NCBI GenBank assembly: GCA_017502085.1
Contig: JAFVVQ010000059.1
Span: 1-64,000, forward strand
Length of the DNA stretch: 64,000 bases
DNA from: Clostridia bacterium
GTDB taxonomy: Bacteria; Bacillota; Clostridia; Oscillospirales; Acutalibacteraceae
Direction: 5' to 3'
In this document: positions 1 through 64,000 of the stretch, piece by piece
Numbering within the stretch: the first letter of the stretch is position 1
How the letters are laid out: every line of letters starts with the position of its first letter
Made by a program: the position numbers and the translations under genes
Notes under the pieces: model-generated
What the model saw: the letters and a program-made list of their open reading frames with translations, nothing else
What the model was told of the DNA's origin: nothing
The model's database searches: none

Positions 1-607
1 TGTCGGATTCTGTAAGGGGAACACCGTGCCAGTTTGTCTGAGTAATCTCAGTGAAACCGGGGATGTTTCTTGCCCACTTTGTGGTGTAGTTGAATGTAAC
101 ACCGTTACCGCTTACTGTGGGATGGCTGTCATTGATAACAGCGTATGTGCCTACAGTGTTAGCGATATTGCCGGGATAGCTTTCTGTGGGGTAATCTGTA
201 TGGTCGGGGTCATAGGTGTTATCGTATGTGAGAGCCTTCTGAGCGTTTGTTACGTCGAAGAATGATCTTTCAAATACGAAGTAGGGAGCACCTGCACCGA
301 TGTAGAGGTTTGACTTAAGATAGAAATAACCTCTGATGGTGTCGCCGGGATTTACATAGTGGTCAGTAAGTTCCCAATCACCGGCTGCATTCTTTTCATA
401 GAAATCGATACCAAGATAGAGATAGTTGCCTGATTCGTACTTTGACATATCGGCTTCAAGACTAGCAATGGAATCGATAACTGACTCAGAGCCTGTATAG
501 CTTGTTTCAGTTTCTGCTGATGCAAAAACCGAACCCATGCCCGAGAACATAGTCAGGAGCATTGAAAGAGCCATAATAAAGCTGAGTATGCGTTTGGATT
601 TTGACAT
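1..607 (-). CDS. Secreted protein, N-terminal part (cut by window edge)
   Basis: The reading frame is open from an ATG at 607 to the window edge, about 202 codons. An AGGAGG sits about 11 bases upstream of the ATG. The first 30 residues form a clear signal peptide: a basic MSKSKR start, a hydrophobic stretch with LSFIMALSMLLTMF, then an ASAE-type cleavage region. The mature part has a beta-rich, Tyr/Phe-rich look (for example VNPGDTIRGYFYLKS) that resembles cohesin-like or adhesin-like extracellular domains, but I cannot name a family. Its start is similar in style to the downstream-encoded 1660-residue dockerin protein on the same strand, so the two may form a surface or cellulosome-like set. 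The C-terminus is outside the window. Confidence 0.8.
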   Translation of the reverse strand, partial: MSKSKRILSFIMALSMLLTMFSGMGSVFASAETETSYTGSESVIDSIASLEADMSKYESGNYLYLGIDFYEKNAAGDWELTDHYVNPGDTIRGYFYLKSNLYIGAGAPYFVFERSFFDVTNAQKALTYDNTYDPDHTDYPTESYPGNIANTVGTYAVINDSHPTVSGNGVTFNYTTKWARNIPGFTEITQTNWHGVPLTESD

Positions 608-692
608 TAGCTCATTTTCCTCCTTTTAATATATATGCACATTAAATGTGTCATAAGCCTAAGAGTGATTTGCATTTGAGCCATTCCGGCAT

Positions 693-711
693 GACCCGGA
701 AAAACCGGGCC
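693..711 (-). terminator. GC-rich hairpin after the dockerin-protein gene
   Basis: A 7-bp stem (693-699 with 705-711, one G-U pair on the minus strand) closes a five-base loop about 70 bases after the stop of the large secreted protein. No U-tract follows, so it could be a weak terminator or a processing hairpin between the two secreted-protein genes. Confidence 0.35.
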
Positions 712-780
712 ACACCGTAAAGAATTGGTTTAAATACTAAATATTAATAGTGCCGAAGAATATTTAAATCGTGCTGAGGA

Positions 781-3700
781 TTAGAAATAGAAGAGAGTTT
801 CGCCTGTTTCCTGGTTAACGTCACCAAGGTATGCTTCCATAAGAGAAACATGAACAGAGTCAGCGCTATCGACAGTGTAGTCCTCAGTAATGTCACCTGC
901 AGCATAGTAGTAGCTGCAGTTTGAACCGTCTGTAGCCCATGCCCAGTCAGTTAAGTATGCTTCGTTGACTTCGATAGCAAAGCTGTCAAGACCGTCAGCA
1001 GCTGCGTCGCCGTTAACGTCGCCACGGATAACTACCTGATAAGCTGCGATCTTTTCGCCAGTCTGCTCATTGTAAAGCCAGATTTCAGAACCTGTGCCGT
1101 ACATTTCTGTTTCGGAGTTGGGAATAATTTCAACTGTTACGTTAACAAGGGTGTTGGGATCGAATACCTGACCAAGTTCATCTGCACCGATACCTAAGCC
1201 AAGACCGAAGATATAACCGTCAACCGTTGAACCGTCAGACATTGTGTTGCCAAGGTAGGAGAGAGGTGCCTCGGAATCAACCCAAGGAGCGAAGAACATA
1301 TCCCACTGAAGTGAGTGGAACATCATTGAATTGCGAGCTACATCGGGATCGATGAGGGGATATTCGGGTTCAATATCTGCTGACTTCTCCACAAGAGCAT
1401 TGAATGCATTTGTAAGCTCAAGTGCAAGAGCGTCGATTTCAGCCTGATTTTCTTCTGTATCAGCAATACCTCTGTCGAAGTTCTTAGCTTCAAGATAGAT
1501 TTCATAGAAGGGAGCGTATGTGTCTGCTTCGTACTGATTCTGATCAAGACCAAGAGCACCGGCATCTGCTGAGAGTTCGAGAGCTGCGTCAAGGGAAGTG
1601 AAGTCGCAGGACTTAACAAGTCTCTTATAAGCATAAGTGAGCTCTGTTGTTGCAGTGTTGATTCTTGAAGGTTCAACTGTTGATGCGGACATATCAAGAG
1701 TTGCTCTTGCAAAATCCTTAGCGTGAGTGTAATCTTCCCAAGAATCTGCTGTGTAGTAGGAAGCACCTGATGCGTTAACGTTACCGTTGGTTACGAACAT
1801 ATCGTAAACCTTCTGGAGCTTATCTGTGTTACCCTTAATTCTGATAAGACGTGAAGCCATGAGTTCGAGCTTGTGGAGAGCATATGTTGCTTCGATAGCA
1901 CCAACTGTGCCTCTGTTAGCCATTGCTTCTTCGTAAGCAAGAACTGAATCGTTATAAGCGCCGATTTCTTCAGCGGTGGGTTCATAGCCTTCTTCGAAGG
2001 GAGCGTTTACATAGAATGTCTGTGAATAGATGAGATCGTTAGCATTGCCTCTAGCGTCTCTGTATCTTGTGTAGCTGTGAGGAGCGAAGTCACGCATGCT
2101 GAAGAATACATAGTCATCTTCCCAGTATTCGAGCTCTGTTCTGTAGGGATAGCCGTTCTCATCAACGCCTTCAATGTAGTTTTCACCGCTGATTCTCTTA
2201 ACAGCTGTCTTAAGAGCACCGACACCGGCTGAACGCTCATACTTTGAAAGAGCTTCGAGAGCATCTTCAAGAGCTGTTGCGTACTGCTCATAGAGGTTTT
2301 CATAAGCTGCATCGCAATTGTTGATCTTTGATTCGAAGTTAGCGCCTGTCTTAGGAGTAAGAACAAGAACAGCTGCGTCCTTAAGAGCATCAACGTAGTC
2401 GATCCAGAGACCTGCAGCAGCACCGTTGTCTGCTGTCATGTTGTAGTCGTTCTGCTGACGGTTAGCGCCAACTTCACGGTTGAAGAGACCTTCAAGACCA
2501 AAGTCATTGTAAAGGTGGATGTTTGTTACAACGTTGTGGTTTGTGCCGTTAACGTTAACTGCGGTTGTTACTGTATACTTGCCGTCTACAATACCACCAT
2601 TGTTACCGATGGGATTGGGTTCGCCGTTTTCATCAAGAACAAGTTCGCCGTTTTCGTCAACTTCGTATTCATATTCGAATCTTTCGTATGAAGAACCGTC
2701 TGCCTTAACAGCCATTGCGAAGGGATCGAAGAAGTAGATACCTTCCTGACCCTTGAACTTCTGAACGCCTGATTCAGGGTTCTTGGTTACGAAGGGCTGA
2801 CCTGAAACGCTTGTGATTGAAACTGAACCTGTGTCAGCGGGATTTTCCTGGCTCTTGTTTTCGCCGCTATCCTTAACACGGATCTGGTATGATGTGATAT
2901 CGCTGAGATCATCACCTGAACCAAGGTAGATTTCTGATTCGTACTGAACGAAACGATTGCCTACCTGATCGGAAATTTCGATAGCATCGTCGTCCTTATC
3001 GGTATTACCGACAACGGCGTATACTGTGTTTGTAAGAGCTGTGTCAGTGATGTTGTCACCGTCTTCGCCCTTGATGTAATAGTCGATGTTCATTTCGATG
3101 AGCATGCCTTCAACAAGGTCACCCTGAAGAGTAACGTCAACTGACTGACCACCGTCAAGAATGTCGCCCATCTTGATACCGGAAGCAGAGATAGCCATTG
3201 TATCAACACCGTTTACATAGGATCTGATAACAACGGGACCGATCTGATACTTATAGAGCTGGTCCTGTGTGAATGTGCCTGCTGCGTTTGTCCAACCGGT
3301 GTTAACACCGCTGGAACCGTTGTAAACGCGGAATGTGGGATTGTCACCAACAGCAATTGTCTGGGGAAGGAAGTTTTCCATCTCTGAGAATTCCTGTTCG
3401 TTGGAGAGACCGAGGATCATACAAACTACGGGAAGAGCAACAGCAGCGATATTTTCAGCTCTACCTGTCATCTCAACGCCGCTTGTCTTACCTGTGAATG
3501 TGCCTCTGCCGAGTGACTTGATAAGGTCATAAACGAATGATGCAAGAATGTCGTTCTGAACGAATGCATCAATAGTTGTTACCTTGGGGAATACGTTGGG
3601 GAAGAGAATGTCGAAAATACCGCTGAGGAGAGACATAATGATCTCAACGCCGTTCATTGTGTTGAAAGCAGCATCTTCAGCAGCGCTTCTCTTGAAGATA

Positions 3701-5763
3701 AGACCGATGTTTGTAGCATCAAGAGTGTAGATGGGTTTGAGGAGGTAATCGAAGATGAATGTCTTGATTACGTATTCGCTATTAGCGATACCGTCATAAA
3801 TCCATGCATTTTCACCCTTGATGGGGATGATTGATGTGAGAAGAGTATCAAGGTCTGCCCATACATCATCAATTGTGAGACCTGTTGTCTCGCCATCGTT
3901 GTTATCGCATTCGAAATCAAGAGCAAGGATGTCGCCGTATGTGCTGGTTGCCCATGCAACAATCTGGATAAGAGTGTTCTCGTAAGAACCGTCTTTGCCC
4001 TGGTAGGGAATGAGACCTGTGCCTGCTGCGGGATCATTGCCGTCTGCAGGAACCATATCGAGACCCTGGTTAAGGTTGTAAACTGCGATGTCAAGGAGGA
4101 TATCAAGCATTGCCTGAACAACTGCATCGTAGTATTCGAAATCGTTAGCGAAGTCAGCTCTTACGGGCTTGGTGTATGTGTGCTGGGGAATATCCTGCCA
4201 TGCAAGCTGTTCAACTGCTGCATAACCAACGTCAACGATCGACTGAGCTGATTCATCAATATAAATGTAATCAACCGAACCGTTGAGGATACCTCTCATA
4301 ATGAGAGCTACAACCTGCTGATCTGTGTAACCATTGATTTCAGCAGCTGTGGGCATATCGAATGAGCCGGGGAAGAATTCGCCGCCTGTAATAAGAAGGA
4401 TGTACTTGGCAACATTTGCAACGTTGGTAAGAAGGTAGCTGTTGTTGCCGTATACCCAGTCCCAAGAATAACCGTCCTCGTTTTCAACGCCACGATTTGT
4501 GATGAGAAGGTTATTAATGAAATCACCGAGGATATCGTTGAAGTTATCAACAAATGTTTCGCCTGCGGGAATTGTAACTTCTTCAACTACAACGTCGATG
4601 TTGAAGATGTCAGCGAAAACTGTTCTGGTTTCGTCTGTGAGAGGTTCACCCTTATAGTTGGGGTTGTAGTCGGGGTTGGGAACCCATGTCTGAGTTGCCT
4701 CATCATAGAGATCCTTCTTGTTGTACTTGTCAAGGTAAACAACACCGCAAAGTCTGCGGAGCCAGGGAGCTGTGTCTCTGTTGAGTACGGGAACAAGAAG
4801 TTCGTTGTATGCGCACTGCATGAGTCTTTCGATGAAGTCGTAACCGTTTGTATCGGTTGTGATGTCAACAACATCATAAATGGGAGCGGGAGCTGTTGCG
4901 CCAGCGGCAACAACCGCTTCACCGCCGAGTGCATATGTTACCCACTGCTTGGGATGAACCCAACCGTAGTAGTCGTTAGCATCTGTGTTCATTTCGCCTG
5001 AGAATTTGTAGTCTTCGTAATCTACCCAGCTGTCGGGATCTGCGAAGAGATCGTCAAGGAGTACCCATTCACCGAGAACGAGCTCGTTGAGAAGAATCTG
5101 ACCAAGTGAAATGATTGCTTCGTCTTCCTTTGCACCGCCTTCAAGGTATTCAACGGGGATGCCGTCAGCACCATTGTCGAAGTAATCGTAATCTTTTTCC
5201 TGGCCTTCATTTGTAAAGCTGTAAATAAGACCGATTGCAAGCTCACGAACATCGAAAAGGAAGCTGGCAATGAAAGAGTTCATAATACCAAGGCTGAGTT
5301 CGCCTTTTACATACTTTTCAAATACTTCTGCGTTGCTTGAAAGGAAGTCAAGAAGATCGTAGATGATCTCAAGGTCGTCTGTGTTTTCACCATTTGCTTT
5401 ACCTCTGGCGTCACCTTCAAGAGCGTCAATTTTAAGCATCTGAGCATCACCGAGAAGGGGGAGGAGTGTAGAAACACTGGAAAGAAGGCTTTCAACGCTG
5501 GCGATCGTCTCTGTTACGCTGCCAAGATTAAGAACACCGATGTAGATGTTCAGGCTGATCTGCTCTTTAGCAAGCATACGGTCGATCTCGTCAAGTGCCA
5601 TTGTAGCGTACTGCTCAAGTTCGAAAACAGGAGCGTCTACGTCGTTGTACTTTTCGATGCCGTCGTTTTTGTAAGCCTGGTATGCATTACCCAATACGGA
5701 GAAAGAACCGATGAGCATTGCAAAAGCCATAAGGATTGCGAGAATGCGGGTTGACTTTTTCAA
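781..5763 (-). CDS. Large secreted protein with C-terminal dockerin-like module
   Basis: This protein of 1660 residues starts with a signal peptide (KKSTRILAILMAFAMLIGSF...). I chose the TTG at 5763 because a GGAGGTG lies six bases upstream; an in-frame TTG at 5778 would place that ribosome site inside the gene. Most of the length is a large, acidic, helical region of unknown fold. Residues around 1170-1480 hold helical, FIVAR-like stretches with repeated short motifs. The last ~80 residues contain two calcium-loop-like repeats, DVNGDAAADGLDSF and DITEDYTVDSADSV, as in type I dockerins. Dockerins bind cohesins, so extracellular assembly or surface attachment is likely. No catalytic domain was recognised. 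It lies downstream of a long AT-rich region and upstream of another secreted protein on the same strand. Confidence 0.85.
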   Translation of the reverse strand: MKKSTRILAILMAFAMLIGSFSVLGNAYQAYKNDGIEKYNDVDAPVFELEQYATMALDEIDRMLAKEQISLNIYIGVLNLGSVTETIASVESLLSSVSTLLPLLGDAQMLKIDALEGDARGKANGENTDDLEIIYDLLDFLSSNAEVFEKYVKGELSLGIMNSFIASFLFDVRELAIGLIYSFTNEGQEKDYDYFDNGADGIPVEYLEGGAKEDEAIISLGQILLNELVLGEWVLLDDLFADPDSWVDYEDYKFSGEMNTDANDYYGWVHPKQWVTYALGGEAVVAAGATAPAPIYDVVDITTDTNGYDFIERLMQCAYNELLVPVLNRDTAPWLRRLCGVVYLDKYNKKDLYDEATQTWVPNPDYNPNYKGEPLTDETRTVFADIFNIDVVVEEVTIPAGETFVDNFNDILGDFINNLLITNRGVENEDGYSWDWVYGNNSYLLTNVANVAKYILLITGGEFFPGSFDMPTAAEINGYTDQQVVALIMRGILNGSVDYIYIDESAQSIVDVGYAAVEQLAWQDIPQHTYTKPVRADFANDFEYYDAVVQAMLDILLDIAVYNLNQGLDMVPADGNDPAAGTGLIPYQGKDGSYENTLIQIVAWATSTYGDILALDFECDNNDGETTGLTIDDVWADLDTLLTSIIPIKGENAWIYDGIANSEYVIKTFIFDYLLKPIYTLDATNIGLIFKRSAAEDAAFNTMNGVEIIMSLLSGIFDILFPNVFPKVTTIDAFVQNDILASFVYDLIKSLGRGTFTGKTSGVEMTGRAENIAAVALPVVCMILGLSNEQEFSEMENFLPQTIAVGDNPTFRVYNGSSGVNTGWTNAAGTFTQDQLYKYQIGPVVIRSYVNGVDTMAISASGIKMGDILDGGQSVDVTLQGDLVEGMLIEMNIDYYIKGEDGDNITDTALTNTVYAVVGNTDKDDDAIEISDQVGNRFVQYESEIYLGSGDDLSDITSYQIRVKDSGENKSQENPADTGSVSITSVSGQPFVTKNPESGVQKFKGQEGIYFFDPFAMAVKADGSSYERFEYEYEVDENGELVLDENGEPNPIGNNGGIVDGKYTVTTAVNVNGTNHNVVTNIHLYNDFGLEGLFNREVGANRQQNDYNMTADNGAAAGLWIDYVDALKDAAVLVLTPKTGANFESKINNCDAAYENLYEQYATALEDALEALSKYERSAGVGALKTAVKRISGENYIEGVDENGYPYRTELEYWEDDYVFFSMRDFAPHSYTRYRDARGNANDLIYSQTFYVNAPFEEGYEPTAEEIGAYNDSVLAYEEAMANRGTVGAIEATYALHKLELMASRLIRIKGNTDKLQKVYDMFVTNGNVNASGASYYTADSWEDYTHAKDFARATLDMSASTVEPSRINTATTELTYAYKRLVKSCDFTSLDAALELSADAGALGLDQNQYEADTYAPFYEIYLEAKNFDRGIADTEENQAEIDALALELTNAFNALVEKSADIEPEYPLIDPDVARNSMMFHSLQWDMFFAPWVDSEAPLSYLGNTMSDGSTVDGYIFGLGLGIGADELGQVFDPNTLVNVTVEIIPNSETEMYGTGSEIWLYNEQTGEKIAAYQVVIRGDVNGDAAADGLDSFAIEVNEAYLTDWAWATDGSNCSYYYAAGDITEDYTVDSADSVHVSLMEAYLGDVNQETGETLFYF

Positions 5764-7086
5764 ATTGTACACCTCCAAAAAATTTTGAAATTTGAAAATC
5801 CGGACAAATAAATTTGCGACTGTGAACAGCTCCGAGAGAACACCGTATATTATAATGTTTTAACGGGCCATTCTCTGACCGACCTCCTTTTTTGATTACG
5901 CTGCGCCAGACACGCCAAAATCCGGCGCAAAGCAACAGTCAGAATCACAGAATTTAGTTGTCCAACAGTGGGTTCCAAAGGATTTGATCTCAAAACAGAA
6001 ACACCTATCCCCTAAAACCACCATATGGTCATAATAACTATACCTAAATATCAAGCGAATGTCAATGATTTTCAAAATTCATTTAATAATTTGTTAATGT
6101 TCAACAATACAAACAAGCTGTTTTTGGCGATTTTGTCAAAACATATCAGCACTATAAAAATACTCATCGAAAAACAAGCTCTGTAAAGCTGATATGCTTT
6201 ACAATTTTCTTTTTTTATCTTGAACCGTATACCTTGAAATCATCAAAAAACAAAGCTTCGGACAGACATATATATAAAATGTATATAGAAAATCTTATAT
6301 TTTTATGTGCGCAACCTCGATTTTTATCAAAAACATTCTGTAAGTAAAGTCACCGCACTTTACAACATCAACAGTTACGACTAAAAAAATATTCACTGCT
6401 TTGAACTGCTTTTATCTCACGAAATATATATTTTTTTCGGAAATCTATCTTTAATCAAATAAACCTTCACATAAGCAGTGATAGTTTGTATGATTTTGCA
6501 ATTGTGTAAGTGATATAAGCTTTACATATGTTATCGGAATCTGTTAGTGACATCAAACAGAAGCATCAGATCGAATCAGGCAAAGTGAACACGAACTCAT
6601 CCCGCCACAACAAAAACAACAGAATTATTTCAAGAGTAATATCCGTCAGATACTCCCCTTTCCGGCTTTATGGTGTAATGTCCGAATATCAAAACAAGAT
6701 CTCACCGACCTTCCGATGAGCAAATTAGATTCAGAAAATCGGAAGAGTTTACAACAGACAATGATTCTTGTTCGGATCTGATCTGATTTTATTTAAAGTC
6801 CAAAGCTGTTAAACCTCTAATCTGACAAGATTGGCCATTTTCTTTGCCGTTTCTGACCAATTAATTATTATGTTTTTTATTTGAATTCCGGCTAACGTGT
6901 AAAGCTGATTAACTTTACACGTTAGCTTATCTTTTTACTTTTCATAAAAATCTGCACAAACTCAATAATATCAACGGTTTCAGAGTTTATATCATGCCTG
7001 TTTTTGAATCGTGTAAAGGTTTTTCTCTTTACATGATATCACTGATTTTTTTATAAGTTATACTGTTGAACCATTGTTTTTTTCCG
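5764..7086. other. Long AT-rich intergenic region
   Basis: I find no convincing gene in these 1.3 kb. The part nearest the dockerin gene carries a minus-strand -10-like TATAAT at 5849-5854 without a good -35, which could start a leader of about 80 bases for that gene. A short GCGCC/GGCGC inverted repeat lies near 5903-5930. Short ORFs such as the one at 6528-6719 (plus) lack a ribosome site and have no protein-like composition. The main structured content is the dyad array at 6182-7037, listed separately. Confidence 0.6.
6182..7037. repeat. Array of five GTAAAG...CTTTAC dyads
   Basis: Five inverted repeats share a TGTAAAG/CTTTACA core: 6182-6203 (8-bp stem, 6-base loop), 6344-6363 (7-bp stem), 6505-6526 (imperfect), 6891-6926 (perfect 14-bp stem, 8-base loop) and 7008-7037 (11-bp stem with one G-U). 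The first three centres are 161 and 162 bases apart. Outside the core the flanks are poorly conserved. They could be operators, small hairpin repeats or decayed terminators. Confidence 0.6.
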
Positions 7087-7227
7087 TTATTTCCGAAGAA
7101 ATTTTATCAGCATTGCACCGCAAAAAAGAGTTGTGATTACGATAGTGGTTTTTTTGATGCAATCAGCCAATTTCACCGTTCCGAAAGCCATATTTACAGC
7201 TTTAAGAATACTCCGCAACTCATTCAT
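7087..7227 (-). CDS. Small single-span membrane protein coupled to spoVAD
   Basis: This 46-codon ORF starts at an ATG that overlaps the last 8 bases of spoVAD, with GAGGGTGG just upstream inside spoVAD. The product has a short basic/acidic N-terminus (MNELRSILKAV), one hydrophobic helix around residues 27-41 (TTIVITTLFCGAML) and a basic end (KFLRK). The overlap and ribosome site suggest translational coupling, so it could act with SpoVAD in the forespore membrane. It is far shorter than SpoVAE, and I do not recognise a family. It could also be a remnant of a larger downstream spoVA gene. Confidence 0.5.
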   Translation of the reverse strand: MNELRSILKAVNMAFGTVKLADCIKKTTIVITTLFCGAMLIKFLRK

Positions 7228-8269
7228 TCACGTCACCACCCTCGAGCAAAACTCCGTGTGCAATCGCAGGTATGCTTTCATTCTGCAATGACGATACGCT
7301 TGACATAAGTGCACCTGTGCCGACAAACAGCACCCGTCTGAGGTCTCCATTCTCAATTTTCGGCAGAATCTCACTGCACAAAACCGCACCACTGCAGCCG
7401 CACCCTGAGCCACCAGCTCCGACATCCTTCTGTTTTGCTATATCAAAAAGAATCAATCCGCAATCCCTGTGTACGCTTGAAATATCTGTGTTTTCCTGTT
7501 TTATCATTAATTCGCAAAGTAATTTTGAGCCGACTGCACCTAAATCACCCGTTAAAATCATGTCATAATCTTCAGGTTTTGTGTTTGTGTCTCGTAAAAA
7601 ATCCGCTATTGTCGTACAAGCGGCAGGTGCCATAGCCGCCCCCATATTGTTTGCATCCTTGATGCCGTAATCACAGATTCTGCCGATAATAATCTTATCG
7701 ACTACTGCTAACCGTTTTTTGGACGGATTTTTGAACAGATTTTGTTCTATTACCGTCGCACCCGCAGCGGTTGCCGTCCACTGAGCCGTCGGTGTGCGCT
7801 GTCCACCGTATTCAAGCGGCATTCTGAACTGCTTTTCGGCAGAGCAAAAATGTGATGACGTTGACGCAACCGCAATTTCAGCTATCGCGCCGTCAACACT
7901 TGCTGCTGCAAGCGCCATTGACAACGCCATTGTGGAACAAGCACCGTAAACACCCGCAAACGGGATTCCTGATTCGCGTATTCCGAAGGTTGTACCTATA
8001 CATTGATTTAGCAAATCTCCTGCAAAAATCACACTTACCTGTTCCTCAGTGACTCCCGCCTTGGATATCGCTCTTCTCACTGCATCACCGTGTATGGTGC
8101 TCTCCGCCTTTTCCCATGTTTTTTCACCCGCGGCAGAGTCTTCGTATACAAAATCGAACTTATCTGCAAGCGGTCCTTCGCCCTCTTTCTTGCCGCCAAC
8201 GGCTGCATAGCCCGATATCACAGGTTTAGTCGGCAATAATAAAGTATATTTTCCAAGCCTCTGAGCCAT
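7220..8269 (-). CDS. spoVAD: Stage V sporulation protein AD
   Basis: The 349-residue product matches SpoVAD in length and sequence: a thiolase-like fold protein that takes part in dipicolinic acid uptake into the developing spore and in its release at germination. Recognisable stretches include the N-terminal AQRLGKYT, the GVYGACSTMALS nucleophile-elbow-like segment and the C-terminal GTGALMSSVSSLQNESIPAIAHGV. The ATG at 8269 has AGGAG about 8 bases upstream. In most spore formers it sits in a spoVAC-AD-AE operon; here neither VAC nor VAE flanks it, only a 46-residue membrane ORF follows. A terminator of the preceding operon lies just upstream, so it must have its own promoter, probably forespore-specific, though I could not define one. 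Confidence 0.93.
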   Translation of the reverse strand: MAQRLGKYTLLLPTKPVISGYAAVGGKKEGEGPLADKFDFVYEDSAAGEKTWEKAESTIHGDAVRRAISKAGVTEEQVSVIFAGDLLNQCIGTTFGIRESGIPFAGVYGACSTMALSMALAAASVDGAIAEIAVASTSSHFCSAEKQFRMPLEYGGQRTPTAQWTATAAGATVIEQNLFKNPSKKRLAVVDKIIIGRICDYGIKDANNMGAAMAPAACTTIADFLRDTNTKPEDYDMILTGDLGAVGSKLLCELMIKQENTDISSVHRDCGLILFDIAKQKDVGAGGSGCGCSGAVLCSEILPKIENGDLRRVLFVGTGALMSSVSSLQNESIPAIAHGVLLEGGDVNE

Positions 8270-8326
8270 ATTCTCACTCCTGATTGTTTTTGCTGATAGT
8301 ATTTACGGAATGAATGGCAATAATAC

Positions 8327-8354
8327 AAAAAACCGCCCGAATTATCGGACGGTT
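8327..8354 (-). terminator. Rho-independent terminator of the polysaccharide operon
   Basis: A 9-bp stem (8331-8339 with 8346-8354, one G-U) is followed on the minus strand by TTTT-rich sequence. It lies 7 bases after the stop of the last glycosyltransferase gene. Confidence 0.85.
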
Positions 8355-8360
8355 AACAAG

Positions 8361-9467
8361 TCACTTTATTTCTTTATAAATTTTATCGTATTTCCTGACA
8401 ATCTGAGACCAATTAAATTTGTGAGCCGCAGCTATGGTCTTTGACGATACGGTCGGATAATTACAGACTATCTTTTCAATTGCATCGGCAACATCTTCGG
8501 CGCTGTGAGAATCGACACGGTATCCGACGCTTCCGTCGGGAAAATGACCGTCAAATCCCTGACCTTTTGAATAGACTATCGGAAGGCCCTGACTCATAGC
8601 CTCAGCATAGACCAGACCAAATGACTCGGTGAATGACGGCATAACAAAGATATCGCAGTCACGGTATATCTGAAGAAGCCCTTCTTTTTTTTGATTGGGA
8701 ATATAATCCGTGAATTTATCCTTAATAACAGCCTCAAACTCCGATTTGTCGGCTACCTTACCGACCACGGTGAGACTGATACTGTATCCTTTTTTTCTGA
8801 GAATATCCATCGACTTCTGCGTTGTACGAATATTCTTGTTTTTATCGATTCTGCCTGCGTAAACGAGTCTGATTTTTTGCGAAACCCCTTTATTATCAAC
8901 GGTTTCAGGTGCGTTTTCAAGCCAAAAATCGTCAATGCCGTTGGGAATAATAAAAGTCTTTTCCAACAGTTCATCCCGGTACTTTCGGGGTACATATTTT
9001 GATAAAACTTCGTCGCGGTAAGCCTCTGAAAGAAAGAAAACTGCCTGTGCATTGCGCATAACGGCAACTCCTCTTGAACGAAGATGGGGCATTGTCCTGA
9101 AAAATGCATTGACGTCTGTATTTCTGACAGCCACAACATATGGCACACCGTATTTTTCGGAAAGTTTACGTGCACAGTTGCCGTCGGTGAAAAGCGTATA
9201 GGCGTGAATACAATCGAAGTCAGACAGATTGAATTTTGAAACAACATCGTTGTAAATCTTAGCCTGTTTATAGTCGAAAACGAGCCTGTCCCACTTATTG
9301 AAGCATTCGCTTACACATACGTTTTCATCGATTTCGATGACGGAAAGGTTCTTGTCGTAAGTCGGCACGTAAACCTGATTATCATAACCAAGTTTCCCGA
9401 GATTATTAACCATAATACGATGCAGAGCCGTGCCGATATAATTGCAGTTTATATGAAAGATTCTCAT
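8361..9467 (-). CDS. Glycosyltransferase family 4
   Basis: The 368-residue product is a GT-B fold retaining glycosyltransferase. The C-terminal donor domain begins with the AGRIDKNKNI segment and contains the family E-x7-E type motif in SFTESFGLVYAEAMSQGLP; a G-rich N-terminal strand-loop (NYIGTALHRIMVNNLGKLGY) marks the acceptor domain. I start at MRIFHINCNY (ATG 9467), because the longer frame would run into the preceding gene; the spacing to that gene is 4 bases and a GGGGGA lies upstream. It is the last gene of a ten-gene surface polysaccharide operon and probably adds one sugar of the repeat unit from a nucleotide-sugar donor in the cytoplasm. Confidence 0.88.
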   Translation of the reverse strand: MRIFHINCNYIGTALHRIMVNNLGKLGYDNQVYVPTYDKNLSVIEIDENVCVSECFNKWDRLVFDYKQAKIYNDVVSKFNLSDFDCIHAYTLFTDGNCARKLSEKYGVPYVVAVRNTDVNAFFRTMPHLRSRGVAVMRNAQAVFFLSEAYRDEVLSKYVPRKYRDELLEKTFIIPNGIDDFWLENAPETVDNKGVSQKIRLVYAGRIDKNKNIRTTQKSMDILRKKGYSISLTVVGKVADKSEFEAVIKDKFTDYIPNQKKEGLLQIYRDCDIFVMPSFTESFGLVYAEAMSQGLPIVYSKGQGFDGHFPDGSVGYRVDSHSAEDVADAIEKIVCNYPTVSSKTIAAAHKFNWSQIVRKYDKIYKEIK

Positions 9468-9471
9468 TTCT

Positions 9472-10965
9472 TCATTCCCCCGAAGATTTTTGCTTGTTTT
9501 TAAAGAACGCTGTTCTTTGAACAAGATATTTTGCAAACGTAGCAAAATAAAACACCGGCCACGAAGACTTCGCAAGCTGAACGAGTCCGCTTTTATCCTG
9601 CTCAAAAGGCACGTCAAGCAGTTCGGGAGCTATCAGTCTGATAAGTTCAACATGAATTGCAGACTTCATTCTTTCTTTGCGACTAACAGCAGTCCAGACA
9701 TAAATAATACTCCTCGAGTTAAAAATGTTAAAGAATGACATACCCATAACGTTGCGTATCAGGTGCGTGTGTGAAGCCCATACGCCGAGACGATTTTCAA
9801 TCGAAAAAAGATCAAACACGTTAACTTTTTCACCTGAAGCACCAATATCCGAGAGCCATTCGCGAAGAATTTGTCTTGACTCGCGGCTATAATTATGGAG
9901 TTTGCAACGAAAATATGCAGGTGTGGCAAGGGCAAGAGGAATATCTCTGTGGAGCGAGCACTTGCCAACCTGACCAATGATATCGCCCTCGAGCGTCGCA
10001 AAACCGTGGTAATGCCTTTCAACGGTCACCGCAAGGGTGAACGCCTCCTGCGGATAGCTGTTTTCGCCAAGAAGCAAGTCCATCTGAGCCTTTTTCTCTT
10101 CTGATACGGTTTCTTTATGTATCTGCTCGTGGTTTGAGTCGCAGATCTTTGAAAGGCTGACAGGTATCTCCCAATCCTGGGGGTCTTTTTTGAATGAATC
10201 CTTCCAGATTGTATAGGAATTCAGCGGAATCCCCAGACTTTTGAGAAAGGCGAAAACCACTCTGCTGTCTCTTCCCGAGGTTAACGGACAGTAGATTTCA
10301 TAATCTGAAGCATACATCTTTGTGATGTTGGTAATCATGGGAGCCGTTATTTTTGCCGCTTCGGCGGGAGAAACAGTTTTCTGTTTTGCCCGGGAATTAA
10401 CGAGTCTGCGTGTCTTACCTGCGGAGACGTCAAAAACACAGTTGGGAATTAGCTGCTTCATCTCTTTATAAGGTGTGACGTCATAGGGCATCGCCTGATT
10501 GAGCGGACCGCTGTTGCGCACCTTCTGAAGCTTCGGATCGGGGCTTAACCCGAGAGTTCTGACAATGAACTGCGGGTTACTGCAGCATATGAAATCATCG
10601 GTACCGACCGTATAGAATATCGGTACACTGCACGTAGCATCGCCCAAGCAATACAAATCACCGTTTTCGCAGTAGAAAATGACATATTTTCCGCCGAGTT
10701 TTTTCTCATAATCAAAAACTCCGTCAGCATCTGTGGTTGATGCAAGGATTGTTTCGGCTATGTTGTTGCGCTGAGCGGTAAAAACATCCGTCGCATAGCC
10801 AAAAATTATAAGCTCCCTGCCGCCGTACTGAGCACAGTCAAGAGGTGTACGGCAATCGGCACGGAAGGTATAACCGCCGATATTGCAAACGGCATCTGCC
10901 GTAAAATCCGCATCACTCCCCTGCCGACAAAGGCAAAAAGAGAAAACAGAAGGATATGTTTCCAT
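9472..10965 (-). CDS. Asparagine-synthase-like protein in polysaccharide operon
   Basis: The 497-residue protein has the two-part layout of asparagine synthetase B: an N-terminal Ntn-glutaminase-like half (conserved core LGGKYVIFYCENGDLYCLGD) and a C-terminal adenylating half with the PP-loop variant PLTSGRDSR. The catalytic Cys expected right after the initiator Met is absent (METYPS), so the N-terminal half probably does not hydrolyse glutamine. Such proteins in capsule loci may form amide bonds on sugars or amino-acid substituents using another nitrogen source; this is inference. The start is taken at ATG 10965, with AAGGTGAT seven bases upstream, rather than the GTG at 11037. It lies between the TagD-like and GT4 genes. 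Confidence 0.75.
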   Translation of the reverse strand: METYPSVFSFCLCRQGSDADFTADAVCNIGGYTFRADCRTPLDCAQYGGRELIIFGYATDVFTAQRNNIAETILASTTDADGVFDYEKKLGGKYVIFYCENGDLYCLGDATCSVPIFYTVGTDDFICCSNPQFIVRTLGLSPDPKLQKVRNSGPLNQAMPYDVTPYKEMKQLIPNCVFDVSAGKTRRLVNSRAKQKTVSPAEAAKITAPMITNITKMYASDYEIYCPLTSGRDSRVVFAFLKSLGIPLNSYTIWKDSFKKDPQDWEIPVSLSKICDSNHEQIHKETVSEEKKAQMDLLLGENSYPQEAFTLAVTVERHYHGFATLEGDIIGQVGKCSLHRDIPLALATPAYFRCKLHNYSRESRQILREWLSDIGASGEKVNVFDLFSIENRLGVWASHTHLIRNVMGMSFFNIFNSRSIIYVWTAVSRKERMKSAIHVELIRLIAPELLDVPFEQDKSGLVQLAKSSWPVFYFATFAKYLVQRTAFFKNKQKSSGE

Positions 10966-11052
10966 AATAATATCACCTTGTTCCGTAGGTTGAGTTGTAG
11001 TTTTCTGAATCCATTCAGTTAATAACGACAAATACACATTGCAGAAGAAACG

Positions 11053-11475
11053 TTATTTGATATCTATCAACTTTTCCCTGAGCATTGTTGAGCTTGTTCC
11101 TTCTGTATGAGGCAAGAACACAACGTCAACGCCGATTTTTGAGAAATCTTCAATGATTTTATTATACATATCACTGCCCTTCCAGTCGCTGCCGTGGAAA
11201 AGCACATCGAAATTCAGTTTTTTATATGCTTCCATTTTGTCCATAGATGTCTGAGGGACAACCATATCAACATATTTGATTGCTGAAACTATCTCAACTC
11301 TCTCCTCAAACGGAACAATCGGAAGATGTTTTTTATAAGACTCAACAACTTCATCCGTAGAAACGCCTACAATCAAAAAATCGCAACGGGCTTTCGCATT
11401 TTTCAGAATGTTCAGATGCCCGATATGAAACATATCGAAAACTCCCGTTGTATAACCTATTATTTTTTCTTTCAT
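11053..11475 (-). CDS. Glycerol-3-phosphate cytidylyltransferase-like (TagD family)
   Basis: The 140-residue product is a complete small cytidylyltransferase: TTGVFDMFHIGHLNIL carries the HxGH nucleotide-binding motif, and HTEGTSSTMLREKL matches the C-terminal RTEGISTT signature. The family transfers CMP from CTP to glycerol phosphate, ribitol phosphate or ethanolamine-type alcohols. The neighbouring LicD-type gene uses CDP-activated groups, so together they may add a phospho-alcohol to the polysaccharide. The start is the ATG at 11475, which leaves a normal family length; the frame extends upstream to 11505 without support. Confidence 0.88.
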   Translation of the reverse strand: MKEKIIGYTTGVFDMFHIGHLNILKNAKARCDFLIVGVSTDEVVESYKKHLPIVPFEERVEIVSAIKYVDMVVPQTSMDKMEAYKKLNFDVLFHGSDWKGSDMYNKIIEDFSKIGVDVVFLPHTEGTSSTMLREKLIDIK

Positions 11476-11524
11476 TTTACACCATCCCATTTCTGTAAAA
11501 AACAAACATTTATTGAGAAAAATA

Positions 11525-12697
11525 TTACATAAATAATTTTTTTACTTTACGTATTATTCTTCGTGGCAGTGTATCAGGCTTTTTACATATATTCACTGCA
11601 TCAATTACAGAATAACCCTTGCGCAAAAGTTTAAAAAACTTTTCTCTGTTTCTATGATCTTGAGAAGGTTTCCTTAACTGATAATTTTCATCACAGGCAA
11701 ACGAATATGACGTATAGTAAACATTGCCTGATTTTTTAAGAAATTCAAGATATTCTCTTCCTTTGTCAGTATTAAACCTGACTAAAGAAACACCTTTTTT
11801 GCTTTGTAATTCCTTGTTTATTTTTTCGATTCCCCAATAATCGCCTAAGGTGATATCTCCCTGCCTTTTCGGGTAAGAAAACTTGCAATGTGAACATGAA
11901 GGTCTGAAATAAAGACTGTGATGGAATCCGTACAAATACTCGCACTGTTCAATATCCATATTAAGCTTGTTTCCATTTTCAAAACAGACATCCATTGTTC
12001 TGGGATTCGGGAACTCGGTATCGAAATTTCTCTTGACTCTGAACGAAACAGAATAAATCTTGCTCCTGTTTATTTTCTCTAACTCATTCAAATATTCAGA
12101 AAAAATATGTTGATTCGGAACTCCGTGACAGACAATATCAACAGTTGTCAGTCCATCATAAGTTTTACCAAGATAATTTTTCAAAGCCGCAACCATACAA
12201 GGAGTTCCCGAAAAAAGAACTTGTTTTCCGTTCTCAAGTTCATTCTTTACCTTTTTATAGATAGTTTTTCCGAAACTTTGAACATATTTTGATTTCTTGA
12301 ATATTTCTGCCTCTTCGCGATTGTTTACACACATATGGACAACATCGGTTCCGGAAAAAGCCGCACCCGCTATTGTAAAATTGTCACTTTTACCGGCAAA
12401 AGCATCCATTATAACAGAGAATGCACCTCCCGACGAACTGCTTTTGATAAGGTCTGTATCATTTGAAACAAACGCATAGGCATCGTCATCATTTATTGCG
12501 TTTTCAGTTTTATCAAAGTGTTTTACCGGGCAGACAGATAAACATTTTTCACAATTTATACATCTGCTTTCATCAACTTTCGGATAAAGAAAAAATTCAC
12601 TGTCTTCTACCATTTCTATACAGCTTACCGGGCAAGCATCAGCACATGCCGAGCACCCACAACACTCTTTCTTATCCTTGAAACTAACAAACGGCAT
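11525..12697 (-). CDS. Coenzyme F420 hydrogenase beta subunit-like Fe-S protein
   Basis: The 390-residue product has an N-terminal 2x[4Fe-4S] ferredoxin module with two CxxCxxCxxxCP motifs (Cys12/15/18/22 and Cys46/49/52/56), followed by FrhB N- and C-domain segments such as SSSSGGAFSVIMDAF, SGTPCMVAALKNYLG and CSHCKFSYPKRQGDITLGDYWG. Members of this branch are common in exopolysaccharide loci of Clostridia and Bacteroides, often next to pyruvyl transferases, where their reaction is not established; a flavin/Fe-S redox step on a sugar or substituent is a guess. It follows the flippase gene by 2 bases, so they are surely co-transcribed. Confidence 0.88.
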   Translation of the reverse strand: MPFVSFKDKKECCGCSACADACPVSCIEMVEDSEFFLYPKVDESRCINCEKCLSVCPVKHFDKTENAINDDDAYAFVSNDTDLIKSSSSGGAFSVIMDAFAGKSDNFTIAGAAFSGTDVVHMCVNNREEAEIFKKSKYVQSFGKTIYKKVKNELENGKQVLFSGTPCMVAALKNYLGKTYDGLTTVDIVCHGVPNQHIFSEYLNELEKINRSKIYSVSFRVKRNFDTEFPNPRTMDVCFENGNKLNMDIEQCEYLYGFHHSLYFRPSCSHCKFSYPKRQGDITLGDYWGIEKINKELQSKKGVSLVRFNTDKGREYLEFLKKSGNVYYTSYSFACDENYQLRKPSQDHRNREKFFKLLRKGYSVIDAVNICKKPDTLPRRIIRKVKKLFM

Positions 12698-12699
12698 CT

Positions 12700-14202
12700 C
12701 TATCTCCTGATAATATTTCTAATTTTACTGAATAAAATCTTAATATCTTCTCTGTAAAAAACAAAATTAACAGCACAGAAAACTATCAATGCAATTATTC
12801 CGATAATAACGGCATAAACAAACAGTTCTATGAAATTGTCAATTCCGAAAGCAAAAAATTTTGAAAGTGCAACCGTACACACTGCGGCAACCAGATTAAC
12901 AGCAAAGCGTTTTATGACCATAAAAAAGCTGCGGTTGATAATGTTCTTTGAACAATAAACAGCAATCTGTACCGTTCTGAACAACATCGCAACGGCTGTT
13001 CCTGCCGCAAGACCGGTAATCCCCCAAAAATTGATTAAAATCAGCGATAAGACTACATTCAATGCAGCTTCAATGTAAGCACCTTTTTTAATCTGCTTGA
13101 AATGTCGCGCATTCGTAATCATATAATAATACGGAAGTCTCAGACAATATAGCAACTCGCTTATTATTATGATTCCGCCAAACAGAGGTCTGATATAATC
13201 AACATCAATAATATTTGCAGTGTATACTTTTACAAACGGAATTATCAAAACAAATGCAATGGTATAAAAGACAAACGACACGGTTGTATTTACAAATTCA
13301 TATAAGCTGAAAATTTTTTTGAAGTTTTCTTTTTCGTTCCCGGCATACATATTGCCCAAAGCCGCCACAAAGCCTGAAGATACGGCAGTAATAATTGTAG
13401 ACAAGCTCGTTGTAACCAATGAATAAACTGAATATACGGAAACCTCGGAATAATTCAGAAAAAGCGTTATTAATACGGAATCTGTTTTTGTGTGAACATA
13501 CAAAGCAATGCTCTGACCAAAGTTATCCCATTTCTGGGACAAGCTATTTTTGTCTGCAGGAATTCTTCTGTCTGTTTTGTATCTTTTTCTGCCGTAAATA
13601 TTAATAACAATGGGCTTGATAATGAATACGCCCGCACTTACCAGCTTCACCATATGGATGCCTGCGCCAAGGTTAAGCATTATTACGGTCAGCACTGCGT
13701 TGAGTATAACCGTTGCAACCTGCAAAAAGCCGCTCACATATCCCCTTTGGTCAGCATTAAACAACACGGTGTATGAAACGCCGAAATAATATTGCATAAA
13801 TGAATTGATTCCGAGAATCAGAACCAACGTCATTGTGAAGAAATAATCAAAGCCACTTTCCTTGATGAACGGAAAAATCAAAGAAAGTACTATACAATAT
13901 CCTCCAAAAAGCAGTGCTATTTTGCGAAAGAAAGACTCTGTCGCGTTATATACACCCGAAACGCCTGTTGAGTCACCTTCTGCCAACGGCTTATAAAATG
14001 CGGTTTTGGCAACGCTTCCAAAGCCCGACTCCATCAGTGCAATAACACCCAGAAAGCTCGAAACAGATGACACCATTCCGTTAATATTTGAGCCAAAAGC
14101 TTCGAGCACAAGCTTTGGAACAATGAAGCCGCAAATTGCAGCAACCGCTTGGTTGAGCAAATTTGAAAAAACATTCAGGAATCCTTTTTTACTTCTGTTC
14201 AT
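12700..14202 (-). CDS. Polysaccharide flippase, Wzx type
   Basis: The 500-residue protein has about 12-14 hydrophobic segments and the N-terminal pattern of oligosaccharide flippases (NVFSNLLNQAVAAICGFIVPKLVLEAFG). Such proteins of the MOP superfamily move undecaprenyl-diphosphate-linked repeat units across the membrane for polymerisation outside. Its ATG overlaps the stop of the LicD-type gene in an ATGA, which points to translational coupling. A Wzy-like polymerase three genes upstream completes a Wzx/Wzy pathway. Confidence 0.9.
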   Translation of the reverse strand: MNRSKKGFLNVFSNLLNQAVAAICGFIVPKLVLEAFGSNINGMVSSVSSFLGVIALMESGFGSVAKTAFYKPLAEGDSTGVSGVYNATESFFRKIALLFGGYCIVLSLIFPFIKESGFDYFFTMTLVLILGINSFMQYYFGVSYTVLFNADQRGYVSGFLQVATVILNAVLTVIMLNLGAGIHMVKLVSAGVFIIKPIVINIYGRKRYKTDRRIPADKNSLSQKWDNFGQSIALYVHTKTDSVLITLFLNYSEVSVYSVYSLVTTSLSTIITAVSSGFVAALGNMYAGNEKENFKKIFSLYEFVNTTVSFVFYTIAFVLIIPFVKVYTANIIDVDYIRPLFGGIIIISELLYCLRLPYYYMITNARHFKQIKKGAYIEAALNVVLSLILINFWGITGLAAGTAVAMLFRTVQIAVYCSKNIINRSFFMVIKRFAVNLVAAVCTVALSKFFAFGIDNFIELFVYAVIIGIIALIVFCAVNFVFYREDIKILFSKIRNIIRR

Positions 14203-15017
14203 TTTATATCATCCTTGATTTTTTCAAAATCATTGTCATCAATATCCATTTCAAAAGAAAGCCAGAAGTCTCTTTCTTCTTTCGGTGGTAACTGCATATA
14301 GTCTTTATAGTATCTTTTTAAGTAGAAATCCCATTTTTCCGGAAGCGGCACCTCGAAATCACAGTATTCTTTCCAATCAGGAGTGCCGAATACTTCTTTT
14401 TCAAAAATATTTTTTGCACCGTAATGTCCGCAGGCATTCATGGCATAATTGGACGAATCATACGGATATTTACCCATAATTTTATAATATTGCCTTGTAA
14501 GCTCTTTTTTCGAAAACGGAGAGCAGAAAATCTCAATCATTTTTCCTATAAAAAGCTTTATCGCATTCGGGTGTGAAATGCACTCACGCATTCTTTTATA
14601 TTTAATAAAAACTTTTTGTCTTTTAGAAAGAGTTTTGCAGATTTTTAACTGTTCGTCACGGTCATCAGGCAATCCGATCAAAGGAAAAAGATCTATATGT
14701 AACGTATTGGAAGAAGTTGACGGCATAGCAACTCTCGGAAAAAGATTAGTATATTTCCTGTTGTTTTTCAGATCGTCAATGCAAAACCTGTCGGATAACT
14801 CTTTTTCCAGGCAGTCACGTGCCTTTTCGAGCATTGAAAAAGGAATAAGGATATCCATATCGGTATCCCACGGAATAGGTCCTCTATGGCGGATTGTTCC
14901 GAGAACACTGCCGCAACACATATAAAAAGTGATATTATTACGATTTAATATCTCAATTGTTTCTTTAAGCATTTCATTTTCAATTTTCTGAATCTGAGAA
15001 ATGTTTATTTTTGCCAT
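14199..15017 (-). CDS. LicD family phosphotransferase
   Basis: The 272-residue product carries the LicD core: GSVLGTIRHRGPIPWDTDMDIL, a nucleotidyltransferase-fold motif with the metal-binding DxD, and a downstream HIDLFPLIGLPDD. LicD enzymes transfer phosphocholine or related phospho-groups from CDP donors onto glycans. The operon's TagD-like cytidylyltransferase may supply the CDP donor. I use the ATG at 15017 with GAGGTG upstream; the ATG at 15035 would place this site inside the gene. It overlaps the flippase gene by 4 bases. Confidence 0.9.
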   Translation of the reverse strand: MAKINISQIQKIENEMLKETIEILNRNNITFYMCCGSVLGTIRHRGPIPWDTDMDILIPFSMLEKARDCLEKELSDRFCIDDLKNNRKYTNLFPRVAMPSTSSNTLHIDLFPLIGLPDDRDEQLKICKTLSKRQKVFIKYKRMRECISHPNAIKLFIGKMIEIFCSPFSKKELTRQYYKIMGKYPYDSSNYAMNACGHYGAKNIFEKEVFGTPDWKEYCDFEVPLPEKWDFYLKRYYKDYMQLPPKEERDFWLSFEMDIDDNDFEKIKDDIK

Positions 15018-15027
15018 AAGAACACCT

Positions 15028-16014
15028 CTACACAAAAAGCATTATCAAGCGAACCAGATTGTGTTTCATCATAATAATTTTGATTTTATTTTTAAAAGAC
15101 AGCTTTGAAATATCTGCCTCTTTAAAAACCTTTAACGACAAATCGCTTTTCAGAATATCCCTGACCATATTTACGGTTTCTTTTTTATCGAGTCCGCTGT
15201 TCTTTATGCAGCTAGCGACAGCACCGAAAATCAGATAACACATATAAAGAGAAACTTGTTTCTGATAACTTTCGTTTTCGATTTTTGAAATACACGAATA
15301 CAAATCTGAAATTTTTTCAAGCCTCTTGGGATTGTATGCTCTGATCATCGAGCCTGCAGTCTGAATATAATGGTACCCTGCATTTCCGATAATTGAAAGC
15401 GACTTTGCATTCATCATACTGTATGCGGTTATTGCAACGTCTTCGCCGATAGTCAACTTATCGGAAACGTTCGGCAAAGCCTTTTCAAGAACACTTCGTC
15501 TGAATACTTTGGTGACAACACCCGGAATTACTCCGTATCTGACAAATCCCGAATGGATAAGCATCCGTGGAATAATCTTATTTTTTATTGCTTTTTCATC
15601 GTAATATCCGACTCCAAGTTGATTGAGCATAACCTTTAATTCAGACTCATACTCAAAAATGATTCCGCCCGTTACTATATCCGCCTTATCCTTTTCTGCC
15701 GAGGCCATCAGGTTAAAATACATATCTCCGTCAATATAATCATCGCAGTCAACGAAGCCTATGTACTCCCCTTTTGCAAGAGAAACACCCGTTTTTCTGG
15801 CGGCAACAAGACCTTCATTTTCTTTGTGATGCACAACTACTCTGCCATCGCTTTCAGCATATCCGTTGCAAATCGAAAGCGAATTATCCGTACTGCCGTC
15901 ATCAACAAGAATGAGTTCAAAATCGGCATATTGCTGAGACAATATGCTGTCTATACATCTTTTCAGATATTCATCTCCGTTAAATATCGGAACAATTATG
16001 CTTAACTTAAACAT
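15028..16014 (-). CDS. Glycosyltransferase family 2
   Basis: The 328-residue product is a GT-A fold inverting transferase: SIIVPIFNGDEYLKRCIDSI at the N-terminus, the nucleotide-binding LVDDGSTDNS, and the metal-binding DCDD in GFVDCDDYIDGDMY. The C-terminal third is predicted helical. ATG 16014 has GGAGG about 5 bases upstream. It sits between the Wzy-like gene and the LicD gene and likely adds a sugar of the repeat unit. Confidence 0.9.
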   Translation of the reverse strand: MFKLSIIVPIFNGDEYLKRCIDSILSQQYADFELILVDDGSTDNSLSICNGYAESDGRVVVHHKENEGLVAARKTGVSLAKGEYIGFVDCDDYIDGDMYFNLMASAEKDKADIVTGGIIFEYESELKVMLNQLGVGYYDEKAIKNKIIPRMLIHSGFVRYGVIPGVVTKVFRRSVLEKALPNVSDKLTIGEDVAITAYSMMNAKSLSIIGNAGYHYIQTAGSMIRAYNPKRLEKISDLYSCISKIENESYQKQVSLYMCYLIFGAVASCIKNSGLDKKETVNMVRDILKSDLSLKVFKEADISKLSFKNKIKIIMMKHNLVRLIMLFV

Positions 16015-16093
16015 TTTTCCTCCATTATAATAAGCAAAAACCTTGCTCTTAACACAATTTAAAAAATAGTCAAGTTAAAATATGAGCAACTTT

Positions 16094-17428
16094 TTATACA
16101 ACTGAATACCTCGGTTGATTTTCTTTATAACCGTTATCATTTTTCGTGATTCCCATTGGTGTGTTAAGAACAATTATAGCAAGATAAATATGGAATGGCG
16201 GATCAAAATAAAACAATTCACTCAGGAAGAAATACATTATAACTATGCATATAATAACGCTGTAATTCATAATATTTCTTTTAAAATCTATTTTTCTGCT
16301 CTGCTCGGAAATTGTAAAAAGAATTGCCAAAAGCAACAAGCCGCCAAACACACCTAAATAATAGAATAAGTCAATATAAGTATTATGTGCTGCTACGCCT
16401 TCCAACAAAGAAAAAGCAATTCCGCCGCCAAAGAAACCAATATCAATATTTTTTATCAAATATTCAGAATACATCAGCCACAAGTCGAATCGTCCCGTTG
16501 TCAACGTATTGATATCTACACCGTCTGCTGTTTCGCTTTTGGTAAATCTTTCAATGACTATATCAAAAGCATCTACCCACCCTGTAAAGACCAGCATCAC
16601 AACAACAATGACCAAAAATATTGAAGCGATTATCGCAAAATACTTTTTTTCCTTATAAAACATATATATAAGGAGAACAAACGGCAGTATAAGCATAATA
16701 ACAGCTGATTTACTGTATGTTAAAATCAAAAAATAGATAAAGGATATCGACATTGCAACAAAAAACACACCATTTAGTTCTTTCTTGTAAAATAGGATTA
16801 CAACCAAACAAAGAGAAATGATTATTCCAACAGCATAGTAATTGGGATCGACATATAACCCTGTAAAACGTGCAACAACCCCTCCGTCAACAGAACTACT
16901 GATTTCCTTAGCACCTATATAGTTATCGATTTTAAAATATGATGAATCAAACAATCCAAAAACAGAAGAAACAAGATTTCCTATAATATAGCTAAAAAAC
17001 ACTTCTTTATCTTTGATACTTACCTTATCGTTAAGAATACTTGAAAGAAAAAGAAAATTGCATATCAACTTAATCGTTCTGAAAAGATGAAATTCTCCCG
17101 AAAACAGCTGTCCGATAATAATATAAAACGCAAATAACATTACTATTAATGTTGCCTTACGAGGCAAAACCATGTGAAGAACAACATAGGCAAGAATAAC
17201 AATTGTAAAAAAGGATTGCGCATCAACCGACATTTTGAATATATTTGCAAGCGGCATAATAAAGAAAATCTGAAGAAGATTTGTCTCCTTATCGCAGAAA
17301 ACGAGCATCAAACCCATTATAAGAAATGCCGCCAGTGAAAAGACGTTTCTGTATGTACCGAAAAGAATCAGCAATGCAAGAAGTCCGGAGATAACCCAAC
17401 GGACTTTATTGCTTCTTATTGTGATCAA
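16094..17428 (-). CDS. O-antigen ligase/polymerase-like membrane protein (Wzy type)
   Basis: The 444-residue protein has about 11-12 transmembrane segments with one long polar loop near residues 290-330 (containing SEYLIKNIDIGFFGGG and AHNTYIDLFYYLG), the usual layout of Wzy polymerases and WaaL ligases. The NTYID..Y.G element is typical of the O-antigen ligase domain. The start is a TTG at 17428, with AAGGAGGGAG eight bases upstream. It lies within the glycan operon with a flippase, so polymerisation of the repeat unit outside the membrane is the likely role. Confidence 0.85.
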   Translation of the reverse strand: MITIRSNKVRWVISGLLALLILFGTYRNVFSLAAFLIMGLMLVFCDKETNLLQIFFIMPLANIFKMSVDAQSFFTIVILAYVVLHMVLPRKATLIVMLFAFYIIIGQLFSGEFHLFRTIKLICNFLFLSSILNDKVSIKDKEVFFSYIIGNLVSSVFGLFDSSYFKIDNYIGAKEISSSVDGGVVARFTGLYVDPNYYAVGIIISLCLVVILFYKKELNGVFFVAMSISFIYFLILTYSKSAVIMLILPFVLLIYMFYKEKKYFAIIASIFLVIVVVMLVFTGWVDAFDIVIERFTKSETADGVDINTLTTGRFDLWLMYSEYLIKNIDIGFFGGGIAFSLLEGVAAHNTYIDLFYYLGVFGGLLLLAILFTISEQSRKIDFKRNIMNYSVIICIVIMYFFLSELFYFDPPFHIYLAIIVLNTPMGITKNDNGYKENQPRYSVV

Positions 17429-17447
17429 TCGGACTCCCTCCTTTTAG

Positions 17448-18632
17448 TTATTTCACCAGCTCTGCAAATTTCATAATTGCGGCATCGTTATTGCCTCGGT
17501 AATTTGCAAGATTTGCCTTTGTCCTTGAGATTATTTCTCTGTTATCCATAATTTCAGCAAACTTTTCTCTGATTGCCTCATCCGTATTATCGCAGATGAA
17601 GTCCTCAACTCCGTCTTTCAGCATCTCATCCGTAGACGAAGTTCTTGTTGAAAAAACAGGCACGTGCAACGTTTTAGCCTCCATATAAACCATCGGTGCC
17701 GCTTCGTGATACGAAAGACTGATATAAAGATCCGAATTTTTCATATACGGATAGGGGTTTTTCTGATTTCCCAGAAGAACTATTCTGCCTTCAAATCCGT
17801 TTTCGGCTGCCGACGCTATGATGTTTTCTCTTTCGGCTCCGTCACCAGCAATATACCATACGATATCCTTATGCTTTTCAAAAACAGGCCTGAACGCCTC
17901 TATACCGCGTACAATTCCCTTGCCCTTATCCAATCTGCAAGCAGAAAAACATACAAACTTGTCTTCAGGAAATTTAACGGTCTGTTCCTCCTCAGAAAGG
18001 GTCAGAATGCGGTTGATGTTCTGCATATTATAACAATAATCAATCGGCACTTTCAGATTCGGATGTCGTTTTTTGAATATGTTTGCCGTACCCTGAGATA
18101 CGCAGACTATTTTAGTCATTTGCTCCATATATTTTTCGTTTTTAAGATCATTATATGAAACGAAATACGGATCATAATGAATCCAGCCCAGCTTGATCGG
18201 TGCATCCGTTTTTTTGCTTATAAATCGGTAAAATCCCGACACAACCGCTTTCGGTGAATCTTCATGATGATACGCTATCGCAACGTCATATCCATTGAGC
18301 GGTTTTTGTAACAGCATCGCAAGTCCAAAAAACAGTCTGTTCGTGAAAATTCTGTCAAACAATCCGAGAAAAAGTCTGAATACATATGCCAAAAGTCCCA
18401 GCTTCTTCGATTCTCCCGCAGACATTCCGTGAAGCTGAAGCAGCTTATTAGTTTTAATGATATTAATCCCTTCGGGCAATCTGTCCTTAAGCTGACCGTC
18501 ATTGTTGAATACACAGACATCAACGTCATAATCCTCTTTAAGTGCACTTATCAGATTGAGCATTGATGACTGTATGCCGCCGACAACAAACGACTTATTG
18601 ACAACCAGAATCTTTTTTTTGGTTCGATTCAT
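17448..18632 (-). CDS. Glycosyltransferase family 4
   Basis: The 394-residue product has a GT-B fold: an N-terminal VNKSFVVGGIQSSMLNLI segment (the GG loop of the acceptor domain) and a C-terminal donor site with FSACRLDKGKGIVRGIEAF, YIAGDGAERENI and a family E-x7-E segment in SLSYHEAAPMVYMEAKTL. ATG 18632 is preceded by GGAGG. It is the second gene of the polysaccharide operon, 20 bases after the YdjC-like gene. Confidence 0.9.
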   Translation of the reverse strand: MNRTKKKILVVNKSFVVGGIQSSMLNLISALKEDYDVDVCVFNNDGQLKDRLPEGINIIKTNKLLQLHGMSAGESKKLGLLAYVFRLFLGLFDRIFTNRLFFGLAMLLQKPLNGYDVAIAYHHEDSPKAVVSGFYRFISKKTDAPIKLGWIHYDPYFVSYNDLKNEKYMEQMTKIVCVSQGTANIFKKRHPNLKVPIDYCYNMQNINRILTLSEEEQTVKFPEDKFVCFSACRLDKGKGIVRGIEAFRPVFEKHKDIVWYIAGDGAERENIIASAAENGFEGRIVLLGNQKNPYPYMKNSDLYISLSYHEAAPMVYMEAKTLHVPVFSTRTSSTDEMLKDGVEDFICDNTDEAIREKFAEIMDNREIISRTKANLANYRGNNDAAIMKFAELVK

Positions 18633-18652
18633 GATAACCTCCGTACAGCTTT

Positions 18653-19498
18653 TCAGAAAACAAAATTCACTATTTCTATGCCCGATTTTTTCGCAGTTTC
18701 AACCACGGATGCATCGGAAAAAGTTTTATATTCATCAACCCTGCCCTGAGTTATTCCTCCGAAATAAATGCAGTCGGTATCAGTCGCAGGATGGATAATC
18801 AGCTCGGCAGTTTCGTTACCCTTCCATCCGATGTTACCGAAAAGATATGCAAGGTTAAGTTTATCCTTTTCATTCATCCTGACAAGGATTCCGTCAGGAG
18901 ATTCAACCCCGAGTTTTGCCGAGCCTGTCTGCCAACGGTCAAGCATTCTCTTTTTGATGGGGTTTGTGAGAGTCCATATCAGCGATTTATCGGATTTTCC
19001 GTTCGATGCGGGAACGTAGATTCTCTGATGTGAGCGCATTTTTTTGATTCCGAGCTCAAGAGCAACATCTCTGAAAAGTGCATAGATTTCAGGATAAACG
19101 TGAACGTTCTGATGAGTGTTCCAATAATCGGGCTCGCCGCAGATTTCAACGTAGCGTCTGTATTGAGCAATCATTTCCGTTCTGACCTGATCAAAATCAT
19201 ATGTTTTATTTTTCAAAGCCGTTCTGAGTTCATTATACGAAAGAAAGTTGCCGTCTTTACCGACAAGTGACGGTACGGTCTCGGGCGCAGAAAGAGGCTT
19301 GCCCGCAGTAAAATTATAATGAAGTCCTACCGAAAGCTCAGGAAACTTTTCTTTAAGCTGAGCAGCCGCATTACAACACGGCATATTGACCATAACGTTC
19401 GTTGAAAGCACGACACCCGCCGTCACACATTCCTCAATTGCCTTGTTGACGGATTCACACATACCGTAATCATCAGCAGTAATAATCAGTTTCTTCAT
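18653..19498 (-). CDS. YdjC/ChbG-family carbohydrate deacetylase
   Basis: The 281-residue product shows the YdjC-like signature: the metal-binding TADDYGMCESVNKAI at the N-terminus, GLHYNFTAGKPLS, and WNTHQNVHVYPEI. Characterised members remove acetyl groups from N-acetylated oligosaccharides such as chitobiose. As the first gene of the surface polysaccharide operon it could deacetylate a sugar of the repeat unit. ATG 19498 has GAGGTG upstream, and a near-consensus sigma-A promoter lies at 19565-19593. Confidence 0.88.
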   Translation of the reverse strand: MKKLIITADDYGMCESVNKAIEECVTAGVVLSTNVMVNMPCCNAAAQLKEKFPELSVGLHYNFTAGKPLSAPETVPSLVGKDGNFLSYNELRTALKNKTYDFDQVRTEMIAQYRRYVEICGEPDYWNTHQNVHVYPEIYALFRDVALELGIKKMRSHQRIYVPASNGKSDKSLIWTLTNPIKKRMLDRWQTGSAKLGVESPDGILVRMNEKDKLNLAYLFGNIGWKGNETAELIIHPATDTDCIYFGGITQGRVDEYKTFSDASVVETAKKSGIEIVNFVF

Positions 19499-19564
19499 AA
19501 GACACCTCTTCTGTTGCTTTTGCTAAGTCAGACTTCACTTTGTTTGCATTCTTAACCAATTTAC

Positions 19565-19593
19565 ATTATATCACTGTTTATAACATATTTCAA
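19565..19593 (-). promoter_or_regulatory. Sigma-A promoter of the polysaccharide operon
   Basis: On the minus strand TTGAAA (19593-19588) and TATAAT (19570-19565) are separated by 17 bases. The start would be near 19558, about 60 bases before the YdjC-like ATG. Confidence 0.8.
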
Positions 19594-19640
19594 TAAAAAT
19601 ATATTCTGATACACGTTAAGATGAATGGCAAAAACACGGC

Positions 19641-19850
19641 AGAGATCAGGGGCTGACAGGTGGAATAAGTGACGGACAGGGGCTGATAGCATCAGACAGG
19701 GACAGATTGGGAACGTACGGGGCGATACGGCACTTCACGGAGCAAAACGGGAACAAAGGGGGCAAATGGGGGTGTTTTGTAACAGATAGGGACTTATAGC
19801 CGCAAATAGGGGCATTTCGGAGCGGTTTGGAGCAATTCGGAACGGTCAGA
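19641..19850. repeat. Degenerate 10-bp phased G-rich repeat
   Basis: Over about 210 bases nearly every tenth position pair is GG, followed by a purine pair: successive ten-base units read agagatcagg, ggctgacagg, gacggacagg, atcagacagg, gaacgtacgg, ggcgatacgg, agcaaaacgg, ggcaaatggg, aacagatagg, cgcaaatagg, ggcatttcgg, agcaattcgg. The phase holds through the whole stretch, with only a few units lacking GG. It lies between the promoter of the polysaccharide operon and the terminator of the gat operon and encodes no plausible protein. Confidence 0.75.
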
Positions 19851-19858
19851 GACGCAAA

Positions 19859-19884
19859 AAAGGAGCTGTCGGAACAGCTCCTTT
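19859..19884 (-). terminator. Rho-independent terminator of the aspS-gat operon
   Basis: An 11-bp perfect stem (19859-19869 with 19874-19884) with a 4-base loop runs into a six-T tract on the minus strand, 10 bases after the gatB stop. Confidence 0.93.
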
Positions 19885-19894
19885 AATTTATTTA

Positions 19895-21304
19895 TCAGCC
19901 GTTAAGCTCTTTTTCAAGCATTGCACGGATAACATCAGGTGAACCCGTACCGCGAAGCTCCTTCATTACGCTGCCGAAAAGTGCCTGCAGAGCCTTGACC
20001 TTGCCGCCCTTATAGTCGGCAACAACTTTTTCATTCTCTGCAATAACCTTGCGTACGGTTTCGAGGATGAAGCCCTCGTCTACCTTTGCGTTAAGCTTGT
20101 TTTCTTCGCAATATGCATCAACGTCAACGTCTTTCTCAAACACAGCTGAAAGAACCTTCTTACCTGCCGCACGGGTGATTTCACCGCTTTCAACAAGTTC
20201 GATGATTCTTGCAAGTTTCATCGCATCGATATCAAGCGATGTTAGTTCGAGACGTTTCATCTGACCCATACATTCTGTGAGAATCCAGCCTGCGACAACC
20301 TTTGCGTTTCTGCCCATTGCAACAACCGCATCGAAGGTGTCTGCAAGTTTTCTGTCGGATGAAAGAACTGCGGCTTCCTTGGCGGCGATACCCATTGATT
20401 CGTAGTGAGAAGCTTTCTCATCTGCGGTTGCGGGCATACTTGCTCTGATTTCAGCAAGCCACTCGTCATCGATAACGATGGGCATAAGGTTGGGGTCGGG
20501 AAAATATCGGTAATCCGCCGCAGTTTCCTTGCTTCTCATCGGGAAGGTACGTCTCTTGACGTCATCCCAACGGCGGGTTTCCTGAACAAGCATCTCCGTA
20601 TGGCGTTCAATAGCATCGATATGACGAACCTTTTCGAATTCGATTGCATCCTTGATTTCGGAAAGCGAGCTCATATTCTTGATTTCAGAACGCACACCGA
20701 GTTCATCGGAACCTTCGGGACGGACAGAAATGTTAACGTCGCATCTCATTGCGCCCTCTTCGCATTCCGAAATACCCGCAAACTGAAGGCTTGATTTGAG
20801 CATCTTAAGATATGCGATTACTTCGTCGGACGAACGGAAATCGGGTCTGCTGACGATTTCGATAAGCGGAACGCTTGTGCGGTTATAGTCGACGAACGAG
20901 GTGTTTGTTGCCTCATCGTGAACAAGTTTACCCGCATCCTCTTCGACGTGAATCTGCTTGATGCCGATTGTTCTTTCACCGATCTGAACGCTTCCGTCAA
21001 CGCAGATGGGATGGAACCACTGTGTGATCTGGTATGCACAGGGAAGGTCGGGATAATAATAGCTCTTCTTATCGAAGGTTGTATACTGATTGATTTTGCA
21101 GTTGAGCATAAATCCTGCCTTTACCGCAAGTTCGATTGCATGCTTGTTTGTTACAGGCAACATACCGGGCATACCGCAACAAGCGGGGCAGACACAATCG
21201 TTGGGCTCCTTGGGGCTTGAGTGTCCGCCGCAGGAGCAGAAAAGTTTTGAATCGGTTGAAAGCTCAACGTGAGTTTCAAGACCTATGACAAGTTCATATT
21301 TCAT
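19895..21304 (-). CDS. gatB: Asp-tRNA(Asn)/Glu-tRNA(Gln) amidotransferase subunit B
   Basis: The 469-residue product is a full-length GatB, the subunit that binds and phosphorylates mischarged Asp-tRNA(Asn) or Glu-tRNA(Gln) and accepts ammonia. Visible family motifs: VIGLETHVEL, CVCPACCGMPGMLPVTN, KSYYYPDLPCAYQITQ, HVEEDAGKLVHDE, VDYNRTSVPLIEIVSRPD, RCDVNISVRPEG and EIKNMSSLSEIKDAIEFE. The C-terminal helical YqeY-like tail is present. ATG 21304 has GGAGGTG upstream, 4 bases after the gatA stop. Its partner GatA in this operon lacks catalytic residues, so the ammonia source is an open question. Confidence 0.95.
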   Translation of the reverse strand: MKYELVIGLETHVELSTDSKLFCSCGGHSSPKEPNDCVCPACCGMPGMLPVTNKHAIELAVKAGFMLNCKINQYTTFDKKSYYYPDLPCAYQITQWFHPICVDGSVQIGERTIGIKQIHVEEDAGKLVHDEATNTSFVDYNRTSVPLIEIVSRPDFRSSDEVIAYLKMLKSSLQFAGISECEEGAMRCDVNISVRPEGSDELGVRSEIKNMSSLSEIKDAIEFEKVRHIDAIERHTEMLVQETRRWDDVKRRTFPMRSKETAADYRYFPDPNLMPIVIDDEWLAEIRASMPATADEKASHYESMGIAAKEAAVLSSDRKLADTFDAVVAMGRNAKVVAGWILTECMGQMKRLELTSLDIDAMKLARIIELVESGEITRAAGKKVLSAVFEKDVDVDAYCEENKLNAKVDEGFILETVRKVIAENEKVVADYKGGKVKALQALFGSVMKELRGTGSPDVIRAMLEKELNG

Positions 21305-21308
21305 AATC

Positions 21309-22487
21309 TTACACCTCCACGCTCTTTGCGATGCTCAGAAGAACGCTTTCATTGAAAGAATCAGCGATAAGCTGAACACCCTTTGTGACCATCGCAGGCA
21401 TACCCGTGATTGAGGGAATAGCAGTATAGAGGCTCTCCTCATACACCTTTTCAAACGCATCAAGCACGTCGTAAGGCTTATATTCAACCTTGCTGCAAGC
21501 GGGTGTAAGGATTGCGTCGTATGACTTGAGCAATTCCCTGACCTTATCGCAGACTATACGGCGGATGCGAAGGGATTTATCGTAACAGATTTCGTATTTC
21601 GACTTTGCGAGAACGTCGGAGCCGTAGATAATTGTTGCCTTTGTAAGGAATCCCATAGCTTCGGAACGGCTCTTGACGTAAAGCTCATCAATGTTCTTGT
21701 ATTCAGCGGCTCTGTGGCCGTACTTTACACCGTCGAATCTTGAAAGATTGTTGGTTGTTTCGGCAGCCATAAGAATCTGCCATGCGGTCTGTGCCTGAGA
21801 AACGATATCAAGTGAAACGGTATCAACGGTTACTCCGTCTTTTCTGAGTTCTTCGGTAAATGCGTCGATTCTTTCTTTGACTTTTGAATCGAGACCGTCA
21901 TAAAGATCGGCAAGGATGCAGACCTTCATCGAGGAAACGTCTTTATCGGTTGTGTATTCGTATTTTTCAGCGGGAAGGCTTGTGCCGTCCTTATCGTCGT
22001 GACCTGCGATAACGGAAAGGATTTCCGCCGCATCGTCTGCATTTGCGGCAGTAACGCCGATCTGCTCACCTGAGCAAGCACAAGCGATAACACCGTAACG
22101 GGAAACCGTGCCGTACGTAGGCTTGATAAAATCAACTCCCGAAACGGCGGCGGCTCTTCTCGGAGCACCGTTGAGGTCAACGTTGAGAGCAGCCTTGATT
22201 TCACCCTGTGCAACAAGAGCTGCAGCTGCACCGACGAGGTTACCGTCAACCGTTGCGGCACCGAAATGAGAGGTTTCACCCATAAGATCGAGACCGAATT
22301 CGCCGACGTTTGTCTTGCCTGCGATTTCATAGCCTGCTTTCTCAAGTCTCTCTACGGCTTCTGCACTGAAGAGGGGTTTGAAATTCTCAAGCATTTTTGA
22401 ACCTGCGGTTGCAGGTGTATCCTTTACAAGGATTGTATCGTCTACGGCAATTTTACCTGCCGCATTAATTTTGTTGATATAAAACAC
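21309..22487 (-). CDS. GatA homologue without catalytic serines (amidase-family pseudoenzyme)
   Basis: The 392-residue product aligns with GatA, the glutaminase subunit of GatCAB, through GKTNVGEFG, IKPTYGTVSRYGVIA, SGEQIGV and IAGHDDKDGTS. It is about 90 residues shorter than usual and lacks the N-terminal ~55 residues. The amidase triad Ser-cisSer-Lys is broken: Lys is kept (Lys22 in ILVKDTP), but the GGSSGGS block is replaced by NLVGAAAA (residues 83-90) and the nucleophile segment DTGGSIRQP reads DLNGAPRRA, with Ala108 at the Ser position. The frame is intact and the operon is maintained, so this is not a recent pseudogene. It may be a structural subunit, with free ammonia or another GatA supplying nitrogen. 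The start is GTG 22487 with GAGGTG upstream. Confidence 0.85.
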   Translation of the reverse strand: MFYINKINAAGKIAVDDTILVKDTPATAGSKMLENFKPLFSAEAVERLEKAGYEIAGKTNVGEFGLDLMGETSHFGAATVDGNLVGAAAALVAQGEIKAALNVDLNGAPRRAAAVSGVDFIKPTYGTVSRYGVIACACSGEQIGVTAANADDAAEILSVIAGHDDKDGTSLPAEKYEYTTDKDVSSMKVCILADLYDGLDSKVKERIDAFTEELRKDGVTVDTVSLDIVSQAQTAWQILMAAETTNNLSRFDGVKYGHRAAEYKNIDELYVKSRSEAMGFLTKATIIYGSDVLAKSKYEICYDKSLRIRRIVCDKVRELLKSYDAILTPACSKVEYKPYDVLDAFEKVYEESLYTAIPSITGMPAMVTKGVQLIADSFNESVLLSIAKSVEV

Positions 22488-22498
22488 TTATCTGCACC

Positions 22499-24607
22499 TC
22501 ACTTTACAAGTCTGGGAACCTGCCAGCTGTCATCGGTGCTCTGAGGAGCGCCTGCAAGCAGATCTTTACGTGCAAAAGGCTGATTTCTGCCGTCGTTGCG
22601 CAGAACGTTGGTCATCGGCATAACGTAAACCATTGCTTCAACACCGTCTGTTTCGGTCTTACCGAGTTTTGCTTCGTTATCAGCCATCATATCGAGCAGC
22701 TTCTGCATTTTCTTCTTTTCGTCAGCGGAGAATTCAAGTTCGTTGACGCTTTCAAGTTCGCCAAGCCACTTTTCTTTCGTCATAACTCCGCCCTTTGCGG
22801 ATCTGACGGTCTCAGCGAATGCCGAAGTGTCTCCGTCCGTACCCGAAACCTCAACCGCACCGCCTTTGCCTCTGATGGCAACGTTTGCTTCGAAGAGCTG
22901 AAGTTCCGTAACAACACCGGGTGCACCAAGCATCTGGTCCTGAGCGGTACCGTCAAGCGGGAATGCGATAACGTCACGGATTGTTTCGGTATCTGCAAGG
23001 AGCATAACGATTCGGTCAACACCGGGAGCCATACCTGCGTGAGGCGGAGCACCGAACTGGAACGCATTATAAAGTGCGCTGAATCTCTTTTCAACCTCTT
23101 CTTCACTGTAGCCTGCGATTTCGAAAGCTTTTCTCATAATCTCAGGGCTGTGGTTACGAACGGCACCCGAAGCAAGTTCGATACCGTTACAAACGAGGTC
23201 ATACTGATATGCGAGGATTTCGCAGGGATCCATTGTTTCAAGCGCTTCAAGACCGCCCTGAGGCATTGAGAAGGGATTATGGGTAAAGATAATCTTATCG
23301 GTTGTTTCGTCGCGCTCATACATCGGGAAATCAACAACGAAGCAGAATTCAAACGAATCCTTGTTGATGAGACCGAGTTCTTCACCGAGCCAGGTGCGTA
23401 CAACACCCGCATTCTTATCAGCAACGTCGGAAACACCGTCACAGATGAAGAAGATTGTTTCGCCTTCCTTAACACCTGTAAGCTCAACGATTTCACGCTT
23501 TTCTTCCTCTGTCATAACCTTGCTGATGGGGTCATCCTTGAAGCCGTAGTTTGCGGCGTCAAGCAGAGTGATATGAGCCAGGCCCGCCATCTTCGCCTGC
23601 TTTGTTGCGAAAGCAAGTGACTTATCGAAGAACCATCTTTCGTTCTTGCAGGGAGCAACGATTGCTCTGACGTATTTGTTCATAAAGGGCTTGAACTTGA
23701 CTCTCTTGAACATATCTGTCAGGTCGCAGATGATGAGGGGGTTGCGAAGGTCGGGCTTATCCGAGCCGTATTTTGCCATTGATTCGGCATAGGGAATACG
23801 TCTGAAAGGTGATTCGGTAACCTTCTTGTCTGAAAAGGTTTTGAAAATATCACTGACAACACTTTCGCATACTTCAAGAACTTCATCCTGAGTTGAAAAA
23901 GCCATTTCAAAGTCGAGCTGATAGAATTCGCCGGGTGAACGGTCTGCACGTGCATCTTCGTCTCTGAAACAGGGAGCGATCTGATAATACTTATCGAAGC
24001 CCGAAACCATCAGAAGCTGCTTGAACTGCTGAGGTGCCTGAGGAAGGGCATAGAATTTGCCCGGATGCTTACGGCTGGGAACAAGGAAGTCTCTTGCACC
24101 CTCGGGAGAAGAAGCGGTAAGAATGGGAGTCTGGATATCGAGGAATCCCCTCTCCTCCATCAGCTTTCTCATATGACCGATAACCTTCGAACGAAGGATG
24201 ATGTTATTATGAAGCGCAGGATTTCTCAGGTCAAGGAATCTGTGCTTGAGTCGGAGATTCTCATTGGTGTCGTTTGAGCCGACCTCAAAAGGAAGCTCTC
24301 TCGTGCAAGTACCGAGCACCTTGAGAGTATCTGCAACGAGTTCGACAAGACCCGTATCGATTTTGGGGTTGACGGTGTTTTCATCACGCTTTGTGACCGT
24401 ACCCTTTGCAGAGATAACAGTCTCCTTGCTCACGCCCTTGAGCAGATTTTCGTCGTGAACAACAACCTGAGTCACGCCCGTTTCGTCGCGAAGGTCAACG
24501 AAGAGAACGCCGCCGTGGTCACGAACAACGTCGACCCAGCCAGCAAGCTCAACGGTCTGACCGATATGAGCTTCTCTTATTTCATTGCAACGGTGAGTTC
24601 TGTACAT
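22499..24607 (-). CDS. aspS: Aspartyl-tRNA synthetase fused to GatC
   Basis: The 702-residue product contains a complete bacterial AspRS (residues 1 to about 580): the OB-fold anticodon domain (ELAGWVDVVRDHGGVLFVDL), class II motifs including FRDEDARADRSPGEFYQLD, a GAD insertion domain and motif 3 GMAPGVDRIVMLLAD. After a linker, residues 609-702 match GatC: MTKEKWLGELESVNELEFSA, KTETDGVEAMVYVMPMTNVL and the C-terminal WQVPRLVK. A single frame with no stop joins them. An in-frame ATG at 22783 is preceded by AAAGGG seven bases upstream, so a free GatC could also be made. It probably charges Asp onto both tRNA(Asp) and tRNA(Asn) and holds the product for amidation. A T-box lies upstream. Confidence 0.93.
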   Translation of the reverse strand: MYRTHRCNEIREAHIGQTVELAGWVDVVRDHGGVLFVDLRDETGVTQVVVHDENLLKGVSKETVISAKGTVTKRDENTVNPKIDTGLVELVADTLKVLGTCTRELPFEVGSNDTNENLRLKHRFLDLRNPALHNNIILRSKVIGHMRKLMEERGFLDIQTPILTASSPEGARDFLVPSRKHPGKFYALPQAPQQFKQLLMVSGFDKYYQIAPCFRDEDARADRSPGEFYQLDFEMAFSTQDEVLEVCESVVSDIFKTFSDKKVTESPFRRIPYAESMAKYGSDKPDLRNPLIICDLTDMFKRVKFKPFMNKYVRAIVAPCKNERWFFDKSLAFATKQAKMAGLAHITLLDAANYGFKDDPISKVMTEEEKREIVELTGVKEGETIFFICDGVSDVADKNAGVVRTWLGEELGLINKDSFEFCFVVDFPMYERDETTDKIIFTHNPFSMPQGGLEALETMDPCEILAYQYDLVCNGIELASGAVRNHSPEIMRKAFEIAGYSEEEVEKRFSALYNAFQFGAPPHAGMAPGVDRIVMLLADTETIRDVIAFPLDGTAQDQMLGAPGVVTELQLFEANVAIRGKGGAVEVSGTDGDTSAFAETVRSAKGGVMTKEKWLGELESVNELEFSADEKKKMQKLLDMMADNEAKLGKTETDGVEAMVYVMPMTNVLRNDGRNQPFARKDLLAGAPQSTDDSWQVPRLVK

Positions 24608-24750
24608 ATTAATTCCTCCATTACATTGGTTGTGGATTGGTAAACTAATGAAAAATAACTTTAGTGCAGAGTGAAAAGTTATGGGCGGAATCTGTCCGCA
24701 CCTGATTATAATTGCGGGTTAATGTATTTCTCCGCATCTGAATCAAAACA

Positions 24751-24967
24751 AAAATCCCGGGAACTGCGAAAATGCAATTCCCGGGACGAGTAATCAAAAA
24801 AACCCGCGGTGCCACCCGTTATTGATACAAAAACCGTATCCTCTTTTTTATTGAATTGTGGGGTTACCGGTGAAGTGTTGCCGCACTTACTACTCGTCTC
24901 AAGCGCACTTTCAGCCTCTGATGCGCTCTCTCTGGCAGACTTTCCACAAAAGTCGGGTCTTCACTTG
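24751..24967 (-). promoter_or_regulatory. T-box riboswitch leader of the aspS-gatC operon
   Basis: The hallmark T-box sequence GGGTGGCACCGCGGG lies on the minus strand at 24817-24803. It is followed by a strong terminator: a 13-bp stem (24755-24767 with 24774-24786) and TTTTTGTTTT. Upstream is a stem-loop region with an AGAGAG element and a GGCTGAAAG loop typical of Stem I. Uncharged tRNA would stabilise the antiterminator and raise synthesis of the fused enzyme and Gat subunits. I could not assign the specifier codon with confidence; Asn or Asp is expected from the genes. Confidence 0.93.
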
Positions 24968-24973
24968 GAAAAA

Positions 24974-25002
24974 ATTATATCAAAAAAATATTTCGTTGTC
25001 AA
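24974..25002 (-). promoter_or_regulatory. Consensus sigma-A promoter of the T-box operon
   Basis: TTGACA and TATAAT on the minus strand are separated by exactly 17 bases. The predicted transcript starts near 24967, just before Stem I of the T-box. Confidence 0.9.
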
Positions 25003-25053
25003 CAATATATTAGATAAATATATCATATGACAGTCACTCTGTTTTTGTGAATA

Positions 25054-26301
25054 TTATGCGTTTTTATGCTTTTTGAAATATCGGATTGCAAAAATTATCA
25101 GCACCGTGCCGATAATCGGGTAAAAAGCCGTCACAAGCATACCTGCCTTGAGTCCTATCTGCTCTGCCGCAAGACCGAGCTTCGCACCGAGTTCAGCCGC
25201 AAACACAGTTTCCTTGACCTTGTCAACAACAACACCGAGAAGCTGGGGTGCAACCGACGCACCGAGGTCACCGCTGGCAGCCATCAGAGCATACGCCGCA
25301 ACTCCCACTCCGGGCACGTTTTCTTCCATCATAATAAGTGTACCGGGCCACAGCATCGAGGTAAAAAGACCCGTCAGTATGCAAGCGGCAAACACAAGAA
25401 TAACGTTGGTTGAAAGTCCCGCAACAAGATAGCATACGGCGGCTCCCATCATACCGAAAAGAAGCACTTTCATTATGTTTTTGCCGTATTTGGCATAACT
25501 TATTCTCGCGATACCGAGAAGAATCGCAAACATCGCCATTCCGAGAATATCACCGAGAGTTTTATCGATGTGCAGAGCGTTTTCCATGAAAGTCGAAACC
25601 CAGTTTGACATTGAGTTTTCTGCGCAACTGCCAAAGAAAATCGAGCCGACACAGATTGCCAGAGCAAGGCTTCTGCGCTTTGTGCCTTTGACCCCTTCGC
25701 TGCTCTCGGAAACGTCCATTTCGGGCATCGGTGAGGTCATAAACAGAACGGATGCAATTATCGGAAGTGCCGCCCAGAAAAGGGTGAGATACATCCAGTT
25801 ATGTGTACCGAAGAATCGGAGAAACAGTGTGCTGATAACAACGACGCTGAAAACTCCGAATGCATAAAGCGAATGAAGAAGGCTCATATCCTTCTGCGGA
25901 TTATCAGACGGTATTGCCGCAATAACGGGGCTTAAAAGCACCTCTGAAAGACCTGCCGAAACTGAGAAAAGCACCGTGCCTATGAGAAGTCCGATATACG
26001 TATTCTGTGGAAAAACCGTCGGCGAAAGCGCATAAATGAACATACCTGCCGAGGTAATCAGCGGCATTATTCTGACAACTTTCTTGATGTTGAAATACTT
26101 TGTGAAGAAAGTAAAAATCAGGTCAACCGTCAGCTGAGTGCAGAAATTTGTCAGTACGAGAGTGCCGAGCAGCGTATAGGATATGCCGTACATATCCTGA
26201 AGGGTAGCAAACAGCAAAGGCGGCAACGAAAATATCGACGACATAGTGAAATACGCCGTGTAGCATGCAAATTTTGTACGCTTGAATTTTTTGATATCCA
26301 T
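25054..26301 (-). CDS. MFS transporter
   Basis: The 415-residue protein has about 12 hydrophobic segments in two halves separated by a polar loop near residues 195-215 (SESSEGVKGTKRRS). The pattern, with SAGLSEVLLSPVIAAIP in the first half and NSMSNWVSTFMENALHIDK in the second, resembles the sugar/fucose-permease side of the major facilitator superfamily. The substrate cannot be told. ATG 26301 has CAGGAG upstream. It is monocistronic, between its own promoter and the downstream T-box promoter. Confidence 0.85.
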   Translation of the reverse strand: MDIKKFKRTKFACYTAYFTMSSIFSLPPLLFATLQDMYGISYTLLGTLVLTNFCTQLTVDLIFTFFTKYFNIKKVVRIMPLITSAGMFIYALSPTVFPQNTYIGLLIGTVLFSVSAGLSEVLLSPVIAAIPSDNPQKDMSLLHSLYAFGVFSVVVISTLFLRFFGTHNWMYLTLFWAALPIIASVLFMTSPMPEMDVSESSEGVKGTKRRSLALAICVGSIFFGSCAENSMSNWVSTFMENALHIDKTLGDILGMAMFAILLGIARISYAKYGKNIMKVLLFGMMGAAVCYLVAGLSTNVILVFAACILTGLFTSMLWPGTLIMMEENVPGVGVAAYALMAASGDLGASVAPQLLGVVVDKVKETVFAAELGAKLGLAAEQIGLKAGMLVTAFYPIIGTVLIIFAIRYFKKHKNA

Positions 26302-26393
26302 AAATAATCTCCTGAAATACCGTTTCGGATTCCGTTTTGAAACCAGCTTGAGGATTCATACCAAAAAAGCATCTCCGAATCCGATTCATCGAT

Positions 26394-26421
26394 ATTATAT
26401 CATCTTCCCGAGTTTTATCAA
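26394..26421 (-). promoter_or_regulatory. Promoter of the MFS transporter gene
   Basis: On the minus strand TTGATA and TATAAT are 16 bases apart. The ~85-base leader holds a CGGATTC/GAATCCG inverted repeat that could fold in the 5' UTR. Confidence 0.65.
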
Positions 26422-26491
26422 TAGGTTTTTGAAAAATCGCATAAACTCATTAAATAAATGGTTATTTGTTATTCTTTTTTAATTAAAAAAC

Positions 26492-26520
26492 TTGTTTTAA
26501 CACTACGAATATGGTATTAT
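26492..26520 (+). promoter_or_regulatory. Promoter of the GT2 gene
   Basis: TTGTTT and TATTAT are 17 bases apart, about 45 bases before the ATG at 26566, which has AGGGAGAA upstream. Confidence 0.55.
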
Positions 26521-26565
26521 TTGTTTTGCAGAAAACTTTTAAAATGCTTTTCAGGGAGAAATAGT

Positions 26566-27483
26566 ATGGATAAACAAAAAAATCCGCTTGTTTCGGTTGT
26601 TATCCCCTCTTATAAACGAACGGTCGAATATATTTCACGAGCAGTTGAATCCGTTCTTGCTCAAACATATCCTAATGTTGAGATTATTGTCATAGATGAC
26701 AGCACCGAAGCATTTGAGGGCAGAATCAACACCGAAAATTATTTCAAATCACTCAACAAAACTAATGTTGTTTATCTGCAAAACGAAAAAAATCTCGGGG
26801 GCTCTCTCTCTCGGAACAGAGGTATTGAAGCAGCGAAGGGTGATTACATTACATTCCTTGATGACGATGATGAATACAAACCCGAAAAAATAGAGCGTCA
26901 GCTTCATTTTATGCTGGAAAATGACCTGGATATGAGTTTTACAAACCTTGAAATATATTCCTTCAAAGGCAAACTCATTGATTTCAGGGAGTTTTCAGAC
27001 GTGAAATCATTTGACAATGATTATCTGCTCCGTCACCATCTTCAAAGACATCTCACGGGTACGCCGACTTTTATGTACAAAGCAGACAAACTCCGTGAAA
27101 CAGGCTGCTTTGAGCCGGTCAAAATCGGACAGGAATTTCACCTGATGCTCAAGACAATTCTTGCAGGGCTTAAAATCGGATACCTTCCCGAATGCTATGT
27201 CAAAGCATACAGACATCCTGACGGTGGAATTTCGGGCGGTCTGAATAAAATTATCGGAGAAAAGGAACTTTTTGAATTTAAGCAGAAGTATTTCCCGAGG
27301 CTTACAAAAAAAGAGCAAACATTTATCAGATTCAGACACCACGCTGTTCTTGCCGCAGGTTATAAAAGAAACAAAATGTTTCTTCATATGATTGCAGAAT
27401 GCTTCAAAACCTTTTTTGCATCACCGTATGACTTCGTTTGTGAAGGCTTTAAATTCGTCTCAAAAGTTATAAAAAACAGATAA
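26566..27483 (+). CDS. Glycosyltransferase family 2
   Basis: The 305-residue product is a GT-A transferase with VSVVIPSYKRTVEYISRAVE, the nucleotide-binding IIVIDDST, the acidic metal site ITFLDDDDEYKPEKI and the HRHLTGTPTFMYKADKL acceptor-side region. The real start is ATG 26566 (MDKQKNPL), with AGGGAGAA just upstream; the frame extends to 26458 without support. It stands alone between divergent and convergent neighbours, so its pathway is not shown by context, but it is likely an envelope glycan enzyme. Confidence 0.9.
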   Translation: MDKQKNPLVSVVIPSYKRTVEYISRAVESVLAQTYPNVEIIVIDDSTEAFEGRINTENYFKSLNKTNVVYLQNEKNLGGSLSRNRGIEAAKGDYITFLDDDDEYKPEKIERQLHFMLENDLDMSFTNLEIYSFKGKLIDFREFSDVKSFDNDYLLRHHLQRHLTGTPTFMYKADKLRETGCFEPVKIGQEFHLMLKTILAGLKIGYLPECYVKAYRHPDGGISGGLNKIIGEKELFEFKQKYFPRLTKKEQTFIRFRHHAVLAAGYKRNKMFLHMIAECFKTFFASPYDFVCEGFKFVSKVIKNR

Positions 27484-27490
27484 CAGGTAC

Positions 27491-27522
27491 AAAAGGCAGA
27501 AGCTTTCCAGCTTCTGCCTTTT
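27491..27522. terminator. Bidirectional terminator between convergent genes
   Basis: A perfect 14-bp stem (27491-27504 with 27509-27522) with a 4-base loop is flanked by A/T ends on both strands. It separates the GT2 gene (plus) from the end of the RiPP-like cluster (minus). Confidence 0.9.
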
Positions 27523-27525
27523 GAT

Positions 27526-28689
27526 CTATAGCCCTACACTTTTATACATCAAATTAATATCATCAATGTAATCATCAGTTAAATTGTTAACCTTGCCGAG
27601 ATAATATTTGCGGAACCTTCTTCTTTTACCGACCAAAAAAGAGACCCATCTGAAAATCTGACAGATTGGGGTAAGAAGTTTGAACTTGCCTATTATCGGA
27701 TACTGGGATTTCAGTTCCGCATACGGCACAATAATTCTCGAAAGAATATAGTTCATTCTACCGCCCGAACGCTGACGGTCTAAAATCAGTTTTGTATCCT
27801 GCGAACCGAAGCTGCCGCCCGAAATGATATATTTTTCCATTATGCGGGTGACCTCGGTATGCTCAGCATCCGCAAACCATACCTGACTCAGGTGCTTTGC
27901 GGTTTTTTCAAAATCCTCAAGTTTACCTTTTTGGATAAGTTCTCTGACTTCAGCGGTATTGAATCTGCCGCTTTTTTCCATCAGATGCAGATCAAGAAAC
28001 GGCCTCACACCACCTCCACCGCCAATAAAATGTTTTGCCATATGTGCGATGTGATAATAATAAAACATTCCGTCGGTAAGGGCATATCTGTATTTCCCCG
28101 CCTCGCACTGAACGGCATAATCCCAGACATTGCCAAGCACCTTTGCCATTGCAGGTGAATAGTTCTCCTCAACAAGACCGAAATGCAACTCGATATAGAT
28201 ACCTTCCGTTGAAAGAATCGAAATGTCATGCGTAGCCTTTTCCTTCACGTCATATCCCAGAATTCTGCCGATTTCATTTGCAGCAAAATCAACGTCATTC
28301 TCGCTGACAAGAATATCGATATCGCATCCCATACGCAACCATTCATCGGAATAGAATTCTCGCATAACAGCGCCTTTGAGAGGAATATACGGTATTTTCA
28401 GCTGTTCAAGCACGTCACATACCTTTTCGGTAACGAAGCGCATATTTTCAAATCTGAACAGAGACGAATAAACCTTATCGCGAAAAACCGACTGCATATC
28501 GGAGCCATCTGCCAGACCGCTGTTAATCAGTGCCGAGCCGACAACATGTGTCACGCCGTGCAACTTCGAAAGCACGTAAAGTTCACGCAGAACATCTTCC
28601 GGAAGCGGATTTTCATACGGCAAAACAAGCGTGCTGCCGCACACTGCATTATCAAGAAGCCGTATCAAAGTTTCGTTCAGAAAATCCAT
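27526..28689 (-). CDS. Nucleotidyltransferase-family protein of the RiPP-like cluster
   Basis: The 387-residue product carries the core of the NTP_transf_5 type of nucleotidyltransferase-fold proteins: IPYIPLKGAVMREFYSDEWLRMGCDIDILV, with the DxD (DID) metal site, then IYIELHFGLVEE. These proteins are found in clusters with PqqD, HPr-kinase-like and S24/S26-type genes, including some lasso peptide clusters, where their target is mostly unknown; nucleotide transfer to the peptide is possible. It is the last gene of module B, 15 bases after the peptidase gene. Confidence 0.8.
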   Translation of the reverse strand: MDFLNETLIRLLDNAVCGSTLVLPYENPLPEDVLRELYVLSKLHGVTHVVGSALINSGLADGSDMQSVFRDKVYSSLFRFENMRFVTEKVCDVLEQLKIPYIPLKGAVMREFYSDEWLRMGCDIDILVSENDVDFAANEIGRILGYDVKEKATHDISILSTEGIYIELHFGLVEENYSPAMAKVLGNVWDYAVQCEAGKYRYALTDGMFYYYHIAHMAKHFIGGGGGVRPFLDLHLMEKSGRFNTAEVRELIQKGKLEDFEKTAKHLSQVWFADAEHTEVTRIMEKYIISGGSFGSQDTKLILDRQRSGGRMNYILSRIIVPYAELKSQYPIIGKFKLLTPICQIFRWVSFLVGKRRRFRKYYLGKVNNLTDDYIDDINLMYKSVGL

Positions 28690-28704
28690 CAGTTTCTCCG
28701 TGGT

Positions 28705-29169
28705 TTAAGATTTATCGGTTATCTTTTTTATCTTGCGCCACAGGGTGAGCAAATACGGTCTGACCGGCATCAGGATCCGCCACACTGCGCACAAAAACAG
28801 ATATGACGGCGAATTGCAGGATACTTTTTTGCCGTTTTTCTCAGTATGGCTGACCGCCGCAACAATCTGCGAGAAATCAACGGCTTCGCACCATTTCTGA
28901 GCATCACCGTTCATAATGAGCACTCCGTCAGGCAGAACTTTTCTCACTCTGTGAAGCACAAGCACTCCGCTTTCACGCCTGAAAAGCAGAATGCTGCCCT
29001 TTATAATATTTTTTTCATCAGGCGCACACAGCCAGACGGTATCCTTTCCGTCAACCAGAAAAGGATTCATGCTGTTGCCTGATACAACAAGCGGTATAGC
29101 TCCGCCTTCAGCAATGATTTTTTCATAATCTGCGGTAAACTGAGCCGCTGTACACACTAATTTTTCCAT
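28705..29169 (-). CDS. S24/S26-type peptidase, Ser-His type (module B)
   Basis: The 154-residue product has the LexA/signal-peptidase fold motifs: VVSGNSMNPFLVDGKD with the candidate Ser nucleophile before Met, GSILLFRRESG, and VLHRVRKV, where His takes the place of the usual Lys as in SipW/ER-type signal peptidases. A hydrophobic C-terminal segment (SYLFLCAVWRILMPV) may touch the membrane. It overlaps the HPr-kinase-like gene by 13 bases. It may remove the leader from the cluster's precursor peptide; this is inference from context. A paralogue is encoded at 34292-34750. Confidence 0.72.
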   Translation of the reverse strand: MEKLVCTAAQFTADYEKIIAEGGAIPLVVSGNSMNPFLVDGKDTVWLCAPDEKNIIKGSILLFRRESGVLVLHRVRKVLPDGVLIMNGDAQKWCEAVDFSQIVAAVSHTEKNGKKVSCNSPSYLFLCAVWRILMPVRPYLLTLWRKIKKITDKS

Positions 29170-29930
29170 TCCGTTGTTTCGTAAACCAACCGTACCGCTT
29201 CCTCATCCGGTCTGCACTCAAGCAGATATACAGGCACTGCGGCAATGATCTTTTCATATGTATCAAGCATATTGCAGACACATTTCCTGTCCCACGCGGG
29301 CATAAAGATATGCGGTAAAAAATATTCATTTGAAGCGGAAGGTCCGAGCTTCGTGATTCTGTTTTCTTTCGCCTGACGAAGCACAACCACAGCCCTCAGC
29401 TTTGTTTTTTTGTTGAGGCAGAATTCCGACGAGCCTTTCCACGGCAGACCGTAAGCATAAGCCACACCGTTTTCTTCTTTAAGCAGGATTTTGTCGCCAT
29501 TAATGATTTCTGAGCCGATATACTCCTGCCAGAGTTTTGCCTGAGTTGTTTTTCCCACGCCCGAAAAGCCGGTAAAAGCCACACCCTCTCCGTCGATATC
29601 CACGCACGAGGCGTGAAGCAGAAGGGTTGAAAAATAAGAGAATCTCGAACACAAAGCGGCAAGTTCGAGTGCATGTTCACCGTTTTTAGCGGTAAAAAAA
29701 CCTGTCGCCCTGCTCCAATCCTCATCGGCACACAGGAACTCTCCGCCGGGAAGACGCAGAGTATGTGCCGCATCGGATTCAAAATACTGTATTCCGTGGC
29801 ACTCGGGAATTGTGTCTACGAATTCAATATTCATAACAGAGGCACCGTCGGAGACATCCTCAAACGCACCGACAAAATCCGCATATTCATCCTGCCATTC
29901 TATCAGCAGGTCCGCAAGACGGATCTTCAT
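29157..29930 (-). CDS. HPr-kinase-like protein (module B)
   Basis: The 257-residue product has the C-terminal kinase fold of HPr kinase/phosphorylase: Walker A in FTGFSGVGKTTQAKLW, then NGDKILLKEENG, YGLPWKGSSEFCLN and a late FMPAWDR. The N-terminal half is not that of a catabolite-control HprK, and no HPr gene is near. Relatives in lasso and other RiPP clusters phosphorylate the precursor peptide. It starts in a TGATG overlap with the precursor stop, so it is translationally coupled to its likely substrate. Confidence 0.82.
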   Translation of the reverse strand: MKIRLADLLIEWQDEYADFVGAFEDVSDGASVMNIEFVDTIPECHGIQYFESDAAHTLRLPGGEFLCADEDWSRATGFFTAKNGEHALELAALCSRFSYFSTLLLHASCVDIDGEGVAFTGFSGVGKTTQAKLWQEYIGSEIINGDKILLKEENGVAYAYGLPWKGSSEFCLNKKTKLRAVVVLRQAKENRITKLGPSASNEYFLPHIFMPAWDRKCVCNMLDTYEKIIAAVPVYLLECRPDEEAVRLVYETTEWKN

Positions 29931-30190
29931 CAGAATACGTAGCGGAAGCAGTTGATGTATGCATCTCCGCCGTATTTGTCAAGCTCTTTGTAGTAATCTC
30001 CGAAGGTTGTACCGGGGGTATGTACCTCTGCCCATGTAAAACCCGAATAATACTTCTTGCAGTCATCAATTTTATAAGTAAACTTGATAACGGCTGCACC
30101 GGAAACCTCCGCACCGCCGGATATAGCGATATTCTCTTTCATGTTTATCGCAAAAAGTTTACTTTCGGGAACGATATATTCTTTTTTCAT
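29930..30190 (-). CDS. Candidate RiPP precursor peptide (module B)
   Basis: The 86-residue product begins MKKEYIVPESK, sharing the MKKxYxxP start of the second precursor at 32853-33023. A Gly/Ala-rich segment (AISGGAEVSGAA, residues 22-33) separates a leader-like part from an aromatic-rich tail with two Cys (Cys44, Cys81), eight Tyr and the C-terminus FRYVF. It overlaps the radical SAM start by 4 bases (ATGA) and the kinase gene by one base. GAAAGGAG lies upstream of the ATG at 30190. The modified residues cannot be told from sequence. Confidence 0.7.
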   Translation of the reverse strand: MKKEYIVPESKLFAINMKENIAISGGAEVSGAAVIKFTYKIDDCKKYYSGFTWAEVHTPGTTFGDYYKELDKYGGDAYINCFRYVF

Positions 30191-31239
30191 ACCGTATCTC
30201 CTTTCTTTTTCTCATATATCCTGAACAGTTTTTCTGCCATCAGGCAGAAGCTTTTGTCAATCTTTTCGGGATGTCCGCTTTCGGCACAGAGTATGCCCGG
30301 ACATCTCTGACAGAACATTTTATATCTGCAATCCGCACACTCCGAAGGGCATTTCAACTTTTTGAGCGCAGACGTCAGTGCTTTGAAATCCGCCGCCGCA
30401 TCGCCCGAATACTGTATGTATGGCTCTGCAAGGAATGAACAAAGCTGAACATGACCGTGCCACGTCACCCACATGGAATTGCGGTAACTTCCGCACGTGA
30501 CAAACGGAAATTCAATCGGCGGTACGAGTGTTTTTTCGAGCTCCTCAAGGGTGATTTCGTCCGGAAAATCGTGAAGTGCAAAACGGGATTCTTCAGCGTT
30601 GTTGACAGCACCTCTCGGGGACCTGAGCACCGATATAGTATGCCGGAACGGGATCCCCTTTTCGTTTGCAAAGGCATACATCTTTTGCAGTTCCTCTGCA
30701 TTCTGTTTCACGACGGTTGCGCTCATTTTCAGCGGTATCTGCTCAGCCGTCAGCAAATCGATTGCCTTTGTAATTCTTGTGAAGCCGTCGGTACATCCGC
30801 AAACATCCGAATAGGTTTCGTCACTTGCACCGTAAAGCGTAAGTTTTATACAGAAGGGTTTGCCGTAAAGGCGGAATTTTTCAATTGCAGTCTCATCGAT
30901 AAGTGAACCGTTTGAGAGAATTGAAATCAGAAATCCCATTTCGTTGAGCCTTGAATAAATCTCCCAGAAATCGGGATGAGCCAGCGGCTCACCGCCTGTC
31001 AGACACAGATTCAGAGTCCCCGAATCCCTCACCTGCCTTGCGATTTCAAGCCATTCGTCAGCCGTAAGCATTCTGCCTTGTTCTGCAGCCTGCTCTTTGG
31101 TCAGACGAACGTAACACATCACGCAATTGAAGTTGCAGTGGGGGGTCAGTTCAAAGGTGACGTTAAGCGGTATGCAGTTATGCTCCGCAAGTCGCTGAAG
31201 TGAGCCCATAAAGGCATTACCGTTATCGCAATCAATCAT
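30187..31239 (-). CDS. Radical SAM/SPASM protein (module B)
   Basis: The 350-residue product carries the radical SAM motif Cys35-x3-Cys39-x2-Cys42 (in LTPHCNFNCVMCYV) and SAM-binding LCLTGGEPLAHPDF. The C-terminus is SPASM-like, with many Cys for auxiliary Fe-S clusters (CPSECADCRYKMFCQRCPGILC). Such enzymes form thioether or C-C cross-links on RiPP precursors. It starts in a 4-base overlap with the PqqD gene and ends in a 4-base overlap with the precursor gene, a compact RRE-enzyme-substrate order. Confidence 0.92.
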   Translation of the reverse strand: MIDCDNGNAFMGSLQRLAEHNCIPLNVTFELTPHCNFNCVMCYVRLTKEQAAEQGRMLTADEWLEIARQVRDSGTLNLCLTGGEPLAHPDFWEIYSRLNEMGFLISILSNGSLIDETAIEKFRLYGKPFCIKLTLYGASDETYSDVCGCTDGFTRITKAIDLLTAEQIPLKMSATVVKQNAEELQKMYAFANEKGIPFRHTISVLRSPRGAVNNAEESRFALHDFPDEITLEELEKTLVPPIEFPFVTCGSYRNSMWVTWHGHVQLCSFLAEPYIQYSGDAAADFKALTSALKKLKCPSECADCRYKMFCQRCPGILCAESGHPEKIDKSFCLMAEKLFRIYEKKKGDTV

Positions 31240-31502
31240 TCGAGTGCACCCTGCTCCCTGAGTCCGTTTAGAAATTTTTCTGTATCGGCAAGTGCCGTCT
31301 GACGGTCAACATCATAGTTTTCTGTCAGAATATCCGCAAGTTCATCGGCAGACGCACCCTTTTCGAGTGCTTTCCAGAGAAGTTCACCGCTTTCACTGAG
31401 AACTATCATGCCGTGAATGTCACTAGTTCTTGCGCCCGTCGGTACAGCCATAATCTGGCCGCTGATATTTCTGATCATAAATCCGCTTTTGATCCTGAAC
31501 AA
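31236..31502 (-). CDS. PqqD-family peptide chaperone (RRE, module B)
   Basis: The 88-residue product has the PqqD winged-helix pattern: FMIRNISGQIMAVPTG, then LSESGELLWKALEKGASADELADILTENYDVDRQTAL. PqqD-like proteins bind the leader of a precursor and present it to the radical SAM enzyme. It is clearly related to the C-terminal domain of the HPr-kinase fusion at 31665-32801 (shared YDVDRxTAxxD). The start is TTG 31502 with GGAGAGGTG upstream. It is the first gene of module B, behind its own promoter. Confidence 0.88.
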   Translation of the reverse strand: MFRIKSGFMIRNISGQIMAVPTGARTSDIHGMIVLSESGELLWKALEKGASADELADILTENYDVDRQTALADTEKFLNGLREQGALE

Positions 31503-31537
31503 CCGACACCTCTCCTATCATAATCATTTATTATGTA

Positions 31538-31566
31538 ATTATATCATACTACGTAAATATTATCAA
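31538..31566 (-). promoter_or_regulatory. Promoter of RiPP module B
   Basis: TTGATA and TATAAT are 17 bases apart on the minus strand, about 30 bases before the PqqD start. It follows directly on the terminator of module A. Confidence 0.8.
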
Positions 31567-31631
31567 TAATTTAATTGAAAATAATTAAATACACTGTTGA
31601 CTAAATGCACCGTTGACGCTTCATTTTATAT

Positions 31632-31658
31632 AAAAAATGCACCGCCGCAACGGTGCAT
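31632..31658 (-). terminator. Terminator of RiPP module A
   Basis: An 8-bp perfect stem (31637-31644 with 31651-31658) leads into TTTTTT on the minus strand, 6 bases after the kinase-RRE fusion stop. Confidence 0.9.
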
Positions 31659-31664
31659 CTGAAA

Positions 31665-32801
31665 TTAACCGAGTATTCCCATTTCGTCGAACTTTGCGAT
31701 GATCGAATCAATATCCTTTGCTGCCGTCTCACGGTCAACGTCATATTCATCAAGCACTGCGGCGAGCAAATCCTCTTTGCTGAGGGGATTCAGCAGCTTT
31801 TCAAAAATGAATGCCGACACCTCATTGAGCGCAATTGCGCCGTCAAACCTTGCGATGTTGCTGCCCGTGGGCATTACTATGAATTCATCCGCAACCTTGC
31901 GTAAAGCAAATCCTTCTTTAATCTTCATATCTATCGATACCTCCAGAATTTTTTCAGGGTTGTTGAACAATATTCCGTATGCTTCCTCTGCATCCCGCAC
32001 TTCGGGGCCGCAAAAGAATCTGTAAACAGGCACCTGAGCGGCAAGTTTTTTGGCTGTCATTATCACCTGAGATGCCGCCGAAGTATCCCACATCGGTATA
32101 AACACCTGCTTCATCAGTATCTTCGTTGCCTGCTCCGGGCTGAGTTTTCTGAAAAAAACGGAATCCGATCGGCGAACTTCAAGAATCGCCTTGAGTTTTC
32201 TGTCTGTGTTGCGGTATATACCCTCCTTACCGTCCCACGGTACGCCGCAAGCCGTTGCACCGTCGTCAGAGACCGAAACCGAAGGTCTGTCACCGCTGAT
32301 GAATTCTGCTCCGAGCGCATCAATCCAGGCACTTGCCCTCGTCGATTTGCCCAGACCCGAAACACCCGTAAAAGCCACCGCCTCGCCCTGCACATCGATA
32401 CATGCCGAATGGAGCGAAACCCTTGACCTGACTGCAAAAACGCTTTCAAACGCCATACGCAGAAGGTTGCGCAGAATGTGGTAAAGCACAGATTCATCCC
32501 TGCAAACGGGAATATACCATGTGATTTCACGGTAATCGGCCGAAAGTCCGACCTGAACGAAATCTTTGCATACGGGCGACACATAAATCCACGTGCCGTC
32601 TGTACCGCGGTAAACATCAACATCGTCGTGATGAGCAACAAGTCCGCAACTTTCGTTCAAAAGGGGTATATGACAAAAAAGAATCCGACCGTCACTCTTT
32701 TCGTGCGAATGACAGATAAACGGATTCAGAAAAGGCAGATCGCATTCAAGGTCAAAAACCAGACCGCAAATGCAGATTCTGTTACCGATATTTTCTTTCA
32801 T
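31665..32801 (-). CDS. HPr-kinase-like protein fused to a PqqD-like domain (module A)
   Basis: The 378-residue product combines an HPr-kinase-like part, with Walker A in FTGVSGLGKSTRASAW near residue 145 and ISGDRPSVSVSDDG, CGVPWDGKEGIYRN and FIPMWDTS downstream, and a C-terminal winged-helix PqqD-like part from about residue 293 (KIKEGFALRKVADEFIVMPTG...LNEVSAFIFEKL). The PqqD part is a close relative of the free PqqD of module B. The layout suggests a kinase that carries its own leader-recognition domain. It lies downstream of precursor A, with a hairpin between them. No strong ribosome site is visible before ATG 32801. Confidence 0.85.
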   Translation of the reverse strand: MKENIGNRICICGLVFDLECDLPFLNPFICHSHEKSDGRILFCHIPLLNESCGLVAHHDDVDVYRGTDGTWIYVSPVCKDFVQVGLSADYREITWYIPVCRDESVLYHILRNLLRMAFESVFAVRSRVSLHSACIDVQGEAVAFTGVSGLGKSTRASAWIDALGAEFISGDRPSVSVSDDGATACGVPWDGKEGIYRNTDRKLKAILEVRRSDSVFFRKLSPEQATKILMKQVFIPMWDTSAASQVIMTAKKLAAQVPVYRFFCGPEVRDAEEAYGILFNNPEKILEVSIDMKIKEGFALRKVADEFIVMPTGSNIARFDGAIALNEVSAFIFEKLLNPLSKEDLLAAVLDEYDVDRETAAKDIDSIIAKFDEMGILG

Positions 32802-32812
32802 TTTGGAAAAAT

Positions 32813-32838
32813 GAGCCGCAGAAACATATTCGCGGCTC
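32813..32838 (-). terminator. Attenuator-like hairpin between precursor A and the kinase
   Basis: A perfect 7-bp GC-rich stem (32813-32819 with 32832-32838) is followed by ATTTTT on the minus strand, right after the precursor stop. Partial termination here would make more precursor than enzyme. Confidence 0.55.
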
Positions 32839-32852
32839 CCTTTCGTTACAAA

Positions 32853-33023
32853 TTAAAAGCCTGAGTCTGCCACAACAATCTGATGTGAGCAACCTGCAAC
32901 TTCTTTGCTGTCAAGGTTAAACCATTCCTGAGTGCAGATAAGACTTACCTGGCTGGCAACAACCTGCTCACGATAGCGGAATTCGATCTTTTCAGCAACG
33001 GGTGTACTGTATGCCTTCTTCAT
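32853..33023 (-). CDS. Candidate RiPP precursor peptide (module A)
   Basis: The 56-residue product starts MKKAYSTPVAEKIEF, the same MKKxYxxP opening as the module B precursor. It has two Cys (Cys30, Cys45) and a mixed tail with HQIVVADSGF. I use ATG 33023, with GAGGAGG eight bases upstream, rather than the longer frame from 33044. It lies between the radical SAM and kinase-RRE genes and is followed by an attenuator-like hairpin. An AT-rich stretch of about 100 bases upstream could hold an extra promoter. Confidence 0.7.
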   Translation of the reverse strand: MKKAYSTPVAEKIEFRYREQVVASQVSLICTQEWFNLDSKEVAGCSHQIVVADSGF

Positions 33024-33131
33024 AGTTTTGCCTCCTCTATACATTATCGGATTTATGTAAGTATCTTTTTTGCAGATAAAAAACTTCTACACATACTATA
33101 CTAATATATTTTTACAAAAATTTCAATAGTT

Positions 33132-34295
33132 TTATAAAATTTTTCCGAGACCGCTTTTTGCCATTGCCTTACACCACTTGCATTGTTCAGGAGATGCGTG
33201 ACCCTCAGGGGCATCGGCATGGTCTGCAACGCACCCTTTCGAGCATTCTCTCAGACGGCATTTGTCACATTCTGCGGGAACTCTGTATTCCATAACACTT
33301 CCGTGAATTTTCTGCCAGGCAGAAGCAAAGCCCTCTTCCATCGGCTCCGACGAAATATGGATAAGTCTGTTGCACGGAACAAGTTTTCCTTCCCAGGTGA
33401 CGTTGAAAACGCTTCTGCCGCCGCCGCAGCGAAGCCCTTTCGGAGCAGTTTCATCCGTAACTGTATTAACAGGCGGTAAATCGGCAACACATTCTTCGGG
33501 CGGTAGATACCCCTTGAGTGAGCGTTCCAGTTTAAAAAGTCTGATATATTCCTCAACACCCATATCACGGAAGCCTTCAGATTTATCGGTTTCAGCTCTT
33601 GGCGATATAAGTCCTCCGTTGACCTGAAAATCCGTACCGAAAGTCGATGCAAGTTTCATCACTTGCTCATTTTCTTCCATTGTGAGATAAGCGGTCGGAG
33701 TCAGCGATATGCGTACGGGAATCCCCGCTTCAATCGCGTTTCTGATATTTTCCATAACAGATGAAAAAACTCTTCTGCCCGTCACTCTTTCATACATATC
33801 CTCATCTGCACCGTAGAGTGTGACCTGCACCGTTACGGGCGGATGTTTTTTGAAAAACTCTATTCTTTCCGCATTCAGAAGCAATCCGTTTGTGAGCACG
33901 GAAACCTGAACGGCACGGCTGTGCAAATAAAGATAAAGTCGGTCAAAACCGGGGTAAGTAAGGCATTCACCGCCCGTCAGAGTTGCATACATCATCCCCG
34001 AATCGATCGCCTGAGACATAATATTCTCCCACTCATCAGCGGTAAGCAATCGGCAAGAACGCAGCTTTTCCGCTTCAAGATGAACGTAACACATACGGCA
34101 ATCAAAATTGCAAAGCGGAGTCAGTTCGAATGTACCTTTGACAGGTACGCCCTTCTGCCTTGCTCTCGACTCGAGATATTTACGCATAGCCCAATCGTAA
34201 ACAAGAGGATCGGCACCCTCTGAACGCAACCGTGCGATCAGTTCAGGCAGACTTTTTGCCTGCTGAACGGCAGAAATGATTTCATATTCTTTCAC
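33132..34295 (-). CDS. Radical SAM/SPASM protein (module A)
   Basis: The 387-residue product has the radical SAM motif Cys62-x3-Cys66-x2-Cys69 (ELTPLCNFDCRMCYVHLE) and LTGGECLTYPGF. A SPASM-type C-terminus follows, with CNRLIHIS, CDKCRLRECSKGC and a final CKWC. It is a paralogue of the module B enzyme with a longer N-terminal helical region. The GTG start at 34295 overlaps the stop of the peptidase gene (GTGA). It likely modifies the 56-residue peptide encoded just downstream. Confidence 0.92.
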   Translation of the reverse strand: MKEYEIISAVQQAKSLPELIARLRSEGADPLVYDWAMRKYLESRARQKGVPVKGTFELTPLCNFDCRMCYVHLEAEKLRSCRLLTADEWENIMSQAIDSGMMYATLTGGECLTYPGFDRLYLYLHSRAVQVSVLTNGLLLNAERIEFFKKHPPVTVQVTLYGADEDMYERVTGRRVFSSVMENIRNAIEAGIPVRISLTPTAYLTMEENEQVMKLASTFGTDFQVNGGLISPRAETDKSEGFRDMGVEEYIRLFKLERSLKGYLPPEECVADLPPVNTVTDETAPKGLRCGGGRSVFNVTWEGKLVPCNRLIHISSEPMEEGFASAWQKIHGSVMEYRVPAECDKCRLRECSKGCVADHADAPEGHASPEQCKWCKAMAKSGLGKIL

Positions 34296-34750
34296 CTGTT
34301 ACCCACCACCGTTCTTTTGATTTTCGAACCGATGCGTCGGATTTTGCGCCACAGACTGCGAAACGGTCTCACCATAAGGGGCAGAATACCGAAAGTCCTT
34401 GATACGGCTGAATCCAGACGGATTTTTTTGCCGTCACGCACCGCCGAAACCGCAATCCCCCATACCTGAGAAATGTTTACGGGATCATCACGGTAAACAC
34501 AGTTATCGCCGAGAGTGACAACTGTTTCTCCCTTTATTTTCGCAATTCGGTGAATAACGTTCATTCCGTCATTTCTACGGAAAAGAACAATATCGCCCCT
34601 TTTCAGTCTGCGATAAACGGGTATCACCGTAACTGTATCCCTGTTTTTACGCAGAATGGGTCGCATACTCTCTCCGCTGAGGGTCAGGTTAACGGGAATC
34701 TCCGCACCCTCCAGAGCAAGTCTGTGCCATTCGTCAACAGAAAGATACAT
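34292..34750 (-). CDS. S24/S26-type peptidase, Ser-His type (module A)
   Basis: The 152-residue product is a paralogue of the module B peptidase: LTLSGESMRPILRKNRD with the candidate Ser, GDIVLFRRNDG, and NVIHRIAKI with His in the base position. I prefer ATG 34750 (GGGGAG just upstream, length matching the paralogue); the ATG at 34801 in the same frame has no ribosome site and adds 17 residues. A basic C-terminus follows. Leader removal or export-linked cleavage of the peptide is a reasonable guess. Confidence 0.72.
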   Translation of the reverse strand: MYLSVDEWHRLALEGAEIPVNLTLSGESMRPILRKNRDTVTVIPVYRRLKRGDIVLFRRNDGMNVIHRIAKIKGETVVTLGDNCVYRDDPVNISQVWGIAVSAVRDGKKIRLDSAVSRTFGILPLMVRPFRSLWRKIRRIGSKIKRTVVGNR

Positions 34751-34808
34751 CGCACTCCCCGAAACGGCTGATTCTGTTTTGGAATTCAAAAATTCATCCA
34801 TATTTATA

Positions 34809-36533
34809 TCAGTTAAGATTCATTTCTATAAGATTACCGCTCTTGCTGATGCGATAGACCCTTGTGCAATATTGAAGCATACTGGGTCGGTGAGTGGTGA
34901 TTATTCTCGTGCGGTTGGGATACTGCTTCATCATATTCGCAAGAACATTTTCTTCTGTTTCGGCATCGAGCGCACTCGTTGCTTCGTCCATAATGATTAC
35001 GGGAGCATCCCTGAGAAGCGCTCTCGCAATCGAGAATCTCTGCACCTGACCCTCGGAGAAGTTGACTCCCCTTTCTCCGATTTCCGTGTTGATACCTGCC
35101 GGAAGCTTTTCTACGAAGCCCCATGCATCGGCGTTGCGCAAAGCCTCTTCAATCTGCTCATCCGTCGCATCGGGACGGACTACCCTCAGATTGTCGGCAA
35201 TCGTGCCCGAAAAAATTGCGTTGCCCTGAGGCACGTAGGCACAGAATCTTCTCGTGCTTTCAGAAACGGCGATGCTTTGACCGTCAGTTGTTTCCATCGT
35301 AATATCGCCCGAATCGGGACTTATCAGACCGAGTATGAGGCGGAGTATCGTTGTTTTGCCTTCGCCGGAAGGTCCGACAAACGCAATCGTTTCGCCCGGA
35401 CGTGCTTTGAACGAAATCTCCCTGACAACAGGCTCTGTGCCGTCGTCATAAGTATAAGTAAGGTTATCGCAGTTGATGATAATGCCCTTTTCATTTGCCA
35501 TTTCTTCCATTTTTTCAGCCTCGGCACTGTCGGCTCTGACTTCAAGCGGAAGATTAGTGATTTCCATAACTCTGCCTGCGGCGGTAGCAATCGAAATTGC
35601 ACTCGGAAGCAGAGAAACAATCGATGAAAATGAACTTGTAAGCTGACCCGAAACCTGAAGGAAAAGGGTCATTGTGCCGTAGGTTATAACACCTTGCCAG
35701 AGTCTCCAGACGCCCCATCCGTAGCACAGATATGAAACAGCCAGACCGATGAACGACATACAAACCGTCATTGCGATTGAAAAGCGGTCGTGATCGAGCT
35801 TGATTCTTCTGAAAGTCTCGAGCAGGTCACGAAGCTGTGCAACGTAGCGCTTGGTGATATCGAAAGCCTTGATTGTCTGAAGATTCTGAACGGATTCCGA
35901 GCAGTATGAGAGAATTTTGCCGTTCATTTCGCGGCTTTCCTGATTATACTTTCGCATCATTTTTGTTGAGAATTTTGATGAAACCAACAGAAACGGTGCA
36001 CTCAAAAAAGCAAAAATCGCCATAGTCGGGTCATAATAGAGCACCACCGCAAGGCATCCGACAAACTGCGCCGTCTTCGTAAACACACCGGGAATAAACG
36101 TTACGATGCTGTTGGAAACGGTTGCAACGTCGCCTTCAATTCGGTTGATAAGCTCACCCGAATGATATCTGCGGATATCAGACCAGCAGGCAAGCACCAT
36201 ATGCTCATAGACGTCAGCGCGGATGTTGTTGTTGATTTTCGTCGCAACAATACCCGCAACTCTTGAAAGCACGCCTGTTATCACAATCTGAGAAACACCC
36301 AGACCGATTGTTGCGATAGCAGCGTTTACGATAGTATCGTTGTTATGGGTGACAACCGCGTCAATCAGATGCTTGGATGCAACACTCGAGCCGAGGCCCA
36401 TCACAGTGCCGAGCAATCCGACGATAATGTAAAAAACTATCTGCAACTTATATGCCGAGGCATAGCCGAGCAGCCAGCGCCACTCCTTGCCGAGTGAACG
36501 CAGCAACCCAAAATATTCTTTTGGTTTTTTCAT
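34809..36533 (-). CDS. ABC transporter, fused membrane and ATPase domains
   Basis: The 574-residue protein is a half-size exporter: about six membrane segments in residues 1-310, then a nucleotide-binding domain with Walker A GPSGEGKTT, a signature variant FSEGQVQRFSIARAL, Walker B VIIMDEATSALD and the H-loop TTHRPS. No C39 peptidase domain is present, so leader cleavage would need another enzyme, which the S24/S26-type proteins could provide. It lies 15 bases after the BY-kinase gene and before module A, so it is probably the exporter of the peptide products. Confidence 0.9.
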   Translation of the reverse strand: MKKPKEYFGLLRSLGKEWRWLLGYASAYKLQIVFYIIVGLLGTVMGLGSSVASKHLIDAVVTHNNDTIVNAAIATIGLGVSQIVITGVLSRVAGIVATKINNNIRADVYEHMVLACWSDIRRYHSGELINRIEGDVATVSNSIVTFIPGVFTKTAQFVGCLAVVLYYDPTMAIFAFLSAPFLLVSSKFSTKMMRKYNQESREMNGKILSYCSESVQNLQTIKAFDITKRYVAQLRDLLETFRRIKLDHDRFSIAMTVCMSFIGLAVSYLCYGWGVWRLWQGVITYGTMTLFLQVSGQLTSSFSSIVSLLPSAISIATAAGRVMEITNLPLEVRADSAEAEKMEEMANEKGIIINCDNLTYTYDDGTEPVVREISFKARPGETIAFVGPSGEGKTTILRLILGLISPDSGDITMETTDGQSIAVSESTRRFCAYVPQGNAIFSGTIADNLRVVRPDATDEQIEEALRNADAWGFVEKLPAGINTEIGERGVNFSEGQVQRFSIARALLRDAPVIIMDEATSALDAETEENVLANMMKQYPNRTRIITTHRPSMLQYCTRVYRISKSGNLIEMNLN

Positions 36534-36547
36534 TTAACCATCTCTTT

Positions 36548-38020
36548 TCATCCGTCTTTTCGGGCGGATTTTTTGCCGTATCCATAGCCGTATTTACGAG
36601 AATAACTGTAACGGTAATATTTATTGTAGCCGCCGTATTTATAGTAGTTTCCGTAGCCGCCGAGACCGCCGAGTGCACCGTTGAGAATGCATCCCAGAAG
36701 CTTGGTTTCAGTTTCAAGCATACCGTTTATACCCGATCTGATGGTGTTCTGCATAACAGCATCTTGTCTGACGACGTAGATAAGGGCATCCGAAGCGCCC
36801 GCAACAATCGAGGCATCCGAAATAATACCGCAGGGCGGTGTGTCAACAAAAATCAGGTCGTAGCTTTCTCGGAGTTTTGAAAAAATCTTCTTGAGTCCCG
36901 CAGTTCGGATTACGGACTGCAGATTCTTTTCGCTGCCCTTGAAGGAGAGTAAATCAAAGCTGAGCGATTCAATACGATAAACGGCAAAAAGCTCATTTTC
37001 CTTGATCTGAACCATCTCTTTTTCGAGAAGGGATGCTATACCCGAATTACGCAAATCGCAGTCCACGACAAGAACCTTGCTGTTGTTTCTTGCAAATATT
37101 GATGCAAGATTTACCGTTACAACCGATTTGCCTTCTTCGGGAGCAGTGCTTGTGACTGTTATAACCTTTTCGCCGTCGGCAAGTAATTTCTGGACAGAAC
37201 CTCTGATAAGACGCAACGATTCCAGAAAATCGTTACCGATAAGCGGATTTGTCAGAACAATATCGGTATTGATTTTGCGCCTGTATTTTTTAAATACAAC
37301 CTGCGGAAGAACACCGATGCAGTTCTGGTTAAGAACGTTGCGTATATCTTCCTTCGTTCGGATTGTTTTGCGCAGAATCGCATACACCATAATCCAACCC
37401 ACACCGATAACGAATCCGATAAGAGCCGCACGAAGCACCGATGATCGCCACGCAAGCTGATTCGACGGTGTTTTCGGCACGACGGGATCGCTTATCATAA
37501 TCAGTTTTGTTCTGCCGATGATATAGTCTGCAACCGATGAATAGTTGTTGATTACCGAAAGCAGAGTATCATATGTCAGCTGAGGGTCAGAGCCCTGCGA
37601 AGTCAGGGTTATCATATTCGTTTCGGGGATAATACTCGCAGTTACGCTTGCAGGCATCGAACTTACACCGAGTTCCTCGCAGACTCTGGTAAGCAGAATT
37701 CTGTTTGAGATTACGTGCGGAAAAACGCTTGCAAGCTGATTTGCCGTGTCTCGGTTATAGATGAAAGAGTAAGCAGAAACGCCGTTATCACCCTTGAGCA
37801 CCTTGTTTTCGGTCTGCACGGTAAAAGTTGCGCTGACAGTATAAACGGGCGAAAAACGCACGTAGCTTCTGTAAAACTGCAGCCCGCCGAGAATAACGGC
37901 AAGAGCAACCGCAATCCAGCCGAATTTGACGATTCCTCGCCAGATATCGCTTATCAGAATTTTCATTTCAACCGTGGAATCGGCCGATTCCGTTTTTGGT
38001 CTGTTATTATTCATATTCAT
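36548..38020 (-). CDS. Wzz/BY-kinase fusion (tyrosine autokinase), Tyr-rich tail
   Basis: The 490-residue product joins a Wzz-type chain-length domain with two membrane segments (WIAVALAVILGGLQF, ALIGFVIGVGWIMVYAIL) to a cytoplasmic tyrosine kinase. The kinase shows Walker A TSTAPEEGKSVVTVNLA, A' VLVVDCDLRN and B LIFVDTPP. The C-terminus is a dense Tyr cluster (YGNYYKYGGYNKYYRYSYS), the autophosphorylation site typical of such kinases. It controls polysaccharide chain length and export. A paralogue lies immediately upstream. Confidence 0.92.
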   Translation of the reverse strand: MNMNNNRPKTESADSTVEMKILISDIWRGIVKFGWIAVALAVILGGLQFYRSYVRFSPVYTVSATFTVQTENKVLKGDNGVSAYSFIYNRDTANQLASVFPHVISNRILLTRVCEELGVSSMPASVTASIIPETNMITLTSQGSDPQLTYDTLLSVINNYSSVADYIIGRTKLIMISDPVVPKTPSNQLAWRSSVLRAALIGFVIGVGWIMVYAILRKTIRTKEDIRNVLNQNCIGVLPQVVFKKYRRKINTDIVLTNPLIGNDFLESLRLIRGSVQKLLADGEKVITVTSTAPEEGKSVVTVNLASIFARNNSKVLVVDCDLRNSGIASLLEKEMVQIKENELFAVYRIESLSFDLLSFKGSEKNLQSVIRTAGLKKIFSKLRESYDLIFVDTPPCGIISDASIVAGASDALIYVVRQDAVMQNTIRSGINGMLETETKLLGCILNGALGGLGGYGNYYKYGGYNKYYRYSYSRKYGYGYGKKSARKDG

Positions 38021-38035
38021 AACCTGATTTCCGAA

Positions 38036-39502
38036 TTAATCTTCAGTAAAGCCTTCACCCTGAATCTGAGCAGGCTGTCTGGCGTATTTCGAATATCCTT
38101 TATAATAGCCGTTATTATATCCCGTTTCGTCCGAACCGATCTGACCGAAAAGGGTGAATGGCTTATAGACATCATTGAGTATACATCCCTCGAGTGATCC
38201 ACCAACTTCGCTGAACGAAAATATCAAATCGTTGATATCCTGCACGTCAACCTTATCAGTACGTACCACAAGCAAAGCAGCGTCGGAAACCGAAGATACC
38301 GTTACGGCATCTGCGGTAACAGAGGTCGGCGGTGTATCGATGATGACGAAATCCATCTTTTCCCTGAGGATTCCGATCGTTTTTTCAAAGGTATCGCTTG
38401 ATAAAACCTCTTCGGAACTATTGCAACGATTTCTGCTGAAAGCGATGAGCAGACCGCTTTTTCTGTATCTGGAGAAGCTGTATTCACTCAGCGGAATTTT
38501 ATTCTCAAGTACCTCGGAGAAATCGTGACTCAAATCGTCATTAAAATCAAAAATCTTGTGAAGCGACGGCTTATGAAGGTCGAGGTCGACAAGCGCAACC
38601 CTGTAGCCTCTGCTGACAAGTGCAAGTGAAATGTTCGCCGCAACAGTCGATTTGCCTTCGTTTTCGGAAACGCTTGTAATCACAAAAACTTTTTTATCTT
38701 TCTTTTTATTCATATATTCAAGTTTTGTTGCGATTCGCTGATAATCCTCGGTAAAACGCAAGCTTGAATAAGCATCGTTGATGAGCATCGAGCGCTTTTT
38801 ACCCTTCAGCCTTTCCTTGAACGAAAGATGAACTTTTTCGTGGGCAACGGTTGCAATAAGCGACGAATCGATTTTATCGGAAAAGCCCTTTTCTTCTTTG
38901 ACGGTTTCACGCATAAGCGAAAACAAAACGATGAGCGCCGCTTCAAGAAGCATCGCAACGAGAACGATATGGTTGCGGTATCTCATCAAAACGGAGTTCG
39001 ACGGTGAAAACGGCATATGCGGTGCCGAAATAATATCAATAACCGCATCTGTGAAAACCGCATCCGAAATTTCCGGATAAACCTCAAGAACCGAAGTCAG
39101 AAGCCGGAATGCAAGTTCGGGATCCGTTGCTTCAACGGTAAGATTCATCAGGTTTGTTGAGCCGTTGACGTCTGCCTTGATTTTGCCGTCAAAAGTTTTA
39201 AGACCAATGTTTTCGGCAGCACGTTTTTTCATCGAATTCTGCTGAAACACCTTTGTGAAGATAGTAGCCATCTCCATCGACGACGAAAGATTGCTGTAAA
39301 GCCCCGAAGTGCCCCCTTTTGATCGCACAACAAGGATTGCACTGCTCGTATAGGTAGGCGTATATATGCTTTTTTCAACAACCTGAATGCCCATCCACGC
39401 AATGATTGCCGCAAGAATTATTGCCCAGAAATTGCGGACAAGATCTTTGATGAGGCTGTTCCATTCAAAGGTTATCGTAAACCAGGATTTGTTTTTTTTC
39501 AT
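38036..39502 (-). CDS. Wzz/BY-kinase fusion (second paralogue)
   Basis: The 488-residue product has the same layout as its neighbour: membrane segments near residues 21-40 and 172-195, a periplasmic-side Wzz domain, and a kinase with Walker A SVSENEGKSTVAANIS, A' VALVDLDLHKPSLH and B FVIIDTPPTS. Its C-terminus has only scattered Tyr (TGYNNGYYKGYSKY), so it may be a weaker substrate. I start at ATG 39502 with GGAGGAA upstream, not 39523. Tandem kinases suggest a hetero-oligomer. Confidence 0.9.
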   Translation of the reverse strand: MKKNKSWFTITFEWNSLIKDLVRNFWAIILAAIIAWMGIQVVEKSIYTPTYTSSAILVVRSKGGTSGLYSNLSSSMEMATIFTKVFQQNSMKKRAAENIGLKTFDGKIKADVNGSTNLMNLTVEATDPELAFRLLTSVLEVYPEISDAVFTDAVIDIISAPHMPFSPSNSVLMRYRNHIVLVAMLLEAALIVLFSLMRETVKEEKGFSDKIDSSLIATVAHEKVHLSFKERLKGKKRSMLINDAYSSLRFTEDYQRIATKLEYMNKKKDKKVFVITSVSENEGKSTVAANISLALVSRGYRVALVDLDLHKPSLHKIFDFNDDLSHDFSEVLENKIPLSEYSFSRYRKSGLLIAFSRNRCNSSEEVLSSDTFEKTIGILREKMDFVIIDTPPTSVTADAVTVSSVSDAALLVVRTDKVDVQDINDLIFSFSEVGGSLEGCILNDVYKPFTLFGQIGSDETGYNNGYYKGYSKYARQPAQIQGEGFTED

Positions 39503-39506
39503 ACAG

Positions 39507-40328
39507 TTATTCCTCCACAACAACCGTCAGAATCGAATGACCTTCATAGCCTTCGTTCGTGTTGACGTAATAATGGACATTGTAAGTGCCGGGAGTATTT
39601 GTATCAAAGTTTGTGGAAATCATCAGACCGTAGTCCTTCATCAGAACGCCGTTGACAGTAACGTCACCGATATAATCCTCAAACACAGGCTCTTCACCCT
39701 TCTTGATATAAATAAGGCTGTTTTTAAGCTGAATTTCAGGAGCCATTGTTTCATTGCCCTCAACGTGTACCGTGACGTCGAGATAAATCATATGACCCAT
39801 GCTGTTCGATACCTGGAGCGAAACCGTGAAAACACCGACGGTATTCTGTACGTAGTCCGTTGCAACGATGGTAACTCTGTCGCTTATATCACCGTCAATG
39901 CAGTCCCTCGCACCGACAGCCGCCTTGATGTCAAGTGCCTCATCAACCGAATAAACAAGAGCCCGTTTCATATAGAATTCGGGGGGCTTGTAATCGGTAT
40001 AACGCACCGTACGCATCGCCTTTGAAACGTGGTTATCTTCATCCGCAACGGCATATGTAACACTGAAAACACCCGGTTTAATGAACTTTGAGATTGATTC
40101 GACAAGCACTTCGTCGGTTATGTCTCCGTCTTTACCGTCAAAGGCAGAAACTCCCCTGAGCAAGGTTTCCTTGCCGTCTTTTACACTGATTTCGATTTCC
40201 TCCGAATCGAGAGTGATAACGGGCATTGTGTTATCCGTCGTCATTCTGTCTATTACGGAAAAAACAATAAAAGCCACCAGCACCGTCGCAAAAACAACCA
40301 ACGTTATTCTTTGAAGCCATTTCATCAT
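39507..40328 (-). CDS. Membrane-anchored protein with DUF5011-like Ig domains
   Basis: The 273-residue product has one N-terminal membrane segment (ITLVVFATVLVAFIVFSVI) and then about three beta-sandwich repeats of DUF5011/HYR type, with the typical GVSAFDGKDGDITDEV and GARDCIDGDISDRVTIVATDYV. It is predicted to sit outside the membrane. Its place between the PHP phosphatase and the BY-kinases suggests a role in polysaccharide assembly or attachment. AGAGG lies before ATG 40328. Confidence 0.75.
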   Translation of the reverse strand: MMKWLQRITLVVFATVLVAFIVFSVIDRMTTDNTMPVITLDSEEIEISVKDGKETLLRGVSAFDGKDGDITDEVLVESISKFIKPGVFSVTYAVADEDNHVSKAMRTVRYTDYKPPEFYMKRALVYSVDEALDIKAAVGARDCIDGDISDRVTIVATDYVQNTVGVFTVSLQVSNSMGHMIYLDVTVHVEGNETMAPEIQLKNSLIYIKKGEEPVFEDYIGDVTVNGVLMKDYGLMISTNFDTNTPGTYNVHYYVNTNEGYEGHSILTVVVEE

Positions 40329-40343
40329 AATATCGCCTCTTGA

Positions 40344-41066
40344 TCAGATAATTTCATTTTTGATTACCTTCAGCGGATTGATTTTCAGCAGGATATCCGC
40401 ATAGTCGTAAGAATAGTTTTCGCAGATAAATTCGTGTACCGCAGTCATATCCGGGGTGCGTCTGTACTGACTGTGAGCATCGCTTGCGACAAAATCCGCC
40501 TGACCGTTATAAAGAATCCTCTGTGCAGTTTTCGCAATTATACTTCCGAAATAACCTGTCAGACTGCCGCCGTTAACCTGAATAAGCGCACCCGCATTAC
40601 GGAATTTTTCGACCGCTTCCGTATCGCCGATGACACAACTGTATCTCTCGGGGTGAGCAATAATCGGCACGTATCCGTGCGAAACGAGTCTGCCGATTCT
40701 TGAAACAGCAGTTTCTTCGTCGATTCTGAAGTCAAGTTCAACGAGCATATATCTCGAATCGTTGAGGGTTATGAATTCACCTTTTTCGAGATGATCCTCG
40801 AATTTTTTTGAAAGAAAAACTTCCTGACCCTTATAGAGTTCAATAGGTATTCCGCATTCCCTGACCGCTTGCCTGAGCGCCGAAAATCTCGATTCAATAT
40901 CGCTGTTCCAATAGTTATCGAAGGTTGCGGGAATATTGCAATGGGGGGTTGCAATAATCGCTTTTGTACCCGAATCAGCGGCGAGTTTCGCCATTTCAAG
41001 CGAATCGCTCAGATTGCCCGATCCGTCGTCAACGCCGTAGAGAATGTGGCAGTGAATATCAAACAT
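40344..41066 (-). CDS. PHP-type tyrosine phosphatase (CpsB/YwqE family)
   Basis: The 240-residue product is a PHP-fold metal-dependent phosphatase: MFDIHCHILYGVDDGSGN, IIATPHCN, IIAHPERY and FVASDAHSQYRR hold the metal ligands. The family dephosphorylates BY-kinases in Gram-positive capsule operons. Its substrates would be the two kinases encoded downstream in the same operon. GAGAGG precedes ATG 41066. Confidence 0.92.
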   Translation of the reverse strand: MFDIHCHILYGVDDGSGNLSDSLEMAKLAADSGTKAIIATPHCNIPATFDNYWNSDIESRFSALRQAVRECGIPIELYKGQEVFLSKKFEDHLEKGEFITLNDSRYMLVELDFRIDEETAVSRIGRLVSHGYVPIIAHPERYSCVIGDTEAVEKFRNAGALIQVNGGSLTGYFGSIIAKTAQRILYNGQADFVASDAHSQYRRTPDMTAVHEFICENYSYDYADILLKINPLKVIKNEII

Positions 41067-41098
41067 CGCTGTTTCCTCTCTGTTGATTATTTGTTTTA

Positions 41099-42298
41099 TT
41101 ATCCGTAAATGAATTTATTGATTCTTCTCGCCGCATCGTCGATATCAAACGATTTGATCGCCATACCGTTATAGTATTTGTTTACACTTGCATCGGGATA
41201 AGGCACGGTCTGAGATTCCATTGAAACGCTTCTGCCCGCCGCCTTAACGGCAACCGACGATATAACGGATGTCAGTTCACCGATTGAAATATTGGTTTTC
41301 ACCAGAGAAAAAGCAAATTCGGTGAGGTCGTAGATTTCCGCAAGGCTCTTTTCTCTGACAATTTTGTTTGCAAGAAGCTGAATAACGTTTCTCTGACGGC
41401 CTGCGCGGTAATAGTCGCTGTCAATCTTTCTGATACGCATATACTGGAGACATCTGTCGCCGTTCATAAAGTTGGGACCTTCTACAAACGGATATCCTCT
41501 GCCTTCTGAAATTCCGCGAAGATAATCCGCTTCCTTCTTGGTCAGATTTACAGTCAGTCCCCCGGCTCTGTCAATGAAATCCGTTACGCCGTTGAAATCA
41601 ACAACAACGAATCTCTGGATATCAAGGTCAAAAATTTCATTGACTGTATTTATCGCCAAACCAACACCGTCAAAAGAATAGGCGGCATTGATTCTGTTCC
41701 ATCTGTGACCCTCGATAGGCACAAGAGAATCTCGGAGAATCGAGGTCATTTTGATTGAACCCGTTTTTCTGTTATACGAAAGAATAATAATCGAGTCGCT
41801 TCTGCCCCTCTCTCTGGTTACGTCTCTGGAATCCGTACCGAGAATAAGAATATTTTCAATGTCGGGGTCTTTTTTCGGAACTTTGTATATCGGGGTTTTA
41901 CCGTAAACACTGATTGCATTTTCATTTCTGCCGAACGATGCGTTTCTGTCAAATTTTGAGCCGCCCGAAGAACCTTTGCCGGTGCCGCTGTTGCCTCCCT
42001 GATTGATGACGTTGGCAAGGGTGCCGTTTTCGCTCGTAATATCCCTGCCAAGCTCATCTGCACCGATTGTAACGTCGGCCCACTCGGCAGGCTGTGATTC
42101 CGTTTCGGGCTCAACGTATTCGTGGCTTCGTTCAACAATATCGACCTCATGGTAAGCGTTTTTGTTGTAGCTTATGATAAGCGGCAGAAAAACGCCGGTT
42201 GCCGTGCCGATAATAAGCACAAAAGGAATCAGCAGGCACAGTGCTATTATCTTTTTTTTCTTTGAATTATTCTTTGATTTTACAGACTGTTTGCTCAT
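41099..42298 (-). CDS. LytR-CpsA-Psr (LCP) family protein
   Basis: The 399-residue product has a basic cytoplasmic start, one membrane segment (IIALCLLIPFVLIIGTATGVFL), a Gly/Ser-rich linker and an LCP domain from about residue 140: ENILILGTDSRD, GRSDSIIILSYNRKTGSIKM, SILRDSLVPI, RINAAYSFDG and DRCLQYMRIRK, with the conserved Arg and Asp residues. LCP enzymes ligate undecaprenyl-linked glycopolymers to peptidoglycan. It is the first gene of the long operon that runs into the RiPP-like cluster. Confidence 0.93.
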   Translation of the reverse strand: MSKQSVKSKNNSKKKKIIALCLLIPFVLIIGTATGVFLPLIISYNKNAYHEVDIVERSHEYVEPETESQPAEWADVTIGADELGRDITSENGTLANVINQGGNSGTGKGSSGGSKFDRNASFGRNENAISVYGKTPIYKVPKKDPDIENILILGTDSRDVTRERGRSDSIIILSYNRKTGSIKMTSILRDSLVPIEGHRWNRINAAYSFDGVGLAINTVNEIFDLDIQRFVVVDFNGVTDFIDRAGGLTVNLTKKEADYLRGISEGRGYPFVEGPNFMNGDRCLQYMRIRKIDSDYYRAGRQRNVIQLLANKIVREKSLAEIYDLTEFAFSLVKTNISIGELTSVISSVAVKAAGRSVSMESQTVPYPDASVNKYYNGMAIKSFDIDDAARRINKFIYG

Positions 42299-42349
42299 AA
42301 TTTATCCTCCATGCCGCAATCGGCGACACTTTCGCTTATAATCTTTTAT

Positions 42350-42378
42350 ATTTTAACATAGACTATGTAAAATTACAA
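42350..42378 (-). promoter_or_regulatory. Promoter of the LCP/BY-kinase operon with internal palindrome
   Basis: TTGTAA and TAAAAT are 17 bases apart on the minus strand. The spacer holds a perfect 6-1-6 inverted repeat (ACATAG/CTATGT, 42357-42369), a possible operator. Confidence 0.6.
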
Positions 42379-42439
42379 TATATTACACTGTATTTATTTA
42401 ATATTTATTAATTACCAAATTATTCCCGATAAATCACAC

Positions 42440-42479
42440 AAAAAAACGGCCCGTACGTGCCATGCACCGTACAAGCCGT
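42440..42479 (-). terminator. Terminator after the acidic DUF1292-like gene
   Basis: A 12-bp stem with two G-U pairs (42446-42457 with 42468-42479) leads into a run of seven T on the minus strand, 14 bases after the stop. Confidence 0.9.
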
Positions 42480-42493
42480 CAACCGTGATATAT

Positions 42494-42793
42494 TTATTCT
42501 TCTTCGCCGCCGTAAACCGACTCCCACATTTCGTTGATTGCATCGCCGATATCTTCCCATTCCTCTTCGGAATCAATTGTGTCGGGAACAGGCACGCCGC
42601 TTTTCAGCGTACGAAAAGCCTGTACCGCAATAATGCCCTCATCTTCGTCGTATTCGTCATCAAGGCATTCGGTATAAACTGCATATTTCTTTTGCAGTTT
42701 GGTATCTTCCATAATGCAGATGAGTGTGCACTTTTCGATATTGCGGACTTGGCGAATCATTTCTTCGACTGACTCTTTTTCGATATCTGTCAT
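42494..42793 (-). CDS. Small acidic protein, DUF1292-like
   Basis: The 99-residue product is strongly acidic. The layout CTLICIMEDTKLQKKYAVYTECLDDE followed by VPVPDTIDSEEEWEDIGDAI resembles the DUF1292/YrzB family, small cytoplasmic proteins of unknown role. GGGAGG precedes ATG 42793. It ends a minus-strand group that begins with the winged-helix regulator at 48168, though a hairpin and a possible promoter separate it from the gene before. Confidence 0.7.
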   Translation of the reverse strand: MTDIEKESVEEMIRQVRNIEKCTLICIMEDTKLQKKYAVYTECLDDEYDEDEGIIAVQAFRTLKSGVPVPDTIDSEEEWEDIGDAINEMWESVYGGEEE

Positions 42794-42810
42794 AGTTTTC
42801 CTCCCTTCCT

Positions 42811-42859
42811 CTCTCCGGAGCCTCTGTTTGACTTACCCTCTCTGTCAGGCTCCGGAGAG
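42811..42859 (-). other. Long-stem hairpin upstream of the acidic gene
   Basis: A perfect 13-bp stem (42811-42823 with 42847-42859) closes a 23-base loop just before the ribosome site of the 99-residue gene. A possible promoter lies before it (TTGAAG 42930-42925, TATAAT 42906-42901, 18-base spacer), so the hairpin would be in the leader. Confidence 0.55.
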
Positions 42860-42919
42860 GCATCGCATCGGCAAAACTCCACAATTGCCGTATGCGGATC
42901 ATTATATTGTTATATTGAT

Positions 42920-43309
42920 TTATTCTTCAAATGCCGTTCTTTTCTGTACGGGTCTGATAAACCTGGCAATGACGCCGAAAAGTATCTGTTCCATGCTGAA
43001 CAAAACAAAATATACTGTTGCCGCATAAACAATGAACGCGAACAATTCTGTCGCTTCAAAAACAAATCCGCTGTCGACGGCAAGATACGAAAGAGCTGTG
43101 TTTGTGGGAATAAGCGCCACCGATGTGATGACAAACATCCACACGTTTTCATATCCCTTAAAAAGCGGAACAAGCGCAACCTCCAGAAAGATTACCGCAA
43201 CGCAGACAACCAGAACGGGAACGCTGAATGTCAACACGGACACAAGCGATAACACGAAAGGAATCAGCACGGCTGCACAACTGATGATTTTTTTCTCTTT
43301 CAAAAGCAC
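42920..43309 (-). CDS. Small polytopic membrane protein
   Basis: The 129-residue product has about four hydrophobic helices and a basic C-terminus (RPVQKRTAFEE). I take the GTG at 43309, which overlaps the end of the M50 gene by 10 bases with GGGGGT upstream; this implies translational coupling. No family recognised. It probably partners the M50-type membrane protease. Confidence 0.65.
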   Translation of the reverse strand: MLLKEKKIISCAAVLIPFVLSLVSVLTFSVPVLVVCVAVIFLEVALVPLFKGYENVWMFVITSVALIPTNTALSYLAVDSGFVFEATELFAFIVYAATVYFVLFSMEQILFGVIARFIRPVQKRTAFEE

Positions 43310-44286
43310 GATATTACCCCCAATACGTTTACAATCAGAAGGATCGGCAGGGCAATCTGAGTGGCACAGATGATTCCGCACATTGCAATGGTTGCCGCAC
43401 CCGACACACCCGATTTTTTAAGTTTCTGTCTGCGGCGGCGGCTCGTAATGACGTCGACAGCATTTGCAAGCACGTTATCCGAACCGAAAAGTGCACTGAA
43501 CATACGCATACCGTCCATACTGCCGACCATAATGAAATTCATACAACCGAGGATGATATTCGTGAACGCTATATCAAATGCGATCAATGAAACCAAACCC
43601 TCCGTAAACGACGAAACAATCATCATAAACCCTGCGAGTGCAAAATTCATTTCAACACCCGCCGCATAAATCTGGAGCTTTTTGAGTCGGCTTCTGACGG
43701 GCTTGTCGTCAATAATGACGTATGCTCCCGGAAGTATAAAATAACAAAGGAGCAATCCCGCTTCATACATATTTCCGCCGTAAGAAAGGCAGGCAAACAT
43801 ATGCCCCGCCTCGTGCACTGCCATACCCAGAAACAATCCCAGAGCAGTACCCAAGGCGATGCCGACCCACGTGTAATCCGTATAGAAATCCGGCTCGTTA
43901 CGGATAAAGAAACAAATTCCCGCAATCAGAAGCGGCAACCAGCTGATAAGCAGGAGACTGTTCATCAGTTCCGACAGAATAACGAGTCCCTCGCTGACCT
44001 TCGGCTCCCATAACGTGAGGATTTTCTGTGAAAGTCCCAGTGACATCCATCGGTGTTTCTTTGCGAGTTTGTTTGAAATAAGTGCGTCGATAAATTCATT
44101 TCTCTTCACGTTGCCCGAAGGGATTTTCAACGTCGAGGGATCTGTTTTACCGTTAAGATTGACGGCAATATACGCCTCCTCTTTGGAAAGCTCATATTCT
44201 TTGTCTTCAACCATGTCGACCAGTACGTACTCCCCTTCAGAAGTTCTTCTGACTTTCATCCAGCTTACAAGCTTGGGATATTTCAT
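43300..44286 (-). CDS. M50-type membrane metalloprotease with PqqD-like N-terminus
   Basis: The 328-residue product has a soluble N-terminal part (residues 1-80) with a PqqD-like winged-helix pattern (YVLVDMVEDKEYELSKEEAYIAVNLNG), then several membrane segments. The zinc motif HEAGH lies in GMAVHEAGHMFACLSYGG, and a second-ligand DG in MVGSMDGMRMF, as in site-2 proteases. Similar PqqD-M50 proteins occur in some peptide-modification clusters. Start at ATG 44286; the frame extends to 44322 without support. Substrate unknown. Confidence 0.82.
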   Translation of the reverse strand: MKYPKLVSWMKVRRTSEGEYVLVDMVEDKEYELSKEEAYIAVNLNGKTDPSTLKIPSGNVKRNEFIDALISNKLAKKHRWMSLGLSQKILTLWEPKVSEGLVILSELMNSLLLISWLPLLIAGICFFIRNEPDFYTDYTWVGIALGTALGLFLGMAVHEAGHMFACLSYGGNMYEAGLLLCYFILPGAYVIIDDKPVRSRLKKLQIYAAGVEMNFALAGFMMIVSSFTEGLVSLIAFDIAFTNIILGCMNFIMVGSMDGMRMFSALFGSDNVLANAVDVITSRRRRQKLKKSGVSGAATIAMCGIICATQIALPILLIVNVLGVISCF

Positions 44287-44302
44287 TCTCTCACTTCCTT
44301 CC

Positions 44303-44326
44303 CGGGGTGACCCGAAAGTCACCCCG
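44303..44326 (-). other. Intercistronic hairpin before the M50 gene
   Basis: A perfect 9-bp GC-rich stem (44303-44311 with 44318-44326) with a 6-base loop lies between the Lon-like gene and the M50 ribosome site. There is no U-tract, so it may stabilise mRNA or limit translation. Confidence 0.5.
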
Positions 44327-44354
44327 TATCAACCGATTCAATCCTGCATCGGCA

Positions 44355-47300
44355 TTATGCCGATCTGACCATCTCAGGCATATCCTTGAACACAGAGTCG
44401 ATGACCTGAGAAATGTGCTTGACGGGAACAACCTCAATGCTGAACTGTGCAAGTTCCTCTGCGGTAAGCTCATCGTAGTTACCCTGAGGGATGAACACCC
44501 TGTCGCAACCTGACTGCTGAGCCGCCTGAATCTTGGAAAGTGTACCGCCGATATTGAAAACATAACCGTTTGCGTTGATTTCGCCCGTATATGCAACGTT
44601 TTCGGTAATGGGAGTATCGAATGCCGCTGAAAGCATCGACATCAGAATTGCAACACCCGCTGAAGGACCGTCTTTCTCAACGGAGCCCTCACCGAAATGC
44701 ACGTGGATACCCTTGTGCCTGAGAGAGCCGATATAGTTGCGTTTGATATAGCAGGCGGCAAGCTTCACGCTGTCAACGGTAGTCTCTCTGGGAAGACCCG
44801 TGATGGTGAATGAATCGTCATCGGGAATGAGAACGGTTTCAACCGCAAATGCCATTCCGCAACCGCCGTTAGTGACTGCAAGTGCCTTTGAAAGACCGGG
44901 ATAAACGTTTTCGGGGAAGTTGCCCCTTTCGGCAACGGGTTTGCCGAGCACCTTTTCAACGTCATTTGCGGATATGACGGCATGGGTTTCGCCCTCTTCG
45001 AGACAGAAAAGCTTATCCTCAACGAGCCTGTCGACTGCCTTATCCGCATCTCTGACACCCATAGAGCGGCAGTAAACGGAGGAAAGAAGCTTCTTCGCCT
45101 CTTCAGAGAATTCAATGCTGATATTCTCGGGACAGAGGTTTTTCTCTGCCTTGGGAATAATATAATCGGAGATGATTTTTTCCTTTTCCTTCTCGGTATA
45201 ACCGTCAAGGTGAATAACCGTAAAGCGGTCAAGAAGCACTTTGTCAACCGATGAAATATCGTTTGCTGTTGCGATGAAAAGAATGTTTGAGAGATCAACG
45301 GGTACACCGAGGAAATTATCGGTGAATTCACCCGAGTTATCAAGCAGGTCAACGAGTGTGTTGGAAACCGCAACACCCGCATTGCGGCTCATCTTATCAA
45401 TCTCATCAAGAATGATAATACCGCCCGCTGCTCCCATTTCCGCCACAGCCTTGATAGGCTGACCCGCATCGGCGCCGTTATACGTCTCGATATGGCCCTT
45501 GATATATGTTTCGTCGCTGACACCGTTGAGTGAAATCTTCACACATTTGACGCCGCAACCCTCCGCCATACTTGTGCCTATGCTGGATTTGCCGCAGCCG
45601 GGAGGTCCGACAAAAAGGAATTTGTTGTTTGTGACGGGTTTGCCCGTCATTGCACACACGTTAAAAATTCTTGCAACCGTGTTCTTGATATCATCCATTC
45701 CGCAGTGACTCTTGTCAGTTACACTGAAGAAACGCTTTCTGTCAAACTTCTTGAAAGCATCGTTGTCGGGCACCATGCAAACAAGATAGCCGAGCTTCTT
45801 TTCGTATTTCTCGCGGAGAGCGGCATCAAGGTCATCTCTTCTGAGCCTGTCGATAAGCTTCTTGATTTCCTTGGTAACGCGCTGGGGATAGAGGTGCCTG
45901 TTGCGGCGGAAACGAATGATTGCCGAGTTTGCGTCAACATAGTTTTCGATAACGGAATAAGCGTATTCCTTGGTGATTCTGACAGGGGTTCTGACACCGC
46001 TGCAATCCCATTCGGTGATAATCTTGTTGACGATTGTTCTCAGGTGCTTTTTGAGGTCTCTGGCACCGTCGTCCTCGCAGAAATTTTCGGCGATATAGGT
46101 AATAACGTCTTTGCTGACAGAGATTTCTCCCTTATTGATTGAGAATTCTCTGAAAAGCTCGGGAAGAATATAATTTGTACCGATTGCCGCCTTCTCTGAC
46201 TCGCTGTAATCATCGATGTTGATAACAGTGAAACGGTTGAGAAGATTCTCGGGAATGGTTTCGATTGAGTTTGCGGTTGCTACGAAAACAGTGTTGCAGG
46301 TTTTGATATATGAGCAAAGGAATGCATCCTTGAAATACGCCTCATCGGAAAGGGCATCGTTGAATGCATTGCTCACCTTGCCGCCCTCTTTGGCGGCATT
46401 GAAGGATTTATCGAATTCGTCAAGGCAAAGAACGATAGCGGTTGTTTTTGCCTTATAGAACGCTGCCGCAACCTCACCGCAGTTCGACGCTTCATAGCTG
46501 GGAGCATCACCCACAACATCGAGCATCGAGGTTGCGGTGCCCAGGGGGATAATGAAGAACTTTCTGCCAAGCACTTCAGCAATAGCCTTTGCAAGAGCGG
46601 TTTTTCCGACTCCGGGACTGCCGACAAGCAGGATATTGAATCCCTTCTTGCCTGAATATTTTGCGGCAATGATTGATTCCGCAATCTTCTCCTTGACCTT
46701 TTTGAGACCGTGGAGCTTCGAATTGAGGACCTTCATAATTTCCGCCTTGGTAAGAGTGATATCGTCTGCAACGTTCTGCACCGTATTGATGAGAATTGCA
46801 AGTCTTCTGAGTGCTCTTGTCTTGTTTGTGATCGGGAGAGTCTTGTACTCTTCAAAAACGCCTTCGATATCCATCTGCTGCTGGGGTGTGAACGATCTGC
46901 GGCAAAGCTCGAATCTGTCTCGGAGTTCATCAATGTCAAGCTTCATTCTGCTTGCTCTCGAAACGGGATACGTCTCACCTTTGTTGATTTCGATGATAAG
47001 CTTTTTGGATTTCTCGGGTAAAGCGTCGAATTTGACCATCTTGATAAGTTTGGCGCCGGGTTCCTCAACATGGCTGAACATCTCGTAGAAGTATTCGGGA
47101 ACAACCGCGTGGGCAGTATACACCTTCGCCTTCTTGCTCACGATGATGCAGATATTCTCGCCCTTTCTGAACTCGTTGCCGAGATAGAACTCAGCCTTGC
47201 TCATATCGATTGAGAGAACCTTGTCGCCGTAAATAGCAGGGAAACGGCAAGCTCTGTCGATTACGATATCCTCATCGCAGTAGCGTACGACGGTAAAGAA

Positions 47301-47441
47301 ATCGGAATCGGGTTCGTCGTTAACCGCATTCTGTACGGAACCTTCGGATGTGTCAAAAGAAAGACTCTTGAAAAGATCATCAAATCTTCTGTCTAAGTCC
47401 TCTTTGCTTTTTTTGTTGCCATTCTTTGTGACGTCTGACAT
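44355..47441 (-). CDS. Lon-type protease with two AAA+ modules
   Basis: The 1028-residue product has a non-LON N-terminal region (about 1-230), a first AAA+ module with Walker A GSPGVGKT (274-281) and Walker B LCLDEFDK (338-345), a second with GPPGCGKS (612-619) and IILDEIDK (676-683), and a C-terminal S16 protease domain. The protease dyad is intact: Ser927 in KDGPSAG and Lys970 in IGGTLSK, 43 residues apart as in E. coli Lon. Standard Lon has one AAA+ module; both modules here look Lon-derived (each has an ATAN sensor and an LL(N/D)RF-type segment). AGGAGG precedes ATG 47441. It is probably a cytoplasmic ATP-dependent protease with a specialised substrate. Confidence 0.92.
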   Translation of the reverse strand: MSDVTKNGNKKSKEDLDRRFDDLFKSLSFDTSEGSVQNAVNDEPDSDFFTVVRYCDEDIVIDRACRFPAIYGDKVLSIDMSKAEFYLGNEFRKGENICIIVSKKAKVYTAHAVVPEYFYEMFSHVEEPGAKLIKMVKFDALPEKSKKLIIEINKGETYPVSRASRMKLDIDELRDRFELCRRSFTPQQQMDIEGVFEEYKTLPITNKTRALRRLAILINTVQNVADDITLTKAEIMKVLNSKLHGLKKVKEKIAESIIAAKYSGKKGFNILLVGSPGVGKTALAKAIAEVLGRKFFIIPLGTATSMLDVVGDAPSYEASNCGEVAAAFYKAKTTAIVLCLDEFDKSFNAAKEGGKVSNAFNDALSDEAYFKDAFLCSYIKTCNTVFVATANSIETIPENLLNRFTVINIDDYSESEKAAIGTNYILPELFREFSINKGEISVSKDVITYIAENFCEDDGARDLKKHLRTIVNKIITEWDCSGVRTPVRITKEYAYSVIENYVDANSAIIRFRRNRHLYPQRVTKEIKKLIDRLRRDDLDAALREKYEKKLGYLVCMVPDNDAFKKFDRKRFFSVTDKSHCGMDDIKNTVARIFNVCAMTGKPVTNNKFLFVGPPGCGKSSIGTSMAEGCGVKCVKISLNGVSDETYIKGHIETYNGADAGQPIKAVAEMGAAGGIIILDEIDKMSRNAGVAVSNTLVDLLDNSGEFTDNFLGVPVDLSNILFIATANDISSVDKVLLDRFTVIHLDGYTEKEKEKIISDYIIPKAEKNLCPENISIEFSEEAKKLLSSVYCRSMGVRDADKAVDRLVEDKLFCLEEGETHAVISANDVEKVLGKPVAERGNFPENVYPGLSKALAVTNGGCGMAFAVETVLIPDDDSFTITGLPRETTVDSVKLAACYIKRNYIGSLRHKGIHVHFGEGSVEKDGPSAGVAILMSMLSAAFDTPITENVAYTGEINANGYVFNIGGTLSKIQAAQQSGCDRVFIPQGNYDELTAEELAQFSIEVVPVKHISQVIDSVFKDMPEMVRSA

Positions 47442-47673
47442 AATAATTCCTCCTATATAATTTTAAACTCCTGTTACGGACCTGATATCCGCACCCTTGC
47501 AGGCATAAGCTCCGGTTTTTGAGCACCTGCACCGTTTTTGCATTCCGAACGATTTCGGAACAGCAAAAAAATAACAAAAAAATACTTTTACCCCTAAAAA
47601 CGGCAAATCACCTCGGGTTGCCCGCTGCTGTAGGCGGCCCCGAAGTGAAGTGTACTACCGTTTTGATATGATA
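47442..47673 (-). other. Structured leader between the regulator and the Lon-like gene
   Basis: The 230 bases contain a 7-bp stem 47611-47617 with 47639-47645, an overlapping GGCAA/TTGCC pairing followed by GTTTTT, two T-rich tracts, and a TTCCGAA/TTCGGAA hairpin at 47543-47560. Some pairings exclude each other, as in attenuators. No known riboswitch recognised. Confidence 0.4.
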
Positions 47674-48168
47674 TTATGCCGTTCTGTTTCTGCCCTCACA
47701 CTCGCACTGTTCGTCACGTCTTTCGTACGTTTCACATGCTTCAAGGGTCAAAAAAAGCTCGGAAATATCCTGCACTTCATCTGCGCTGATATCACCGAGC
47801 TTCAATACGCGTTCCGGAAGGTCAACAACCTTGTATCCGTATTTTGAGACGCATTTGATTCTGACGTGTTTGCCCATCGTGTGTTTAAAGTTCCTGAGGA
47901 CCTGGATGTTGGACTTCTTTTCGTCAGTGTACTTGTCGCCGTAAAATACGCGGAACAGAGTTTCGTATTCAACCGCTTTCGGTGATGCCGCAATAAGGGT
48001 CGCAAGAAGATTCATATAAGACGCAGAGATTTCCACAGTCTCTGAGTCCGTGTGAACTGTCTTTTCGTCGAAATCCAGCAGCTTCCCTTTACCGAGATAA
48101 AGCTTGCCGGTCAACAAATTATTCTTGTCAACAAAGCAAGTTTTGGAGAACCCTATAATCTTTTTCAC
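47674..48168 (-). CDS. Winged-helix transcriptional regulator (OmpR/PhoB-type DNA-binding domain)
   Basis: The 164-residue product has a C-terminal-type winged helix: VEISASYMNLLATLIAASPKAVEYETLFRVFYG, then SNIQVLRNFKHTMGKHVRIKCVSKYGYKVV, with the wing YGYKV. There is no receiver domain. A helical, Cys- and Glu-rich tail follows. I use GTG 48168 (AGGAG ten bases upstream) because the frame upstream to 48267 lies in the mRNA leader. It precedes the Lon-like gene and is likely its regulator. Confidence 0.72.
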   Translation of the reverse strand: MKKIIGFSKTCFVDKNNLLTGKLYLGKGKLLDFDEKTVHTDSETVEISASYMNLLATLIAASPKAVEYETLFRVFYGDKYTDEKKSNIQVLRNFKHTMGKHVRIKCVSKYGYKVVDLPERVLKLGDISADEVQDISELFLTLEACETYERRDEQCECEGRNRTA

Positions 48169-48333
48169 CTGTATACAACTCCTTTCTGATTTTGAAAAAA
48201 TAAAGTAATAATATGATAAGAAAGTATTAATCAAAATTAGATAAATTTTTGATAAAATATAGCCCAAAAACCCTTAAAGTCGGTTTTTGTGGTATTTTTT
48301 CGGCTTTTAACCGATTATAAATTTTATAGTCAC

Positions 48334-48362
48334 ACTATACCACTTTGAAATCACTTTGTCAA
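48334..48362 (-). promoter_or_regulatory. Promoter of the winged-helix regulator gene
   Basis: TTGACA and TATAGT are 17 bases apart on the minus strand. The transcript would have a leader of about 160 bases with short hairpins (for example an AAAACC/GGTTTT pairing). The rest of 48169-48657 holds only the divergent promoter and AT-rich sequence. Confidence 0.8.
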
Positions 48363-48589
48363 TAGTTTTCTTGGAAAAATTCAGTGATTTTTGCAATTTT
48401 TTCTGATTTTTATTCCGAATTATTTCTGACTCCGCAACTGCAGTTGATATTTATCTTTCGGTGAGTGTTTTTCACTGATACGGCGAACAAACAATGTAGA
48501 ATTATAAAGATCCTCGTTTCATAAAGTATAATTATATCTTACACCTCGGAATTTAACCGTTTTTTAATATTTTTATAATCCTTTTTTAA

Positions 48590-48618
48590 TTGTTTTTCCG
48601 CAAAAGATATGGTATAAT
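48590..48618 (+). promoter_or_regulatory. Promoter of the FAD oxidoreductase operon
   Basis: TTGTTT and TATAAT are 17 bases apart, about 40 bases before ATG 48658, which has GGGGGA upstream. Confidence 0.75.
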
Positions 48619-48657
48619 CTTATAACAAAGTAAAATCTGCCAAAACAGGGGGATATT

Positions 48658-50226
48658 ATGAAAAAGTGTATTATTATCGGCGGCGGTCCCGCAGGTCTGA
48701 CCGCAGGTTTCGAACTTATCAAAAACTCAGATGAATATGAGGTTATAATCCTCGAGCAGAGCGATGCCCTCGGCGGCATTTCAAGAACGGTCAGATATAA
48801 CGGTAACCGTATGGACATCGGCGGTCACCGTTTCTTTTCAAAGGATAAATCCGTCACTGCATTCTGGGAGAGTATGATGCCCACACAGGGTGCACCTTCA
48901 ATCGACGATAAGCTCCTCGGCAGAGAAAAGAATCTTGCCGCAGGCGGTCCCGACCCCGAAACCGAGGACAGAGTTATGCTTATCCGCCGCAGAATCTCAA
49001 GAATATATTATCTTAACAAGTTTTTCGATTACCCTATCTCCATGAAGCCTCAGACCTTCATCAATATGGGCTTCACAAGAACGGTCAAAGCAGGCTGCAG
49101 TTACCTGAAATCGACCGTTTCAAAGAAAGAAGAAACTTCTCTTGAGAATTTCTATATCAACCGATTCGGCAAGGTGCTTTATTCAATGTTCTTCGAGGGC
49201 TATACCGAAAAGCTCTGGGGCAGACATCCGAGCGAAATATCTGCCGACTGGGGCGCACAGAGAGTCAAGGGACTTTCAATTCTCGCCGTTCTCAAGGATA
49301 TGGTTTCAAAGCTTGTCCCGAACAAAAACAGAAAGGTAGAAACTTCCCTTATTGAAGAATTCGTCTATCCCAAACTCGGTCCGGGTCAGCTTTGGGAGAC
49401 TGTCGGCGAAGAATTCGAGAAGCTCGGCGGCAAAATTCTCTATAACCACAAGGTCACCGATATCAAAACCGAAAACGGCAGAGTCACCGGTGTTGTCTGC
49501 GACTGCGAAGGCGGTGAAGAGCTGCTTGAAGGCGATATTTTCATTTCCTCGATGCCGGTTAAGGACCTCGTTGCAGGTATGGGCGACACAGTGCCCGAAA
49601 CACCCGCAGAAATCGCAAAAGGACTTCCGTACCGTGATTTTGTGACCGTCGGTCTGCTTCTCAATAAGCTTAATCTCAAAAACGAAACAGGCATCAAGAC
49701 ACTCGGCAACATCGTGCCTGACTGTTGGATTTACGTTCAGGATACGGGAGTCAAGCTCGGCAGAATTCAGATTTTCAACAACTGGTCACCCTATCTCGTC
49801 AAGGATCCGGTAAACACCGTATGGATCGGTCTGGAATACTTCTGCAACGAAGGTGACGACTTCTGGAATCACAGCGAATCCGACTGCGTTGCAAAGGCGG
49901 TTGCGGAACTGAAGGCAATGGGCGTTATCGATAACGATGCCGAAATTCTCGACAGTCACCGTGAAAAAGTCCAGAAAGCTTACCCCGCATATTTCGACAC
50001 CTATGACCGCATCGGTGAACTCATCGAATACCTTGATACATTTGAAAATCTTTACTGTGTCGGCAGAAACGGTCAGCACAGATACAACAATATGGACCAC
50101 TCTATGGTGACCTCGTTTGAGACGGTTTCAAATATTCTCAGCGGCAAAAAGTCCAAGGAGAATATCTGGAACGTCAACACCGAGGCGGAATATCACGAGG
50201 AGAGCAAAGATGAAAAAAAGGCTTGA
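48658..50226 (+). CDS. NAD(P)/FAD-dependent amine-oxidase-like oxidoreductase
   Basis: The 522-residue product begins with a dinucleotide-binding CIIIGGGPAGLTAGFELI and the FAD-ribose segment ALGGISRTV, then IDIGGHRFFS-type sequence (MDIGGHRFFSKDK). The architecture resembles UDP-galactopyranose mutase and protoporphyrinogen-oxidase-like flavoproteins that occur in glycan loci. NLYCVGRNGQHRYNNMDHSM near the end is the C-terminal FAD contact. It leads a plus-strand operon with two polytopic membrane proteins and overlaps the next gene by 17 bases, so it may act on a lipid-linked sugar. Confidence 0.85.
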   Translation: MKKCIIIGGGPAGLTAGFELIKNSDEYEVIILEQSDALGGISRTVRYNGNRMDIGGHRFFSKDKSVTAFWESMMPTQGAPSIDDKLLGREKNLAAGGPDPETEDRVMLIRRRISRIYYLNKFFDYPISMKPQTFINMGFTRTVKAGCSYLKSTVSKKEETSLENFYINRFGKVLYSMFFEGYTEKLWGRHPSEISADWGAQRVKGLSILAVLKDMVSKLVPNKNRKVETSLIEEFVYPKLGPGQLWETVGEEFEKLGGKILYNHKVTDIKTENGRVTGVVCDCEGGEELLEGDIFISSMPVKDLVAGMGDTVPETPAEIAKGLPYRDFVTVGLLLNKLNLKNETGIKTLGNIVPDCWIYVQDTGVKLGRIQIFNNWSPYLVKDPVNTVWIGLEYFCNEGDDFWNHSESDCVAKAVAELKAMGVIDNDAEILDSHREKVQKAYPAYFDTYDRIGELIEYLDTFENLYCVGRNGQHRYNNMDHSMVTSFETVSNILSGKKSKENIWNVNTEAEYHEESKDEKKA

Positions 50227-52246
50227 CCTTCTGATACCGCTTATTATCGTTGCGGTCTCGGTTGTTGCAGAGCTGATATTCGGAAATTTCGTTTATTTTT
50301 CGTGTGTGGCAGGCAGAAACGGTACCGTTGACTACCGTCCGGAGGTGCAACACCACACCGTCACGGCTGAGGAAACGCAGATACATTTCGGCGATCTTGA
50401 TTTCCCTCTGAATTCAGTTGAAATCACCCTGAAATCCACTGCAAGAGACAACCGGGAGGACTATGTTTCCGTCGGAATATACACACTCACAGACAAAGAT
50501 ACCGCCGTCTACGGAAGAGTAACAGAGCAGAAAATGCCTCTCGCTTCATATGAAACTACGAAAAGATTTTTCTGCAATACCAACAAAGCCGTAACAGATG
50601 TAATCATAGCATTTGACGGTATTGAGAATAGCGTTGAAATCACCTCGGTCACTCTCAATCCCGAATACAGATTCAGCTTCAACTCAGTGCGTTTCGGTCT
50701 GATGATGCTTTTCGGCACAGCTATATACTATTACAAGTTACGTCCCGAAAATCCGACGTTATCCTATAAAAAACGTCACCGCCGCTCTCTCGCGGCAAGT
50801 ATTACCGTCTGTGTATGCAGTACGCTTCTCGTTGCGTTTCTCAACGTTCTCGGAGAAGGTATGCAACCGATTGCATATCCTCTCATATGGGGGGTCGAGA
50901 GCTACGACCCGTACGTACAGCAATTTGATGCGCTTATGAAGGGACAGCTTCACCTTGACGTACTCCCCGAAACAGAACTTCTTTTGCTTGACAATCCTTA
51001 TGACCCCTCCGCAAGAGAAGGCATATATTACCTCTGGGACAGGGCTTTTTTCGGCGGCAGATACTATTCGTATTTCGGCATAGCACCCCTTCTGACGGTC
51101 TATTTCCCTTATTATTTCATCAGCGGCAACCTTCCCGATGCAAGTTTTGTGATGACTGTTTTCGCCGTTGCTGCATCGGTATTCTTTGCTCTTGCGGTCG
51201 AAGAATATGCTCACCTGAGCGGCAAGAACAAATTCGGATATTTCCCTGCATTCTGTGCCGTCAGCGGCTTTCTGGCAAGTCTCATTCTGCTCATAATGAG
51301 AGGTCAGTCCAGGTTTTACTATATAGCTTCCATGGCGGGCATGGCTTTTTCAGCGGCATTTATTTACTTTATGCTCAAAGCCGTCGGAAGCCGCAAAACC
51401 GTTGACAGAATTGCGTTTTTCCTTCTCTCGGGTCTGAGTTTCGGTCTCGGATTCCTTTCAAGGGTCAACAGCGTTTTACCCCTCGCCGCAGTTTCGGCGG
51501 CATTCGTAATCATCCGCTCCGTCAATCGTATTAGGGAAAAGAAATCCGCCCTCCTCGCATTGGAGGCGGCGGCTCTCGGTATGCCCGTTGCAGCAGCAAT
51601 CGCCGTTTCGATGACATACAACAAAATGCGTTTCGGAGCATTCTTCGATTTCGGCACTGATTATCAGCTGACCGTTGCAGATACCTCTCAGTATTCCGTC
51701 GGACTTTTCGGACTCATTCCGTCATTATTCCATTATTTCATTCAGAATTTCTGTTTCACCGCCGAATTCCCCTTCATCGGGTTTGAATACGTTGCGGCAG
51801 CTGACTACGGCAGATACGTTTACATTGACAACGGAATCGGTATTTTTGCAATGCCGTTTACGCTTATGCTCCTCGCCTGCCCCTTGTTTTTCAAAAAGAA
51901 AACCGTTCCGATGGGGCACAAAATAATATTCGGCACAGCCCTTGCGATGCTCCCTATAACGGCTTTTCTTGACTTCTGTCTTGGTGGAGTCATTTTCAGA
52001 TACACCGCCGATATATCGCTCCTTGCGGCATTCCTTGCGGCGGTCATTGCCCTTGAATGTGCAGACAGTATTCTCGAAAAATTCGGCAAAAACGGATACG
52101 ATGTTTTCAAAAAATGTATCTTTGCACTTGGCGGAGCAAATGCCCTTACCGCATTCGGCACAGCAACAATGCTCAACGGCAACCTTGTTTCGCCTGCCCC
52201 TGTCGCCTTCGAAATGCTGAAAGATATTTTCGTTTTCTGGAATTAG
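50210..52246 (+). CDS. Large polytopic membrane protein (GT-C-like)
   Basis: The 678-residue product has one N-terminal membrane segment, an extracellular beta-rich part (residues about 30-165) and then about 12 membrane helices from residue 175. WDRAFFGGRYYSYFGIAPLL and a long loop before helix 3 recall GT-C glycosyltransferases and their relatives, but I see no definite catalytic DxD in the first loop. The start is ATG 50210 with GAGGAG upstream; it overlaps the oxidoreductase gene. The role may be transfer of a lipid-linked sugar outside the membrane. Confidence 0.75.
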   Translation: MKKRLDLLIPLIIVAVSVVAELIFGNFVYFSCVAGRNGTVDYRPEVQHHTVTAEETQIHFGDLDFPLNSVEITLKSTARDNREDYVSVGIYTLTDKDTAVYGRVTEQKMPLASYETTKRFFCNTNKAVTDVIIAFDGIENSVEITSVTLNPEYRFSFNSVRFGLMMLFGTAIYYYKLRPENPTLSYKKRHRRSLAASITVCVCSTLLVAFLNVLGEGMQPIAYPLIWGVESYDPYVQQFDALMKGQLHLDVLPETELLLLDNPYDPSAREGIYYLWDRAFFGGRYYSYFGIAPLLTVYFPYYFISGNLPDASFVMTVFAVAASVFFALAVEEYAHLSGKNKFGYFPAFCAVSGFLASLILLIMRGQSRFYYIASMAGMAFSAAFIYFMLKAVGSRKTVDRIAFFLLSGLSFGLGFLSRVNSVLPLAAVSAAFVIIRSVNRIREKKSALLALEAAALGMPVAAAIAVSMTYNKMRFGAFFDFGTDYQLTVADTSQYSVGLFGLIPSLFHYFIQNFCFTAEFPFIGFEYVAAADYGRYVYIDNGIGIFAMPFTLMLLACPLFFKKKTVPMGHKIIFGTALAMLPITAFLDFCLGGVIFRYTADISLLAAFLAAVIALECADSILEKFGKNGYDVFKKCIFALGGANALTAFGTATMLNGNLVSPAPVAFEMLKDIFVFWN

Positions 52247-52260
52247 AAAGGAAAAATCGG

Positions 52261-53868
52261 ATGTTTTTAGATATTCTCAAAATCAAAAAACAAATTCCCG
52301 TTTTTGCGGCAGCATTCTTTGCCTTTGCCGCAATCGGCTCTGTATTATGGTATATTCTCTGTCCGTCGGCTGCTTTTTTTCACTCCGACTGCTCGGATAC
52401 AATCTTCTGGGCACAGGCAAGCTATGACGGAAAAACGCTTTTTAACCCCGAATTCGGTTATGCCGCCATTCTCCCGTTTGGCGGCACACTGATAATGTGG
52501 CCTCTTGTTGCACTTTTCGGTGTTTCAATGACAACACACAGACTCGGTATGGTTATCTTTTCGCTGATATTCTTTGGCGGAATTTATCTTCTCTCAAAGG
52601 CACTGAAATTCAGTCAAAGCCTTTCTCTGACCACGGTCGGTCTGACAGCGCTGATTCTCTGCTCCTCTGAGAAAATGCGTGAAATCTTCTACGAACACGT
52701 CATTTACTACAGTATCAGCGTTGCTATCATCTGTGTGCTTCTCGCTCTTTACGTACACTTCACGGAAAATTTCAGTTCATACGGCAAAAAAAGAATGATT
52801 CCCGTCTGTCTTCTGATTTATGCGTTCACTTTTATGAGCGCACTTGACGGCACACAGGTCATCTCCTGTGCAGTGTTGCCCGTTGTTTTTGCAGCGGGAT
52901 GCGAGGTTTTATTCTCAAAAGAAAAGCTCTTTTCAAAAAGCAATATTCCCGCATATTCTTTCTGCGGTCTCGTTATGTTTGCAAGTATAATCGGTCTTGC
53001 CGCCCTCAAGGTACAAACCGCAAATCTCGGTGTCGGCTATGCCGAGGCATACTCAAACTATTCCGATATGGGCGAATGGCTCAACAATTTTCTTAAGCTT
53101 CCCACTCAATGGTTCGAGCTTTTCGGTGTCGATGCGGCATACGGAATGAACATCTTCTCGCCCGAGTCGATTATCAATCTCATCCGCATTGCAGCTGCAC
53201 TGATTCTCGGCATCGCACCCGTTGCGGCGCTGATTTTCATCGGCAGACTCGACAGACCCTCAAAGCTCCTCGTCTACACTCATTTCGGTATGACGGCAGT
53301 CATTATGTTCGGCTATATTTTCGGTCTGCTTTCGGCTGCAAACTGGAGACTCAGCCCGATAATCTGCACCGCAATCCTTGTCTGCGTTGCGGGAATCCGC
53401 GCAATGAATCCGCACATCGTTCTCAAAAGAGTTTCAGCAGGCATTATGTGCGTTATGATTCTGCTCTGCGCGGTGAATCTTAAAACGGTTACCGATATGC
53501 CTGCAAACGGAGTCGAAAACAACCATTACTATCCCGTCATTCAGTATCTGAAATCCCAGGGACTCGAATACGGTTTCTCGACCTTCTGGCATTCACAGAC
53601 AATAACCGTTCTTTCTGATTCGGAAGTCCGCATCGCAAACACCGATATCAACGAAAACGGTGTAACCCCTTGCGCATTCCAGACAAACAAAAAATGGTTT
53701 GAAGAACAGGAAGGCGTTGACAGATATTTTCTTCTGTGCACGCTTAATGAGCTTGCAACGCTGATGCAGACGGATGACTGGCATTATTTCATTGACGGTC
53801 CGATTGAACAGCTTGAATTCGACGGCTACGTAATATTTGTATTTGACAATCTCAGTTTTCTTGAGTAA
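52261..53868 (+). CDS. Polytopic membrane protein (GT-C-like), operon end
   Basis: The 535-residue product has about 11 membrane helices and a soluble C-terminal domain of about 110 residues. The first outer loop contains HSDCSDTIFWAQASYDGKTLF, with an acidic patch as in GT-C enzymes. The start is ATG 52261 with AGGAAAA upstream, 14 bases after the preceding stop; the frame is open much further upstream but overlaps that gene. Function unknown; probably works with the preceding gene in glycan transfer. Confidence 0.75.
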   Translation: MFLDILKIKKQIPVFAAAFFAFAAIGSVLWYILCPSAAFFHSDCSDTIFWAQASYDGKTLFNPEFGYAAILPFGGTLIMWPLVALFGVSMTTHRLGMVIFSLIFFGGIYLLSKALKFSQSLSLTTVGLTALILCSSEKMREIFYEHVIYYSISVAIICVLLALYVHFTENFSSYGKKRMIPVCLLIYAFTFMSALDGTQVISCAVLPVVFAAGCEVLFSKEKLFSKSNIPAYSFCGLVMFASIIGLAALKVQTANLGVGYAEAYSNYSDMGEWLNNFLKLPTQWFELFGVDAAYGMNIFSPESIINLIRIAAALILGIAPVAALIFIGRLDRPSKLLVYTHFGMTAVIMFGYIFGLLSAANWRLSPIICTAILVCVAGIRAMNPHIVLKRVSAGIMCVMILLCAVNLKTVTDMPANGVENNHYYPVIQYLKSQGLEYGFSTFWHSQTITVLSDSEVRIANTDINENGVTPCAFQTNKKWFEEQEGVDRYFLLCTLNELATLMQTDDWHYFIDGPIEQLEFDGYVIFVFDNLSFLE

Positions 53869-53870
53869 AA

Positions 53871-53896
53871 ACAGGGCGGAAAATCCGCCCTGTTTT
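53871..53896 (+). terminator. Rho-independent terminator
   Basis: A 10-bp perfect stem (53871-53880 with 53884-53893) and a T6 tract lie directly after the last gene of the oxidoreductase operon. Confidence 0.95.
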
Positions 53897-53962
53897 TTGT
53901 TGCTCTTCGTTCAAATTAATACTCATTTATAATCAGGCGCAGACAGAGTCCGCCATCAACCA

Positions 53963-54055
53963 TTCACTCTTCACTCAAGTTACTTTTCACTTAAAATCGG
54001 GTATGGGCAACGCCCATCCTTAGCTTTTCACTCTTCACTCAAGTTATTTTTCACT
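53963..54055. repeat. 29-bp direct repeat pair around a small hairpin
   Basis: Two copies of a TTCACTCTTCACTCAAG-type sequence (53963-53991 and 54027-54055) differ at one base and are 64 bases apart. Between them is an ATGGGC/GCCCAT hairpin (54003-54017). The second copy overlaps the end of the 85-residue gene. The unit is itself built from ACTCTTCACT-like heptads. Confidence 0.75.
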
Positions 54056-54301
54056 GATAAAGATGTTTCTTGTTTCGGATAACTCTATGATAAAATCCCG
54101 CGCCTTCATAAAATACGGTTCAAGGTCCGTCACATCGGCAGGCTGATGCACTTTCACATCCCGACCGTATGCACATACGCTCTGTGTTTCACCAAGGGAA
54201 ATTCTTTTTGCAGATTCGTCAACTGCCACAATCCCCGCTGCAACCGATGTGATGCTTACAACCGCAAGCGCAGTGATTATATACATTCTGAAAAATTTCA
54301 T
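54044..54301 (-). CDS. Small membrane-anchored protein after spoIIP
   Basis: The 85-residue product has one N-terminal membrane segment (MYIITALAVVSITSVAAGIVAV) and a short outside part ending in a helix (DFIIELSETRNIFISEK). ATG 54301 overlaps the spoIIP stop in ATGA, so it is translationally coupled. No family recognised; a sporulation or wall accessory role is inferred from position. The C-terminal codons lie in one copy of a direct repeat. Confidence 0.6.
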   Translation of the reverse strand: MKFFRMYIITALAVVSITSVAAGIVAVDESAKRISLGETQSVCAYGRDVKVHQPADVTDLEPYFMKARDFIIELSETRNIFISEK

Positions 54302-55386
54302 TGAACTGTGTACCTCTCCATCAGTGACCCGAGCGCCGCCGCCAGCATCCGTGCGGAATAACACGCTTCTTCGAGCGTATTCGACTCGCTGCCCATCTCG
54401 ATAAGCAGACTGAATCGGGTCATATCCATATTATATTTTCTCTGCGAAAAAAGTACGGGACGCATCAGACCCTCATACATCGTTTCGCATTCCCTTTGCA
54501 GATTGAGCGCAAACCGCAGATTGTGCTCCCAATCGGGAAAATTCTCAACATCGCCCTCTTCTGCGCCCGTTATTATCATCAGCTGAGCTGCTTTTTTGCC
54601 GCCGATTGTGTTGACAGGCTTGATTTTTGTGCCGTCATTGAGCGTAATCGAATCACGGTGAATATCCAGCACAATCCGGATTTCGGGATGCTCTTCCAGA
54701 TGTTTCGCAACCGTTTTTCTCGAATTCGGATAAGAATCCGAATACTTGTCATCATGAATCGTTTTATCGTGTATTACATTATATCCCAAACCCGTCAGAT
54801 AATCCGCAATCTCTTTGCCGACCCTGACAACATTAAGATTCTCATCATTGCTTCTCGGGATATATCCTTGCGCATACCAATTCCGTTCAATCATTTCGTA
54901 TCCCTCGGAGGTGTGACTGTGAAAAATCAGCACAGCAGGTTTTGATTTGTCAATTTTTAGTTCAAGCGGTTCGGAAAGCACTTTTTCAATGTTGAGTGTC
55001 TTGGTTTCCGTTGTGTTTTTGACCCGCACATTTTCAAAAATATGGGTTGCTCCGTTATTGATGTATGTTGAACTGCGGATATCTCCGTCACGCTCATCAT
55101 CGGCAAAAAGTTTTTTATATTTTTCAATTAATATTTTTATATCCGAAGGTGTCTCGGTTATCCCGTCGGATTCTTCTTTGCTCGTGACTGAGATCTGAGT
55201 TGTGGCAGGAACAGTTGTTTCCGGGGTAACGGTACGTGTCTCAGTTTTCCCTGCGTAGAAAACAACGGATGCCGCCGCATAGGAAAGCTCTGCCGTACCG
55301 ACGGTCATCAGCATAACGGCAATCGTCACAACGCAGACGAGAAATGCGGTTATTTCAAGCCTGATATTTGAATAATCGGATTTCAT
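54298..55386 (-). CDS. spoIIP: Stage II sporulation protein P
   Basis: The 362-residue product has one N-terminal membrane segment and a C-terminal SpoIIP amidase/endopeptidase domain: LIFHSHTSEGY, IVLDIHRDS and SLLIEMGSESNTLEEA carry the His, His and Glu zinc ligands. SpoIIP cleaves septal peptidoglycan during engulfment. I start at ATG 55386 with GGGAG upstream, since the frame up to 55500 runs into the terminator of the preceding gene. In many Clostridia it lies beside gpr; here it follows the ftsEX-M23-S41 group. Confidence 0.93.
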   Translation of the reverse strand: MKSDYSNIRLEITAFLVCVVTIAVMLMTVGTAELSYAAASVVFYAGKTETRTVTPETTVPATTQISVTSKEESDGITETPSDIKILIEKYKKLFADDERDGDIRSSTYINNGATHIFENVRVKNTTETKTLNIEKVLSEPLELKIDKSKPAVLIFHSHTSEGYEMIERNWYAQGYIPRSNDENLNVVRVGKEIADYLTGLGYNVIHDKTIHDDKYSDSYPNSRKTVAKHLEEHPEIRIVLDIHRDSITLNDGTKIKPVNTIGGKKAAQLMIITGAEEGDVENFPDWEHNLRFALNLQRECETMYEGLMRPVLFSQRKYNMDMTRFSLLIEMGSESNTLEEACYSARMLAAALGSLMERYTVQ

Positions 55387-55455
55387 TCTCCCGCCCCCTT
55401 GCACGATAAATTCTCTTTGAATTATATGCAGACAGGCTCGGAGAATATTCCGACA

Positions 55456-55489
55456 AAAAAAGAAAGCGTACCGCCAAGCGATACGCTTT
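55456..55489 (-). terminator. Terminator after the S41-like gene
   Basis: An 8-bp stem (55463-55470 with 55482-55489) plus inner pairs leads into C-T7 on the minus strand, 3 bases after the stop. Confidence 0.88.
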
Positions 55490-55492
55490 TGT

Positions 55493-56695
55493 TTATGCAA
55501 GCAGATTTATTGCGGTAACAAGCTGATTATCCTCTTCAACGGTGAGAAGGGAAATATTCGCATCGTCACCCGTGAGGAGTGTTACGTTGACATTTGGCTC
55601 GATCCCCTTGCCGTCATAGACCGCATCCGCTCCGTTTTTCGGCTCAATAAGAGCCACTGTGAGCAGAATCGCACCTCCGTTTTCAAGGGTAAAAAGTTCC
55701 TGCATCGTGCCGATACCCGCTGTTTTCGTGCCGACGATCAGTGCCTGACTGATATCTCTCAGGTCGCACGCAAAAAGCTCTGCCGGACCTGCGGTAGCAC
55801 CGTTTACAAGCACCGCAACAGGCTTGTTAACGCTGTTATTTTCAGCAGTATAAATCTTATCTTTATAAACCTCGCCGTTTTTATCCTTCGCAACGGCAAT
55901 ATTGCCGGAAATTGCGGGCACGATAACGTCAATAACCTGAGCTGCATAGTCGATACTGCCGTCACTTGTGTTGCGCACGTCAAACACAAAACTTTCCGCG
56001 CCGTCGGCAATGAGTCTGTCGACCTCGTTTTTGAATTCCGATGCGGTATTCTTATAGAACCCGTTTATACGGATATATCCGACGTTGCCCTCCGATCTGC
56101 CGATAACACTCGGAAGAGAAAATCCGAGAAGCGGCTCAACCGTTTTTGTTTCTTCCCCTCTCTCGTATTCCACAGTAACAGAGGAGAGAATACTGCCGTA
56201 AAGATTTTTTGAAAGCGTCGCATAATTCTTTCTGGTAACAGTGACATCTCCGATTGCGGTAATAACGTCGCCTTTCTGAAGTCCTGCCGTTTCCGCGGGA
56301 GACTCGGCATAAACGTGGGTGATGACGAATCTGTCATTATGATAATCGTATGCGGTTTCAACACCGATACCCGTCACGCCGCCCTCAAGTCTTGAAGTAT
56401 AAGCGGTATGCTCCTCCGAAGTCATATAGCGGCTTGCAGAATCTCCGAGACCCTTGATATAGCCGTCGGAAAGCGAAGCATTCATCTTGCCCGTATTCTG
56501 CGTTGAACCATAGAAATAGTTTGAAACAATCTGGTTGATTTCGTCGATTGACGAATACATCTGTGAGCGTTGCGAAATGTTGCCGATAAGCTTGTTATAT
56601 ATGCTCTTTGAAAACACCATTGTTGCGGAAAACGTAGCCGCAACCGCAATAACAATCAAAGCGATACAGATTCCCAATGAAACTTTTTTATTCAA
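55493..56695 (-). CDS. S41 (CtpB-like) peptidase homologue lacking Ser and Lys
   Basis: The 400-residue product has an N-terminal membrane anchor, a PDZ domain (about 105-185, GVTGIGVETAY...GLQKGDVITAIGD) and an S41 domain. The active-site block aligns without gaps to the family pattern, but the Ser position is Gly303 (VLVNGATAGPAEL) and the Lys position is Ile328 (TKTAGIGTMQ); Gln332 is kept. So both catalytic residues are lost and it is probably a non-cleaving scaffold. I use TTG 56695, with GGAGGTG six bases upstream; an in-frame ATG at 56710 has none. It sits where ctp usually follows ftsEX and the M23 gene. Confidence 0.85.
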   Translation of the reverse strand: MNKKVSLGICIALIVIAVAATFSATMVFSKSIYNKLIGNISQRSQMYSSIDEINQIVSNYFYGSTQNTGKMNASLSDGYIKGLGDSASRYMTSEEHTAYTSRLEGGVTGIGVETAYDYHNDRFVITHVYAESPAETAGLQKGDVITAIGDVTVTRKNYATLSKNLYGSILSSVTVEYERGEETKTVEPLLGFSLPSVIGRSEGNVGYIRINGFYKNTASEFKNEVDRLIADGAESFVFDVRNTSDGSIDYAAQVIDVIVPAISGNIAVAKDKNGEVYKDKIYTAENNSVNKPVAVLVNGATAGPAELFACDLRDISQALIVGTKTAGIGTMQELFTLENGGAILLTVALIEPKNGADAVYDGKGIEPNVNVTLLTGDDANISLLTVEEDNQLVTAINLLA

Positions 56696-56714
56696 GGGTT
56701 GCACCTCCATAAAC

Positions 56715-56750
56715 AATAAGGAGCCGTTCTCACAGAACGACTCCCTTATT
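56715..56750 (-). other. Long hairpin between M23 and S41-like genes
   Basis: A stem of about 16 bp with one bulge and a 3-base loop follows the M23 stop and ends just before the S41-like ribosome site. It lacks a strong U-tract, so it may allow partial read-through. Confidence 0.5.
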
Positions 56751-56753
56751 ATA

Positions 56754-58130
56754 TCACGGTTTTTTAACATAATCAAGAGGCTGTACTCTGCTGACCGAAT
56801 CGCCTCTCTTGACTCTGACTTCGAAATGAAGGTGAGGACCTGTAACGTTACCTGTTTCACCGATAGCACCGATATTCTCGCCCTTCTGCACGATATCGCC
56901 CTTCTTGACGTAGAGGGTCTGAGCGTGTGCGTAAAGAGTCTGCGTACCGTCACCGTGGTCAATTACACAGTAGTTACCGAATCCGTAATTCCAGTTATCA
57001 TCGTTTGCCGCAATGATAACCTCGCCGCCCTGTGCGGCTCTGAAAGGCTTACCGAGAGAGTAGCTTCTGCCGTTTTCGTCTCTCGTGCCGCCGGTTGCAC
57101 CGACAACACAGATATCAATGCCCCAGTGTGCGTTGCCGTTGCTGTATGCGGGATATCCCGCAGTCATAGTGGTTTTGCCTGCAACGGGCCAGAGCATATC
57201 ACCGTCGTTGTTATACTCCTCATCGGGAGTATCGCCAACCTGAGAGCCGTGCTCCTTGATGTACGCATCAATCTGAGCTTCAATAATTTTTCTTTCCTCT
57301 TCCTGACGCTTGATGATTGCCTTGTATTCTTCGCTGTCCTCATCAAGCTGCTCAAGGATATCCTCGACCTGCTCATATTTTTTTGTTGCTTCCTTTTTCT
57401 TCGCTTCCTGAACATCCATACTGCTCTGGAGGTCATCCTGACGTGCAGTGAGCGTCGACATATCGGAATCGAGCTTGTCCCTTTTGCCCTGAAGCTCAAG
57501 CTTTTCAGACTCAAGCTGTGTTTCAAGAGAGTTAAGTTCAACAAGGTCGCTTGTAAGCTCCGTGATGAGCTTCGTATCCTTCTCGGACACCCTGTCAACA
57601 AGCTCTTTTCTTGCGAGGAACGATGTGATATCTTCCGCACCGAAAAGCAATTCAAGAGTTGAACCGCCACCGAGCATATAGTTTTCTCTGATTCTCATCA
57701 GCACCTGTTCTCTGGTTTCGGCTATGAGGATTTCGCCCTCTGTAATCTGTGCTTCAATCTGAGCAATCATTGAATTGATTTCGGAAATTTCGCCCGTAAC
57801 CGTCTTGATACTGCCGTTAAGTTCGGAAATATCACCGTTAAGAATATCAATTCTGTTGCCGAGAATATCAACCTGGGCCTGAATATCGTCAATCTCGGAA
57901 TTGAGCTTGTCAAGTTTTGTTTTGTTATCCTTGATTTCGCCCTGAACCTCGTTAAGATTCTGCTGGTTTTCTCTGATATTCTCTTCGATTTTTTCGTATT
58001 CGTCTCTCAGTTCTTCAAGGCTCTTTTCCGCAAAAGCGCTGATGGGTGAAAAGATGCAGAACGTGCAAGTTAGAACAAGAACAAGACAAAGGAGAGTCTT
58101 GAGCTTGTTTTTTATGAAATTAATCTTCAA
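56754..58130 (-). CDS. Secreted M23 murein hydrolase with coiled coil (EnvC/CwlO-like partner of FtsEX)
   Basis: The 458-residue product has a signal peptide, a long coiled coil in two blocks (about 35-180 and 195-300) and a C-terminal M23 domain with HWGIDI, HAQ and HLHFE zinc/catalytic residues intact. FtsEX-controlled hydrolases have just this layout. The start is a TTG at 58130 overlapping the ftsX end by 11 bases. It probably cuts peptidoglycan at the septum or side wall under FtsEX control. Confidence 0.92.
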   Translation of the reverse strand: MKINFIKNKLKTLLCLVLVLTCTFCIFSPISAFAEKSLEELRDEYEKIEENIRENQQNLNEVQGEIKDNKTKLDKLNSEIDDIQAQVDILGNRIDILNGDISELNGSIKTVTGEISEINSMIAQIEAQITEGEILIAETREQVLMRIRENYMLGGGSTLELLFGAEDITSFLARKELVDRVSEKDTKLITELTSDLVELNSLETQLESEKLELQGKRDKLDSDMSTLTARQDDLQSSMDVQEAKKKEATKKYEQVEDILEQLDEDSEEYKAIIKRQEEERKIIEAQIDAYIKEHGSQVGDTPDEEYNNDGDMLWPVAGKTTMTAGYPAYSNGNAHWGIDICVVGATGGTRDENGRSYSLGKPFRAAQGGEVIIAANDDNWNYGFGNYCVIDHGDGTQTLYAHAQTLYVKKGDIVQKGENIGAIGETGNVTGPHLHFEVRVKRGDSVSRVQPLDYVKKP

Positions 58131-59034
58131 GCTCTACAAACTTCCTTTCTTTAAGGTATTTTCTCATCGAAGTTGCTGAACCGAAAACGCCCGTAAACAC
58201 ACCGATGCCGACAAAGGCAAGTGCAAGCCACAGAGCATAATCGATGAAATTGACCTCAACGCTTGCGCCGACTATCGAAAGCGACGATGTAAGCGAGCTG
58301 AGAGCAAATTCGCTGACTAGCCATACCGCAACGGTAGCAAGTACGCCGGCAATAACGCCGATAACCATACCTTCAACCATAAACGGCCAGCGGATGAATG
58401 AATTTGTTGCACCGACGCTCTTCATAATGCTGATTTCAAGGCGTCTGGTGAACATTGTTACTTTGATTGTATTTGAAATAATAAAAAGTGACACGAGAAG
58501 CAAAAGCGCAATGATACCGATACTGATATAGGTTACACTGTCACGGGTATTGGCAAGTTGCTTTGCAAGTGAACTGTTTTCGCGCACTCTGAAAATATTG
58601 GGAACGGTTTTGATTTTTTCAACAACCGAATCGAAATTTTCCATATTGCCGACAGTCACTTTATAAGCATCCGGCAAAGGATTTTCATCAAGACCTTCAA
58701 GATATATCTTGAGATTCTCATCCATATCAGAAAGGATGTCTTTATACGCTTCATCCTTACCGACAAGCTCTACTTGCGAAACATCGGGAAGCTTTTCAAG
58801 GTCAAGACCCACCTTTTTAACCTCAACAGAGGATGCGTTATCGTTGACATAAGCCATAATAACGTTTTCTGATTCGATATTTGAAATAAATGCATCAATA
58901 TTGACGAGAAGCATAAATGCGATGCCGATAAGCATCAGACAACTGAAAAGCACCGTTACCGATGCGAATGACATGAGTTTGTTGACTCTGAGGTTTCTGA
59001 AGCCTTCTTTAGTCAGGTAATTGAGCTTGCCCAT
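58120..59034 (-). CDS. ftsX: Cell division ABC transporter permease FtsX
   Basis: The 304-residue product has four membrane helices, a large first outer loop (about 45-165, with VELVGKDEAYKDILSDM and PLPDAYKVTVGNMENFDSV) and the FtsX/MacB core helices (LEISIMKSVGATNSFIRWPFMVEGMVIG). It transmits ATPase action of FtsE to the outside hydrolase. It shares one base with the ftsE stop. Confidence 0.95.
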   Translation of the reverse strand: MGKLNYLTKEGFRNLRVNKLMSFASVTVLFSCLMLIGIAFMLLVNIDAFISNIESENVIMAYVNDNASSVEVKKVGLDLEKLPDVSQVELVGKDEAYKDILSDMDENLKIYLEGLDENPLPDAYKVTVGNMENFDSVVEKIKTVPNIFRVRENSSLAKQLANTRDSVTYISIGIIALLLLVSLFIISNTIKVTMFTRRLEISIMKSVGATNSFIRWPFMVEGMVIGVIAGVLATVAVWLVSEFALSSLTSSLSIVGASVEVNFIDYALWLALAFVGIGVFTGVFGSATSMRKYLKERKFVELED

Positions 59035-59861
59035 CAGCTTTCGCCTCCTTTCGGCGCTTCTTCTGAATCAGCATCTTCGGCAGGAGCCTCGGAGCGGCTG
59101 ACGTAGGCGGAATAATCCTCATCGGGAGGTACAACATATTCGTTGGCTATTTCGCTTGCCGCATTGAGATGTGCGGTAGCGGATTCGCCTATCTGAGCGT
59201 TTTCATCGGATTCGACAACGCCCTTCTTGATGGTGATAACTCGCTTGTTGAAGCACTTGACGAGACTCTGCTCATGAGTAACCATGATAACCGTTGTACC
59301 CGCCTCATTAAGACGCATAAGCATATCAACGATTTCGTAGCTCATCTGAGGGTCAACGTTACCCGTAGGTTCGTCCGCGATAATAATTTCGGCATTGTTG
59401 ACGAGAGCTCTTGCAAGAGCAACTCTCTGCTGTTCGCCGCCCGAAAGCTCTGCGGGATAATTTTTTCCCTTATCGCTCAGACCCATAAGGCTGAGCACGT
59501 AGGGCACTCTGCGACGGATTTTCTTTTCCGCAGTGCCGATAACACGCATGGCAAACGCAACGTTGTCATAGACGGTCATATTTGGAATAAGTCGGAAATC
59601 CTGGAAAACGATTCCGAGTGAACGTCGGAATTCGGGAATATCCCTGTTTTTTATGGTGTTCAGATTAACACCGTTGATGACGATACTGCCCGACGATGCA
59701 ACTTCTTCACGCATCATCAGTTTAAGAAACGTACTTTTACCCGCACCCGATGCACCGACAACAAAAACGAATTCACCTTTATTGATGGTTATGTTGACAT
59801 CTTTGAGTGCATATGTACTCGCACCGTCATATTTTTTACTGACATTGTTAAACTCTATCAC
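59034..59861 (-). CDS. ftsE: Cell division ATP-binding protein FtsE
   Basis: The 275-residue product has Walker A VGASGAGKST, signature LSGGEQQRVALARAL, Walker B IIIADEPTGNVDP and the switch His. I start at GTG 59861 (MIEFNNVSKKY, AAGGAT upstream), the usual FtsE start; the frame extends to 59894. About 45 acidic, probably disordered residues at the C-terminus exceed the normal length. A GGGCAAG/CTTGCCC hairpin (59889-59907) lies before the gene. Confidence 0.94.
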   Translation of the reverse strand: MIEFNNVSKKYDGASTYALKDVNITINKGEFVFVVGASGAGKSTFLKLMMREEVASSGSIVINGVNLNTIKNRDIPEFRRSLGIVFQDFRLIPNMTVYDNVAFAMRVIGTAEKKIRRRVPYVLSLMGLSDKGKNYPAELSGGEQQRVALARALVNNAEIIIADEPTGNVDPQMSYEIVDMLMRLNEAGTTVIMVTHEQSLVKCFNKRVITIKKGVVESDENAQIGESATAHLNAASEIANEYVVPPDEDYSAYVSRSEAPAEDADSEEAPKGGES

Positions 59862-59945
59862 ATTATCATCCTTAATGTAAGTATGGGTGGGCAAGGAAAA
59901 CTTGCCCCTTCGCCTGCCGCAAAAAGGCTGAACTGATTTTTTCTT

Positions 59946-61028
59946 TTAATATTTAACCGGCTTTGCGTCAAGATACTTCTTGACCATAAGAGCTACTTTG
60001 AACACGATAGCATCGTCAAACTCACGCAGATCAAGACCCGTGAGTTTCTTGATCTTCTCAAGTCTGTAAACAAGAGTGTTTCTGTGAACAAACAGCTTTC
60101 TGGAAGTTTCCGAAACATTGAGATTGTTCTCGAAGAACTTCTGGATTGTAAACAGAGTTTCGTGGTCAAGACTCTCAATCGAACCTCTCTTGAATACTTC
60201 TCTGAGGAACATATCACAAAGAGTTGTGGGAAGCTGATAGATGAGTCTTGCGATGCCGAGATTCTCGTAGCTGACGATTGTCTTTTCAGTATCGAACACT
60301 TTGCCGACCTCAAGAGCAATCTGTGCTTCTTTAAAGGAACGTGCAAGATCCTTGATACCTTCGATGGTTGTGCCGATACCGACAAGAACGTGGGTATAAA
60401 GCTCGGTGCTCAGTGAATCTGAAATTGAGCGTGCAAGCTTTTCGAGATCCTTTGTTTCAATATTGCTTCTGACTTCCTTGACGATAGCAATATCTCTTTC
60501 ATTAATATTGATGACAAAATCCTTGTTCTTGTCGGGGAAGAGATTCTGAACAGCATCAAAAACAGCCGCATCGTTATGATCGGTGATTCTGATGAGCAGA
60601 ACAACTCTCGTTGCATCCGCATTGAAGCGGAGTTCCCTTGACTTAAGATAGATGTCACCGGGCAGAATATTATCAAGAATTACGTTCTTGATAAAGTTGC
60701 CTCTGTCAAACTTCTCCTCATAATACTGCTTGAGATTTTCGAGCGATACACAGCAGATAGCCGCAAACTTGCCTGCAAGCTCGTCGATACCCTCAACAAA
60801 AACCGCATATTCAGTCTGAATCTGCGTTCCGAAATTGCAGAATGTGCAGTTATTGATATAATGCAGTTCGCCGTCTGCGAAAACCTCGGAGGCATTGGAA
60901 ATGACCTCACCGATTTTGCTCAGCTCACTGCAGGCGATAACCGTACCTGTTTCGTCAATTACACCCAGAGTTCTGCCGACTGCATCTTTCATCTGGTGAA
61001 CAAGACCCTGGAAAATTCTGTTTGACAT
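59946..61028 (-). CDS. CdaR/PucR-type transcriptional regulator
   Basis: The 360-residue product has an N-terminal sensor-like part (GRTLGVIDETGTVIACSELSKIG), a middle GGDEF-like region typical of CdaR, and a C-terminal helix-turn-helix: FFENNLNVSETSRKLFVHRNTLVYRLEKIKKLTGLD, which is the PucR_HTH signature. GAGGGG precedes ATG 61028. The target may be its own operon or metabolism genes elsewhere. Confidence 0.88.
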   Translation of the reverse strand: MSNRIFQGLVHQMKDAVGRTLGVIDETGTVIACSELSKIGEVISNASEVFADGELHYINNCTFCNFGTQIQTEYAVFVEGIDELAGKFAAICCVSLENLKQYYEEKFDRGNFIKNVILDNILPGDIYLKSRELRFNADATRVVLLIRITDHNDAAVFDAVQNLFPDKNKDFVININERDIAIVKEVRSNIETKDLEKLARSISDSLSTELYTHVLVGIGTTIEGIKDLARSFKEAQIALEVGKVFDTEKTIVSYENLGIARLIYQLPTTLCDMFLREVFKRGSIESLDHETLFTIQKFFENNLNVSETSRKLFVHRNTLVYRLEKIKKLTGLDLREFDDAIVFKVALMVKKYLDAKPVKY

Positions 61029-61101
61029 AATAATTACCCCTCATCTGATTTGTTTTTTGACTTTCCGTTATTTTAGACAAAATGACCATCGGGACATATA
61101 C

Positions 61102-61130
61102 ATTTTACACAACAACCCGCCTTATTGCAA
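61102..61130 (-). promoter_or_regulatory. Promoter of the CdaR-type regulator
   Basis: TTGCAA and TAAAAT are 17 bases apart on the minus strand, about 70 bases before ATG 61028. Confidence 0.6.
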
Positions 61131-61678
61131 GAGAAATCCGCAGATTTTTTAAAAAAATTTTTAAATTTATTGTGAATTCGACTCGCAAACAACAAATAAT
61201 TTATTAATTTTTAACAAATTTTTACTTTTTTGTCTGTGTCAAAAAAATCTTTGTTGCACAGCGGCAAAAACCCGAAAAGCCGTAAATATCAACAAATTTC
61301 GGCTCTTCAATTTGTAGATTATGCCCTCTGCACGTCAGATTTTTCCCGATGATGCATTTTTCTTTCGTCAAAATGATAATTGCGGATTTTACATCCTTTT
61401 TCGCCGCATTTTTGATCCTTCAATGTATGTTTTCTCTGTTTTAGCAACTGATTTTTATGGCATACTAATTCCGTAATTCAAAATAACGTATGGATTCACT
61501 TTCGTTCAAGCCGTCAGACTTCTTCAAAAAATATTAAAATTTTATTGATTTGGGTCTTTTCAAATACAATTTTTAGTGATATAATGATTCAGTATTTAAA
61601 ATCGATAATTATGCGATACTCACGATATTTGAATTTTACTTATGTTTTTGATATAAAAAAGTGAAAAGAGGGAGAGCT
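61131..61678. other. AT-rich intergenic region before murA
   Basis: No gene is apparent. A plus-strand -10 TATAAT at 61580-61585 with a poor -35 could start murA transcription about 90 bases upstream of its TTG. A short AGCCG/CGGCT inverted repeat lies near 61278-61304. Long A/T runs fill 61140-61240. Confidence 0.4.
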
Positions 61679-62971
61679 TTGGAAAAGATAATTATCAACG
61701 GTGGCACACCGCTCCGAGGCGAAGTTGAAATCAGCGGCGCCAAAAACGCTGCACTTGCAATCATTCCCGCAGCAATCCTTTCGCAGGATGTCTGCGTTAT
61801 CGAGAATCTTCCGTTATCCATCAGTGACGTCTGCATAATGATGAAGATCCTCAACCAGCTCGGTGCGAGGGTCAAAATCATCAATAAGCACACTATCGAA
61901 ATTGACGCGAGATCCGTAAATTCATACGTCATTTCAAACGATATGACGAAACATCTCCGTGCATCGTACTATTTCATCGGTGCTCTTCTCGGCAGATACG
62001 GCCGAGCAAAGGTTGCTCTGCCCGGCGGCTGTTACCTCGGTCCCAGACCCATAGACCAGCACATAAAGGGCTTCGAGGCTCTCGGCGCAACCGTCACAAT
62101 CGAAGAAAATGCAATCGTCAACGCAAAAGCCGAAAACCTGACCGGTTCACCCGTCTATCTTGATATGGTTTCGGTCGGCGCAACCGTCAACGTGCTTCTC
62201 GCCGCCGTCAAGGCTACGGGATTGACCGTTATTGAAAACGCCGCAAAAGAGCCCCATATCGTTGATCTTGCAAACTTTCTCAATTCCATGGGTGCCGACG
62301 TCAGAGGCGCAGGTACCGATGTTATCAAGGTCCGCGGCGTCGAAAATCTCCACGGATGCACTTATTCCATCATCCCCGATCAGATCGAGGCGGGTACGTT
62401 TATGGTCGCCGCTGCCGCAACAAAGGGCAACGTGCTCATAAAAAACGTTATCCCCAAGCATCTTGAATCCATTTCCACAAAGCTTGTCGAATGCGGAGCA
62501 GAGGTTGAAGAATTCGACGATGCTGTCAGAGTATCTCTCGGCGAACGCGCAGGCAAATGCAATATCAAGACAATGCCCCATCCCGGTTTTCCCACCGATA
62601 TGCAGCCCCAGATGGCGGTACTTCTTGCACTTGCAGACGGTACAAGCATTATCTCCGAAAGCATCTGGTCAAATCGTTTCCGCTACGTTGAACAGCTCAA
62701 CAGAATGGGTGCTTCCATTAAAGTTGACGGTCAGCTTGCAGTTGTTCAGGGTGTTGAACAGCTTATGGGTGCACCGGTCAAGGCGGATGACCTTCGTGCA
62801 GGTGCAGCTATGATTATCGCAGGTCTTGCGGCTTCAGGCACAACCGAAATCGAGGATATCCACCATATCGACAGAGGCTACGAAGACGTTGTTGCCAAAT
62901 TCAGTTCACTCGGTGCAACCATTAAACGTGAGTTGCGTCCCGATCCCAACGAACTTAACGGAGCAAGCTGA
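61679..62971 (+). CDS. murA: UDP-N-acetylglucosamine 1-carboxyvinyltransferase
   Basis: The 430-residue product is a complete MurA, the first committed enzyme of peptidoglycan synthesis, which joins enolpyruvate from PEP to UDP-GlcNAc. Lys22-Asn23 in ISGAKNAAL and the fosfomycin-target Cys (Cys118 in LPGGCYLGPRPID) are present. I start at TTG 61679 with GGGAG upstream; this gives the standard numbering of the N-terminus. The GTG at 61661 would place the ribosome site inside the gene. Confidence 0.95.
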   Translation: MEKIIINGGTPLRGEVEISGAKNAALAIIPAAILSQDVCVIENLPLSISDVCIMMKILNQLGARVKIINKHTIEIDARSVNSYVISNDMTKHLRASYYFIGALLGRYGRAKVALPGGCYLGPRPIDQHIKGFEALGATVTIEENAIVNAKAENLTGSPVYLDMVSVGATVNVLLAAVKATGLTVIENAAKEPHIVDLANFLNSMGADVRGAGTDVIKVRGVENLHGCTYSIIPDQIEAGTFMVAAAATKGNVLIKNVIPKHLESISTKLVECGAEVEEFDDAVRVSLGERAGKCNIKTMPHPGFPTDMQPQMAVLLALADGTSIISESIWSNRFRYVEQLNRMGASIKVDGQLAVVQGVEQLMGAPVKADDLRAGAAMIIAGLAASGTTEIEDIHHIDRGYEDVVAKFSSLGATIKRELRPDPNELNGAS

Positions 62972-63008
62972 TCGCAATAATTTCTATGGTTTTATATAAT
63001 TAAAGATC

Positions 63009-63041
63009 AACGGGTTGTTTCGGAGTGAAACAGCCCGTTTT
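63009..63041 (+). terminator. Weak terminator after murA
   Basis: A 13-bp stem with one G-U (63009-63021 with 63027-63039) is followed by only four T. It lies 15 bases before the next start codon, so partial read-through into the MBL gene is likely. Confidence 0.6.
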
Positions 63042-63054
63042 CACAAGGTGAATT

Positions 63055-63840
63055 ATGGCTAAATTCTGTTCTCTCTATTCCTCGAGCAGCGGTAACTGCA
63101 CATATATCGGCACATCAAAAGGCGGTGTTCTCATCGATATCGGCGTCAGCACAAAGCGTACCTGCGAAGCGCTCAACAATATCGGTGTTGATCCCTCGTC
63201 GATATCCGCAATTTTTATTACCCACGAGCACACTGACCATATCAGCGGTGTGAAAGTTTTTGCAAAAAAATACGGTACAATGGTCTATGCGACAGAAGGC
63301 ACTCTCCTCGGAATGGAAGAAAAAGATGTCCTCGATCCTGTTATTCGGACAGAAGTTATTCCGTTCACGGGAATCGAAGCGGGCGGCATCTGGGTGCGAC
63401 CTTTCTCTACTCCGCACGACAGCCGTGAAAGCTGCGGATACTCTGTGGTAACACCCGACGGAAGACGCATATCAGTTGCGACGGATATCGGAAGAATGAC
63501 CGACACGGTTATGAACGCAATACTCGGCAGTGAGCTTGTTCTGCTTGAATCCAACCATGACGTCGGAATGCTTCAGAACGGTCCGTATAATTTTCAGCTC
63601 AAGCAGAGAATTCTCTCGCCCATCGGTCACCTTTCCAACGAAAGCTGTGCAAAGGCTGCCGTGAAACTCGTTGAATCGGGCACAACAAGGCTCGTTCTCG
63701 GGCATCTGAGCAAAGAGAACAACATTCCTTCACTCGCATATGAAACAACCCGTTCCGCAATGACCCTTGCGGGCGCAACCGAGGGTCGTGATTATCTGCT
63801 GACCGTTGCGGGAGACCTGAATCCCGTTATCGCATTCTGA
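63055..63840 (+). CDS. MBL-fold metallo-hydrolase, WalJ/YycJ type
   Basis: The 261-residue product has the metallo-beta-lactamase motif ITHEHTDHISG, an early FCSLYSSSSGNCTYIG typical of the YycJ/WalJ branch, and the later LLESNHD and LGHLSKENN metal ligands. YycJ-type proteins are 5'-3' exonucleases or cell-wall-linked hydrolases. It is followed by rlmH, a common neighbour of this gene in Firmicutes. AAGGTG precedes ATG 63055. Confidence 0.92.
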   Translation: MAKFCSLYSSSSGNCTYIGTSKGGVLIDIGVSTKRTCEALNNIGVDPSSISAIFITHEHTDHISGVKVFAKKYGTMVYATEGTLLGMEEKDVLDPVIRTEVIPFTGIEAGGIWVRPFSTPHDSRESCGYSVVTPDGRRISVATDIGRMTDTVMNAILGSELVLLESNHDVGMLQNGPYNFQLKQRILSPIGHLSNESCAKAAVKLVESGTTRLVLGHLSKENNIPSLAYETTRSAMTLAGATEGRDYLLTVAGDLNPVIAF

Positions 63841-63851
63841 GGTGAATACAT

Positions 63852-64000
63852 ATGATAAATGTTAATATAATCTGTGTCGGCAAACTTAAAGAAGACTATC
63901 TGCGTGCCGCTTGCGCGGAATATCAGAAACGCCTCGGTGCGTTCTGCCGGTTGAATATTTTTGAACTTACTCCCGCACGTCTGCCCGAAAACCCCAACGA
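63852..64000 (+). CDS. rlmH: 23S rRNA pseudouridine1915 N3-methyltransferase, N-terminal part
   Basis: From ATG 63852 (GAGGTG upstream) the frame is open to the window edge. The translation MINVNIICVGKLKEDYLRAA and the following YQKRLGAFCRLNIFEL match the SPOUT methyltransferase RlmH, which methylates pseudouridine in helix 69 of 23S rRNA using SAM. The catalytic C-terminus is beyond the window. Confidence 0.88.
   Translation, partial: MINVNIICVGKLKEDYLRAACAEYQKRLGAFCRLNIFELTPARLPENPN

Follow-up and report, generated by a model that had tools for sequence, protein, structure and literature searches.

The region at positions 27526 to 36533 of the window (the whole stretch of 64,000 nucleotides that was analyzed) raises the question of what is made by a locus with two radical SAM enzymes, two small peptides, two kinases and two Ser-His peptidases, and whether its two gene sets form a single system. 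All genes of the preliminary description were found again, all on the minus strand. They make up two RiPP-like modules, each with an RRE, a radical SAM enzyme, a kinase and a signal-peptidase-like enzyme, and the exporter and nucleotidyltransferase (NTase) are common to both here. The features are as follows.

34809..36533, minus: ABC exporter, MsbA-like, 574 aa, membrane domain plus ATPase (ABC_membrane 6e-35, ABC_tran 9e-28)
34292..34801, minus: S24a, signal-peptidase-like peptidase of module A, predicted leader peptidase (Peptidase_S24 4e-6)
33132..34295, minus: rSAMa, radical SAM enzyme of module A, GTG start, SPASM-like C-terminus (Radical_SAM 6e-23)
32853..33023, minus: precursor peptide A, 56 aa, MKKAYSTP leader, Ser24, Trp34 (gaggaggc before ATG 33023)
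31665..32801, minus: HPrK-like kinase of module A with C-terminal PqqD-type RRE, 378 aa (PqqD 8e-12 at 306-377)
31635..31660, minus: terminator-like hairpin between modules A and B (11-pair stem plus T tail)
31538..31566, minus: promoter-like site 5' of module B (TTGATA-17-TATAAT, extended -10, 11/12 consensus)
31236..31502, minus: PqqDb, discrete PqqD-type RRE of module B, TTG start (PqqD 2.5e-15)
30187..31239, minus: rSAMb, radical SAM enzyme of module B, SPASM-like C-terminus (Radical_SAM 6e-23)
29930..30190, minus: precursor peptide B, 86 aa, MKKEYIVP leader, Ser24, conserved Cys44 and Cys81 (alignment of 15 rows, distinct loci)
29157..29930, minus: HPrK-like kinase of module B (Hpr_kinase_C 0.002, below cut-off)
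28705..29169, minus: S24b, signal-peptidase-like peptidase of module B (sigpep_I_arch 2e-5, SipW 0.0011, both below cut-off)
27526..28689, minus: NTase, PF14907 (NTP_transf_5; 4e-29), predicted to act on phosphate

Two details of the first reading changed. There are indeed two PqqD-type RREs, the second being a domain fused to kinase A, as it also is in three other loci (L081, L095, L145); and the ORF of precursor A is present, its most likely start being 33023 (56 aa) and not 33044. Hairpins with a T tail were found at 27 sites, against 17.1 in shuffled sequences, and promoter-like sites at 32 against 29.0; the motif TGnTATAmT was read by eye in 9 of 9 loci having more than 100 bp 5' of PqqDb. 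By family matches in the window, the locus adjoins capsule genes (CpsB/CapC, LytR_cpsA_psr, Wzz and tyrosine-autokinase-type).

The preliminary description knew of no system with exactly this doubled set. Without its radical SAM genes, the set is already known, as that of the Linear Polyphosphorylated Peptides (LPP), first described in 2026 (Popov et al. 2026, Nat Commun 17:6633, PMC13381572). There an SpI peptidase, a discrete RRE, an HprK kinase, an NTP transferase and an MsbA-like exporter lie together in capsule loci, the leader motif is YxxPxVLxHQxIxFETxxS, and LppA is phosphorylated at S3, located at Y+18 (PMC13381572). Judged by sequence, the present locus appears to have a counterpart of each: an SpI-like Ser-His-Asp peptidase (whose Asp of GD need not correspond to D93 of LppS), an RRE with a probable equivalent of the Tyr-binding Asp, an HprK-like kinase, an NTP transferase and an MsbA-like exporter. 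It also shares the YxxP leader, a Ser shortly behind the leader, and the position in a capsule polysaccharide locus. In contrast to LPP, each module here also has a radical SAM enzyme, which suggests that the peptide is not simply linear; the words "radical", "rSAM", "SPASM" and "Clostrid" are absent from the main text of the LPP paper (PMC13381572). The leader differs beyond YxxP, lacking the VLxHQxIxFET part, and the RRE is discrete only in module B, that of module A being fused to the kinase. A published pairing of a discrete RRE with a radical SAM enzyme resembles module B, and its main text mentions no kinase, nucleotidyltransferase, S24 or polysaccharide. Among the matches listed for open PubMed Central (titles, abstract starts and passages, without supplements), none described a RiPP combining a radical SAM enzyme with an HPr kinase. 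We read the locus, with a probability of roughly 70%, as a radical-SAM-bearing, LPP-like RiPP system of a capsule locus, in which two independent modules use a common MsbA-like exporter and NTase. This reading rests on the core gene set, the linkage of Wzc2, Wzc1 and the ABC gene, the spacing of the Ser, the Asp counterpart, the selection on peptide B and the adjacency of precursor and radical SAM gene. Counted against it are the RRE scores, the leader motif, the absence of S24b from 4 of 15 loci and of the NTase from 3 of 15, the Ser positions of L010 and L084 described below, and the family matches that stay below cut-off.

Do the two modules belong together? Module B with its exporter was found at 15 distinct loci, the window included. 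At the 14 others, module B follows the exporter immediately, and two Wzc-type genes (Wzc2-Wzc1) directly precede the exporter in 15/15. S24b is present in 11/15 of these loci and the NTase in 12/15; the latter also accompanies module A in L081, L095 and L145. Module A was seen at four loci, including the window. A and B occur together again in L145, from another genome of the same genus; in the stretches fetched, the remaining 13 of the 15 B loci are without A. In L081 and L095, A is not accompanied by B, and the genomes they come from (G253, G305) gave no B-level match to rSAMb (best 2e-60 and 1.7e-41). Between the modules, identities are 32% for the radical SAM enzymes, 34% for the kinases, 35% for the peptidases and 30% for the PqqD proteins. 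In the radical SAM tree, eight B enzymes form one clade (support 100/98) and rSAMa falls in a separate supported clade. Relatives of rSAMa have 45% identity in L095, 43% in L145 and 43% in G253/L081 (the L081 copy has one internal stop). Separate clades and identities of 30-35% rule out a local duplication of one module. The pairs are paralogues, as was first thought; they are not recent twins, being old and separately assembled.

These distributions bear on the idea of a two-component bacteriocin like thuricin CD, in which each radical SAM enzyme would mature one of two jointly killing peptides. We know of no kinase or NTase in thuricin-type clusters, and these two genes would be foreign there. 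The idea draws on a single exporter serving a pair of precursors and a pair of radical SAM enzymes, a likeness to the two-peptide sactibiotic thuricin CD with its two radical SAM enzymes and two peptides (PMC12093266), and on the neighborhood of A and B in L145. In contrast to thuricin CD, however, the modules occur apart in relatives, A accompanying B in only 2/15 loci within the stretch fetched, and L081 and L095 having A with no B-level rSAMb in their genomes. Furthermore, the rate of evolution of peptide B is about as low as that of its enzymes, the linkage to capsule genes is constant, and no immunity gene was recognized (without a dedicated search). A bacteriocin is thus improbable, and a capsule-linked role seems likelier.

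Are the short ORFs genuine precursors? The preliminary description made its case depend on their being kept beside the enzymes in relatives, and so they are. Precursor B overlaps the radical SAM gene or sits at most 4 nt from it in 15/15 distinct loci, and precursor A adjoins rSAMa in 4/4 (window, L081, L095, L145). A profile of precursor B matched in 10 of 398 genomes of the family, and all ten peptides lay inside a B module. Two close pairs gave dN/dS values of 0.05 and 0.15 for it, with neighboring genes in the same range. Peptide B is under purifying selection, and these ratios, together with its conservation, rule out a chance ORF. For precursor A, where the evidence rests on four loci, dS was saturated (infinite or >2) in 5 of 6 pairs, and the pair L095-L145 gave dN 0.19 and dS 1.41. 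In the alignments, two Cys are conserved in peptide B (Cys44, Cys81) and none is invariant in peptide A. All 19 A/B peptides have a Ser at Y+19/20 of the YxxP tyrosine and none (0/19) ends in Ser; Glu stands at Y+14 in all 15 B peptides and Glu or Asp in the four A peptides.

In the Pfam scan, the match of each radical SAM enzyme to PF04055 was 6e-23, and rSAMa has CX3CX2C at residue 62. The SPASM part of the first assignment was borne out weakly: the scan of the whole proteins gave no SPASM match, and the C-terminal parts alone gave matches below cut-off (TIGR04085 0.0014 for rSAMb, PF13186 0.078 for rSAMa). The cysteine spacing of the C-termini nevertheless resembles what we take to be the SPASM pattern, and 13 Cys of rSAMb are invariant among 14 aligned orthologues. 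No subfamily name emerged, the general family matches obtained lying far below cut-offs. Set beside sactipeptides and ranthipeptides, the enzymes share the radical SAM domain, SPASM being weak, and the conserved Cys pair is a feature of B but not of A. Cross-linking, which had been proposed, may be what they catalyze.

Alternatively, the radical SAM enzymes might act on capsule sugars and not on peptides, a linear LPP system having sugar-modifying enzymes as neighbors by chance. The capsule context of 15/15 B loci fits this, as do the poor SPASM matches and the weaker PDB sequence matches to the sugar enzymes DesII and cytosylglucuronate decarboxylase. However, the best PDB sequence match (3.6e-13) is SkfB, a peptide enzyme; rSAMb abuts or overlaps a precursor gene at every one of the 15 loci; and radical SAM and precursor genes are also adjacent in L079 and L081, whose stretches show no Wzc-type gene. 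We regard action on sugars as unlikely.

The HPr kinase matches are weak (5.7e-4 for kinase A, 0.002 for kinase B, below the Pfam cut-off), and the family profile matched HPr kinase structures at 0.0024. In kinase A, His131, Gly151, Lys152 and Thr154 of the P-loop, and Asp171 belong to the catalytic motifs and are invariant in 19 aligned sequences; kinase B keeps these motif residues too. For the peptidases, Peptidase_S24 matched at 4e-6 (S24a) and 0.008 (S24b, below cut-off), and the best NCBIfam match of both, below cut-off, was TIGR02228 sigpep_I_arch (5e-9 and 2e-5); Ser, His and the Asp of GD align in 14/14 sequences, both window copies included. The best NCBIfam match of the exporter was MsbA_rel (1e-88, below cut-off). 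Double-glycine export through a C39 transporter was considered and rejected, the ABC protein having no C39 match at 1e-5.

Both lasso B1 chains and LppB (9x8z) can be aligned with PqqDb. Its Asp73, invariant in 8/8 sequences, is aligned with LppB Asp70, which binds the leader Tyr (PMC13381572); Asp70 was placed by matching the 9x8z chain numbering to the residues named in that paper. The RRE may lie outside the LPP clade, because the profile favors lasso B1 chains (about 33 bits) over LppB (19.6 bits), the LppB PDB chain being the sole LPP sequence compared. Could the locus then descend from paeninodin-like lasso clusters, with their kinase, NTase, B1-type RRE and exporter, as a leftover or variant form whose cyclase was lost? 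Lasso B1 proteins do top the profile scores, and lasso clusters with kinase and NTase are known: those of paeninodin and pseudomycoidin likewise have an HPrK-like kinase, which there acts on Ser, a nucleotidyltransferase and a discrete RRE (PMC8498205). The C-terminal Ser, the phosphosite of paeninodin, is kept by 28 of the 33 peptides chosen at other related radical SAM loci, against a background of 34 of 628 called proteins of at least 100 aa. Unlike paeninodin, however, the A/B peptides lack this Ser. Neither the asparagine-synthase-like cyclase nor the B2 cysteine protease of lasso clusters was matched among the ten cluster proteins scanned, an SpI-type peptidase takes the place of the protease, and the cores are long, with two conserved Cys in B. 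We regard a lasso origin as improbable. Ser positions need not mean phosphorylation, because a kinase was found neither in the stretch of L010, whose peptide has Ser at both Y+18 and Y+19, nor for L084, whose peptide ends in Ser.

Returning to the LPP-like reading, we infer the chemical steps and their sites from the observed gene content, conservation, selection on peptide B and catalytic motifs. The PqqD-type RRE, free in B and kinase-fused in A, would bind the YxxP leader. The HPrK-like kinase would phosphorylate Ser24, just past the leader, and the radical SAM enzyme would modify the core, its probable target being the region of the two conserved Cys in B and that of the conserved Trp in A. 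The signal-peptidase-like Ser-His enzyme would cut off the leader near Ala22/Ala23, the NTase would put a sugar or sugar phosphate onto the phosphate, and the ABC protein would export the product. The nucleotidyltransferase of pseudomycoidin presumably belongs to PF14907 as well. Nucleotidylation had been suggested before; glycosylation of the phosphate is likelier, because once pseudomycoidin, a lasso peptide, has been phosphorylated, its nucleotidyltransferase attaches one or two hexoses (PMC8498205). It is a long shot that the radical SAM enzymes crosslink the two phosphoserine peptides and that the NTase, or the LytR-CpsA-Psr enzyme encoded in the locus, then links them covalently to the capsule by joining a glycan to the Ser24 phosphate, so that the capsule is decorated with both.

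That peptide B changes slowly and stays linked to capsule genes suggests a role at the surface. The locus joins three topics kept apart so far, namely radical SAM peptide chemistry, HPrK-type phosphorylation and glycosylation of peptides, and the capsule loci of gut Clostridia. It also offers a testable rule on the kinase target: the Ser that follows the leader in the A and B peptides versus the C-terminal Ser in the wider family. Finally, how RREs keep pathways apart is a question raised by the LPP paper (PMC13381572), and two LPP-like modules with two Tyr-type RREs, one of them fused to a kinase, would provide a test bed for it.

Every gene listed for the twin-module RiPP-like cluster in the preliminary description was confirmed in the window, all on the minus strand, as follows.

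36533-34809, minus strand: ABC exporter, first in transcription order
34801-31665, minus strand: module A, with the signal-peptidase-like (SpI-type) peptidase S24a, the radical SAM enzyme rSAMa, the precursor PreA and a kinase A-PqqD fusion, in transcription order
31502-28705, minus strand: module B, with PqqDb, the radical SAM enzyme rSAMb, the precursor PreB, kinase B and the peptidase S24b, in transcription order
28689-27526, minus strand: PF14907 NTase, last in transcription order, after module B

Several adjacent cluster genes overlap by a few bases, and a terminator-like hairpin and a promoter-like site lie between modules A and B. The family matches of both kinases, SPASM and MsbA fall under curated cut-offs, as do those of one peptidase in Pfam and both in NCBIfam. 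Both rSAMa and rSAMb carry CX3CX2C and a cysteine-rich C-terminus, SPASM support being weak (TIGR04085 0.0014 for rSAMb, PF13186 0.078 for rSAMa). Besides an Ig-like protein, two Wzc/Wzz-type, CpsB/CapC and LytR-CpsA-Psr genes lie upstream, which indicate a capsule/exopolysaccharide locus. Elsewhere in the window, 43300-44322 weakly matches RiPP-associated HExxH metalloproteases (daptide 4e-11, LiaK 9e-8, both below cut-off), and 14199-15035, in a glycosyltransferase-rich region, matches the diacylglycerol cholinephosphotransferase family (4e-22, below cut-off).

The rSAMb search of GTDB contigs found 7 loci, of which 3 are close, at 61%. Among these close loci, L006 and L007 are identical but for 1 base in 19053. 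Matches were found in 38/300 family genomes at 1e-30 and in 6/300 (own included) at 1e-130, in 6/45 genus genomes (own included; two are G329 and G301, the sources of L007 and L006) at 1e-120 or better, and in 3/394 order genomes at 1e-60, two of the three within the family. Profiles made from window proteins were used to annotate the fetched stretches and, with L006, L007, L141 and L142 counted as one, gave 15 distinct module B loci (window, L006, L008, L073-L077, L143-L145, L147-L150). The order Wzc2-Wzc1-ABC-PqqDb-rSAMb-PreB-kinase is kept in all 15, so the short ORF reported beside the enzyme is indeed conserved there in relatives (PreB after rSAMb in 15/15). S24b occurs in 11/15 (missing from L008, L073, L077 and L148) and the NTase in 12/15 (missing from L008, L073 and L148).

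Module A was found at four loci (window, L145, L095 and L081), always with the kinase-RRE fusion (4/4), and rSAMa matches 3/45 genus genomes, own included, at 1e-60. Locus L145, from G357 of the same genus, holds A and B together with A before Wzc2, so the pairing recurs in a different arrangement. In L095 (G305, same genus) the module lies where its contig begins, and S24a is present just as a fragment; in L081 (G253, same family) a stop splits rSAMa; all three loci have their own NTase beside module A. A different SpI/radical SAM module lies on the same contig in G305 (L151) and on another contig in G253 (L080).

Only in the window, among the 15 B loci, does module A stand between ABC and PqqDb. 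A radical SAM tree built from 43 proteins (8/15 B and 2/4 A enzymes among them; the others were fetched later or are split) groups rSAMa with the L095 enzyme (98/93) and unites the B enzymes in a single clade (100/98), each of the two being nearer to other loci than to one another. Ahead of PqqDb, the terminator and the extended -10 have the same layout as the ABC-PqqDb gap of B-only loci. Read by eye, TGnTATAmT is present in 9/9 loci whose gap exceeds 100 bp; five other B loci compared have no more than 24 nt between the two genes, which touch in L144. In our reading the window is a B locus that gained module A, placed after the ABC gene and before module B. Two radical SAM enzymes, here sisters in the tree (100/100), also occur together at L082 3337-10677, along with a single PqqD and an SpI-type peptidase, kinase, ABC and NTase; no precursor was recognised within this locus.

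Linear Polyphosphorylated Peptides (LPP) are made by an SpI peptidase, discrete RRE, HprK kinase, NTP transferase and MsbA-like exporter acting on YxxP precursors, in capsule loci (PMC13381572). Popov et al. 2026 showed S3 polyphosphorylation and RRE-dependent cleavage by the leader peptidase LppS (PMC13381572). All five functions are present in the window. Unlike LPP as described, each window module has a radical SAM gene; 'radical', 'rSAM', 'SPASM', 'PqqD' and 'Clostrid' do not occur in the main text of PMC13381572. The RiPP interpretation is partly supported: the modules recur with precursors in relatives, and the gene set without radical SAM matches LPP. Against PDB chains the RRE profile scores the lasso B1 proteins TbiB1, PbaB1 and TfuB1 at about 33 bits and the LPP RRE, LppB, at 19.6 bits. 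However, an invariant Asp stands opposite LppB's Tyr-binding Asp70 in 8/8 aligned RREs, which fits Tyr leaders. The window cluster is probably LPP-like in its way of working; it is not filed as an LPP member because the window peptides depart from the full LPP leader motif and the RRE may not be of the LPP clade.

For LPP the described phosphosite is core residue S3, which corresponds to Y+18 of the published motif (PMC13381572); for paeninodin-type lasso peptides it is the C-terminal Ser, as described in PMC8498205. In A/B peptides Ser lies 19 or 20 residues past the YxxP tyrosine in 19/19 and is C-terminal in 0/19. From other loci 37 candidate ORFs were hand-picked, of which 33 have [YW]xxP within the first 20 residues; the last residue is Ser in 28 of these, and 10 carry Ser at +19/20, the rows being related and the Ser counts therefore non-independent events. 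C-terminal Ser is missing from five: those of L010, L100 and L086 (a short ORF) and two from L078. The four ORFs excluded for want of [YW]xxP are L009:10201-10524, whose leader follows an inner start and which lacks the C-terminal Ser, two in L088 and one in L100. By comparison, 34/628 proteins called in these loci at a length of 100 aa or more end in Ser. No kinase was found in the fetched stretch at 2/31 other loci, L010 and L084, yet the L084 peptide has the C-terminal Ser; both loci speak against a strict phosphosite rule. L078 889-9993 encodes two WxxP peptides (C-terminal Ala, Ser at W+19), one radical SAM enzyme, PqqD, SpI-type peptidase, kinase and ABC.

Loci that combine a kinase with a radical SAM enzyme, often with PqqD, make up a wider family: L089 9097-17489 (own genome, G000:C13:62000-81500), L086, L087, L090, L091, L098, L101, L103-L108 and L111. 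These loci adjoin a protein of about 1400-2400 aa, and most have a 64-83-aa YxxP peptide with C-terminal Ser. Three such large proteins were scanned: two carry Big/VWA/SpaA-type surface domains, and that of the own genome has a weak VWA match. Possibly this family makes a paeninodin-like radical SAM peptide linked to a surface adhesin. A discrete PqqD-type RRE also occurs at L005 1495-1950 (own genome, C13, about 115 kb), beside glycosyltransferase-like and UDP-sugar-dehydrogenase-like ORFs, both named by eye from translations.

We infer the order of processing steps. Leader removal by the SpI-type peptidase is favoured, since the domain scan matched no C39 domain in the ABC exporter and the peptidase conserves Ser, His and an Asp; S24b is absent in four B loci, so another peptidase must act there. 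By analogy with pseudomycoidin, as described in PMC8498205, glycosylation of the phosphate is the favoured role for the NTase. The PreB leader reads MK[KN]xYxxPxSxL...E.IA..S over 15 aligned rows, and the core of ~65 residues has two invariant Cys, which would allow a thioether by the radical SAM enzyme. In the four PreA rows the leader is strongly conserved and the core variable, with no invariant Cys and one invariant Trp. PreA dN/dS is about 0.13 in the sole pair with unsaturated dS. For PreB it is 0.050 for L075-L076 (seven neighbour genes 0.066-0.205) and 0.148 for L073-L148 (six neighbour genes 0.043-0.202), and L075 and L147 encode an identical PreB protein from differing DNA. Slow PreB evolution and the constant capsule linkage favour a surface role over that of a bacteriocin.
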